A DNA stretch of 37,133 nucleotides from positions 1 through 37,133 of the forward strand of contig JAFZWG010000087.1 of the NCBI GenBank assembly GCA_017617395.1, in the 5' to 3' direction. Of the stretch, positions 1-37,133 are shown in pieces. This DNA is from Lachnospiraceae bacterium (GTDB lineage: Bacteria > Bacillota > Clostridia > Lachnospirales > Lachnospiraceae). The position numbers and the translations under genes were made by a program. The notes under the pieces were generated by a model. The model saw only the letters and a list, made by a program, of their open reading frames with translations. It was not told the DNA's origin and did not search any database. The stretch's first letter is position 1. Each line of letters starts with the position of its first letter.

Positions 1-22
1 AATTCACAGGAGGAACAAAATC

Positions 23-1051
23 ATGGCAGTAAAAGTAGCTATCAATGGTTTTGGACGTATCGGTCGTCTGGCTTTCAGACAGATGTTTGGTGCGGAAGGA
101 TATGAGATCGTTGCAATCAACGACCTTACGACCCCTTCCATGCTCGCTCACCTTTTGAAGTATGACTCTTCGCAGGGTCGTTACATCGGTCTTGGTGAGG
201 AGGATACCGTAACCGCTAACGATGAGGAAGGTACCATCACCGTTAAGGGCAAGACGATCAAGATCTATAAAGAGCCCGATGCAAACAATTGCCCTTGGGG
301 TCAGCTCGATGTAGACGTAGTTCTCGAGTGCTCCGGCTTCTATGCATCCAAGGCTAAGGCACAGGCGCACATCAACGCCGGCGCTAAGAAGGTTGTTATT
401 TCCGCTCCTGCGGGCAACGATCTTCCTACCATCGTTTACAACGTAAACCACACGACGCTGACGAAGGATGACACCATCATCTCCGCAGCTTCCTGCACCA
501 CGAACTGCCTCGCTCCGATGGCTAAGGCTCTCAACGACCTTGCTCCGATCGAGTCCGGTATCATGTGCACGATCCACGCTTACACCGGCGACCAGATGAT
601 CCTTGACGGTCCGCAGAGAAAGGGCGACAAGAGACGCAGCCGTGCAGGCGCTGTCAACATCGTTCCGAACTCCACCGGTGCTGCAAAGGCTATCGGCCTT
701 GTTATCCCTGAGCTCAACGGCAAGCTCATCGGTGCTGCTCAGCGTGTTCCTACGCCGACCGGTTCCACGACGCTTCTGTTCGCAGTTGTTGACAAGGTAG
801 TTACCAAGGACGAGATCAACGCCGCTATGAAGGCTGCTGCAAACGAGTCCTTCGGTTACAACACCGAGGAGATCGTTTCCTCCGATATCATCGGCATGAA
901 GTTCGGTTCCCTGTTCGATGCTACGCAGACCATGGTTAGCCCTCTTCCGGATGGCAAGACCCAGGTTGAGGTTGTTTCCTGGTATGACAACGAGAACTCC
1001 TACACCAGCCAGATGGTTCGTACGATCAAGTACTTCGCTGAGCTTGCGTAA
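23..1051 (+). CDS. gap: Glyceraldehyde-3-phosphate dehydrogenase, type I
   Basis: Cytoplasmic glycolytic enzyme that oxidises glyceraldehyde 3-phosphate with NAD+ and phosphate to 1,3-bisphosphoglycerate. The 342-residue protein has the usual length for the family. It opens with the Rossmann motif INGFGRIGR. The catalytic loop SCTTNC puts the active-site Cys at residue 158, and the His of the [10 protein letters not shown] motif is residue 185. The Asp in AINDLT, after the second beta strand, favours NAD over NADP (family knowledge). An AGGAGG ribosome-binding site lies at 9-14, just upstream of the ATG. It is the first of four consecutive lower-glycolysis genes. Codons ending in T (GTT, GCT) are noticeably more frequent here, in pgk and in tpiA than in most later genes, as expected for very highly expressed genes. 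The promoter lies outside the window. Confidence 0.98.
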
Positions 1052-1088
1052 TTTCGGTTCTCAATCGAATATCACAAATGGATGATGA

Positions 1089-1128
1089 GGTCCGGTCCAA
1101 AATTTGGACCGGACCTTTGTTCTGTTTT
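1089..1128 (+). terminator. Strong hairpin between gap and pgk, terminator or attenuator
   Basis: A perfect 13-bp inverted repeat (1089-1101 with 1103-1115) is separated by one base, so the real loop takes a few pairs from the stem. A T-rich run containing G and C follows at 1116-1128. A second, bulged hairpin follows at 1129-1151. Together they look like an intrinsic terminator that lets only part of the transcription run on into pgk, or a stabilising 3' end for a processed gap mRNA. No clear promoter is visible between the hairpin and pgk, so read-through is likely. Confidence 0.75.
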
Positions 1129-1177
1129 GAGGCGGATGTCAATCCGGCCTCGACCACCTATGAAAGGAAGCAAAAAC

Positions 1178-2404
1178 ATGTCTTTGAATAAGAAATCCGT
1201 TGACGATTTTAATGCAGCAGGCAAGAGAGTTCTCGTTCGCTGCGACTTCAATGTTCCGCTCAAGAACGGCGTCATCACCGACGAGACCCGTATCGTAGCG
1301 GCTCTTCCCACCATCAACAAGCTCCTGAACGACGGTGCCAAGGTTATCCTTTGCTCGCACCTCGGCAAGGTTAAGAACGGCCCCAACGAGGGTGAGAGCC
1401 TTGCTCCCGTTGCAGAGCGTCTCTCCGAGAAGCTCGGCAAGAAGGTTACGTTCGTAGCTGACTACAACGTAACGGGCGCTGACGCTACGGCTGCCGTAGC
1501 CGCTATGAAGCCCGGCGATGTTGTTCTTCTTCAGAACACGCGTTTCCGCGGTTCCGAGGAGACCAAGAACGGTGAGGCATTTTCCAAGGAGCTCGCAGAT
1601 CTCTGCGACGACTATGTATGCGACGCGTTCGGTTCCTCCCACAGAGCTCACGCTTCCGTAGCTGGTGTTACGGATGTTGTTCGCGCTAAGGGCGGCAACT
1701 GCGCTGTAGGTTACCTGATGCAGAAGGAGATCAACTTCCTCGGCAACGCCGTGGAGAATCCGGTTCGTCCTTTCGTTGCCATCCTCGGCGGCGCTAAGGT
1801 AGCTGACAAGCTCAACGTAATCAACAACCTTCTCGAGAAGTGCGATACGCTCATCATCGGCGGCGGTATGGCTTACACCTTCCTCAAGGCGAAGGGCTAT
1901 GAGATCGGTACCTCCCTCTGCGACGATGAGAAGATCGACTACTGCAAGGAGATGATGGACAAGGCTGAGGCTCTCGGCAAGAAGCTCCTTCTTCCGGTGG
2001 ATACGGTTGTTACCGCTTCCTTCCCGGATCCGATCGATGCTCCGATCGAGACCGAGGTTTTCGATTCCGACAAGCTTCCGGCTGACAAGATGGGTATGGA
2101 TATCGGCCCGAAGACGCAGGCTCTCTACGCTGAGGCTGCCAAGACGGCGAAGACGGTTGTTTGGAACGGACCTATGGGCATATTCGAGAACCCTGTTCTT
2201 GCAAAGGGTACCATCGCTGTAGCTCAGGCTCTGGCGGATACCGATGCAACGACGATCATCGGCGGCGGCGACTCTGCTGCAGCTGTTAACCAGCTCGGCT
2301 TCGCTGACAAGATGTCCCACATCTCTACGGGCGGCGGCGCTTCTCTTGAGTTCCTTGAGGGTAAGGAGCTTCCGGGCGTTGCGGCAGCTGACGACGTACA
2401 GTAA
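1178..2404 (+). CDS. pgk: Phosphoglycerate kinase
   Basis: Transfers the acyl phosphate of 1,3-bisphosphoglycerate to ADP, giving ATP and 3-phosphoglycerate in the cytoplasm. The 408-residue protein is of normal family length. The N-terminal signature [11 protein letters not shown] is the 3-phosphoglycerate-binding segment, and the C-terminal nucleotide domain carries GGGDSAAAV and the [13 protein letters not shown] ending. The frame stays open upstream to 1082, but that extension would run through the hairpin. The ATG at 1178, preceded by GAAAGGAAG at 1162-1170, gives the normal N-terminus [11 protein letters not shown], so it is the start chosen. It follows gap by 126 bases, which hold two hairpins, and precedes tpiA by 61 bases. 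Confidence 0.97.
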
Positions 2405-2465
2405 GAAACGGAAAATAATTCGCCGGAAGCGAATGCAACGGTGAATATAACTATTGGAGGCTATT

Positions 2466-3218
2466 ATGGCTAGAAAGAAGATTATTGCCGGCAACTGGAA
2501 GATGAACATGACTCCTTCCCAGGCAGTTGAGCTTTGCGCAACCCTGAAGGACCTTGTAAAGAACGACGATGTTGACGTTGTTTACTGTGTTCCGGCGATC
2601 GATATCGTACCGGTTGTTGCAGCCGTTAAGGGCAGCAACGTTAAGGTTGGTGCTGAGAACTTCTACATCGAGGACAAGGGCGCTTTCACGGGCGAGATTT
2701 CCGCTCCGATGCTTCTTGACGCCGGTGTTGAGTATGTGATCATCGGTCACTCCGAGAGAAGAGACATCTTCGGCGAGAACGACATTTTGATCAACGCTAA
2801 GGTTAAGAAGGCATTTGCTGCAGGCCTGAAGCCGATCCTTTGCTGCGGTGAGTCCCTTGCGCTTCGCAAGGCAGGCACCTACAAGGAGTGGATCTGCCGT
2901 CAGATCAAGTGGGATCTCGACGGAATCTGCGCATGCAACGTTAAGAACCTTGTGATCGCTTACGAGCCCATCTGGGCTATCGGTACCGGTGAGACCGCTA
3001 CCGCTGAGCAGGCTGAGGAAGTCTGCAAGCTCATCCGCGAGTACATCGCTGAGCTCTACGATGCAGAGACGGCTGAGGCTGTTCGCATCCAGTACGGCGG
3101 TTCCATGAACGCCGGCAACGCTGCAGAGCTTCTGGCTATGCCCGACATCGACGGTGGTCTGATCGGCGGCGCAAGCCTGAAGGCTGATTTCGGCAAGATC
3201 GTGAATTACAACAAGTAA
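2466..3218 (+). CDS. tpiA: Triosephosphate isomerase
   Basis: Interconverts dihydroxyacetone phosphate and glyceraldehyde 3-phosphate. The 250-residue TIM barrel shows all the expected motifs: GNWKMN with the N-terminal catalytic Lys, IIGHSERR with the electrophilic His, [11 protein letters not shown] with the catalytic Glu followed by the flexible loop 6, and the phosphate-binding YGGSMN. A TTG codon at 2454 is in frame, but it overlaps the GGAGG ribosome-binding site at 2456-2460. The ATG at 2466 sits five bases after that site and is the obvious start. The gene lies between pgk and gpmI in the glycolytic cluster and shares the high-expression codon pattern of gap and pgk. Confidence 0.98.
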
Positions 3219-3259
3219 GTCCCGGGAGAGTTCGAAACGGGCAGATTGAACGGCATTTT

Positions 3260-3311
3260 CCGTATCCGAAGGTCCGGGCAGGCAACTGTTCGGACCGGAC
3301 GATACGGTTTT
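3260..3311 (+). terminator. Two-tier hairpin with short T run between tpiA and gpmI
   Basis: A lower stem (CCGTATC at 3260-3266 with GATACGG at 3301-3307) encloses an upper stem (GGTCCG at 3271-3276 with CGGACC at 3291-3296), and TTTT follows. This could be a leaky terminator or an RNA-stability element that sets the ratio of upstream to downstream glycolytic mRNA. The core GGTCCG/CGGACC pairing also occurs in the hairpin between gap and pgk. Confidence 0.5.
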
Positions 3312-3332
3312 GCATGTAACAGGAGGATTCAT

Positions 3333-4898
3333 ATGGCAAAGAAGCCGGTAGTATTGCTGATTTTGGACGGCTATGGTTTGAACGATAAGGTAGAAGGCAA
3401 CGCGGTGGCTTTGGCGAAGACACCGGTGATGGATAAACTCATGGCGGAGTGCCCCTTTGTGAAGGGTAACGCTTCCGGCATGGCAGTCGGCCTTCCGGAG
3501 GGCCAGATGGGCAACTCCGAGGTCGGACATCTCAACATGGGCGCGGGACGCATCGTGTATCAGGAGCTCACGCGCATCACGAAGGAGATTATGGACGGCG
3601 ATTTCTTCCGCAACGAGGAGCTCCTTGCTGCGGTAGAGAACTGCAAGAAAAATGACAGCGCACTTCATCTCTTCGGACTTCTCTCGGACGGCGGTGTGCA
3701 CTCGCATAACACGCATCTGTACGCACTTCTTCGCCTCGCGAAGGAGCAGGGACTTTCGAAGGTTTACGTACATTGCTTCCTTGACGGACGCGACACGCCT
3801 CCGGCATCGGGCAAGGATTTTGTGGCGGCTCTCGAGGACGAGATGAGCAAGATCGGCGTTGGCGAGGTTGCTTCCATCAGCGGCCGTTACTATGCGATGG
3901 ACCGCGACAAGAACTGGGACCGCGTCGAGAAGGCTTACGCCGCACTCGTGTACGGCGAGGGCAACAAGGCAGCGAGCGCTTCCGAGGCAATGGAGAAGAC
4001 GTACGCGGACGGTGTTACCGACGAGTTTGTGATTCCGGTTGTCATCGAGAAGAACGGCGCTCCGACGGCGACGATCTCGGCAAATGATTCCATCATTTTC
4101 TACAACTTCCGCCCGGACCGTGCGAGAGAGATCACGCGCTCGTTCTGCTGCGAGGATTTTGAGGAGTATGGATTTGCCCGCAGAAACGGCTTCTTCCCGG
4201 TGAAGTTTGTATGCTTCTCCGAGTACGATGTGACGATTCCGAACAAGACGATCGCATTCAAGAAGGTCGAGGTGACCAACACCTTCGGCGAGTGGCTTGC
4301 AGCGCAGGGAATGCGCCAGGCTCGTATCGCCGAGACCGAGAAGTATGCGCACGTAACGTTCTTCTTCAACGGCGGCGTTGAGGCTCCGAACGCGGGAGAG
4401 GACCGCATCCTTGTGGACTCCCCGAAGTACGTTCCGACGTACGACAAGAAGCCTCGTATGAGCGCTTACACGGTATGCGACCGTTTGAGCGAGGCAATCA
4501 CGAAGAAGGACGAGGACGGCAACGCATATTACGATGTCATCATCTGCAACTTCGCGAACCCCGACATGGTCGGCCACACCGGCGTTGTCGAGGCGGCAAC
4601 GGAAGCGATCGAAGTCATCGACAAGTGTGTCGGTGAGGTTGTGAACTTCGTGAAGGAGGTTGGCGGTGTGATGTTCATCTGCGCCGACCACGGAAATGCG
4701 GAGCAGCTCATCGATTACGAGACCGGCGCACCGTTCACGGCGCACACGACGAACCCGGTTCCGTTCATCCTGGTAAACGCAGAGCCCGGCACGAAGCTTC
4801 GTGAGGGCGGATGCCTTGCGGACATCGTTCCGACGCTCATCGAATTGATGGGCAAGGAGCAGCCGAAGGAGATGTCCGGCAAGAGCCTGCTCGCGTAA
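3333..4898 (+). CDS. gpmI: 2,3-bisphosphoglycerate-independent phosphoglycerate mutase
   Basis: Isomerises 3-phosphoglycerate to 2-phosphoglycerate through a phosphoserine intermediate, using two metal ions (Mn2+ in Firmicutes, from family knowledge). The 521-residue protein matches the usual length of about 510. It starts with the alkaline-phosphatase-superfamily motif VLLILDGYGL. The catalytic Ser lies in GQMGNSEVGHLNMGAGR, the substrate loop contains DRDKNWDR, and the metal motif ADHGNAEQL is near the end. The frame opens at 3246, but AGGAGG at 3321-3326 and the ATG at 3333 give the standard N-terminus. It closes the glycolytic cluster. Enolase is not in the window. Confidence 0.97.
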   Translation: MAKKPVVLLILDGYGLNDKVEGNAVALAKTPVMDKLMAECPFVKGNASGMAVGLPEGQMGNSEVGHLNMGAGRIVYQELTRITKEIMDGDFFRNEELLAAVENCKKNDSALHLFGLLSDGGVHSHNTHLYALLRLAKEQGLSKVYVHCFLDGRDTPPASGKDFVAALEDEMSKIGVGEVASISGRYYAMDRDKNWDRVEKAYAALVYGEGNKAASASEAMEKTYADGVTDEFVIPVVIEKNGAPTATISANDSIIFYNFRPDRAREITRSFCCEDFEEYGFARRNGFFPVKFVCFSEYDVTIPNKTIAFKKVEVTNTFGEWLAAQGMRQARIAETEKYAHVTFFFNGGVEAPNAGEDRILVDSPKYVPTYDKKPRMSAYTVCDRLSEAITKKDEDGNAYYDVIICNFANPDMVGHTGVVEAATEAIEVIDKCVGEVVNFVKEVGGVMFICADHGNAEQLIDYETGAPFTAHTTNPVPFILVNAEPGTKLREGGCLADIVPTLIELMGKEQPKEMSGKSLLA

Positions 4899-4908
4899 AA
4901 AATAATGC

Positions 4909-4937
4909 TTGCAATCGCGGCACATTTGTGTTAATAT
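4909..4937 (+). promoter_or_regulatory. Sigma-A promoter upstream of secG
   Basis: TTGCAA at 4909-4914 and TAATAT at 4932-4937 are separated by exactly 17 bases. The site lies just after gpmI and 64 bases before the secG start, so secG need not depend on glycolytic transcription. Confidence 0.7.
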
Positions 4938-5000
4938 CATCGTGCTGTGTTGCGAAAAATGCTTTCGCAAACGGCAAATGGAGTATTATCGGAGGATCCT

Positions 5001-5249
5001 ATGGGTGCATTACATACTGTTGTAACGGTATTTTACATTTTGGTTTGTGTCGTGCTGACAATCATTGTTTTGATGCAGGAAGGCAAGAATGCCGGTTTGA
5101 GCGGTTCCATCAGCGGAGCTGCGGAGACTTACTGGGGAAAGAACAAGGCACGTTCGATGGAAGGAAAGCTGGTGGTTCTCACCCGCGTCCTTGCAGCGGT
5201 GTTCATCATTCTTTCCGTCGTTTTGAACATGTCGTTCTGGACGAAATAA
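5001..5249 (+). CDS. secG: Preprotein translocase subunit SecG
   Basis: Small membrane subunit of the SecYEG channel that assists SecA-driven protein export. The 82-residue product has two hydrophobic helices, around residues 4-24 and 60-77, joined by the typical loop containing LMQEGKNAGLSGSISGAAET, whose LMQxGKxxGL pattern is diagnostic for SecG. The frame extends upstream to 4947, but GGAGG at 4991-4995 and the ATG at 5001 give the normal N-terminus. It has its own promoter and is followed by a terminator-like hairpin before rnr. The order secG-rnr-smpB is common in Firmicutes. Confidence 0.95.
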   Translation: MGALHTVVTVFYILVCVVLTIIVLMQEGKNAGLSGSISGAAETYWGKNKARSMEGKLVVLTRVLAAVFIILSVVLNMSFWTK

Positions 5250-5263
5250 GAAACAAACAACTT

Positions 5264-5296
5264 GCGGCACTCTGAACAAGAGTGCCGCTTCTGTTT
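5264..5296 (+). terminator. Intrinsic terminator between secG and rnr
   Basis: A perfect 9-bp stem (5264-5272 with 5280-5288) with a 7-base loop is followed by TTCTGTTT. The stem is GC-rich and the T tract moderate, so termination is probably partial. No promoter is evident in the few bases before rnr. Confidence 0.7.
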
Positions 5297-5307
5297 ACGG
5301 GGTAATT

Positions 5308-7431
5308 ATGACTGATGCGGAACTGACAAACAGACGTCGTGACATGGTGCTCGCGCTGCTTCGGGACCGTCGGTATCAACCGATGCGGCCGAAGGAGATG
5401 GCGGGCCTTTTGGCGGTTCCGAAGTCCGAGCGCGGCGACCTCGGGGCGATCCTCGACTCGCTGTGCGCGGAAGGGCTTGCATCGGTGGACGGTTTCGGCC
5501 GGTACTCCGGTACGGCGCGTGAGACCGCAGAAGGCATCTTCACGGCAAATGAGCGCGGCTTCGGATTTGTCACCGTTGACGGCGAGGACGGCGACTGGTT
5601 TGTTCCCGCGGAGGAGTCTCTGGATGCCATCGACGGCGATCTGGTGCGCGTGATCAAGGTCCGCGACGGAGGCTCGTACGGCGAGCGGACGTTTCGTACG
5701 GAGGCGCGTGTTGTTGCGGTACTGCAGAGAAACACGACGTCGGTTGTGGGATTTTTCAAAAAGACAGCATTCGGCGGCCGCGTGATCCCGGACCGGAGCC
5801 GGTTTACGTTTGACATCCGCATTCCGAAGGAGGCGACGAAGGGCGCCGTCAGCGGGCAGAAGGTGTGCGCCGAGCTTGTTCGTTACGGCAGAGAGCCGGA
5901 GGGGCGGATCGTGGAAATTCTCGGGCACGTCAACGACCCCGGCGTGGATGTGTTGTCGGTTGTGCGCTCGTACGGGCTTCCGACCGATTTTCCGATCGAG
6001 GTGAACGAGCAGCTTCCGAGCGTGCCGCGTGAGGTTGTTGCTGAGGACATCGCCGGAAGAACGGATCTTCGCGGGCTTCTCACGGTGACCATCGACGGCG
6101 AGGAGGCGAAGGACCTCGACGACGCGATCTCCTTAACGGAGGAGGACGGCCGCGTGATTCTTGGCGTCCACATCGCGGACGTCAGTAACTATGTGAAGGA
6201 AAATTCTCCGCTGGACCGCGAGGCGATCAACCGCGGCACCAGCGTGTATCTTGCGGACCGTGTGATTCCGATGCTTCCGCACGAGCTCTCGGACGGCATC
6301 TGCTCGCTTAACCAGGGCGAGGACCGGCTGGCGCTAAGCTGCATCATGGAAATCGACGAGACCGGCGCGGTTATTTCGCACACCATCTGCGAGAGCGTGA
6401 TCAATGTAAACCACCGCCTGTCGTACCATCAGGTGCAGGGCGTTTTTGACGGGGAGGCCGAGGCTTCCGAGGGGATCGAGGATGCGGTTCCGATGCTTCT
6501 TCGTATGCGCGAGATCGCGGACCGGATCCGCGAGGCAAGAAAATCGCGCGGAGCGATTGACTTTGATTTCCCGGAGAGTAAGATAATCTTAAACGAGCGC
6601 GGACGCGTCGTGTCGGTGGAACCGCACGAGAGAAACCGTGCGACCGCGATGATCGAGGATTTTATGGTCCTTGCGAACGAGACGGTCGCGGAGGAGTTCC
6701 ACTGGATGTCGATGCCGTTTGTGTACCGCGTCCACGAGGAGCCTTCGATCGAGAAGATGCGTGAGCTGGCCGGTTATGTGTCGCACTTCGGATACCGTCT
6801 GCACGTCTCGGACAAGGTGCACTCGAAAGAGGTTCAGCGGTTTCTGGAGAAGGTGCGCGGAAAGCAGGAGGAAGCGCTTCTTTCGAGGCTTACGCTTCGC
6901 TCGATGAAACAGGCGAAGTACTCGACGGAGTGCCTCGGGCATTTCGGGCTTGCCTCGCGGTTTTATTGTCATTTTACGTCGCCAATCCGGCGGTACCCGG
7001 ACCTGCAGATCCACCGCATCATCAAGGAGCATCTGCACGGGATGCTGTCGGAGGCGCGCATCGCGCATTACGAGGAGATACTTCCGGAGCGCGCAGCCCG
7101 CTCGAGCATGACCGAGCGCCGCAGCGAGGAGGCCGAGCGCGAGGTGGAGAAGATGAAGAAGGCGGAGTTTATGCGCGGACAGCTCGGCGAGGTGTTCGAC
7201 GGCGTGGTCTCCGGTGTGACGTCGTGGGGCGTTTACGTGGAGCTTCCGAACACGGTGGAGGGGCTTTGCCGGTTGACGGACCTGCGCGGCGATTACTATG
7301 TATTTAACGCAAAAACCATGTCGCTCACGGGCGAGCGGTCGGGGCACCGCATCACGATCGGACAGCCGATGCGCGTGATGGTGGCGGCGGCCGACAAGGC
7401 GTCGCGGACGGTCGATTTTGTGCCGGCGTGA
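5308..7431 (+). CDS. rnr: Ribonuclease R
   Basis: Processive 3'-to-5' exoribonuclease that degrades structured RNA and takes part in trans-translation-linked decay of defective mRNA. The 707-residue protein has the expected domain order: an N-terminal winged-helix-like region (about 5-70), two cold-shock OB folds (about 75-230), the RNB catalytic domain (about 255-580) and a C-terminal S1 domain (about 630-705, around [19 protein letters not shown]). The RNB metal motif [11 protein letters not shown] is intact near residue 268. The start ATG at 5308 follows the weak site GGGGT. The stop is 16 bases from the smpB start, so the two are almost certainly co-transcribed, and the proteins act on the same ribosome-rescue substrates. 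The Lys-rich tail of some RNase R proteins is absent. Confidence 0.96.
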
Positions 7432-7447
7432 GAGAAATGAGGGAGTT

Positions 7448-7915
7448 ATGGGAAACGATTCGATTCGTCAGGTAGCCAACAACAAAAAGGCGTTTCACGA
7501 TTATTTTATCGAGGACCAGTACGAGGCGGGCATCGCTCTGCACGGCACCGAGGTCAAATCCATCCGTATGGGCCGTTGCTCCATCAAGGAGGCCTACGTG
7601 CGCATCGAAAAGGGCGAGGCGTTCATCTACGGGATGCACATCTCCCCGTACGAGAAGGGCAACCTCTTTAACCGCGATCCGCTGCGCGTGAAGAAGCTTC
7701 TTCTGAATCGCCACGAGCTCAACAAAATCGGCGGAAAGCTGCAGGAGAAGGGCTACACGCTCGTTCCGATCAGCGTGTATCTAAAGGGCAACCTCGTGAA
7801 GGTCACGATCGGCGTGGCCAAGGGCAAGAAGCTCTACGACAAGCGCGAGTCCATCGCGAAGAAGGACCTGCAGCGCGAGGCGGAGCGAGACTTCAAAATT
7901 CGAAATCTTACGTAA
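7448..7915 (+). CDS. smpB: SsrA-binding protein SmpB
   Basis: Binds tmRNA and carries it to stalled ribosomes during trans-translation. The 155-residue length is typical. The OB-fold shows the conserved GTEVKSIR, the [15 protein letters not shown] helix and the C-terminal [16 protein letters not shown] segment that mimics a codon-anticodon pair. In-frame sequence upstream from 7418 overlaps the end of rnr. The ATG at 7448, with GAGGGA directly upstream, gives the normal start. The tmRNA gene (ssrA), often next to smpB, was not found in the following intergenic region, which instead holds a terminator and the next operon's promoter. Confidence 0.97.
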
Positions 7916-7920
7916 GATTT

Positions 7921-7951
7921 GGCGGGAAATGCAAGGTTTCCCGCCATTTTT
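7921..7951 (+). terminator. Intrinsic terminator after smpB
   Basis: A perfect 9-bp stem, GGCGGGAAA (7921-7929) with TTTCCCGCC (7937-7945), has a 7-base loop and is followed by ATTTTT. It ends the rnr-smpB transcript. Confidence 0.9.
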
Positions 7952-8003
7952 CGCGCTTCGGGCGGGACGCGTGCGGAAGTTCCGAAGTCGGGCCAAGAAC
8001 GGT

Positions 8004-8046
8004 TTGACAAATGCTTCCCCGATTGTTATACTGTTCCTATAACAAT
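8004..8046 (+). promoter_or_regulatory. Promoter with overlapping palindromic operator for gntR-clpC-radA
   Basis: A strong sigma-A promoter has TTGACA at 8004-8009, a 17-base spacer and TATACT at 8027-8032. A perfect 9-bp inverted repeat, ATTGTTATA (8022-8030) and TATAACAAT (8038-8046) with 7 bases between, covers the -10 and the likely start point. Its position would let a bound dimer block RNA polymerase. The GntR protein encoded 42 bases downstream is the natural candidate, giving autoregulation of the operon. Promoter elements and symmetry are read directly; the protein-site match is inference. Confidence 0.8.
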
Positions 8047-8087
8047 TATAACGTTGCGTTGCCCGCGGGGGGCAGTGAGGTGAAAGT

Positions 8088-8456
8088 ATGCTGATCAGCA
8101 TCGATTTTAACAGTGACGAAGCATTTTACATGCAGCTTCGGAACCAGATTATCATGGGGATAGCCACGTCCGAAATTCGGGACGGGGAGAATCTGCCCAG
8201 CGTTCGCGATCTTGCGGATACGGTGGGCATTAATATGCATACGGTGAACAAGGCCTACTCCATCTTAAAGCAGGAGGGATACCTGAAATTGGACCGCCGC
8301 AGAGGCGCCGTGGTGTCGGTCGATGTTGACCGCCGCAGAGCGATCGAGGAGCTTCGGACACAGCTTCGCGAAGCGGTTGCCCGCGCTGTCTGTCGGAACG
8401 TTTCGGAGACAGACATCAACGCGATTTTACAAGAGGTTGTGGAGGAATTTCGATGA
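8088..8456 (+). CDS. GntR-family regulator, YtrA subfamily
   Basis: Short transcription factor of 122 residues. It has an N-terminal winged helix-turn-helix (about 10-75; motif LPSVRDLADTVGINMHTVNK) with the wing LDRRRGAVV, and only a short helical C-terminal tail, as in the YtrA subfamily that lacks a large effector domain. GAGGTGAAA precedes the ATG. Its stop overlaps the clpC start in an ATGA junction, implying translational coupling. YtrA-type proteins usually repress their own operon, often ABC transporters. Here the partner is a Clp ATPase, and the gene sits where ctsR-mcsA-mcsB is found in many Firmicutes. The palindrome over the promoter is the likely operator. The signal it senses is unknown. 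Confidence 0.88.
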   Translation: MLISIDFNSDEAFYMQLRNQIIMGIATSEIRDGENLPSVRDLADTVGINMHTVNKAYSILKQEGYLKLDRRRGAVVSVDVDRRRAIEELRTQLREAVARAVCRNVSETDINAILQEVVEEFR

Positions 8457-10873
8457 AACCGGAATACACAGAGGAGGCTTTGCGCATCCTTGACGAGGCG
8501 AAGGAGTTCGCCGCATCGCTGCGTTGCCGTTACGTCGGCACGGAGCACCTGGGATATGTACTGATCACCCGTGCGGGTGTTGTGAGCCAGCTGTTCACGG
8601 ACGAGCAGACGGCGGAATATAAGGACCTTCTTTCCAAGACGCAGACGGAGGGCGGACGGGCTGTAAAGTCCAAGCCGAAGATGACGCCCCGCCTTCGCCT
8701 TGTGTTGGAAAATGCAGAATCCACCGTCCGTATCCTGGGCGACAGCCGCGTTGGTACCGGACACCTGATGCTCGGTCTTCTTCGCGAGAAGAGCTGCACG
8801 GGGTGCCGTCTGGTGTGCAAGGTCGCCGATTCGACACCGGCGAAGCTGTACCCCGAAGTGTTGTGCGTCATGGGTCTTCCGGACGATGTGATGCGCGAGC
8901 AGACGGAGATGTTAAAGGATGGCAAGGCAGGCGGAACGGGGACATTGGAGAACTTCTGCCGGTGCATCAGCTTCGATGCGGAGGACGGCCTTCTGGAACC
9001 CGTAATCGGGCGCGAGGAGGAGACGGACCACCTGATCCGCATTTTGTGCCGCCGTACGAAGAACAATCCGTGCCTGGTCGGTGAGCCCGGCGTCGGCAAG
9101 ACGGCCGTGGTGGAGGGACTTGCGCAGCGGATCGCCGCAGGCAAAGTGCCCGCCGAGATGAAGGGTAAGCTGGTGTTTGAACTGAACGTGACTTCGCTTG
9201 TTGCGGGTTCCCGGTACCGCGGTGATTTCGAGGAGCGCATGAAGCAGCTTTTGGCGGACGCAGCTCAGGGCGGCAACGTCATTTTGTTCATCGACGAGCT
9301 GCACACGGTTGTCGGAGCCGGCAACGCGGAAGGCTCGCTCGACGTTGCGAACATGTTAAAGCCCGCGCTTGCGAGAGGTGAGATCCGCATCATCGGTGCG
9401 ACGACGGCCGAGGAGTACCGCCGCTATATCGAGAAGGATCCGGCGCTTGAGAGGCGCTTTCAGCCGGTCACGGTCGAGGAACCGACCGCGGAGCAGGCAT
9501 TTGATATTCTGAAAGGCATCTGCGACCGCTATGAGTCGCATCACCACGTAAAATACACGGACGATGCGCTTCGCGCGTGCGTTTCGCTCTCCGCCAGATA
9601 TCTGGGAGACCGCAGACTTCCCGACAAGGCGATCGATCTTATGGACGAGGCCGGAAGCCGCGTGCACTTAGCGGCGGCAAAGACGCCTGCCGGAGATGAC
9701 GCATCCACGGCGGAGGCAAAGCTTGCGGAGGCATGCGACGCTGCGCTTCGTGAGGGCAACCGTGAGGAGGCGAGTAAACTTCTTAAGAAGCTTCGCAAGT
9801 TAAAGGCGAAGCCGGCCGGTGAGGCGAAGGACGCGGATGTCCGCGTGGTCGAGCCCGACGTGATCGCACAGATCATCGCACAGAAGACGGGCGTTCCCGC
9901 GGCGCAGATCTCGCAGTCGGAGAGCTCGAGGCTTCTCAAGCTCGAGAGCGAGCTGCACGAGATGGTCATCGGGCAGGAGGAGGCGGTCTCGGCGCTTGCA
10001 AAGGCAATCCGCCGTGGCAGAGTCGGTTTAAAGGACCCGAACCGTCCGGTCGGATCGTTCCTGTTCCTGGGACCTACCGGTGTCGGCAAGACCGAGCTTT
10101 GCAAGGCTCTCGCCAAATGCCTCTTCGGTGACCCGGACGCGATGATCCGCATCGACATGTCCGAGTATATGGAGGCGCACAGCGTCTCGAAGATGATCGG
10201 CAGCCCGCCCGGCTACGTCGGCTTCGAGGCCGGCGGCCAGCTCAGCGAGCGTGTCCGCAGAAAGCCGTACTCGGTGCTTTTGTTCGACGAGATCGAGAAA
10301 GCACATCCGGATGTATTTAACATTTTGCTTCAGATGCTGGACGACGGCCGCATCACGGACTCGAGCGGTCGCCTGGTAGATATGAAAAACACGGTCATCA
10401 TCATGACTTCAAACGCGGGTGCGGAGCGCATCATGAATCCGAAGACGCTCGGATTTGTCTCCGCGGAGGACGCGTCGGCGGATTACCGCCGTATGAAGGA
10501 CGGCGTCATGGAGGAAGTCAAGAGAATTTTCAAACCGGAATTCTTAAACCGAATCGATGACATCGTTGTATTCCACATGCTCACAAAGGACGAGATCCTG
10601 GGTATCTCGCGGCTGTTGTTGCGCCGCTTCGCCGAGCGCTGCAGGGAGGCGCACAACCTGAAGGTTTCCTTCACGGACGCGCTCACGGCGATGGTTGCGG
10701 AGAAGGGCTACGTGCCGCAGTACGGCGCAAGACCCGTCAAGCGCGTGATCGCCGAGCAGGTGGAGGATCCCATGGCGGAGCGTTTGCTGTCCGGCGAGAT
10801 TCCGGAGGGAAGCAGCGTGACCGTGGACTGGGTGAAAGAGAAGGTAACCTTCCGGTGCCGGAGAAGGAGATAG
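8453..10873 (+). CDS. clpC: Clp protease ATPase subunit, ClpC type
   Basis: Hsp100 unfoldase that feeds damaged or regulatory proteins into ClpP in the cytoplasm. The 806-residue protein has a Clp N-domain (about 1-145), a first AAA+ module with Walker A GEPGVGKT at 210-217 and Walker B VILFIDE, a short middle domain (about 410-475, containing a UVR-like helix), and a second AAA+ module with Walker A GPTGVGKT at 540-547. The tripeptide LGF at 666-668 lies where the ClpP-binding loop of ClpC/ClpA/ClpX is expected, so a ClpP partner is likely although clpP is not in the window. It overlaps gntR by four bases and precedes radA, the usual clpC neighbour. No ctsR, mcsA or mcsB is present, so adaptor-arginine-phosphate control, if it exists here, must be encoded elsewhere. 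Confidence 0.93.
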
Positions 10874-10879
10874 TTGGCA

Positions 10880-12241
10880 ATGGCGAAGGAGAAGACAGTA
10901 TTTTTCTGCTCGGAGTGCGGGACGGAGTTTCCGAAGTGGCTCGGGCAGTGTCCCGCGTGCAAGGCATGGGGTACGCTTGTTGAGGCGCCGAAGACGAAAC
11001 CGTCCGCGGACCTTCCTCTGGGCGGCCTGTCCGGGAAGAAGGTCAAGCCGGTGAGCCTTCGGGACGTCGATGTCACGGAGGAGCCGAGGACCAAAACGGG
11101 GATGGAGGAGCTGGACCGCGTGCTCGGCGGCGGTATCGTTGCCGGTTCGCTGGTGCTCGCGTCGGGTGACCCGGGCATCGGCAAGTCCACACTCTTACTG
11201 CAGATGTGCCGCAATCTTGCGGCAAACGGGACGTCGGTTTTGTACGTTTCGGGCGAGGAGTCGCTTGCACAGATCAAGCTTCGCGCGATGCGCATCGGCG
11301 AGTGTTCGGACCGGTTGTTGTTCCTCTCCGAGACCGACATGGGTGCGATTGCGGACCAGATTCTTACGCTGCACCCCGAGGTCGTGATCATCGACTCGGT
11401 GCAGACGATGTCGATGACCGGAAGCAGCGGAGCGCCCGGCGGGCCTGTGCAGATTCGCGAGATCACCGCATATCTGATGCGGATCGCGAAGGAGGAGGCA
11501 ATCTCCGTATTCTTAGTCGGTCACGTGACCAAGGACGGTGTTGTCGCGGGTCCGAAGATGCTTGAGCATATGGTGGATACCGTGCTGTATTTCGAGGGCG
11601 ACTCGACGACGTCGTACCGCATTTTACGCGCGGTCAAAAACCGCTTCGGCTCGACCAATGAGATCGGTGTGTTTGAGATGCGCGGGGACGGCCTGCAGGA
11701 GGTTCTCAATCCGTCGGAGCACATGCTTCGCGGTATGCCCGAGAACGAGCCGGGATCGGTTGTCGCCGTGACGATGGAAGGGACGAGACCGATTCTTGTG
11801 GAGGTGCAGGCGCTTGTCTGCAAGACGAACTATTCCCAGCCGCGCCGCACGACGGCAGGAACGGATTTAAACCGCCTCAACATCCTGACGGCGGTGATGC
11901 AGCGAAGGACCGGCGTGGAGATCGGGCAGTGCGATACATATGTCAACATTGCCGGCGGTATGCGCGTCACGGAGCCCGCGCTGGACCTGCCGATCATTCT
12001 GGCGCTGTGGTCGTGTTATCGCAACCGGCCGCTCGAGCCGCACACGGTTGCATTCGGCGAGGTCGGTCTGACCGGTGAGCTTCGCTCTGTCACACAGCCT
12101 CTGCTGCGTGTTCGCGAGGCGATGAAGCTCGGGTACCGGTCGGTGATCTTAGCGCAGTCCGACTGCGACAGCATTCGTTCGCAGGTGCCTGCGGACATCA
12201 AATTGTACGGACTTCGAAACATCGGTGATCTTAAGAAATAA
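10880..12241 (+). CDS. radA: DNA repair protein RadA (Sms)
   Basis: Hexameric DnaB-like helicase that promotes branch migration during recombinational repair. The 453-residue protein has a C4 zinc finger (Cys 10, 13, 24, 27), a RecA-like ATPase core with Walker A GDPGIGKS at 96-103, the RadA signature KNRFG at 253-257 and a C-terminal Lon-protease-like domain (about 280-450). An in-frame TTG at 10874 directly abuts the clpC stop. The ATG at 10880, ten bases after AAGGAG, gives the standard MAKEKTVFFC start and is preferred. It is co-transcribed with clpC and followed after 11 bases by the lipoprotein gene. Confidence 0.96.
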   Translation: MAKEKTVFFCSECGTEFPKWLGQCPACKAWGTLVEAPKTKPSADLPLGGLSGKKVKPVSLRDVDVTEEPRTKTGMEELDRVLGGGIVAGSLVLASGDPGIGKSTLLLQMCRNLAANGTSVLYVSGEESLAQIKLRAMRIGECSDRLLFLSETDMGAIADQILTLHPEVVIIDSVQTMSMTGSSGAPGGPVQIREITAYLMRIAKEEAISVFLVGHVTKDGVVAGPKMLEHMVDTVLYFEGDSTTSYRILRAVKNRFGSTNEIGVFEMRGDGLQEVLNPSEHMLRGMPENEPGSVVAVTMEGTRPILVEVQALVCKTNYSQPRRTTAGTDLNRLNILTAVMQRRTGVEIGQCDTYVNIAGGMRVTEPALDLPIILALWSCYRNRPLEPHTVAFGEVGLTGELRSVTQPLLRVREAMKLGYRSVILAQSDCDSIRSQVPADIKLYGLRNIGDLKK

Positions 12242-12252
12242 GCGGGGGAACT

Positions 12253-13644
12253 ATGAAGAAAAGACTATGCGCGGCACTTCTGGTGTGCGCGATGCTTGCC
12301 GGATGCGGCAAGAAGAAGCCGGTCTCCAACGTCACGCTCATGGAAACGACGCAGTACGAGCATGCGATTCACGCATTGGCCGACCAGGGCGGACAGAAGA
12401 CGGTCGAGCCCGAGAAGGACAAGGACGGTTTTATCATTGTCAACGACACGGTGTACGTGGCTTCGAACACGCTGAACATTCGTGTTGAGCCGAGCGCGGA
12501 TTCGAATCTGGTGAAGGCCGTTGCGTACGGAACGAAGCTACAGCGCACGGGCATCGGCGAGAACGGCTGGGACCGGGTGTATTTTGAGAATGTAACCGCC
12601 TACGTCAGCAACGAGTATATCACGACGCTCACGGTTCAGGAGAACCGCACGTTCGAGTATTCGACGATGATGCTCTCCGTCGTGGACACGTCGCGGCAGA
12701 TTTACAGCTACGACTCCATGGTGGAAGACCTCGCGGAGCTGAAGGAGCGCTACGGCGAGCACATGAAGCTCAACAGCATCGGCTCGACGAAGGACAACCG
12801 CAGTATCTACGAGATCGTCATCGGCAATCCGGAGACGGCGAAGAAGCATATTTTCTTCTGTGCCGGAATCTGCGGCGCCGAATACATGTCGTCGCTTCTG
12901 TGCATGAAGCAGGCGGAGTATTGTCTGTGCTATTACGACACGGGCGTTTACAATGGATTTGCCTACAAGGAGCTCTGTGAAAATGCCTGCATCCACGTGA
13001 TCCCGATGCTCAATCCCGACAGCGTGACCATCAGCCAGGAATACCTGGCCTGCGTGCGGGATGAGCAGATTGTCGCGGACCTCAAGAAGTGGTTTGAGCG
13101 CGACAAGGTGAAGGGCGGAAAGAACAACTCGCTGGAGAACTACCTGATGTTCTTCTATGCGAACGCGAACGGCGTCGACCTTCGCCGCAACTTCCGCTAT
13201 CAATGGGACAACCTCGGCTCCGACATTCCGACGGAACCGACGTCGGAGGGATACCCCGGAGCGGGAGCGGAGAGCGAGCCGGAGACGAAGGCGCTGCTGC
13301 GGCAGCTGACCGGCGTGACACCGGATCTGATTGTAACGTACCATACGTCGGGAGCGAAGATCACCTACAACTTCGGACAGGCCGAGCCGAAGCTTTCGAT
13401 CGCCAAGCGCTATGCGGAGGCGGCAGCGGGAATCATGAATTATGAGGTTGTCTCGGCCAACGCGGGAGTTTCCGCATACGGTTCGTACGAAGGCTACTGC
13501 GCGGCGGAGCGCGGAATCCCCACACTGGAGATTGCACTCGGCAACGGCAACACGCCGCTGTCGCTAAATGAGTTTAATTCCATCTGGAATGCATGCAGAG
13601 AGTCCTGGGCCGTGCTGCAGCTCGCGGTAATCAACAACAAATAG
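12253..13644 (+). CDS. Lipoprotein with SH3 and altered M14 zinc-peptidase domains
   Basis: Predicted membrane-anchored lipoprotein of 463 residues. It has a lipobox LAGC with Cys18, a bacterial SH3 domain (about 66-124, with LNIRVEPSADSN and WDRVYF), then a carboxypeptidase-like M14 domain (about 155-460). SH3 plus M14 suggests cell-wall peptide hydrolysis. Compared with the family pattern from memory, the first zinc motif HxxE reads C207-G-A-E210, so the ligand His is Cys. The second ligand His (H364, in TYHTSG) and the catalytic Glu (E426, in TLEIALG) are present. The usual DLNRNF reads DLRRNF (309-314), replacing the Asn that normally helps bind the substrate carboxylate. It may use a Cys-containing metal site or be a non-catalytic binder. 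It is probably part of the clpC-radA operon. Confidence 0.85.
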   Translation: MKKRLCAALLVCAMLAGCGKKKPVSNVTLMETTQYEHAIHALADQGGQKTVEPEKDKDGFIIVNDTVYVASNTLNIRVEPSADSNLVKAVAYGTKLQRTGIGENGWDRVYFENVTAYVSNEYITTLTVQENRTFEYSTMMLSVVDTSRQIYSYDSMVEDLAELKERYGEHMKLNSIGSTKDNRSIYEIVIGNPETAKKHIFFCAGICGAEYMSSLLCMKQAEYCLCYYDTGVYNGFAYKELCENACIHVIPMLNPDSVTISQEYLACVRDEQIVADLKKWFERDKVKGGKNNSLENYLMFFYANANGVDLRRNFRYQWDNLGSDIPTEPTSEGYPGAGAESEPETKALLRQLTGVTPDLIVTYHTSGAKITYNFGQAEPKLSIAKRYAEAAAGIMNYEVVSANAGVSAYGSYEGYCAAERGIPTLEIALGNGNTPLSLNEFNSIWNACRESWAVLQLAVINNK

Positions 13645-13699
13645 TCCCCGCCCCGGGAACGGGGAGCACCGGTTAGCACCGTGTAAAAAGGAGTAAGCG

Positions 13700-14854
13700 A
13701 TGAAGATTGTCTTGTTAATGATCGTAGTCCTGATTTCGTTTATCCTGACTCGAATCTATTACGGCAAACACTGGAAGAAGCGTCTGCAGGTGTCCCTGCA
13801 GTTCAGCCAGGAGACCGCCCACGAAGGGGAGTGGGTCTCGCTGGAGGAGGTCATCACGAACAATAAGGCGATGCCGCTTCCCGCATTGAAGGTAAAATTC
13901 CAGCTGTCCCGTTTTATGGTGATCGAGAATCAGGACATGAAGCATGTCACGGACCACTACTACCGGAACGACCTCTTCTCCATCGGCGGTTTCAAGCAGG
14001 TGACACGCCGGATTCCCGTGATGGCAACAAGGAGAGGACCGTACCGCGTGGACGGCGTGCAGGTTGTCGGCAGCGACATCTTCTTCTCCAAGCAGCACGC
14101 GTGGATTCTGGAATCCTCGACGCAGCTGTTGGTGACGCCGAAGAACTACACGATCGGCACGGGCGACCTTCCGTTCCGCACCATGTGGGGCGACGTCGTT
14201 TCGAAGTTGAAGCTGTATGAAGACTTTTCCGCATTTGCCGGACTCCGCGATTATCAGCCCGGCGACCCGATTCAGAAGATCAACTGGAAGGCATCGGCCA
14301 AGTCCGGTGACTGGCAGGTCAACTATTACGATACAACCATGGACAAGCGTCTCCACATCGTTCTGCACGCGGAGCGCGGTCCCATGTCCCACGAGGAAGA
14401 GCTTCGCGAGGAGCTTCTGCGACTGGGCGTAAGCTTCACCTCGTCGGCGCTCTCCATCGGACAGAGCGTGTCTTTGGAGTGCAATGTCTCCGGAAGTGAC
14501 GGCGGAACGCCGTTGATGGTTCCCGAGGGAAGCTCGATGGGTCATCTGAGCACGATCGAGATCGGTCTGGCCGGCATCGATTACGAGACCATCTTCGATG
14601 CAAAGCGCATGCAGCAGGCGATGCGTGAGCGCATGGAGCTCGGCGACGGCAACGATTTTTCTGCAGAGGAAGAGAACTACAACACCAGCGTTTTGTATAT
14701 CACCTACTCGCTCCGTCCGGAGTTTGAGAAGCGCATCCGCGCGAGAATCCGCACCGGCGCACCGTGCTGTCTGGTCATCATCGGAGAGAAACTTCCGACA
14801 CTTCCGCAGGAATTGATGGGCTGTACGGCGCTGTGGACGCCGAGAAACTTGTAG
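13700..14854 (+). CDS. DUF58 domain protein
   Basis: Membrane-anchored protein of 384 residues with one N-terminal helix (about 3-17, VLLMIVVLISFIL) and a long soluble part. The family signature LRDYQPGDPIQKINWKASAK lies near residues 180-200 and identifies DUF58, a von Willebrand A-like family usually paired with MoxR ATPases and transglutaminase-like proteins. The exact function is not known; related loci are thought to act in envelope-protein or metal-complex assembly. GGAG at 13690-13693 precedes the ATG. The 55-base gap before it holds a small GC hairpin (13645-13650 with 13660-13665) but no promoter that I can see. The next gene follows after nine bases. Confidence 0.85.
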   Translation: MKIVLLMIVVLISFILTRIYYGKHWKKRLQVSLQFSQETAHEGEWVSLEEVITNNKAMPLPALKVKFQLSRFMVIENQDMKHVTDHYYRNDLFSIGGFKQVTRRIPVMATRRGPYRVDGVQVVGSDIFFSKQHAWILESSTQLLVTPKNYTIGTGDLPFRTMWGDVVSKLKLYEDFSAFAGLRDYQPGDPIQKINWKASAKSGDWQVNYYDTTMDKRLHIVLHAERGPMSHEEELREELLRLGVSFTSSALSIGQSVSLECNVSGSDGGTPLMVPEGSSMGHLSTIEIGLAGIDYETIFDAKRMQQAMRERMELGDGNDFSAEEENYNTSVLYITYSLRPEFEKRIRARIRTGAPCCLVIIGEKLPTLPQELMGCTALWTPRNL

Positions 14855-14863
14855 GAGGTTGCC

Positions 14864-15946
14864 ATGAGAGATCAATTTCGAATTGAACGATATGAGATGC
14901 AGCTGCTGCGCATCCGGTTTCTTTCGGTCGGCATGACGTTGTATGCGCTGGCGGCAATTTACCTGCGCATTCCGTTTAAGGATCGTCTGTGGATGCTCTT
15001 CGGCGGTTTGTTCCTCGCGCTTTTGATCTTCTGGGGATTGTCCGGAATGGTCGGAAGCACCGTAGGAAAGAAGAGCAAGCGCGGTAAGGAGCTCACGTTC
15101 CTTCCGATCGGCGTCGGTATTCTGGCAGCGGTCATCGTCGCCGAGTACCTCGACAAGACCGAGCTGTTCTGGATGGAATCGTTTACATTGATTCTGTTCC
15201 TGGCGGTCAACATTTACGCAATCTATCTGACCAATTACGTGCGCTTTGTGTATGCGAACCGCGACGCCGATTACATGGCGGTTTACCACGTGACGCTCGG
15301 CAATACGCGCGCATATCGGCTGTGGTACATGATCACGGTATTTGCCGTTTTGTCCGTCGCAATCCTGCCCATCTGGGGACTGTTTGACGGTGCATGGTCG
15401 AACCTTTTGAAATCGCAGAAGACACCCACGGAGATCACCGCGACTCCAACGCCGATTTCGGAGGATGTCGATCCGACGCAGCAGGAGATTATCACCCCGG
15501 CGCCGGTGCAGCATGATTCCACGGGCAATCTGGCCTGGATCGGTGTTCTGATCAAGATTTTCCTTGCGGCCTGCATCATTCTGTCTGCATTTTTTATCGC
15601 CAAATCCATGCTTTCGAGGATTACCGATGCGAAGACCAGTATGGAGACCGACCGTGTCATCGACCTAAAGCGGATTCTCATCCCCATTCAGGAGGAGACG
15701 GTCCGCCTTCGCGATGACAATGTCTACGATGAGAATACTTATGCGCGCCGCATTCGACGGACCTTCAAGCGCACGGTGTTCGACCGCTTCGGCGACGTCG
15801 ATATCCCCGAGCTGACGCCGACGGATCTCCTCGGCAAGGAGTCCGAAGGCAGCGATGTTCTTCTCGAAAAATACGAAAAAGCCCGCTACTCGGATATCCC
15901 CTGTACGGCCGATGACGTGAAGGCCGTCCGCGAGCCGAAGAAGTAG
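14864..15946 (+). CDS. Multi-pass membrane protein with DUF4129-like C-terminus
   Basis: The 360-residue protein has about six hydrophobic segments: four in the first 130 residues (for example FLSVGMTLYALAAIYL and FLPIGVGILAAVIVAEYL), one near 148-170 and one near 223-245. Between the last two is a Thr/Pro-rich external stretch. The charged cytoplasmic tail (about 255-360) with YARRIRRTFKRTVF and LLEKYEKARYSDIPCTADDV resembles the DUF4129 module found at the end of bacterial transglutaminase-like membrane proteins. No transglutaminase Cys-His-Asp domain is present. GGAGG precedes the ATG. Its partner is the DUF58 gene nine bases upstream. A MoxR gene, usual in such clusters, is missing. The family call is moderate and the function unknown. 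Confidence 0.65.
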   Translation: MRDQFRIERYEMQLLRIRFLSVGMTLYALAAIYLRIPFKDRLWMLFGGLFLALLIFWGLSGMVGSTVGKKSKRGKELTFLPIGVGILAAVIVAEYLDKTELFWMESFTLILFLAVNIYAIYLTNYVRFVYANRDADYMAVYHVTLGNTRAYRLWYMITVFAVLSVAILPIWGLFDGAWSNLLKSQKTPTEITATPTPISEDVDPTQQEIITPAPVQHDSTGNLAWIGVLIKIFLAACIILSAFFIAKSMLSRITDAKTSMETDRVIDLKRILIPIQEETVRLRDDNVYDENTYARRIRRTFKRTVFDRFGDVDIPELTPTDLLGKESEGSDVLLEKYEKARYSDIPCTADDVKAVREPKK

Positions 15947-15992
15947 CGAAAGCCTGCGGTTTGCCGCATGACTAAAAATGCAAAATTTTCTC

Positions 15993-16021
15993 TTGACATT
16001 TCGAAAATCGTGTTGTACCAT
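15993..16021 (+). promoter_or_regulatory. Promoter of the T-box leader
   Basis: TTGACA at 15993-15998, a 17-base spacer and TACCAT at 16016-16021. AT-rich DNA precedes the -35. Transcription would start near 16028, just before Stem I of the leader. Confidence 0.75.
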
Positions 16022-16027
16022 AGCGTC

Positions 16028-16325
16028 CAACAGGGTTTTATCCCATTTTGCGAAAAGCTGGGAAGAGGAGCAGTACTTTTGCCGCTGGTTCAGAAAGCTG
16101 CCGGTTGATGCGAGGCAGTCGATGATGCAGAAGGAACTCACCTCGGAGCTGCCGATTGAAGGCCTTTAGGGCTGTGTAGATTGTGCCGGAGTCCAACCGT
16201 TACGAATGGAAGAGCATCGACTACGGTCCGTGCCCGATTGAGTGCATGAGAAATCATGAAATAGAGTGGTACCGCGCTAATTTGCGTCTCTATCTTCCCG
16301 GAGGAAGATAGGGACGTTTTTGTTT
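16028..16325 (+). promoter_or_regulatory. T-box riboswitch leader, specifier CUC (leucine)
   Basis: tRNA-sensing leader RNA. The T-box sequence AGAGTGGTACCGCG is at 16263-16276. Its UGGU bulge would pair with the acceptor end ACCA of a tRNA with discriminator A, as in tRNA-Leu. In Stem I, CTTTTGC (16076-16082) pairs with GCAGAAG (16127-16133), and a distal stem pairs 16097-16102 with 16114-16119. Right after the first of these comes GAA-CTC-A-CCTCGGAG. Aligned with the glyQS leader as I remember it (GGC-A-TTCTTGAG), the specifier is CTC at 16137-16139, decoding Leu. The antiterminator forms from ATAGAG (16261-16266) with CTCTAT (16288-16293). Uncharged tRNA-Leu should switch on the downstream gene. 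This fills the 425-base region between the DUF4129-like gene and the fusion gene. Confidence 0.9.
16285..16325 (+). terminator. Regulated terminator of the T-box leader
   Basis: A 14-bp stem (16285-16298 with 16303-16316, one G-T pair) with a four-base loop is followed by TTTTTGTTT. Its 5' arm contains the CTCTAT segment used by the competing antiterminator, which is the standard T-box transcription switch. Confidence 0.92.
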
Positions 16326-16371
16326 CTCCGGGTCAATCGGCAAGAACACAAAAGACGAAAGGAAGAAACAC

Positions 16372-18897
16372 ATGAAGATCAGTTTTTCCACACTGGGTTG
16401 TCCGGATTACTCCTGGACCGACATTTACACCATGGCAAAAGACCTCGGCTACCACGGCATTGAGATCCGCGGTCTGGGGAACGATATCCTTGCGACGAGA
16501 GCGAAGCCGTTCTCGGAGGCGCAGCTGCCGAACACGGTTGCGAAGCTCCGTGAGATCGGAATCGAGGTTTCGTGCCTCTCCTCGGGCATCGCTTTGAAGT
16601 ATCAGGCGAAGCTGCCGAAGATCATGGAGGAGCTGACGGCGTACGCTAAGCTTGCCAACGCTCTGGGAACCGCGTACATCCGCGTGCTTGCGGACGAACA
16701 TCCGGCTCCGGAGGGCGAGGTTGACGATGAGGCCATCATCGCAACTCTGAAGCAGCTGGCTCCGATCGCCGAGCAGTACAACGTGACGATGCTTGTGGAG
16801 ACGAACGGTGTGTATTCCGATACGGCCCGCCTGAAGAGAATTCTGGACGCTGTCGGCAACCGCAAGATTGCTGCTCTGTGGGATATTCATCATCCGTACC
16901 GCAACTTCGGCGAGACGCCGGAGCAGACGGTTGCGAACCTCGGCGAGTACATCAAGTACGTTCATGTGAAGGATTCCGTGTGCCGCGACGGCCGCGTTTC
17001 CTACCGTATGATGGGAGACGGAGACATGCCTCTGAAGGAGGCATTTGCCGCATTGCAGAGCATGCATTACACCGGTTACGTTTCGCTCGAGTGGGTGAAG
17101 CGCTGGTCGGCGGAGCTTGCGGACGCGTGGGTTGTGTTCCCGCAGTTCGCGAACTACATGCGCCCTTACAAGACGAAGCACAAGCACGCGCTGCAGACGG
17201 ACAACCGCGGCACGGGCAACTATATCTGGCCGAAGGAGCGTCTGATCGACTACACGTTCCCGGATGTTCTGGACCGCATCTGCGAGGTGTTCCCGACGCA
17301 GTACGCGTTCCGCTACACGGAGCTTGACTATACGAGAACGTACCCCGAGTTCCGCGATGACGTTGACAATTTTGCGAGAGCATTGATCGCCATGGACGTT
17401 AAGAAGGGCGATCACGTGGCCATCTGGGCGACCAATGTGCCCGCATGGTACATCACTTTCTGGGCTGCGACGAAGATCGGCGCCGTTTTGGTTACGGTCA
17501 ACACCGCATATAAGATTCATGAGATCGAGTACCTTCTCCGCCAGTCCGATACGCACACGCTCGTCATGATCGATGGCTTCAAGGATTGCGACTATGTCGG
17601 AACCATCAAGGAGCTGTGCCCCGAGCTTGCGACCTGTGAGCCGGGCAAGCTGGAGAGCGAGAGACTGCCGTATCTGAAGAATATCATCACCGTTGACAGC
17701 CGTCAGCCGGGTTGCTTTACCTGGGATGAGGCTGTGAAGCTCGGCGAGACCGTGCCGCTTACGGAGGTTGAGAAGCGCCGTGCCGCGGTTGACAAGCACG
17801 ACGTGTGCAACATGCAGTACACCTCGGGCACCACGGGCTTCCCGAAGGGTGTTATGCTCACGCACTACAATGTTGTCAACAACGGTAAGGCCATCGGCGA
17901 CTGCATGGATCTCTCGACCGCAGACCGCATGATGATCCAGGTTCCGATGTTCCATTGCTTCGGTATGGTGCTGGCGATGACGGCGTCCGTGACGCACGGC
18001 GTTACCATGTCGCCGATCTCGGCATTTTCCCCGAGGAAGAGTCTGGACTGCATCAACCGCGAAAAGATTACGTGCTTCCACGGCGTGCCGACGATGTTTA
18101 TCGCAATGCTGGGACACGAGAATTTCCCGAAGACCGATTTCTCTCATATGAGAACCGGTATCATGGCGGGATCGCCTTGCCCGATCAAGACGATGGAAGA
18201 GGTCATCGAGAAGATGCACATGCCCGAGATCGTTATCACCTACGGTCAGACCGAGGCTTCGCCGGCGACGACGATGAGCAAGACGAGCGATACGATCGAG
18301 CAGCGTGTCAACACGGTAGGACCTTCGATCTTCGGCGTCGAGACCAAGATTGTCGATCCCGAGACCGGCGAGGAGCTTCCGGACGGCGTTCCGGGCGAGT
18401 TCTGTGCGCGCGGCTACAACATTATGAAGGGCTACTACAAGATGCCCGAGGCGACCGCAGCCGCGATCGATGAGGACGGATGGCTCCACTCCGGCGACCT
18501 TGCGCTTCGTCGTCCCGAGGACGGTTACTACAAGATTACGGGCCGCATCAAGGATATGATCATCCGCGGCGGCGAGAACATCTACCCGAAGGAGATCGAG
18601 GACTTCCTTTACACGTACGAGAAGGTGAAGGACGTTCAGGTCATCGGCGTTCCGGATGCGGACTACGGCGAGGAGATCATGGCCTGCGTCATCCTGCAGG
18701 ACGGCTGCGAGTGCACCGAGGACGAGATCAAGGACTACGTGCGCACGCACATGGCAAAGCACAAGGTGCCGAGATACGTCGATTTTGTGGCGGAATTCCC
18801 GATGAATGCTGCCGGAAAGATCTTAAAGTACAAGATGCGCGAGGAGGCTGTGGAGCGCCACGGTCTGCATAAGGCAAACAAGATCGAAACGGCGTAA
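16372..18897 (+). CDS. Fusion: sugar-isomerase-like TIM barrel plus acyl-CoA synthetase
   Basis: An 841-residue two-domain protein. Residues 1 to about 262 form an AP-endonuclease-2/xylose-isomerase-like barrel with a full set of candidate metal ligands: E143 (LVETNG), D171 and H174 (WDIHHPYR), H198 (VHVKDS) and E240 (SLEW). From about 285 to 835 is an ANL-superfamily acyl-CoA synthetase: the AMP-binding loop YTSGTTGFPKG near 485, YGQTE, the hinge GRIKDMIIRGGENIYPKEIE near 725, and the adenylation Lys K816 in AAGKILKYK. The synthetase half resembles medium/short-chain enzymes of the ACSF2/YngI type. One uninterrupted frame, with AAAGGAAG before the ATG at 16372, argues for a true fusion. It lies alone behind a leucine T-box. 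Substrate unknown; a branched-chain acid is a reasonable guess. Confidence 0.88.
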   Translation: MKISFSTLGCPDYSWTDIYTMAKDLGYHGIEIRGLGNDILATRAKPFSEAQLPNTVAKLREIGIEVSCLSSGIALKYQAKLPKIMEELTAYAKLANALGTAYIRVLADEHPAPEGEVDDEAIIATLKQLAPIAEQYNVTMLVETNGVYSDTARLKRILDAVGNRKIAALWDIHHPYRNFGETPEQTVANLGEYIKYVHVKDSVCRDGRVSYRMMGDGDMPLKEAFAALQSMHYTGYVSLEWVKRWSAELADAWVVFPQFANYMRPYKTKHKHALQTDNRGTGNYIWPKERLIDYTFPDVLDRICEVFPTQYAFRYTELDYTRTYPEFRDDVDNFARALIAMDVKKGDHVAIWATNVPAWYITFWAATKIGAVLVTVNTAYKIHEIEYLLRQSDTHTLVMIDGFKDCDYVGTIKELCPELATCEPGKLESERLPYLKNIITVDSRQPGCFTWDEAVKLGETVPLTEVEKRRAAVDKHDVCNMQYTSGTTGFPKGVMLTHYNVVNNGKAIGDCMDLSTADRMMIQVPMFHCFGMVLAMTASVTHGVTMSPISAFSPRKSLDCINREKITCFHGVPTMFIAMLGHENFPKTDFSHMRTGIMAGSPCPIKTMEEVIEKMHMPEIVITYGQTEASPATTMSKTSDTIEQRVNTVGPSIFGVETKIVDPETGEELPDGVPGEFCARGYNIMKGYYKMPEATAAAIDEDGWLHSGDLALRRPEDGYYKITGRIKDMIIRGGENIYPKEIEDFLYTYEKVKDVQVIGVPDADYGEEIMACVILQDGCECTEDEIKDYVRTHMAKHKVPRYVDFVAEFPMNAAGKILKYKMREEAVERHGLHKANKIETA

Positions 18898-18928
18898 AAT
18901 GATTTCTTCACGAAACGCAGTTTGGTGG

Positions 18929-18957
18929 TTGACATTTTTCGTTTCGTGTAGTAATAT
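18929..18957 (+). promoter_or_regulatory. Promoter of tRNA-Trp
   Basis: TTGACA at 18929-18934, 17 bases, then TAATAT at 18952-18957, 32 bases before the tRNA. A perfect 9-bp inverted repeat, CACGAAACG (18909-18917) and CGTTTCGTG (18940-18948), surrounds the -35. It could be a 3' hairpin of the preceding mRNA or an operator. Confidence 0.85.
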
Positions 18958-18989
18958 GTGTTAGCGGTTCGCAAGAGCCACACACAGAT

Positions 18990-19062
18990 AGGGGTATAGT
19001 TCAGCTGGTAGAATAACGGTCTCCAAAACCGCAGGTCGTGGGTTCGAATCCTACTGCCCCTG
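18990..19062 (+). tRNA. tRNA-Trp (CCA)
   Basis: A 73-base cloverleaf. The acceptor arms AGGGGTA (18990-18996) and TGCCCCT (19055-19061) pair over seven positions with one G-T. The anticodon loop CTCCAAA has the anticodon CCA at 19023-19025, and the T loop is GGTTCGAATCC. The discriminator base is G, as usual for bacterial tRNA-Trp. The 3' CCA is not encoded. It stands alone with its own promoter and terminator. Confidence 0.97.
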
Positions 19063-19064
19063 AT

Positions 19065-19100
19065 AAGGCCAATGCGCAGGCATTGGCCTTTCTTGCTTTT
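19065..19100 (+). terminator. Terminator after tRNA-Trp
   Basis: A perfect 11-bp stem (19065-19075 with 19080-19090) with a four-base loop GCAG is followed by TCTTGCTTTT. It ends three bases after the tRNA, so the 3' trailer is short. Confidence 0.9.
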
Positions 19101-19137
19101 TATGGCAGGATTTTTCGGTAGGAAAGCGAGGAAAATG

Positions 19138-20268
19138 ATGAAACGAAGATATATATTGCTTTTGCTTTGCGTGACTTGTGCTGTGCTGTTCGCAGCATGC
19201 GGCAAGGCCAAGGATAACAATACGAACGAGACGGTTCCCGAGGTGACGGCAACGTCCACGCCGACGCAGGGACCGACGGCTACCTCGACGCCTTCCCCTT
19301 CACCTACGGAGTCCCCGACGCCGACGCCTTCGCCGATTCCCGAGGGAATGGTGAGAAGCGATGTGACGAACGAGTGGATCAAGAAGGAGATCGCGGAGGG
19401 ACGTCCGATCGCGGTCATGCTCAACAATAAGATAGAGGCGATTCCGCAGAGCAGTATCAGCCGCGCCGGACTTGTGTACGAGGCGCCGACCGAGGTTGAC
19501 ATCCAGCGTTTCATGGCGATCATCGAGGACTACTATGATCTCGATAAGATCGGTTCCGTGCGAAGCAGCCGCCATTACTTTATTGACTGGATGCTCGAGT
19601 GGGATCCGATCTACTGCCACTTCGGCGGTTCCGATTATGCCACGAAGATTTTGAAGAGAAGCGACATCCACAACCTTGACGGTATGGGGCTCGACGGAAC
19701 GACGTACTACCGCACGACGGACCGTGTTGCGCCGCATAACGCGTACACGGCGGGTGACAAGATTGTCGCTGAGTGCAAGAGAAGAAACTATCCGATGACG
19801 CACACCGCGAACTATGTGAAGAATCATTTCAAGTTCGCGGACGAAGAGAATCCGAACATGCTGGCGACCGGATTTGACGCGACATATCTGAATCCGGGGT
19901 ATCCGGTGAACAAGCCGTGGTTTGAGTACAACGCGGCTGACGGGTTGTACTACCGGTTCCAGTACGACGGGAAGCACGTCGATGAGATGAACGGGGAGCA
20001 GCTCGCGTACAAGAATGTCATTTTCCAGTATTGCAAGTGGAAGATGATGGGTGACGGCACGAGCCGGATCGACATGACGGCGATCGGCAACGGCAAGGGG
20101 TATTTTATGACGAACGGCAAGGCGATTCCGCTCACGTGGAAGAAGGATTCGCAGTTCGAGCCGACGCGTTACTATGACATGGACGGAAACGAGATCACGC
20201 TGAATACCGGAAAGACGTGGATCTGCATTATCAAGGACACGTACGCGGGCAGCACGGACATTCACTAA
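19138..20268 (+). CDS. DUF3048 lipoprotein (YerB-like)
   Basis: Predicted surface lipoprotein of 376 residues with lipobox LFAAC (Cys21 from the chosen start). A Thr/Ser/Pro-rich linker (about 37-68, repeats such as TATSTPTQGPTATSTPSPSP) acts as a spacer to lift the folded part off the membrane. The rest matches the DUF3048 family: AVMLNNKIEAIPQSSISRAG, EAPTEVDIQRFMAI, SVRSSRHYFIDWMLEWDP and the C-terminal half with a conserved Trp-Lys motif. The function is unknown; B. subtilis YerB is the named relative. The open frame reaches back through the tRNA terminator to 19072. Two adjacent ATGs at 19135 and 19138 follow GCGAGGA, and 19138 has the better spacing. Confidence 0.88.
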   Translation: MKRRYILLLLCVTCAVLFAACGKAKDNNTNETVPEVTATSTPTQGPTATSTPSPSPTESPTPTPSPIPEGMVRSDVTNEWIKKEIAEGRPIAVMLNNKIEAIPQSSISRAGLVYEAPTEVDIQRFMAIIEDYYDLDKIGSVRSSRHYFIDWMLEWDPIYCHFGGSDYATKILKRSDIHNLDGMGLDGTTYYRTTDRVAPHNAYTAGDKIVAECKRRNYPMTHTANYVKNHFKFADEENPNMLATGFDATYLNPGYPVNKPWFEYNAADGLYYRFQYDGKHVDEMNGEQLAYKNVIFQYCKWKMMGDGTSRIDMTAIGNGKGYFMTNGKAIPLTWKKDSQFEPTRYYDMDGNEITLNTGKTWICIIKDTYAGSTDIH

Positions 20269-20298
20269 ACGAATACAGATTGACGGAGGAGAGCGTTT

Positions 20299-20859
20299 AT
20301 GGGGTACGCAGATGACTTTGCCAAGGTAAAACAGTTCGGGCTTTTGTACGATAACTGCATGAAGGCCGCCGCGAATTACGACGATGACAAGAATGAAGCC
20401 GGTTATGTCTTTGTCTGCGAGGCGTTCGCGGAGATGAAGCGGATTCTTCGCGATGACAAGGGCTTCAGTTCCGACATTCTGTCGGATCTCAGCTGCCGCA
20501 ACTACGAGATGTATTCGGTCTATCAGCCGAACGCCGAGGGCATCGGCACGAAGAATCCGTTCTATGCTCTTTTAGAGGAGGTTCGCAAGTTTGCGGATTA
20601 CTATGTGAAGGGTATGAACGTCAATGCGATCGCAGAGGCCAATGCCGGCACGTACGACAGTGCATTTGACCGCACCAACCGCAATTCTGCCGATACGGTG
20701 TGGGCAGTCGGACTGATTTCATTGATCCTGCTTGTCGGAGTTGTGCTGTTGCTGTTTTCCACGAACAACAAATATGACTATTTCTTCCCAGGCGGACTGT
20801 GTGCCGTCATTCTGGGCATTGTCTTGATCGTGATCCGGTCCAATGTCCATCGGGATTAG
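20299..20859 (+). CDS. Unrecognised membrane protein with soluble N-terminal domain
   Basis: I do not recognise this 186-residue protein. Residues 1-130 are a charged, Tyr/Asp-rich soluble region predicted to be mostly helical (for example FVCEAFAEMKRILRDDKGFSSD). Two hydrophobic helices follow, about 134-154 (VWAVGLISLILLVGVVLLLF) and 163-181 (FFPGGLCAVILGIVLIVIRS), with a short basic tail. It resembles tail-anchored proteins in layout. GGAGGAGAG precedes the ATG, so it is a real translated gene. It lies 30 bases after the DUF3048 gene and 15 before tgt, so it is probably co-transcribed with both. Confidence 0.75.
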   Translation: MGYADDFAKVKQFGLLYDNCMKAAANYDDDKNEAGYVFVCEAFAEMKRILRDDKGFSSDILSDLSCRNYEMYSVYQPNAEGIGTKNPFYALLEEVRKFADYYVKGMNVNAIAEANAGTYDSAFDRTNRNSADTVWAVGLISLILLVGVVLLLFSTNNKYDYFFPGGLCAVILGIVLIVIRSNVHRD

Positions 20860-20874
20860 GAAAATGAGGTAACC

Positions 20875-22011
20875 ATGTATCGAATTTTGCATCGCGACGG
20901 CATGGCCAAGCGGGGAGAACTCACGACGGTTCACGGCACCGTGCAGACGCCGGTCTTCATGAATGTGGGTACGGTTGCGGCGATCAAGGGCGCCGTGTCC
21001 AGCGTGGATCTGACGGGAATCGGCACGCAGGTGGAACTGTGCAACACGTATCATCTGCATGTTCGTCCCGGCGATGAGATCGTGCGGCAAATGGGCGGCC
21101 TGCATAAGTTTATGCACTGGGAGCGCCCGATTCTCACGGACTCCGGCGGATTTCAGGTGTTTTCCTTAGCGAAGCTTCGCAAGATAAAGGAGGAGGGTGT
21201 CTCCTTCAACTCGCATGTGGACGGCCGCAAGATTTTCATGGGGCCGGAGGAAAGCATGCAGATTCAGTCGAATCTGGGCTCCACCATCGCGATGGCATTT
21301 GACGAATGCCCGCCGAGCACGGCCGAGAAGGATTACATCCGTCAGTCAGTCGAGCGCACGACGAGATGGCTTCAGCGCTGCAAGGCGGAGATGGGAAGGC
21401 TTAATTCACTTCCGGGGACGGTGAATCCCGAGCAGATGCTCTTTGGAATCAACCAGGGCGGAATCTACGAGGATATCCGAATCGAGCATGCGAAGGAGAT
21501 TGCCAAACTGGATCTTCCGGGATATGCGGTCGGCGGACTTGCAGTCGGCGAATCCCACGAGGAGATGTACCGCATTCTGGATGCCGTTGTGCCTCATCTG
21601 CCGGTGGATAAGCCGGTGTATCTGATGGGCGTCGGAACTCCGGCGAATATTCTCGAGGGAGTGGCGAGAGGCGTCGATTTCTTCGACTGCGTTTATCCGA
21701 CGAGAAACGGTCGTCACGGCCATGCGTACACGAACCGCGGTCGGCTGAATCTTAAGAACGAGCGTTATAAAACCGATGACCGTCCGATCGAGGAGGGATG
21801 CGACTGTCCCGCGTGCCGGAACCATTCGCGCGCGTACATCCGTCACCTTCTGGTTGCGGGAGAAATGCTGGGACTTCGACTTATGGTCTTGCATAATCTG
21901 AGGTTTTATAATAGAATGATGGAAGAGATCCGTGAGGCGATCGAACAGGATCGTTATGCTGCCTATATGAGGGAGAAACTGGACGGATTTGCCTTGGGTC
22001 CGGAGGAGTGA
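20875..22011 (+). CDS. tgt: tRNA-guanine transglycosylase
   Basis: Exchanges guanine-34 of tRNAs with GUN anticodons for preQ1 (or for salvaged queuine in some clostridia) on the way to queuosine. The 378-residue TIM-barrel protein shows the substrate motif DSGGFQVFSLAKLRKI, GGLAVGESHEEM, the tRNA-binding region VYPTRNGRHGHAYT, and the zinc site CDCPAC (C309, C311, C314) with a downstream His. The length is typical. Weak GAGG precedes the ATG at 20875. The pairing with yajC downstream is conserved in very many bacteria. No queuosine biosynthesis genes (queA, queC-F) occur in the window. Confidence 0.97.
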   Translation: MYRILHRDGMAKRGELTTVHGTVQTPVFMNVGTVAAIKGAVSSVDLTGIGTQVELCNTYHLHVRPGDEIVRQMGGLHKFMHWERPILTDSGGFQVFSLAKLRKIKEEGVSFNSHVDGRKIFMGPEESMQIQSNLGSTIAMAFDECPPSTAEKDYIRQSVERTTRWLQRCKAEMGRLNSLPGTVNPEQMLFGINQGGIYEDIRIEHAKEIAKLDLPGYAVGGLAVGESHEEMYRILDAVVPHLPVDKPVYLMGVGTPANILEGVARGVDFFDCVYPTRNGRHGHAYTNRGRLNLKNERYKTDDRPIEEGCDCPACRNHSRAYIRHLLVAGEMLGLRLMVLHNLRFYNRMMEEIREAIEQDRYAAYMREKLDGFALGPEE

Positions 22012-22068
22012 TACAACATCCGACGGGACGCGCGAGGCGCATAACACTAACGAAACGAGGGTACACCA

Positions 22069-22404
22069 ATGGGTAATTTGTTTGCATTCCTGACTCAGGG
22101 AGCGGGCACTGCGGATGCGGGCTCGACGATTCTGCCGCTTGTAGTCATGCTGGCTGTTTTCGCCGCCGTATTCTATCTTATGATCTATCGCCCGCAGGCG
22201 AAGCAGGAGAAGAAGCAGAAGGCACTTCTTTCTTCGCTGGAGATCGGCGACAGCGTGTTGACGACGGGTGGATTTTACGGCGTCATCATCGATATCGTCG
22301 AGGAGCAGGATATCATCATCGTGGAGTTCGGCAACAACAAGAACTGCCGTATCCCGATGAAGAAAGCTGCCGTGATTGAGGTCGAGAAGGCTGACGCGAA
22401 GTAA
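22069..22404 (+). CDS. yajC: Preprotein translocase subunit YajC
   Basis: Small single-pass membrane protein associated with the Sec translocon accessory complex. The 111 residues include one hydrophobic helix (about 20-41, TILPLVVMLAVFAAVFYLMIY) followed directly by the diagnostic RPQAKQEKKQ and the soluble domain LEIGDSVLTTGGFYGVIIDI. GAGGG precedes the ATG. It follows tgt by 57 bases. secD and secF, frequent partners, are not adjacent here. Downstream comes a structured RNA instead of a gene. Confidence 0.95.
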   Translation: MGNLFAFLTQGAGTADAGSTILPLVVMLAVFAAVFYLMIYRPQAKQEKKQKALLSSLEIGDSVLTTGGFYGVIIDIVEEQDIIIVEFGNNKNCRIPMKKAAVIEVEKADAK

Positions 22405-22429
22405 TCACGGCACCATTTTCGGAAAATGA

Positions 22430-22601
22430 TTCCTGGGATGTTCGACACCTCCGTCATTTTTGAACCTACGAAACTGAATAAGGGATTCCTATATCTGTAT
22501 GTGGATGTCAGGCCTCCTTGCAGTGGAAGGCAGAAGCATACGTGCGGTCACCCACCTGGCAACATGCTGGGAGTCAAAAAGCGGAACCGGCATCTTGGGA
22601 A
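22430..22601 (+). ncRNA. ssrS: Structured RNA, probable 6S RNA
   Basis: The 313 bases between yajC and addB carry a long rod-like fold. The ends pair: TCCTGGGATG (22431-22440) with CATCTTGGGA (22591-22600), ten pairs including wobbles. Next, CCG (22451-22453) pairs with CGG (22582-22584), and TTTTTGA (22457-22463) with TCAAAAA (22574-22580). A large unpaired bubble follows, then an apical arm with GTATG (22497-22501) pairing CATAC (22537-22541) and a terminal hairpin GCCTCC...GGAAGGC (22512-22531). A closing stem, big central bubble and apical arm over about 170 bases match 6S RNA, which binds sigma-70-type RNA polymerase. Position and sequence also agree with my memory of clostridial 6S genes near addB. 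No clear promoter was found, so it may be processed from the yajC transcript. Confidence 0.6.
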
Positions 22602-22615
22602 CAAAAGAAAAACAA

Positions 22616-22649
22616 GGGCAAACATTCTCGAACGGATGTTTGCCTTTTT
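22616..22649 (+). terminator. Terminator after the structured RNA
   Basis: A 9-bp stem, GGCAAACAT (22617-22625) with ATGTTTGCC (22636-22644), has a 10-base loop and is followed by TTTTT. It ends transcription from yajC and the RNA before addB. Its 3' arm overlaps the -35 of the addB promoter. Confidence 0.88.
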
Positions 22650-22668
22650 CAGTATCCTGTGCTATACT
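22640..22668 (+). promoter_or_regulatory. Promoter of addBA, overlapping the terminator
   Basis: TTGCCT at 22640-22645, a 17-base spacer and TATACT at 22663-22668. The -35 lies inside the 3' arm of the preceding terminator, a compact arrangement. Confidence 0.7.
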
Positions 22669-22717
22669 GAACAAAACGGGTTTTGCCGTGGTAATCGGGC
22701 CCGGACGGGAGGAAGGT

Positions 22718-25700
22718 ATGAAGGGAGATCTTTGGCTGATCATCGGAAGTTCGGCGCAGAAGAACCGGGAATACTTGCTTAAGAATATGCTTGCGAAGAG
22801 CAAAACAGGCGCTTCGGAAGTGTTTTTCTTCGTGCCCGAACAGGCGAACCTGGATGCCGAGCGCGACCTGTGCGCGATGACCGGCGGCGGATGCGTAATG
22901 AACATTGATATCGTGAGTTTCCGGCGCCTTGCGTACCGCCTGGTGGACGAGCTCGGAGACCGGATTCCGCCGGTTCTGGATGAGGTCGGAAAGAGCCTTC
23001 TTCTGCAGAAGGTCATGACGGAACACGGCAAGCAGATGCCGTTGTTCGGCGGAAAGATCAACAAGCCCGGCTTTGTCGAGGAGGTCAAGTCGCTTCTCTC
23101 GGAGCTGGTTTCGTACGAGGTCACTTCGGAGCAGCTTCGGCAGGCCGCGGAGACGGCAGGGACGTCTGACCATCTGCTGGCCGGCAAGCTCGGGGAAGTA
23201 TCGGATATCTACACGTGGTTCCGTGAGCGTTGCGGCGGCGAGCAGATCATGGAGGTCGATATCTACCGCGCGATGAGGCCGCTGGCGGAGGAGTCGAAAC
23301 GACTTCTCGGCAGCACTTTGTACTTCGACGGTTACACCGGCTTTACGCCGACGCAGCAGAGCCTTCTGTCCACATTGTTCCGCCGCTGCGGCGACATTTA
23401 CGTCACCGTCACGATCGACCCCGCGGAGTGCCGCGAGGATGGCGACGGTGCGGGAAGGCGCGGCGCCAATTGCTTCCGCATCAGCCGGGAAATGATGGCC
23501 TCCCTGCGCCGCCTGGCAACGGAAACGGACAAGACGGTGCGAATTCTGGAGGTTTCGGACGCAGCCGATGAAGGCGGTGCCGGTGCATCGCAGACACGCG
23601 ATCCGGAGCTTGTATTTTTGTGTGATTCGCTGTTCAGGCGCGGGCGCGGAGTGTACCGCGGGGAGCCGACGGGCGCGGTACGGCTTGTGAGTGCGACCGA
23701 CCGTGAGTCGGAGGTGTTGTCGTGCGTTCGCGAGATTGTCCGCCTCGTGCGCAAGGACGGGCTTCGCTACCGGGACATCGGAATCGTTTGCGGGGATGTG
23801 CCGAGTTACGCGGAGTTGTTGCGAAAGTATTGTTCCGAGGCGGGAGTGCCGTTCTTCATCGACCAGACGTCGGAAGTGACGGACAACGCCTTGGTTGACT
23901 ATATCCGAAGCCTTCTTCGGATGATCTTATCGGACATGCGGACGGACCGCGTGATGCGGTGGCTTCGCAATCCGATCAACAAGTATGATGCGGACACGTT
24001 GTCGTATCTCGAGAATTTCCTTATTGCGCGCGGAATCCGCGGCCGCTCGGCGTGGGAGAAGGGCTTCTTCGGCGATTACGGCGGAAAGCACGAGACGCAT
24101 GCGACGGAGTGCATTGCGCTCGCAAAGGAGATTGCAGAGACGCTTTCGGAGGTGTCCGAGGCGCTTCGAAGCAAGGATACGGATGTGCGCGGCAAGACGG
24201 CCGCGTTGTACCGCTTTTTGGAGAAGCAGGGCGTGTACGAGCGCACGCAGGAGCTCTCGGAGGAGCTTTTGTCGGAAAATGTACCCTGGCACGCCAGACG
24301 CGCCGGCGAGTACCGCTCGGTGTACCGCGCAGTCACGGAATTGTTCACGCGTATGCATGATCTGATGCCGGACCAGAAGATTACGCTCAAGGATTTTGCG
24401 GATCTCTGTGACTCGGGCTTTGCTGACCTGCGCCTAGGCGTGATCCCGCCCGAACCGGACTGTGTGACGATCGGTGATCGGAAGCGCTCGCGAATCGGGG
24501 TTGTGAAGCACCTGTTCTTCTTAGGAATGAACGAGGGCTTTGTCCCCGGTGCCAAGAAGAGCAGTCTGCTCCTTAGCGAGAGCGAGCGGCGGACGTTGAA
24601 GGAAACTTACGGAATCGTTCTGTCCGACACCGAGAAGGAAGCGGTGGATACGGAGGAATTTTACATTTTGCTCACGCTGCAGAAGCCGACGGAGACGTTG
24701 ACGATCTCGTGGTGCACGGAGGGCGAAGGCGGAAAGAGCGCGGCACCCTCGTATGTCGTAAACCGCATCCGGCGGCTCTTAAGCGACCGGAACGCAGCGT
24801 TGGCGAACGGTGATGCCGCGGACTTCTTCGAGCGGATAGCAGTCGACGGCGGATTGTCGGAACTGATGCACAACTACGCGGTTGCGTCCGGACGGGACCC
24901 GGTGACGACCCTCTCCGGGGAGGAGACCGCGGACTGCCGTGCGTTGTACCGCTGGTATTTCGGCGGGGAGAGCGGGGAGACGCCGCTTTCAACGGAGTTG
25001 ATGGACGAGGCAGAGAGCGGGTTTGCGAGGGAGCAGACGATCTCTCCGGAACTGGCGAAGGCACTTCATCCGAAGGGAACCGTGTTCTCGGTATCCCGCA
25101 TGCAGAGCTATGCGGAATGCCCGTATCGGCATTTCCTGGAGTATGACCTCGGCGTCGAAGACCGCCGCACGTACGAGCCCACGCAGATAGAGAAGGGCAA
25201 CGTCTACCATGCGATGACGGAGTATGTCGAAAACCGCATGGCGGAGCTTGCGGCGAGAGGTGAGACAGTGACGGAGGAGACGCTTGCATCGCTCGTTTCG
25301 GAGGCGGAGGAGCACGTCAAGGGCGATCCGGCCAACGAGTGCTTCTTAGGGGACGGCCGCAGCCGGTATCTCTTGCACGCCTTGGCGGAAAATCTTCATT
25401 TTGCGCTTCCGCGGATGGCGAAGCGGCAAGCGAAGGGAACGTACCGGTTTGCCGGAGCGGAGGAGGCGTTTGACCGGCCGCTCGGAGAGTACCGTTTAAA
25501 GGGCAAGATCGACCGCGTGGAGTACGCCAAGGACGGCGATGTCACGTACATCAAGGTCGTGGACTTTAAGTCCTCTCCGCGCAAGTTTGACCAAAAGGCG
25601 GTGGCGGACGGCATGAATCTGCAGCTGCCGATCTACTTAAGCGAGAAGGAGCGGGCACTTCGCGAGGAGGGCATCACGGCTGTGCCTGCGGCAGGATTTT

Positions 25701-26155
25701 ACGAGTTCTTTAACCGCAGACCGATCGAGGGTCTGCCCGGCGAGGAGAGTGCGAAGGCGGTGGACGAGAGTGCGAAACCGCTTGGTTTCTTTGCCATGGA
25801 GGACGCCACGGCGGCGTCGCAGGCAACGTGTGCGGAGGATAAGTATCTCCGCCAGCTCGACACCGGTGTAACGGGCGGCGAGTACGCCTCGGAGGCGGTG
25901 AATCTGAAGGTGAACGCGCGTGGGAAGCTGTCCGGCGACGGCATCTCCGAGAGTGCGATGAAGGAAGTGATCAAGACTGCTGACGAGGTGCTTTTGGCGG
26001 AGGTCGGAAAGATCGCCGGCGGAAGCATCGGCATCGTTCCGTACACAAAGGACGCCTGCAAATACTGCGACCAGGCCGGCGTGTGCCGCAAAAACGCGAT
26101 GGAGTTCGTGCCGTACCGCAGAGGCGCGCAGGAGGACGGAGGTGAGGACGAATGA
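22718..26155 (+). CDS. addB: Helicase-exonuclease AddAB, subunit AddB
   Basis: Subunit of the AddAB complex that resects double-strand breaks and loads RecA. The 1145-residue length is normal. An N-terminal inactivated helicase-like region is followed by the C-terminal RecB-family nuclease (about 800-1130) with the metal motif VVDFKSS (D949, K951) and QLPIYL. The four iron-sulfur cysteines are present: C801 (ECPYRHF) and C1114, C1117, C1123 (CKYCDQAGVC). Oddly, the N-terminus IIGSSAQKNREY lacks the GxGK[ST] Walker A that AddB proteins usually show here. The frame opens far upstream at 22499, but that part crosses the structured RNA, terminator and promoter. GGGAGGAAGG and the ATG at 22718 give the correct start. 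It overlaps addA by four bases. Confidence 0.93.
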   Translation: MKGDLWLIIGSSAQKNREYLLKNMLAKSKTGASEVFFFVPEQANLDAERDLCAMTGGGCVMNIDIVSFRRLAYRLVDELGDRIPPVLDEVGKSLLLQKVMTEHGKQMPLFGGKINKPGFVEEVKSLLSELVSYEVTSEQLRQAAETAGTSDHLLAGKLGEVSDIYTWFRERCGGEQIMEVDIYRAMRPLAEESKRLLGSTLYFDGYTGFTPTQQSLLSTLFRRCGDIYVTVTIDPAECREDGDGAGRRGANCFRISREMMASLRRLATETDKTVRILEVSDAADEGGAGASQTRDPELVFLCDSLFRRGRGVYRGEPTGAVRLVSATDRESEVLSCVREIVRLVRKDGLRYRDIGIVCGDVPSYAELLRKYCSEAGVPFFIDQTSEVTDNALVDYIRSLLRMILSDMRTDRVMRWLRNPINKYDADTLSYLENFLIARGIRGRSAWEKGFFGDYGGKHETHATECIALAKEIAETLSEVSEALRSKDTDVRGKTAALYRFLEKQGVYERTQELSEELLSENVPWHARRAGEYRSVYRAVTELFTRMHDLMPDQKITLKDFADLCDSGFADLRLGVIPPEPDCVTIGDRKRSRIGVVKHLFFLGMNEGFVPGAKKSSLLLSESERRTLKETYGIVLSDTEKEAVDTEEFYILLTLQKPTETLTISWCTEGEGGKSAAPSYVVNRIRRLLSDRNAALANGDAADFFERIAVDGGLSELMHNYAVASGRDPVTTLSGEETADCRALYRWYFGGESGETPLSTELMDEAESGFAREQTISPELAKALHPKGTVFSVSRMQSYAECPYRHFLEYDLGVEDRRTYEPTQIEKGNVYHAMTEYVENRMAELAARGETVTEETLASLVSEAEEHVKGDPANECFLGDGRSRYLLHALAENLHFALPRMAKRQAKGTYRFAGAEEAFDRPLGEYRLKGKIDRVEYAKDGDVTYIKVVDFKSSPRKFDQKAVADGMNLQLPIYLSEKERALREEGITAVPAAGFYEFFNRRPIEGLPGEESAKAVDESAKPLGFFAMEDATAASQATCAEDKYLRQLDTGVTGGEYASEAVNLKVNARGKLSGDGISESAMKEVIKTADEVLLAEVGKIAGGSIGIVPYTKDACKYCDQAGVCRKNAMEFVPYRRGAQEDGGEDE

Positions 26156-29100
26156 GTTTTACCGAACAACAGCTCTGTGCAATCCATGCGGACATCGGCA
26201 ACGTGTTGGTTTCGGCCGCGGCCGGTTCCGGCAAGACGCGCGTCCTCGTCGAGCGCATCATGCAGGAGATTATGCGGGAGGACAATCCGATCGACATCGA
26301 CCGGATTTTGATCGTTACGTTTACGAGAAATGCCGCGAGCGAGCTTAAGAACCGGATCGCGAACGCGATCGAGGATGCGCTGGCGGCCGATCCCGACAAC
26401 GAGCGGTTGCAGCTGCAGGCGAGAAATGTTCATTTTGCGAAGATCTCGACGATCGACAGTTTTTGCCAGAGTGTCGTGCGGCGGTTCTTCCACAAGGCGG
26501 ACATTGATCCTTCATTCCGGCTTCTGGACGACAGCGAGGGAGCTCTGATCAAGGAGCACTCGATGAATGAGGTTTTGACGGCTGCGTATGACGAGGCAGA
26601 CCCTGTCTTTTTGCAGCTCGTGGATGCGTACGGCGGCGGTGCCGGGGATGAGGATCTTGTCAAACTGATCAAGAACGTTGCCGGCAAATGCGAGAGCAGT
26701 CCGATGCCGGACCAGTGGCTTACGGAAATGCTTGCGAAGTTCGAGACATCGGTCAACTCGGAGGAGAGTCTGTTCCTTCGGGAGATTGTCGCGGATCTTC
26801 GGAAGCGCGTTGCGTCTGTCCTTGAAGTGGTAAAGGGCTACGCCGACCGGTGCGGCGAGGAGTATATGCCGGCGATGTACGAACCGGCGTTCCGCTCGGA
26901 TGAGGCTTCTCTTCGCGCAATTCTGGAGACGGCAAATGACACGGAGTTTCTTCGTCTGCTCTCCGCCGGAGTCGAGTGGCAGACATTGTCCTCGAAGCGC
27001 GGCACAGACGTGGATCCGGAGTGGAAAGCGGTGTTCTTGGATGCGAGAGGCCGGTACAAAAAAACTGTCGAGAAGCTCGCAAAGGATGCGGGGCGGTTCT
27101 CGGAGGAAGTATTTGCGCACGAGCGTGACTGCGTGCCTCTTTTGCGATGCCTTTGCAAGCTTGTGAAGGCATATCGTGACACATGTTTTGCCAAGCAAAA
27201 AGAAGCCAATGCCTATGATTTTTCGGCGATCGCACATATCGCTTTGGAGATTTTGATCGATGCGAACGGTGTTCCGACCGAGGAAGCGGAGATGATGAGC
27301 CGTGAGTTCGAGGAGATCATGATTGACGAGTATCAGGACTCGAACATGCTTCAGGAGAAGCTGTTGACGGCCGTCTCGCGCGAGATCAACGGGCGGAGCA
27401 ACCTCTTCATGGTCGGTGACGTCAAGCAGAGCATCTACAAGTTCCGGCAGGCTTGTCCGGAGCTGTTCCTCGGCAAATGCGACCTCTTTGCGGAGGATCC
27501 GAGTGCCGGACAGCGAATCGATCTGCAGATGAATTTCCGGAGCAACCGGGCAGTCATCGATTCGGTCAATGATGTGTTTGTGAGGCTGATGCACAGAGAA
27601 GTCGGCGGTATCGATTACGATGAACGTGCGAAGCTATATTACGGCGGCAGATTCGACGGGACGGCCGAGGAAGGCACCGATTATACGAGCGAGATAATGC
27701 TGGTGCATGCGGAAGAGGAACCGGTGGCTGAGGAGTGTACGATGATTGCACACCGGATCCGCGAACTCACGAACCCCGAGACGGGCCTGATCGTTGGCGG
27801 AGCGGATCATCCGCACCGTGCGACATACGGCGATATCGCGGTGTTGGTGCGCGCCAAGGAGGCCATCACGGGAACGCTTCTCCGGACGCTTCGAAAGGCC
27901 GGAATTCCGGTCACGGTGGCGGATGCGAAGGGCTACTACGAGGCGCCCGAGGTGGACATCGTTGTCTCGATGCTTCGCCTTTTGGACAACCCGTTCCAGG
28001 AGATCCCGATGGCGACAGTTTTAACCTCGCCGGTGTTCGGATTTACGGCGGACCATCTGGCGATGCTTCGCCTTGCCGGAAAACGCACGGAGGAGGGACG
28101 GAAGCTTCCTTACACGTACACAGTACTTCGGCAGATTGCGGGCGATGCGTCCGCCGATGCTTCGCTTCGGAAGCGCTGCGAGGACTTCCTGGCGATCTAC
28201 GATTCCCTGCACCGCCACAGCGCGTACCTTGATGCGGCGGAATTGATGGAGGAGTTTTTAGCGGCGACGAAACTGTACGAGTATTGCTGTGCGATACCGT
28301 ACGGCGAGACCGCGGTGAAGAACCTGGAGCAGCTGATCATCAAGGCGAGAACGTACCAGACGCAGGCGACGGGCAATCTTCGCGACTTTATTGATTATGT
28401 CGAAAACATCAAGAAGTGGGAGCTTCCCGTGAACGATGTGTCCGGCGGCGGTGTTATTGACAGCGTTCATCTGATGACGGTTCATGCCAGCAAGGGAATG
28501 GAGTTCCCGATCGTGTTCCTGGCGGACGCGGGACATCAATACAACACGCAGGATTTTAAGAACAGCATGATGCTTCACGAGGAGCTCGGCTTCGGGCCGA
28601 CGCTGTTCTTCCCGAAGGAGCGACTCCGCTACGGCAGTGTTGCGGCGGATGCCATCAGGAGAAGACTGCAGAGAGATTTGTACGGCGAGGAGCTTCGACT
28701 TTTGTATGTTGCCATGACGCGCGCGAAGGAGAAGCTGATCGTCACAGGAAAACTGGGAAAGCGCGACAAGCTCTCGTCCCTGTTGCCGGCGGGCTTCTTT
28801 GTCACGGGCAAGGATAAGGTTCCGTACGGGGAGATGATGCGCGACACGCAGTGCTTTTTGCGCTTAACGCTCGGCGCTGTCCTGAAGGATTGCCCCGAAT
28901 CGACGGTGATGAAGCTGTTTGCCGCGGAGCGTGGCGGTGAGGAGGCGGTTGCGGAGACGGCGCATTGGCGGTTCGTTCTCAAGAACCCGGAGGAACCGTT
29001 GACGAGACCGGCGGCTATCGCACCGAAGGCCGGGTCCGAGGAGTATGACGGACAGTTCCGCGAGCTCGCCGAATACCGCGATTTCCGGTATGCGGAGCGG

Positions 29101-29850
29101 AGTGCGGATATGCCTGTCAAGGTGAGCGTTTCGTACTTAAAGAAGCTTGCATATCTCGAGAAGGAGGCGGCCGAGGAGGCGCGTGAGCGCGGTGACGGAA
29201 GCGCGACGGTCGTTGCGGAATCGGAGGGCCGGTTCGCGATGACCACGCCGGGCGAGGCGGATGTTCCGAAACCTTCTTTCGCTAAGGAGGCGCCTTCGGA
29301 GGAGACATCTTCCGGTGCGGACTACGGTACGCTGTGCCATCGCGTTTTGCAATTGCATGATTACTCGCTTCCCGTGACAGCGGAGAGCTGTCAAGAGGAA
29401 TGGGAGGCGATGGCTGCGAAGCGGCAGATCCAGCCTGCGGACATCGCGACGCTGCCGGTTGCGAAGTTTATTGCATTTTTCGAGAGCGAGCTCGGGGAGC
29501 GCATGAAGCGGGCTGCGCTCGGTGGCAGACTGTATCGCGAGAAGCCGTTTGTCATGACGGTTCCGGCGAAGTCCGTGCGAAGCGATTATCCGGAGGGCGA
29601 GACGATTCTTCTGCAGGGCGTGATCGATGCGTATTTTGCGGAGGACGACGGCGTCGTTTTGGTCGATTACAAGACAGACCGCGTCGATGCGGTCGGAGGC
29701 GAGGAGGAGCTTAGACGCCGGTACGAGAAGCAGCTTGAGCTGTACGCGGATGCGATCGAGCGCGGAAGCGGACTTCATGTGAAAGAGCGCATCATCTACT
29801 CGTTTTCGCTTAACAAATCGATTTCGATAGGGTATAATAACGGACAGTGA
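26152..29850 (+). CDS. addA: Helicase-exonuclease AddAB, subunit AddA
   Basis: The motor subunit of AddAB, a 3'-5' SF1A helicase with a C-terminal nuclease. The 1232-residue protein is of standard length. The helicase motifs are clear: Walker A AAAGSGKT ending at T29, the motif Ia region IVTFTRNAASELKNRI, motif II MIDEYQDSN, motif IV-like MNFRSN, motif V VHLMTVHASKGMEFPIVFL and motif VI LLYVAMTRAKEKL. The nuclease motif VLVDYKTDRV has D1172 and K1174. It starts in an ATGA overlap with the addB stop, so translation is coupled and subunits are made in equal amounts. A promoter for the next gene lies within its last codons. Confidence 0.97.
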   Translation: MSFTEQQLCAIHADIGNVLVSAAAGSGKTRVLVERIMQEIMREDNPIDIDRILIVTFTRNAASELKNRIANAIEDALAADPDNERLQLQARNVHFAKISTIDSFCQSVVRRFFHKADIDPSFRLLDDSEGALIKEHSMNEVLTAAYDEADPVFLQLVDAYGGGAGDEDLVKLIKNVAGKCESSPMPDQWLTEMLAKFETSVNSEESLFLREIVADLRKRVASVLEVVKGYADRCGEEYMPAMYEPAFRSDEASLRAILETANDTEFLRLLSAGVEWQTLSSKRGTDVDPEWKAVFLDARGRYKKTVEKLAKDAGRFSEEVFAHERDCVPLLRCLCKLVKAYRDTCFAKQKEANAYDFSAIAHIALEILIDANGVPTEEAEMMSREFEEIMIDEYQDSNMLQEKLLTAVSREINGRSNLFMVGDVKQSIYKFRQACPELFLGKCDLFAEDPSAGQRIDLQMNFRSNRAVIDSVNDVFVRLMHREVGGIDYDERAKLYYGGRFDGTAEEGTDYTSEIMLVHAEEEPVAEECTMIAHRIRELTNPETGLIVGGADHPHRATYGDIAVLVRAKEAITGTLLRTLRKAGIPVTVADAKGYYEAPEVDIVVSMLRLLDNPFQEIPMATVLTSPVFGFTADHLAMLRLAGKRTEEGRKLPYTYTVLRQIAGDASADASLRKRCEDFLAIYDSLHRHSAYLDAAELMEEFLAATKLYEYCCAIPYGETAVKNLEQLIIKARTYQTQATGNLRDFIDYVENIKKWELPVNDVSGGGVIDSVHLMTVHASKGMEFPIVFLADAGHQYNTQDFKNSMMLHEELGFGPTLFFPKERLRYGSVAADAIRRRLQRDLYGEELRLLYVAMTRAKEKLIVTGKLGKRDKLSSLLPAGFFVTGKDKVPYGEMMRDTQCFLRLTLGAVLKDCPESTVMKLFAAERGGEEAVAETAHWRFVLKNPEEPLTRPAAIAPKAGSEEYDGQFRELAEYRDFRYAERSADMPVKVSVSYLKKLAYLEKEAAEEARERGDGSATVVAESEGRFAMTTPGEADVPKPSFAKEAPSEETSSGADYGTLCHRVLQLHDYSLPVTAESCQEEWEAMAAKRQIQPADIATLPVAKFIAFFESELGERMKRAALGGRLYREKPFVMTVPAKSVRSDYPEGETILLQGVIDAYFAEDDGVVLVDYKTDRVDAVGGEEELRRRYEKQLELYADAIERGSGLHVKERIIYSFSLNKSISIGYNNGQ
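29810..29838 (+). promoter_or_regulatory. Promoter at the end of addA
   Basis: TTAACA at 29810-29815, 17 bases, then the consensus TATAAT at 29833-29838, all inside the last codons of addA. It would drive the lipid kinase gene from a start near 29845. Confidence 0.7.
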
Positions 29851-29886
29851 ACATAGAAAGGCTGTGCCCTTTGTGCGTGGGCGCAG

Positions 29887-30828
29887 ATGTGTGGTATTGT
29901 GAGAGATAAGATTTTGTTTACGTATAACCCGAACGCCGGAACGAAGAAGATCGTTCCGAAGTTAAATGATGTCGTGAATGAGCTGATCGACGAGCAGTGC
30001 GATCTGGTCATCTCGCCGACTCGGAAGAGAAACGATGCGAAGGAGGCGGTGATCGCGTACCTCCAGGAGGGCAACTGCGTGAAGATCGTCTGCTCGGGCG
30101 GCGACGGCACGCTCCACGAGGTCGTGGAGGGGTTGATGGAGATTGAGCCCGAGAAGCGCGTCCCGATCGTCTACCTGCCCGCGGGAAGCACGAACGACTT
30201 CGGTTATTCCATGTGCCTTCCCAAGGATGTCGTTGAGGCGGCGAAGCTGTCGAAGACCGGCATGGCGTATCCTTGCGATATCGGCTGCTTCAACGGCAAA
30301 TACGTCGTCTACACCGCGGCGTTCGGCCTCTTCTCCGACGTGTCCTATGCGACATCGCAGTCGATGAAGAACATCTTCGGTCACGCGGCGTACGTCTTAA
30401 ACGGTGCCGGTGCATTGACGAACATCGAGACGGTAAATGCGACGATCACGCTGCCGGACGAAACCATCGAGGGAACGTTCATCATGGGCATGGTGGTAAG
30501 CTCTTCCTCCATCGGCGGTTTCCGCGGGATCACGGGTCCGGACGTCCGCTTAAACGACGGCAAATTCGAGCTTTTCCTGATCCGCGAACCGAGTCCTCTG
30601 CAGGTTGCCGGACTTCTCAACGACATCCGCAAGGGCAACTTCGACAACCCGTTGATCGTGTTCCGCCACATTACGGAAGCGGAGTTCGATTTCGAGGAGG
30701 ATGTGGCCTGGACCATCGACGGAGAGTACGGCGGAACGTGCCTTCAGGCGCATATGTCGGTGAAGAAACATGCGGTCACTTTTATGGCCCCGAGAGATCT
30801 GATGGGACTGCTCGCAATTTCCGAATAA
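29887..30828 (+). CDS. Diacylglycerol/lipid kinase family protein
   Basis: The 313-residue protein belongs to the DagK/LCB5/YegS family, soluble or peripheral lipid kinases that phosphorylate diacylglycerol or similar lipids. The N-terminal motif FTYNPNAGTKK, the ATP-site GGDGT (G71-T75) followed by LHEVVEGL, and the GSTNDFGYSM loop are all present. The C-terminal beta-rich domain ends in VAWTIDGEYGG, the usual DGE motif. Whether it is DgkB (recycling diacylglycerol from lipoteichoic acid synthesis) or a broader enzyme cannot be told from sequence. The start is uncertain: ATG 29887 has no good ribosome-binding site, and an in-frame GTG at 29899 would begin nearer the conserved core. Confidence 0.88.
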   Translation: MCGIVRDKILFTYNPNAGTKKIVPKLNDVVNELIDEQCDLVISPTRKRNDAKEAVIAYLQEGNCVKIVCSGGDGTLHEVVEGLMEIEPEKRVPIVYLPAGSTNDFGYSMCLPKDVVEAAKLSKTGMAYPCDIGCFNGKYVVYTAAFGLFSDVSYATSQSMKNIFGHAAYVLNGAGALTNIETVNATITLPDETIEGTFIMGMVVSSSSIGGFRGITGPDVRLNDGKFELFLIREPSPLQVAGLLNDIRKGNFDNPLIVFRHITEAEFDFEEDVAWTIDGEYGGTCLQAHMSVKKHAVTFMAPRDLMGLLAISE

Positions 30829-30830
30829 AC

Positions 30831-30859
30831 TTGACATAATTCGTGATTTTGGGTAAGAT
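30831..30859 (+). promoter_or_regulatory. Promoter of xylB
   Basis: TTGACA at 30831-30836 begins two bases after the lipid kinase stop; 17 bases later comes TAAGAT at 30854-30859. The untranslated leader to the xylB start is about 65 bases. No obvious catabolite-repression or XylR-like palindrome was seen. Confidence 0.8.
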
Positions 30860-30930
30860 AGTCTTTGGTGGTTTTTCGCTTTGAAAGGCCATAAAAATGA
30901 ATCATAAACGAAACATGGAGGGATGTTTTT

Positions 30931-32412
30931 ATGTACTATATCGGTGTCGATCTGGGGACCTCTTCCGTCAAGCTTTTGCTGATGGATTCCGAGGGCGCAA
31001 TCAAGAATATTGTATCGAAGGAGTATCCGCTGTATTTTCCGAAGACCGGTTGGTCCGAGCAGAAGCCGGAGGACTGGTGGTCGCAGATGAAGGCCGGTGT
31101 CAAGGAGCTCGTTTCGGTAGTTGACGCTTCGCAGGTTGCGGGCATCAGCTTCGGAGGTCAGATGCACGGTCTTGTAATCCTCGATGAGAACGATAACGTG
31201 CTTCGTCCGGCGATCCTGTGGAACGACGGCCGTACGCAGGAGGAGTGCGATTACCTCAACAACGTGATTGGTCGCGAGAAGATCAGCGAGTACACCGCAA
31301 ATATGGCTTTGACGGGCTTTACCGCTCCGAAGCTGTTGTGGGTGAAGAAGCATGAGCCCGAGATCTTTGCGAAGATCTGCAAGATCTTGCTCCCGAAGGA
31401 TTACCTTGCATACCTTCTTTCTGGCGTTCACTGCACGGATGTTTCGGACGCTTCCGGCATGCTTCTGTTTGATGTTAAGAACAAGTGCTGGTCCAAGGAG
31501 ATGATCGACATCGTCGGCATCAAGGAGGAGCAGCTTGCCAAGATTTTTGAGAGTTACGAGGTTGTCGGAACGATCCTTCCCGCTGTTGCGGAGGAGCTCG
31601 GACTTCCGAAGACCGTGAAGATCATCGCCGGTGCGGGCGACAACGCTGCGGGCGCTGTCGGAACCGGTACGCTGGAGCACGGTATGTGCAGCGTTTCCCT
31701 GGGAACGTCGGGCACCGTGTTCATCGCCACGGATGAATTTGCCGTTGACGATGCAAATGCTATGCATTCCTTCGCACATGCGAACGGAAAGTACCATTTC
31801 TTAGGCTGCATGCTTTCCGCTGCTTCCTCGAACAAGTGGTGGATGGATGACATCATCGGAACGAAGGACTATGCGGCAGAGCAGAAGAACATCAAGGAGA
31901 TCGGCAAGAACAACGTGTTCTATCTGCCGTACCTGATGGGCGAGCGCACGCCGCACAACAACCCCGACGCAAGAGGCTGCTTCATCGGCATGTCGATGGA
32001 CACCAAGCGCGAGGACATGACGCTTGCGGTTATGGAAGGTGTTACGTACGCACTTCGCGATGCCCTTGAGATCGCACGCTCCTTCGGCGTTAAGATCGAG
32101 CGCATCCGCGCGATCGGCGGCGGTGCGAAGAGCCCGCTGTGGTGCAAGGTTCTGGCGAACATTATGAACGTCAAGGTTGACAAGATCAACTGCGAGGAGG
32201 GCCCGGGCTACGGTGCTGCGATCCTTGCGGCTGTCGGCTGCGGCGAGTACGCTTCCGTTGAGGAGGCTGCAGGCAAGCTGATCCGCGTTGTGGATACGAT
32301 CGAGCAGGATCCCGCGATCGTTGCCGACTATGAGAAGAGATATCAGATCTTCCGTTCCCTGTATCCGGCATTGAAGCCGGCGTTCGCTGCGATTGCCGAG
32401 GCGAATCGATAA
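30931..32412 (+). CDS. xylB: Xylulokinase (FGGY family)
   Basis: Phosphorylates D-xylulose to xylulose 5-phosphate, linking xylose use to the pentose-phosphate pathway. The 493 residues show the actin-like ATPase fold: IGVDLGTSSVKLLLMD at the N-terminus, AGISFGGQMHGLVIL for sugar binding, the catalytic base region GAGDNAAGAVGTG (D237) and the C-terminal nucleotide motif IGGGAKSPLWCKV. The substrate call rests on overall likeness to XylB; related FGGY kinases differ by few residues. GGAGGGA precedes the ATG. It stands alone: no xylose isomerase, transporter or repressor gene is adjacent. Its codon pattern (many GTT and GCT) resembles the glycolytic genes and suggests high expression. Confidence 0.9.
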   Translation: MYYIGVDLGTSSVKLLLMDSEGAIKNIVSKEYPLYFPKTGWSEQKPEDWWSQMKAGVKELVSVVDASQVAGISFGGQMHGLVILDENDNVLRPAILWNDGRTQEECDYLNNVIGREKISEYTANMALTGFTAPKLLWVKKHEPEIFAKICKILLPKDYLAYLLSGVHCTDVSDASGMLLFDVKNKCWSKEMIDIVGIKEEQLAKIFESYEVVGTILPAVAEELGLPKTVKIIAGAGDNAAGAVGTGTLEHGMCSVSLGTSGTVFIATDEFAVDDANAMHSFAHANGKYHFLGCMLSAASSNKWWMDDIIGTKDYAAEQKNIKEIGKNNVFYLPYLMGERTPHNNPDARGCFIGMSMDTKREDMTLAVMEGVTYALRDALEIARSFGVKIERIRAIGGGAKSPLWCKVLANIMNVKVDKINCEEGPGYGAAILAAVGCGEYASVEEAAGKLIRVVDTIEQDPAIVADYEKRYQIFRSLYPALKPAFAAIAEANR

Positions 32413-32446
32413 GTTTTCGACAACAGATAGGAACTAAAAATCATCG

Positions 32447-32475
32447 GAGTTGCCTTCCGTTTCGGGGGGCAACTC
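32447..32475 (+). terminator. Hairpin after xylB, possible weak terminator
   Basis: A 13-bp stem with two G-T pairs (32447-32459 with 32463-32475) has a TTT loop. Only TTATG follows, so termination without a factor would be poor. It lies 34 bases after the xylB stop and before the methyltransferase start. Confidence 0.55.
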
Positions 32476-32507
32476 TTATGCACGTTTATACGGATGGGAG
32501 GAACGTC

Positions 32508-33344
32508 ATGAAACCGTATTCCGCATTTTCCGACATCTATGACCGATGTATGGACAATGTGCCGTACGACGAGTGGGCGGAAGCGCTTGTCCGCATCCTG
32601 CGCGAGGCGGATGTCGCGGACGGAAGTCTCGTGGCGGACCTCGGCTGCGGAACCGGCGAGATGACCGCGAGACTGCGTGAAGCCGGCTTCGACATGATCG
32701 GAATCGACGGCTCCGAGGAGATGCTTGCCATCGCTCAGGAGAAGGAGTACGAGCGCGTGGACGAGCTCCTCGCGGACGCTTCCCCGGACGATACGGAAGC
32801 GGAGGAAAATGCCATTGCAGGCATGATCCGATATCTGCACCAGGACCTTCGGGAAATAGAGCTCTACGGCACGGTCGCCGCGATGGTCAGCGTGTGCGAC
32901 ACGATGAACTACCTTTTGACGGAGGACGACCTTCGGGAGGTGTTCAAAAAGGCAAACAACTATCTTGACCGGGACGGCCTTTTCGTGTTCGACGTTAAGA
33001 CCGAATACTACTACCGCGAGGTGCTCGGCGACAACGTTCGCGCGGAGGATTACGAGGACGATGTTCTTCTGTGGGACAATTCCTACGACCGGGGCACGCG
33101 AATTAACGAGTACCGTCTCACGATGTTCAAAAAAGACGAGGCAACGGGACTGTTTGCAAGACAGGACGAGCTGCATCGGCAGCGCGCGTACGACCTCGCG
33201 GAGATTACGAGGATCCTCGCGGAGGCGGGGATGACATTTGTCCGGGCCGAGGATGCGTACACGGGGAAGCCCGTGACGGAGACTACGGAGCGGATCTTGA
33301 TTATCGCAAAGGAAAGCTATCAGGCGAACAAGTACTATGAGTGA
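32508..33344 (+). CDS. Class I SAM-dependent methyltransferase
   Basis: The 278-residue protein has a Rossmann-type methyltransferase domain. Motif I VADLGCGTGEMTARL binds S-adenosylmethionine, the acidic residue after strand 2 is in MIGIDGSEEML, and SVCDTMNYLL corresponds to motif II/IV. The substrate cannot be deduced. A distinctive acidic insert (about 84-105, with DASPDDTEAEENA) interrupts the usual fold. The frame opens at 32478, but GGGAGG at 32496-32501 and ATG 32508 mark the start. It overlaps hslO by eight bases, so the two are translated together. I recall the same pair in other Clostridia, but that does not prove a shared pathway. Confidence 0.85.
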   Translation: MKPYSAFSDIYDRCMDNVPYDEWAEALVRILREADVADGSLVADLGCGTGEMTARLREAGFDMIGIDGSEEMLAIAQEKEYERVDELLADASPDDTEAEENAIAGMIRYLHQDLREIELYGTVAAMVSVCDTMNYLLTEDDLREVFKKANNYLDRDGLFVFDVKTEYYYREVLGDNVRAEDYEDDVLLWDNSYDRGTRINEYRLTMFKKDEATGLFARQDELHRQRAYDLAEITRILAEAGMTFVRAEDAYTGKPVTETTERILIIAKESYQANKYYE

Positions 33345-34221
33345 ACGTGACTACATCGTCCGCGCAACGGCGGCGGACGAATTCATAAGAGCTTTCGCGA
33401 TCACGTCGCGGGGCATTGCGGAGACCGCGAGGAAGGCGCATGATCTGACGCCGGTCGCGACGGCTGCGCTGGGAAGACTTCTGAGCGCGTCGGCGATGAT
33501 GGGCATCATGATGAAGGGCGACCGTGACATCCTGACGGTGCGGATTGACGCGTCGGGACCGCTTCAGGGCCTTCTGGCCACGGCGGATGCGCACGGGCAC
33601 GTGAAGGGCTACGTAGGAAACCCGCAGGCCGAGGCGCCGGACCGTCCTGACGGACATCTGGGCGTCGGAGCGGCGGTCGGAATCGGTGTGTTGAGTGTGA
33701 TCAAGGATCTCGGACTGAAGGACCCGTATGTGGGAGATATCGAGCTGCAGACGGGAGAGATTGCCGAGGATCTGACATATTATTTTGCGGCGTCCGAGCA
33801 GACGCCCTCAAGCGTCGGACTCGGCGTTTTGGTGGACCGCGACGGAAGCGTGCTGCAGGCGGGTGGATTTATCGTCCAGCTGATGCCGGACGTGCCGGAT
33901 GAGGTCATTACGACACTCGAGGAAAACCTTCGCGGACTGCCGTCCGTGACCGAGATGCTCTCTGCCGGAAAGACACCGGAGGACATCCTCTCGACGGTGC
34001 TTGCCGGGCTGTCGCCGGAGTTTACGGGCACGACGGATGCGGCATTTGCCTGCAACTGTTCGAAGGATCGCTACGCGCAGGGGCTCATCAGCCTCGGGCG
34101 CGAGGAGCTGTCCAAACTGCCCGACGAGGCGGGCGAGATTGAGGTTCGCTGCCGGTTCTGTAACCACGCATACCGGTTCGGCGCCGAGGAGCTCGCGGAA
34201 ATGATTTCCTGTGCAAAATAA
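33337..34221 (+). CDS. hslO: Redox-regulated chaperone Hsp33
   Basis: Holdase chaperone activated by oxidation, which protects unfolding proteins during oxidative stress. The 294-residue length is typical. The C-terminal redox switch is complete: C239 and C241 (CNC) with C272 and C275 (CRFC), the four zinc-binding cysteines that form disulfides when oxidised. The N-terminal core includes RGIAETARKAHDLTPVATAALGR and the GxxxGYVGNP segment. The start overlaps the methyltransferase gene by eight bases, suggesting coupled translation. Confidence 0.97.
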   Translation: MSERDYIVRATAADEFIRAFAITSRGIAETARKAHDLTPVATAALGRLLSASAMMGIMMKGDRDILTVRIDASGPLQGLLATADAHGHVKGYVGNPQAEAPDRPDGHLGVGAAVGIGVLSVIKDLGLKDPYVGDIELQTGEIAEDLTYYFAASEQTPSSVGLGVLVDRDGSVLQAGGFIVQLMPDVPDEVITTLEENLRGLPSVTEMLSAGKTPEDILSTVLAGLSPEFTGTTDAAFACNCSKDRYAQGLISLGREELSKLPDEAGEIEVRCRFCNHAYRFGAEELAEMISCAK

Positions 34222-34271
34222 TCCGCGGATGCTTTGCGTATATCGTCTGCGGTTACAATACGGAGGGACGT

Positions 34272-35699
34272 ATGGAAAAAGTTACGAAGAAGTCGACAAA
34301 GAAGGCCGCTGTTGCCAAGGAGCGCGCGGAGAAGTCCGTGAATGCCTGGAACAAGTATGACGAAGCGACGCTTGCGAAGGTGAATGCATTTTGCGAGCAG
34401 TATAAGAAGTTTATCTCCGAGAACAAGACCGAGCGCGAGTGCTCGGACGCCATCGTTGCTAAGGCTGTGAAACTCGGCTACAGGAATCTCACGGAGTGCA
34501 AGAGCCTGAAGGCGGGAGACCGCGTGTACTACCAGATGATGGGCAAGGCGGTTGCATTGTTCGTCATCGGCGAGAAGCCGCTTGCGGAGGGCATGAACAT
34601 CTTAGGCGCCCACATCGATTCGCCGCGCCTTGACGTAAAGCAGAATCCGCTCTACGAGAAGGACGGCTTTGCGCTTTTGGACACGCATTACTACGGCGGC
34701 ATCAAGAAGTATCAATGGGTGACGATTCCGTTGAGCATCCACGGTGTTGTCGTCAAAAAGGACGGTACGAAGGTGTCAATCGCGATCGGCGAGAAGGACG
34801 ACGATCCGGTGTTCGGCATCAGCGATCTGTTGATCCACCTTGCGGCCGATCAGCTCGGCAAGAACGCGGCGAAGGTTGTCGAGGGCGAGAATCTGGATGT
34901 GACATTTGCCTCGCAGCCGCTCACGGGCGAGAGCAAGGACGCCGTGATGGCGACGGCGCTTGAGGCGTTGTATAAGCAGTACGGCATCGAGAAGGAGGAT
35001 TTCCTCTCGGCGGAGCTTGAGGTTGTTCCGGCCGGCAAGGCGCGCGACTACGGCATCGATCGCAGCATGATCGCCGGTTACGGTCAGGACGACCGCGTGT
35101 GTGCATTCACGTCGGCGGAGGCCATCTTCGGAATCAGGAAGTCAAAGCACACGCTTGCCTGCCTTTTGGTGGACAAGGAGGAGATCGGAAGCGTCGGCGC
35201 GACCGGCATGCACTCGAGGTTCTTCGAAAACTGCGTCGCAGAGATCGCGGACCGTCTCGGGCAGTACAGCGAACTCACGGTTCGCAGAGCGCTGCAGAAC
35301 TCCTTCATGCTTTCCTCGGACGTCAGCGCGGCGTACGATCCGCTCTATGCGGAGGCGTTTGAGAAGCGCAATTCGGCATTTATGGGCAGAGGAATTGCAT
35401 TTAACAAATACACCGGCTCGCGCGGCAAATACAGCTCGAACGACGCGAACGCGGAGTACATGGCGACGCTTCGCCGGATCCTCGACGACGCGGATGTTTC
35501 GTACCACACAGCGGAGCTCGGAAAGGTCGATCAGGGCGGCGGCGGAACCATCGCCTACATCATGGCCAACTACGGCATGAACGTCATCGACAGCGGCGTT
35601 GCGGTTTTGAGCATGCACTCGCCGTGGGAGGTTACGAGCAAGGCCGACATCTACGAATCCTTCAAGGGCTACACCGCTTTTTTGAAGGGGATACAATAA
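34272..35699 (+). CDS. M18 family aminopeptidase
   Basis: Cytoplasmic zinc aminopeptidase that removes N-terminal (often acidic) residues, recycling peptides. The 475-residue protein shows the M18 metal motifs: GAHIDSPRLDVK (first His and Asp), DDRVCAF (bridging Asp), VDKEEIGS (catalytic and ligand Glu), SSDVSAAYDP and the final His in LSMHSPWEV. The N-terminus is a Lys/Ala-rich charged stretch (MEKVTKKSTKKAAVAKERAE), probably flexible. CGGAGGGA precedes the ATG. It follows hslO by 50 bases and the dUTPase gene follows after 27. A hairpin-like GC-rich segment but no convincing promoter lies upstream. Confidence 0.92.
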   Translation: MEKVTKKSTKKAAVAKERAEKSVNAWNKYDEATLAKVNAFCEQYKKFISENKTERECSDAIVAKAVKLGYRNLTECKSLKAGDRVYYQMMGKAVALFVIGEKPLAEGMNILGAHIDSPRLDVKQNPLYEKDGFALLDTHYYGGIKKYQWVTIPLSIHGVVVKKDGTKVSIAIGEKDDDPVFGISDLLIHLAADQLGKNAAKVVEGENLDVTFASQPLTGESKDAVMATALEALYKQYGIEKEDFLSAELEVVPAGKARDYGIDRSMIAGYGQDDRVCAFTSAEAIFGIRKSKHTLACLLVDKEEIGSVGATGMHSRFFENCVAEIADRLGQYSELTVRRALQNSFMLSSDVSAAYDPLYAEAFEKRNSAFMGRGIAFNKYTGSRGKYSSNDANAEYMATLRRILDDADVSYHTAELGKVDQGGGGTIAYIMANYGMNVIDSGVAVLSMHSPWEVTSKADIYESFKGYTAFLKGIQ

Positions 35700-35726
35700 T
35701 CCATTGAAAGCAATGGGAAGTGTGAT

Positions 35727-36161
35727 ATGGTAGAGCTTAAGATACGTTACATAAACAAAGACATCGAGAAGCTTCGCTACATCGACGGCGTGTCCGACTG
35801 GATCGATCTGCGGAGCGCGGAGGACGTTGTCCTCAAAGCGGGCGAGTCACGTCTGATCCGCCTCGGCATCGCGGTCGAGCTGCCCGAGGGGTATGAGGCG
35901 CACATCGTGCCGAGAAGCTCTACGTACAAAAACTTCGGCATCATCCAGACGAACCACATGGGTGTTGTGGACCACAGCTACTGCGGCGACGAGGATGAGT
36001 GGAAGTACCCGGTGCTGGCGATGCGGGACACCGAAATCCATGTGAACGACCGGATCTGCCAATTCCGCATCATGAAAAATCAACCCAAGCTTACATTTTC
36101 CGAGGTCGAACACCTCACGGGCTCGTCCCGCGGCGGGTTCGGCACGACGGGAGTGCGATAA
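35727..36161 (+). CDS. dut: dUTP diphosphatase, clostridial trimeric type
   Basis: Hydrolyses dUTP to dUMP and pyrophosphate, keeping uracil out of DNA and supplying dTMP synthesis. The 144 residues carry the five trimeric dUTPase motifs: IDLRSAEDVVLKAGE, PRSSTYKNFGI, GVVDHSYCGDEDEW, NDRICQFRI and the C-terminal arm SSRGGFGTTG. The wording of motif 3, with CGDED in place of the usual RGE, and the N-terminus KLRYIDGVSDWIDL are typical of a clostridial subgroup. GGGAAG precedes the ATG. The short hairpin CCATTG/CAATGG lies in the 27-base gap after the aminopeptidase gene. Confidence 0.93.
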   Translation: MVELKIRYINKDIEKLRYIDGVSDWIDLRSAEDVVLKAGESRLIRLGIAVELPEGYEAHIVPRSSTYKNFGIIQTNHMGVVDHSYCGDEDEWKYPVLAMRDTEIHVNDRICQFRIMKNQPKLTFSEVEHLTGSSRGGFGTTGVR

Positions 36162-36186
36162 ACGAAAGAAACGGAGCAATAAGAAC

Positions 36187-37133
36187 ATGATTCAGGTAAC
36201 AGTATTTTCCGGCTTTCTGGGAGCGGGCAAGACGACGCTCATCAAGAAGCTTCTTGCGGACGGCTACAAGGGCGAGAAGGTCGTCCTGATCGAGAACGAG
36301 TTCGGTGAGATCGGCATCGACGGCGGTTTCCTCAAGGATGCCGGCATCGAGATCACCGAGATGAACTCCGGCTGCATCTGCTGCTCGCTTGTCGGTGACT
36401 TCGGCAAGGCGCTTGTGCAGGTGAAGGAACAGTTCCATCCCGACCGCATTCTGATCGAGCCCTCGGGCGTCGGCAAGCTTTCCGACGTCGTGCGCGCGAT
36501 TGAGAACATCGGCGATCCCGAGATGGTTGTAACCGGCCTTGTGACGGTCGTGGACGCCGGCAAATGCCGCATCTACATGAAGAACTTCGGCGAGTTCTTC
36601 AACAACCAGGTTGAGTGCGCACACACGATACTTCTCAGCCGCACGCAGTTCGTGTCCGAGGACAAGCTGCAGGCTTGCGTGGCGCTTCTCCGTGAGAAAA
36701 ATGCCGATGCGACGATCGTGACGACGCCGTGGGATGAGCTCACGGGCGAGCAGATCTTAAAGGCGATGGAGACGAAGGTCGACCTCGCAAAGCAGCTCCT
36801 CGAGGAAGAGGAGGTCTGTCCGGTCTGCGGCCACCATCATCACCACGACGATGACGATGAGGAGTGCGAGTGCCATCACCATCACCACGACGAGGATGAC
36901 GATGACGAGGATGAGCACGAGCATCATCACCATCATCACCACCATGATGATGACGATGACGACGAGGAGTGCGAGTGCCACCATCATCACCATCACGATG
37001 ATGACGACGATGACGATGAGGAGTGCGAGTGCCACCATCACCATCATGACGATGATGAGGACGAGGAACACGAACACCATCATCACCACCATCATCACGG
37101 ACACGACGCGGACGAGGTTTTCCAAAGCTGGGG
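36187..37133 (+). CDS. G3E-family (CobW/COG0523) GTPase with metal-binding tract, partial
   Basis: Incomplete: the frame is open to the last base, giving 315 codons here. The N-terminus is a P-loop GTPase of the G3E metallochaperone family: Walker A SGFLGAGKTT (K15), the family metal motif CICC (C63, C65, C66), IEPSGVGKLSDVV and a degenerate base motif LLSRTQF where NKxD is expected. Such proteins deliver Zn, Co, Ni or Fe to enzymes using GTP. From about 211 to 306 an insert starts with CPVCG and contains 40 His, 8 Cys and dozens of Asp/Glu, with three copies of the EECEC-poly-His unit. The normal C-terminal domain appears to resume at the window edge. The start ATG follows CGGAGCAAT, 25 bases after dut. 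No metal-uptake gene or Zur/Fur site was seen nearby. Confidence 0.9.
   Translation, partial: MIQVTVFSGFLGAGKTTLIKKLLADGYKGEKVVLIENEFGEIGIDGGFLKDAGIEITEMNSGCICCSLVGDFGKALVQVKEQFHPDRILIEPSGVGKLSDVVRAIENIGDPEMVVTGLVTVVDAGKCRIYMKNFGEFFNNQVECAHTILLSRTQFVSEDKLQACVALLREKNADATIVTTPWDELTGEQILKAMETKVDLAKQLLEEEEVCPVCGHHHHHDDDDEECECHHHHHDEDDDDEDEHEHHHHHHHHDDDDDDEECECHHHHHHDDDDDDDEECECHHHHHDDDEDEEHEHHHHHHHHGHDADEVFQSW
36811..37104 (+). repeat. Low-complexity CAY/GAY repeat coding the His/Asp tract
   Basis: Runs of CAT/CAC and GAT/GAC codons alternate with three near-identical units of GAGGAGTGCGAGTGC (36859-36873, 36964-36978, 37018-37032) spaced 105 and 54 bases apart. The unit spacing and codon mixing suggest growth by unequal exchange or slippage, held by selection for metal-binding residues. 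Copy number may vary between strains. Confidence 0.9.

What the first reader, a model, noticed from the sequence alone, without database searches (positions are those of the whole stretch)
16028..18897. Leucine T-box controlling an acyl-CoA synthetase fusion
T-box leaders almost always precede aminoacyl-tRNA synthetase, amino-acid biosynthesis or transport genes. Here a complete T-box (T-box motif, antiterminator, terminator, Stem I) with a CUC specifier at 16137-16139 and a UGGU bulge fitting the A73 of tRNA-Leu sits directly in front of an ANL acyl-CoA synthetase fused to a TIM barrel. The gene would be switched on when leucine is short. One explanation is salvage of isovalerate: activation to isovaleryl-CoA, reductive carboxylation to 2-ketoisocaproate by a ferredoxin-dependent oxidoreductase, then transamination to leucine, a route known from physiology of rumen and gut anaerobes. 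The synthetase half resembles YngI, which in B. subtilis lies in a leucine-degradation gene cluster. The enzyme substrate is inference.
Basis: partly seen in the sequence, partly recalled or inferred. Interest (0 to 1): 0.88.

Follow-up and report, generated by a model that had tools for sequence, protein, structure and literature searches.

The report
Leucine switch on a salvage enzyme
A gut or rumen bacterium puts a leucine-shortage RNA switch in front of an acid-activating enzyme that probably lets it make leucine from scavenged isovalerate instead of from scratch, which would supply missing genes for a rumen pathway described in the 1960s.

Summary
A T-box (Rfam 110.9 bits) with CUC specifier at 16137-16139 and a strong terminator precedes an 841-aa TIM-barrel/acyl-CoA-synthetase fusion.

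The leucine reading is robust: of 78 relatives with enough upstream DNA, 20 carry a T-box and all read Leu (19 CUC, 1 CUG; 11 by hand); 19 of 19 same-genus leaders read CUC.

Salvage gained support. In the genus an Ile (AUC) T-box precedes an MbcS-like synthetase, in several genomes in line with a VorB-type oxidoreductase. A T-box best read as Phe precedes a phenylacetate-CoA ligase. Of 22 genus genomes, the three without the fusion have LeuC and ilvC; 18 of 19 with it lack LeuC, 17 lack ilvC. In two of those three a related CUC T-box precedes leu-ilv genes. Outside the genus one genome has fusion, LeuC and ilvC, so the pattern is local.

Best explanation: leucine starvation turns on isovalerate activation for reductive carboxylation to ketoisocaproate and leucine. 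Substrate and direction are inferred; the TIM domain's role is unknown. My searches of a partial library found no description of this.

The parts
15993..16021 (+). candidate sigma-70-type promoter (TTGACA, 17 nt, TACCAT)
   Evidence: read from the sequence; no promoter scan was run
16051..16294 (+). T-box leader RNA (Stem I to antiterminator)
   Evidence: Rfam RF00230, 110.9 bits, E 7e-24
16137..16139 (+). specifier codon CUC (leucine)
   Evidence: specifier columns of the Rfam alignment; CUC in 19 of 19 same-genus leaders aligned
16263..16276 (+). T-box sequence AGAGUGGUACCGCG with UGGU (16267-16270) for the tRNA acceptor end
16284..16325 (+). intrinsic terminator, 15-bp hairpin plus U run, sharing bases with the antiterminator
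   Evidence: fold -24.1 kcal/mol, z -5.3, 0 of 200 shuffles as good
16372..18897 (+). 841-aa fusion: xylose-isomerase-like TIM barrel (residues about 22-245) and ANL acyl-CoA synthetase (about 302-816)
   Evidence: Pfam PF01261, PF00501, PF13193 above cut-offs; NCBIfam PRK12583 701 bits, below cut-off

Best explanation
The gene is an amino-acid biosynthesis gene in disguise. When tRNA-Leu is uncharged it binds the leader, the antiterminator forms and the fusion enzyme is made (inferred from the T-box family). The enzyme activates isovalerate taken up from the gut or rumen to isovaleryl-CoA (inferred). A 2-oxoacid:ferredoxin oxidoreductase (IorAB, found in the window's genome, or the VorB-type complex, found whole in relatives) carboxylates it reductively to 2-ketoisocaproate (inferred), and transamination gives leucine (inferred). 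It is one branch of a set: an Ile T-box controls an MbcS-like ligase lying in line with the VorB-type oxidoreductase, and a T-box best read as Phe controls a phenylacetate-CoA ligase. In most members of the window's genus the set stands in for missing LeuC and ilvC.
For: T-box and Leu specifier. Of 78 relatives with at least 250 nt upstream (from a capped list of the best 80 of 589), 20 have a T-box and all read Leu; 12 of the 20 reach Rfam's gathering score. The T-box label needs 12 changes, at least 9 forced, on the 79-row protein tree. In a 26-row leader tree the window's leader groups with leu-operon leaders (98/98) and those of L017/L088 with Ile leaders (99/100), suggesting two origins of the same Leu control. 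All 18 distinct cupin-MbcS leaders aligned read AUC; 16 PaaK leaders share one specifier region, read as UUC. Seen in relatives, the Ile-led gene line contains VorB (525 bits, cut-off 399); a POR gamma hit lies downstream on the same strand in 12 of 18 genomes with cupin-MbcS, and on another contig or unseen in the other 6. IorA 717 bits, cut-off 651. Fusion in 19 of 22 genus genomes; the 3 without it have LeuC and ilvC, LeuC is in 1 and ilvC in 2 of the 19 (Fisher p 0.0026 and 0.0065). G006 and G017, without the fusion, have a CUC T-box before leu-ilv genes. MbcS-type genes lie within 3 kb of the fusion in 6 of 80 loci and PaaK in 1. S. aureus MbcS prefers 2-methylbutyrate and isobutyrate and is poor on isovalerate (abstract of PMC10026030). 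Rumen use of isovalerate for Leu and 2-methylbutyrate for Ile is cited in passages of PMC7356843, phenylacetate for Phe in its reference list.
Against: No substrate was shown. G028, outside the genus, has the fusion (67%, no T-box found) together with a LeuC-sized frame and ilvC, and 8 of 19 genomes outside the genus lack both ilvC and the fusion, so the replacement pattern holds only within the genus. There it rests on 2 independent contrasts, and G004 has fusion, LeuC and ilvC. A related synthetase (S. aureus MbcS) serves fatty acid synthesis. An orphan LeuA remains in the window's genome. The window's own genome shows the Ile gene line only in pieces on separate contigs. The Phe reading of the PaaK leader depends on the pairing chosen. 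58 of 78 relatives show no convincing T-box. The MAG is 85% complete. The TIM domain is unexplained.
Confidence: 0.77

Rival explanations
1. The enzyme makes isovaleryl-CoA mainly as a primer for iso-branched membrane fatty acids; the T-box compensates for the loss of the usual leucine-derived primer when leucine is short.
For: S. aureus MbcS, whose model is the best match of the Ile-branch ligase, feeds fatty acid synthesis (abstract of PMC10026030). In Prevotella features of supplied short-chain acids appear in the lipids (passages of PMC7709123).
Against: It does not explain a T-box on PaaK, an oxidoreductase in line with the Ile-led ligase, or the within-genus pattern with LeuC and ilvC. 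The same Prevotella passages say isovaleric acid left little trace in lipids and suggest use in amino acid synthesis. Both uses can coexist.
Confidence: 0.13
2. The enzyme activates another acid tied to leucine metabolism (for example 2-hydroxyisocaproate or 3-methylcrotonate), or the TIM domain carries the main activity.
For: Residues E143, D171, H174 and E240 are invariant in 33 TIM sequences; of the 25 NCBIfam models listed (of 114) for the synthetase none passes its cut-off.
Against: The parallel Ile and aryl ligase systems point to simple acid activation followed by carboxylation.
Confidence: 0.08
3. The T-box is a chance or inherited neighbour without functional link to leucine.
For: 58 of 78 relatives lack a convincing T-box; in L052 and L057 the T-box lies about 450-470 nt from the start codon.
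Against: Repeated gain or loss, yet a Leu specifier every time, including synonymous CUG in L093; in the window the terminator ends about 50 nt before the start codon.
Confidence: 0.02

Closest known systems
T-box leaders of leucine biosynthesis genes (ilv-leu, leuA)
   Same: Leader architecture and CUC specifier; two same-genus genomes have a related leader before leu-ilv genes; leuA T-box in Geobacter (passages of PMC2700814)
   Different: Here the target is an acyl-CoA synthetase fusion. Wels et al. 2008 (PMC2494555; abstract and passages) report that the vast majority of T-box genes serve transport, synthesis and tRNA charging; CoA and acyl have 0 hits in its main text
S. aureus MbcS (methylbutyryl-CoA synthetase)
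   Same: Best NCBIfam model of the sister Ile-branch enzyme (430 bits, cut-off 850 not reached)
   Different: MbcS serves fatty acid synthesis and is poor on isovalerate (abstract); the window enzyme's best model is another one (PRK12583)
Rumen carboxylation of branched and aryl acids to amino acids (Allison and colleagues)
   Same: Same three amino acids and kind of habitat (passages and reference list of PMC7356843; originals not read, one look-up not held)
   Different: As cited there the work is physiological; genes and regulation are what is proposed here
AsbF and D-tagatose 3-epimerase TIM barrels
   Same: Weak sequence similarity of the N-terminal domain (E 8e-06 and 1e-04); E143, D171 and E240 invariant
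   Different: Fused to an acyl-CoA synthetase; H198 is Q in 5 of 33; function unknown

Membership tests
T-box leader (RF00230) | covariance model at or above gathering score | tested here: met
   110.9 bits against 93
T-box leader (RF00230) | a specifier codon in the Stem I bulge, conserved as one amino acid | tested here: met
   CUC; all Leu in 20 of 20 T-box-bearing relatives and 19 of 19 same-genus leaders
T-box leader (RF00230) | competing terminator and antiterminator | tested here: met
   terminator strong (z -5.3), shares bases with the antiterminator, which folds weakly on its own (z -1.4)
T-box leader (RF00230) | response to uncharged tRNA-Leu | not testable with these tools
   needs an experiment
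ANL acyl-CoA synthetase | AMP-binding and C-terminal domains | tested here: met
   PF00501 314.3 bits, PF13193 63.5 bits
PRK12583 fatty acid CoA ligase subfamily | NCBIfam cut-off 832 bits | tested here: not met
   701 bits, so not filed as a member
Isovalerate-CoA ligase | activity on isovalerate | not testable with these tools
   inferred from regulation and gene content
Xylose-isomerase-like TIM barrel | Pfam PF01261 cut-off 31.1 | tested here: met
   104.3 bits
Xylose-isomerase-like TIM barrel | four metal ligands conserved | tested here: inconclusive
   E143, D171, E240 invariant; H198 in 28 of 33, Q in 5; which residues are ligands is recalled by analogy

The most novel reading that the evidence does not exclude
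A T-box-controlled salvage set (Leu, Ile, Phe) has replaced de novo branched-chain amino acid synthesis in most of a genus of gut and rumen Clostridia. When the leu-ilv operon was lost, its leucine leader came to control an isovalerate-CoA ligase fusion. In a second lineage the same gene got leucine control from an isoleucine leader by a change of specifier. These cells fix CO2 onto acids released by neighbours to make essential amino acids, gated by tRNA charging.
Probability: 0.55. Interest if true: 0.9.

Novelty: new variant of a known kind. Interest (0 to 1): 0.82.

Why it matters
Rumen bacteriologists reported in the 1960s that anaerobes build Leu, Ile and Phe from isovalerate, 2-methylbutyrate and phenylacetate (as cited in PMC7356843). 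This gives concrete candidate genes and a regulatory logic for the acid-activating step, links three ligases and two kinds of ferredoxin oxidoreductase to tRNA-sensing leaders, and predicts amino-acid cross-feeding from genome sequence. T-box specifiers act here as built-in labels for the product of otherwise hard-to-annotate acyl-CoA synthetases.

Tried and rejected
A strict regular expression for the T-box sequence missed the leu-ilv leaders of G006 and G017, which Rfam finds. I therefore re-scanned 20 of the 25 T-box-negative loci (12 PaaK, 7 MbcS-type, the G028 fusion) with up to 2 mismatches and found none. Three 2-mismatch hits (L038, L053, L092) were dropped as chance, so 23 of 78 became 20; the controls gave 4 of 78 on the reverse strand and 1 in the 700-1400 nt window (71 loci by my count). 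The UGGU/A73 argument was set aside as uninformative. Similarity to solved structures gave no substrate. The phylogenetic test of the LeuC and ilvC pattern had 2 independent pairs and cannot reach significance. Paper searches for T-box with phenylacetate-CoA ligase (0 papers), with acyl-CoA synthetase (1 paper, passages read, unrelated) and with ferredoxin oxidoreductase (0 papers), and for the pathway (1, 3, 1 and 6 listed; PMC7356843, PMC11304471 and PMC7709123 opened for passages, the others seen as listings only), showed no prior description. (6 listed) was seen as a listing only. The library holds only openly licensed papers, and the TBDB tables were not searched.
Full report
The leader. 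Rfam's T-box model matches window 16051-16294 over its full length at 110.9 bits (gathering 93); no other T-box in the window reaches gathering. The alignment places CUC at 16137-16139 in the specifier columns. The T-box sequence AGAGUGGUACCGCG is at 16263-16276. Downstream a 15-bp hairpin with a U run (-24.1 kcal/mol, z -5.3) shares bases with the antiterminator, which folds weakly on its own (z -1.4). The start codon of the 841-aa gene is at 16372. A tRNA-Trp follows at 18989, so the gene looks monocistronic.

Is the specifier leucine? The genome (G000, 2.34 Mb, 85% complete) has 13 Rfam T-box hits, 5 over gathering. Of the other 12, 8 precede ORFs I recognise by eye as ValRS, ProRS, TrpE, ThrRS, TyrRS, MetRS, IleRS and TrpB, and the specifier fits in all 8, 6 of them in printed alignments and 2 by eye. 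The remaining 4 are L002, L003, L007 and L006. Among relatives of the fusion in named genomes I had the best 80 of 589 (70-99% identical); 78 have at least 250 bases upstream. 23 have a T-box-like motif within two mismatches, against 4 of 78 on the reverse strand and 1 further upstream. I kept 20, of which 12 reach Rfam's gathering score and 8 do not. Specifiers: 19 CUC and 1 CUG (L093); 9 seen in printed Rfam alignments, 11 read by hand from the stem pairing. L014-L016 of these are close kin of the window (L016 99%). In L052 and L057 the motif lies about 450-470 nt from the start codon. In the window's genus 19 of 19 leaders carry CUC. On the protein tree of 79 rows the T-box label needs 12 changes, at least 9 forced by well supported branches.

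Sister systems. L003 (97.8 bits) and L007 (91.2 bits, under gathering) are Ile (AUC) T-boxes before a helix-turn-helix/cupin/acyl-CoA synthetase fusion whose best NCBIfam model is MbcS (430 bits, cut-off 850 not reached). They lie on two contigs with 97% identical genes and may be strain variants. All 18 distinct cupin-MbcS leaders aligned read AUC. L002 (106.6 bits) precedes a phenylacetate-CoA ligase cut by the contig end. Its specifier is less certain: the printed Rfam alignment pairs CGGG with CCCG, which would give UCC (Ser); pairing GGGA with UCCC, as in the genome's own TyrRS leader with the same GGGAACCAGUAC, gives UUC (Phe), which fits the gene and is what I adopt. 16 PaaK leaders share this region unchanged, so they cannot decide between the two. 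PaaK orthologues in G004, G006, G011, G015 and G017 showed no T-box.

The Ile-led gene line. Read from relatives it runs T-box, cupin-MbcS, P-loop ATPase, ferredoxin, VorB, Vor beta, Vor gamma (G001 and G005 have a further ORF of about 460 aa). Family scans were made on G015 and G006 genes: VorB 525 bits (cut-off 399); beta and gamma best models stay below their cut-offs; ferredoxin by Pfam in G015. By coordinates a POR gamma hit lies downstream of cupin-MbcS on the same strand in 12 of 18 genomes; the other 6 have none on that contig. In the window's own genome the line is in pieces: C70 has T-box, cupin-MbcS and P-loop ATPase, and C96 has a POR gamma at a contig end. IorAB is present there (IorA 717 bits, cut-off 651).

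Replacement of de novo synthesis. In 22 same-genus genomes (own included) the fusion is in 19 and missing in G006, G011 and G017 (E up to 1e-150). A LeuC-sized aconitase-family frame is in G004, G006, G011 and G017 only (LeuC named from frame length and, for G004 and G006, neighbours). ilvC is in those and G015. So all three without the fusion have both, while 18 of 19 with it lack LeuC and 17 lack ilvC; ten of the LeuC-lacking carriers are at least 95% complete. Fisher p is 0.0026 and 0.0065, but an aconitase gene tree leaves 2 independent contrasts. Outside the genus the pattern does not hold: G028 has the fusion (67%) with a LeuC-sized frame and ilvC and no T-box found, G032 has a synthetase-only match with both, and 8 of 19 genomes lack both ilvC and the fusion. 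In G006 a CUC T-box (120.7 bits) precedes ORFs read by eye as leuA, ilvB, ilvH, ilvC, ilvD, leuC, leuD, leuB; in G017 (118.0 bits) leuA, ilvC, leuC and leuB were seen, with a run of N between leader and leuA. G004's leu-ilv genes showed no T-box to the strict pattern; G011's were not inspected.

Leader kinship. The G006 and G017 leu leaders group with four fusion leaders of the window's clade (98/98; 76-81% identity, against 61-73% to 20 other leaders compared), whereas the fusion leaders of L017 and L088 group with the Ile leaders of G000 (99/100) (26 rows, 8 of the 17 fusion leaders outside the clade). I read this as two origins of leucine control on one gene; 10 of 23 branches are unsupported, so this step is inference.

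Physical links. MbcS-type genes lie within 3 kb of the fusion in 6 of 80 loci: L062 (divergent, with its own Ile T-box), L020, L045, L048 and L051 (just upstream) and L081. PaaK lies beside it in L044, ilvD in L038 and a partial leuA-like match in L063.

Mechanism. Shown: leader, specifier, domains, gene content and neighbourhood. Inferred: isovalerate as substrate, reductive direction, transamination. Under amino acid shortage an induced oxidoreductase running oxidatively would waste the scarce amino acid, which favours the reductive direction (argument, not data). Leu from isovalerate and Ile from 2-methylbutyrate are cited rumen physiology in passages of PMC7356843, Phe from phenylacetate in its reference list. 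A 2020 Prevotella paper calls the acid-to-BCAA reaction not proven but possible through a ferredoxin oxidoreductase (passages of PMC7709123). MbcS of S. aureus prefers 2-methylbutyrate and isobutyrate and is poor on isovalerate (abstract of PMC10026030), which fits a division of labour.

Open points. An orphan LeuA remains in G000, where no LeuC-sized frame or ilvC was found. The TIM barrel resembles AsbF and tagatose epimerase weakly with most metal-site residues kept; its role is unknown. 58 of 78 relatives, including R. flavefaciens copies, show no convincing T-box, so the enzyme's role does not depend on this leader.

Noticed in passing
L006 (G000:C93:10885-11096, minus): A T-box (92.7 bits, just under gathering; ACC in the specifier columns) precedes a protein that looks by eye like a 2'-5' RNA ligase-like domain joined to a GNAT acetyltransferase.
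   Followed up: partly
L099, L110, L116: Helix-turn-helix plus cupin domains fused to an acyl-CoA synthetase (L099, L110), with an unfused neighbour version at L116: an enzyme with a built-in regulator-like part.
   Followed up: partly
L111:5134-6873: Orphan leuA (PRK03739, 744 bits, cut-off 455) beside genes that look unrelated, in a genome where no LeuC-sized frame or ilvC was found.
   Followed up: partly
L263, L264: IorA and IorB lie in line with a second, shorter phenylacetate-CoA ligase (read in L263; in L264 the ligase is known coordinates); no T-box motif in either stretch.
   Followed up: no
L206:1241-1414: A Clostridiales-1 RNA (Rfam RF01699, 91.3 bits) lies between the Ile T-box and the cupin-MbcS gene, which may explain the long spacing there.
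   Followed up: no
window 22427-22605: 6S RNA (76.3 bits) overlaps the listed ORFs 22426-22782 and 22499-26155.
   Followed up: no
L064: The fusion occurs in a MAG labelled Methanobrevibacter but groups inside Clostridia on the tree, perhaps a contaminating contig.
   Followed up: no
window 13700-15946: Two adjacent ORFs (384 and 360 aa) before the T-box without Pfam or NCBIfam match at E 0.001.
   Followed up: no
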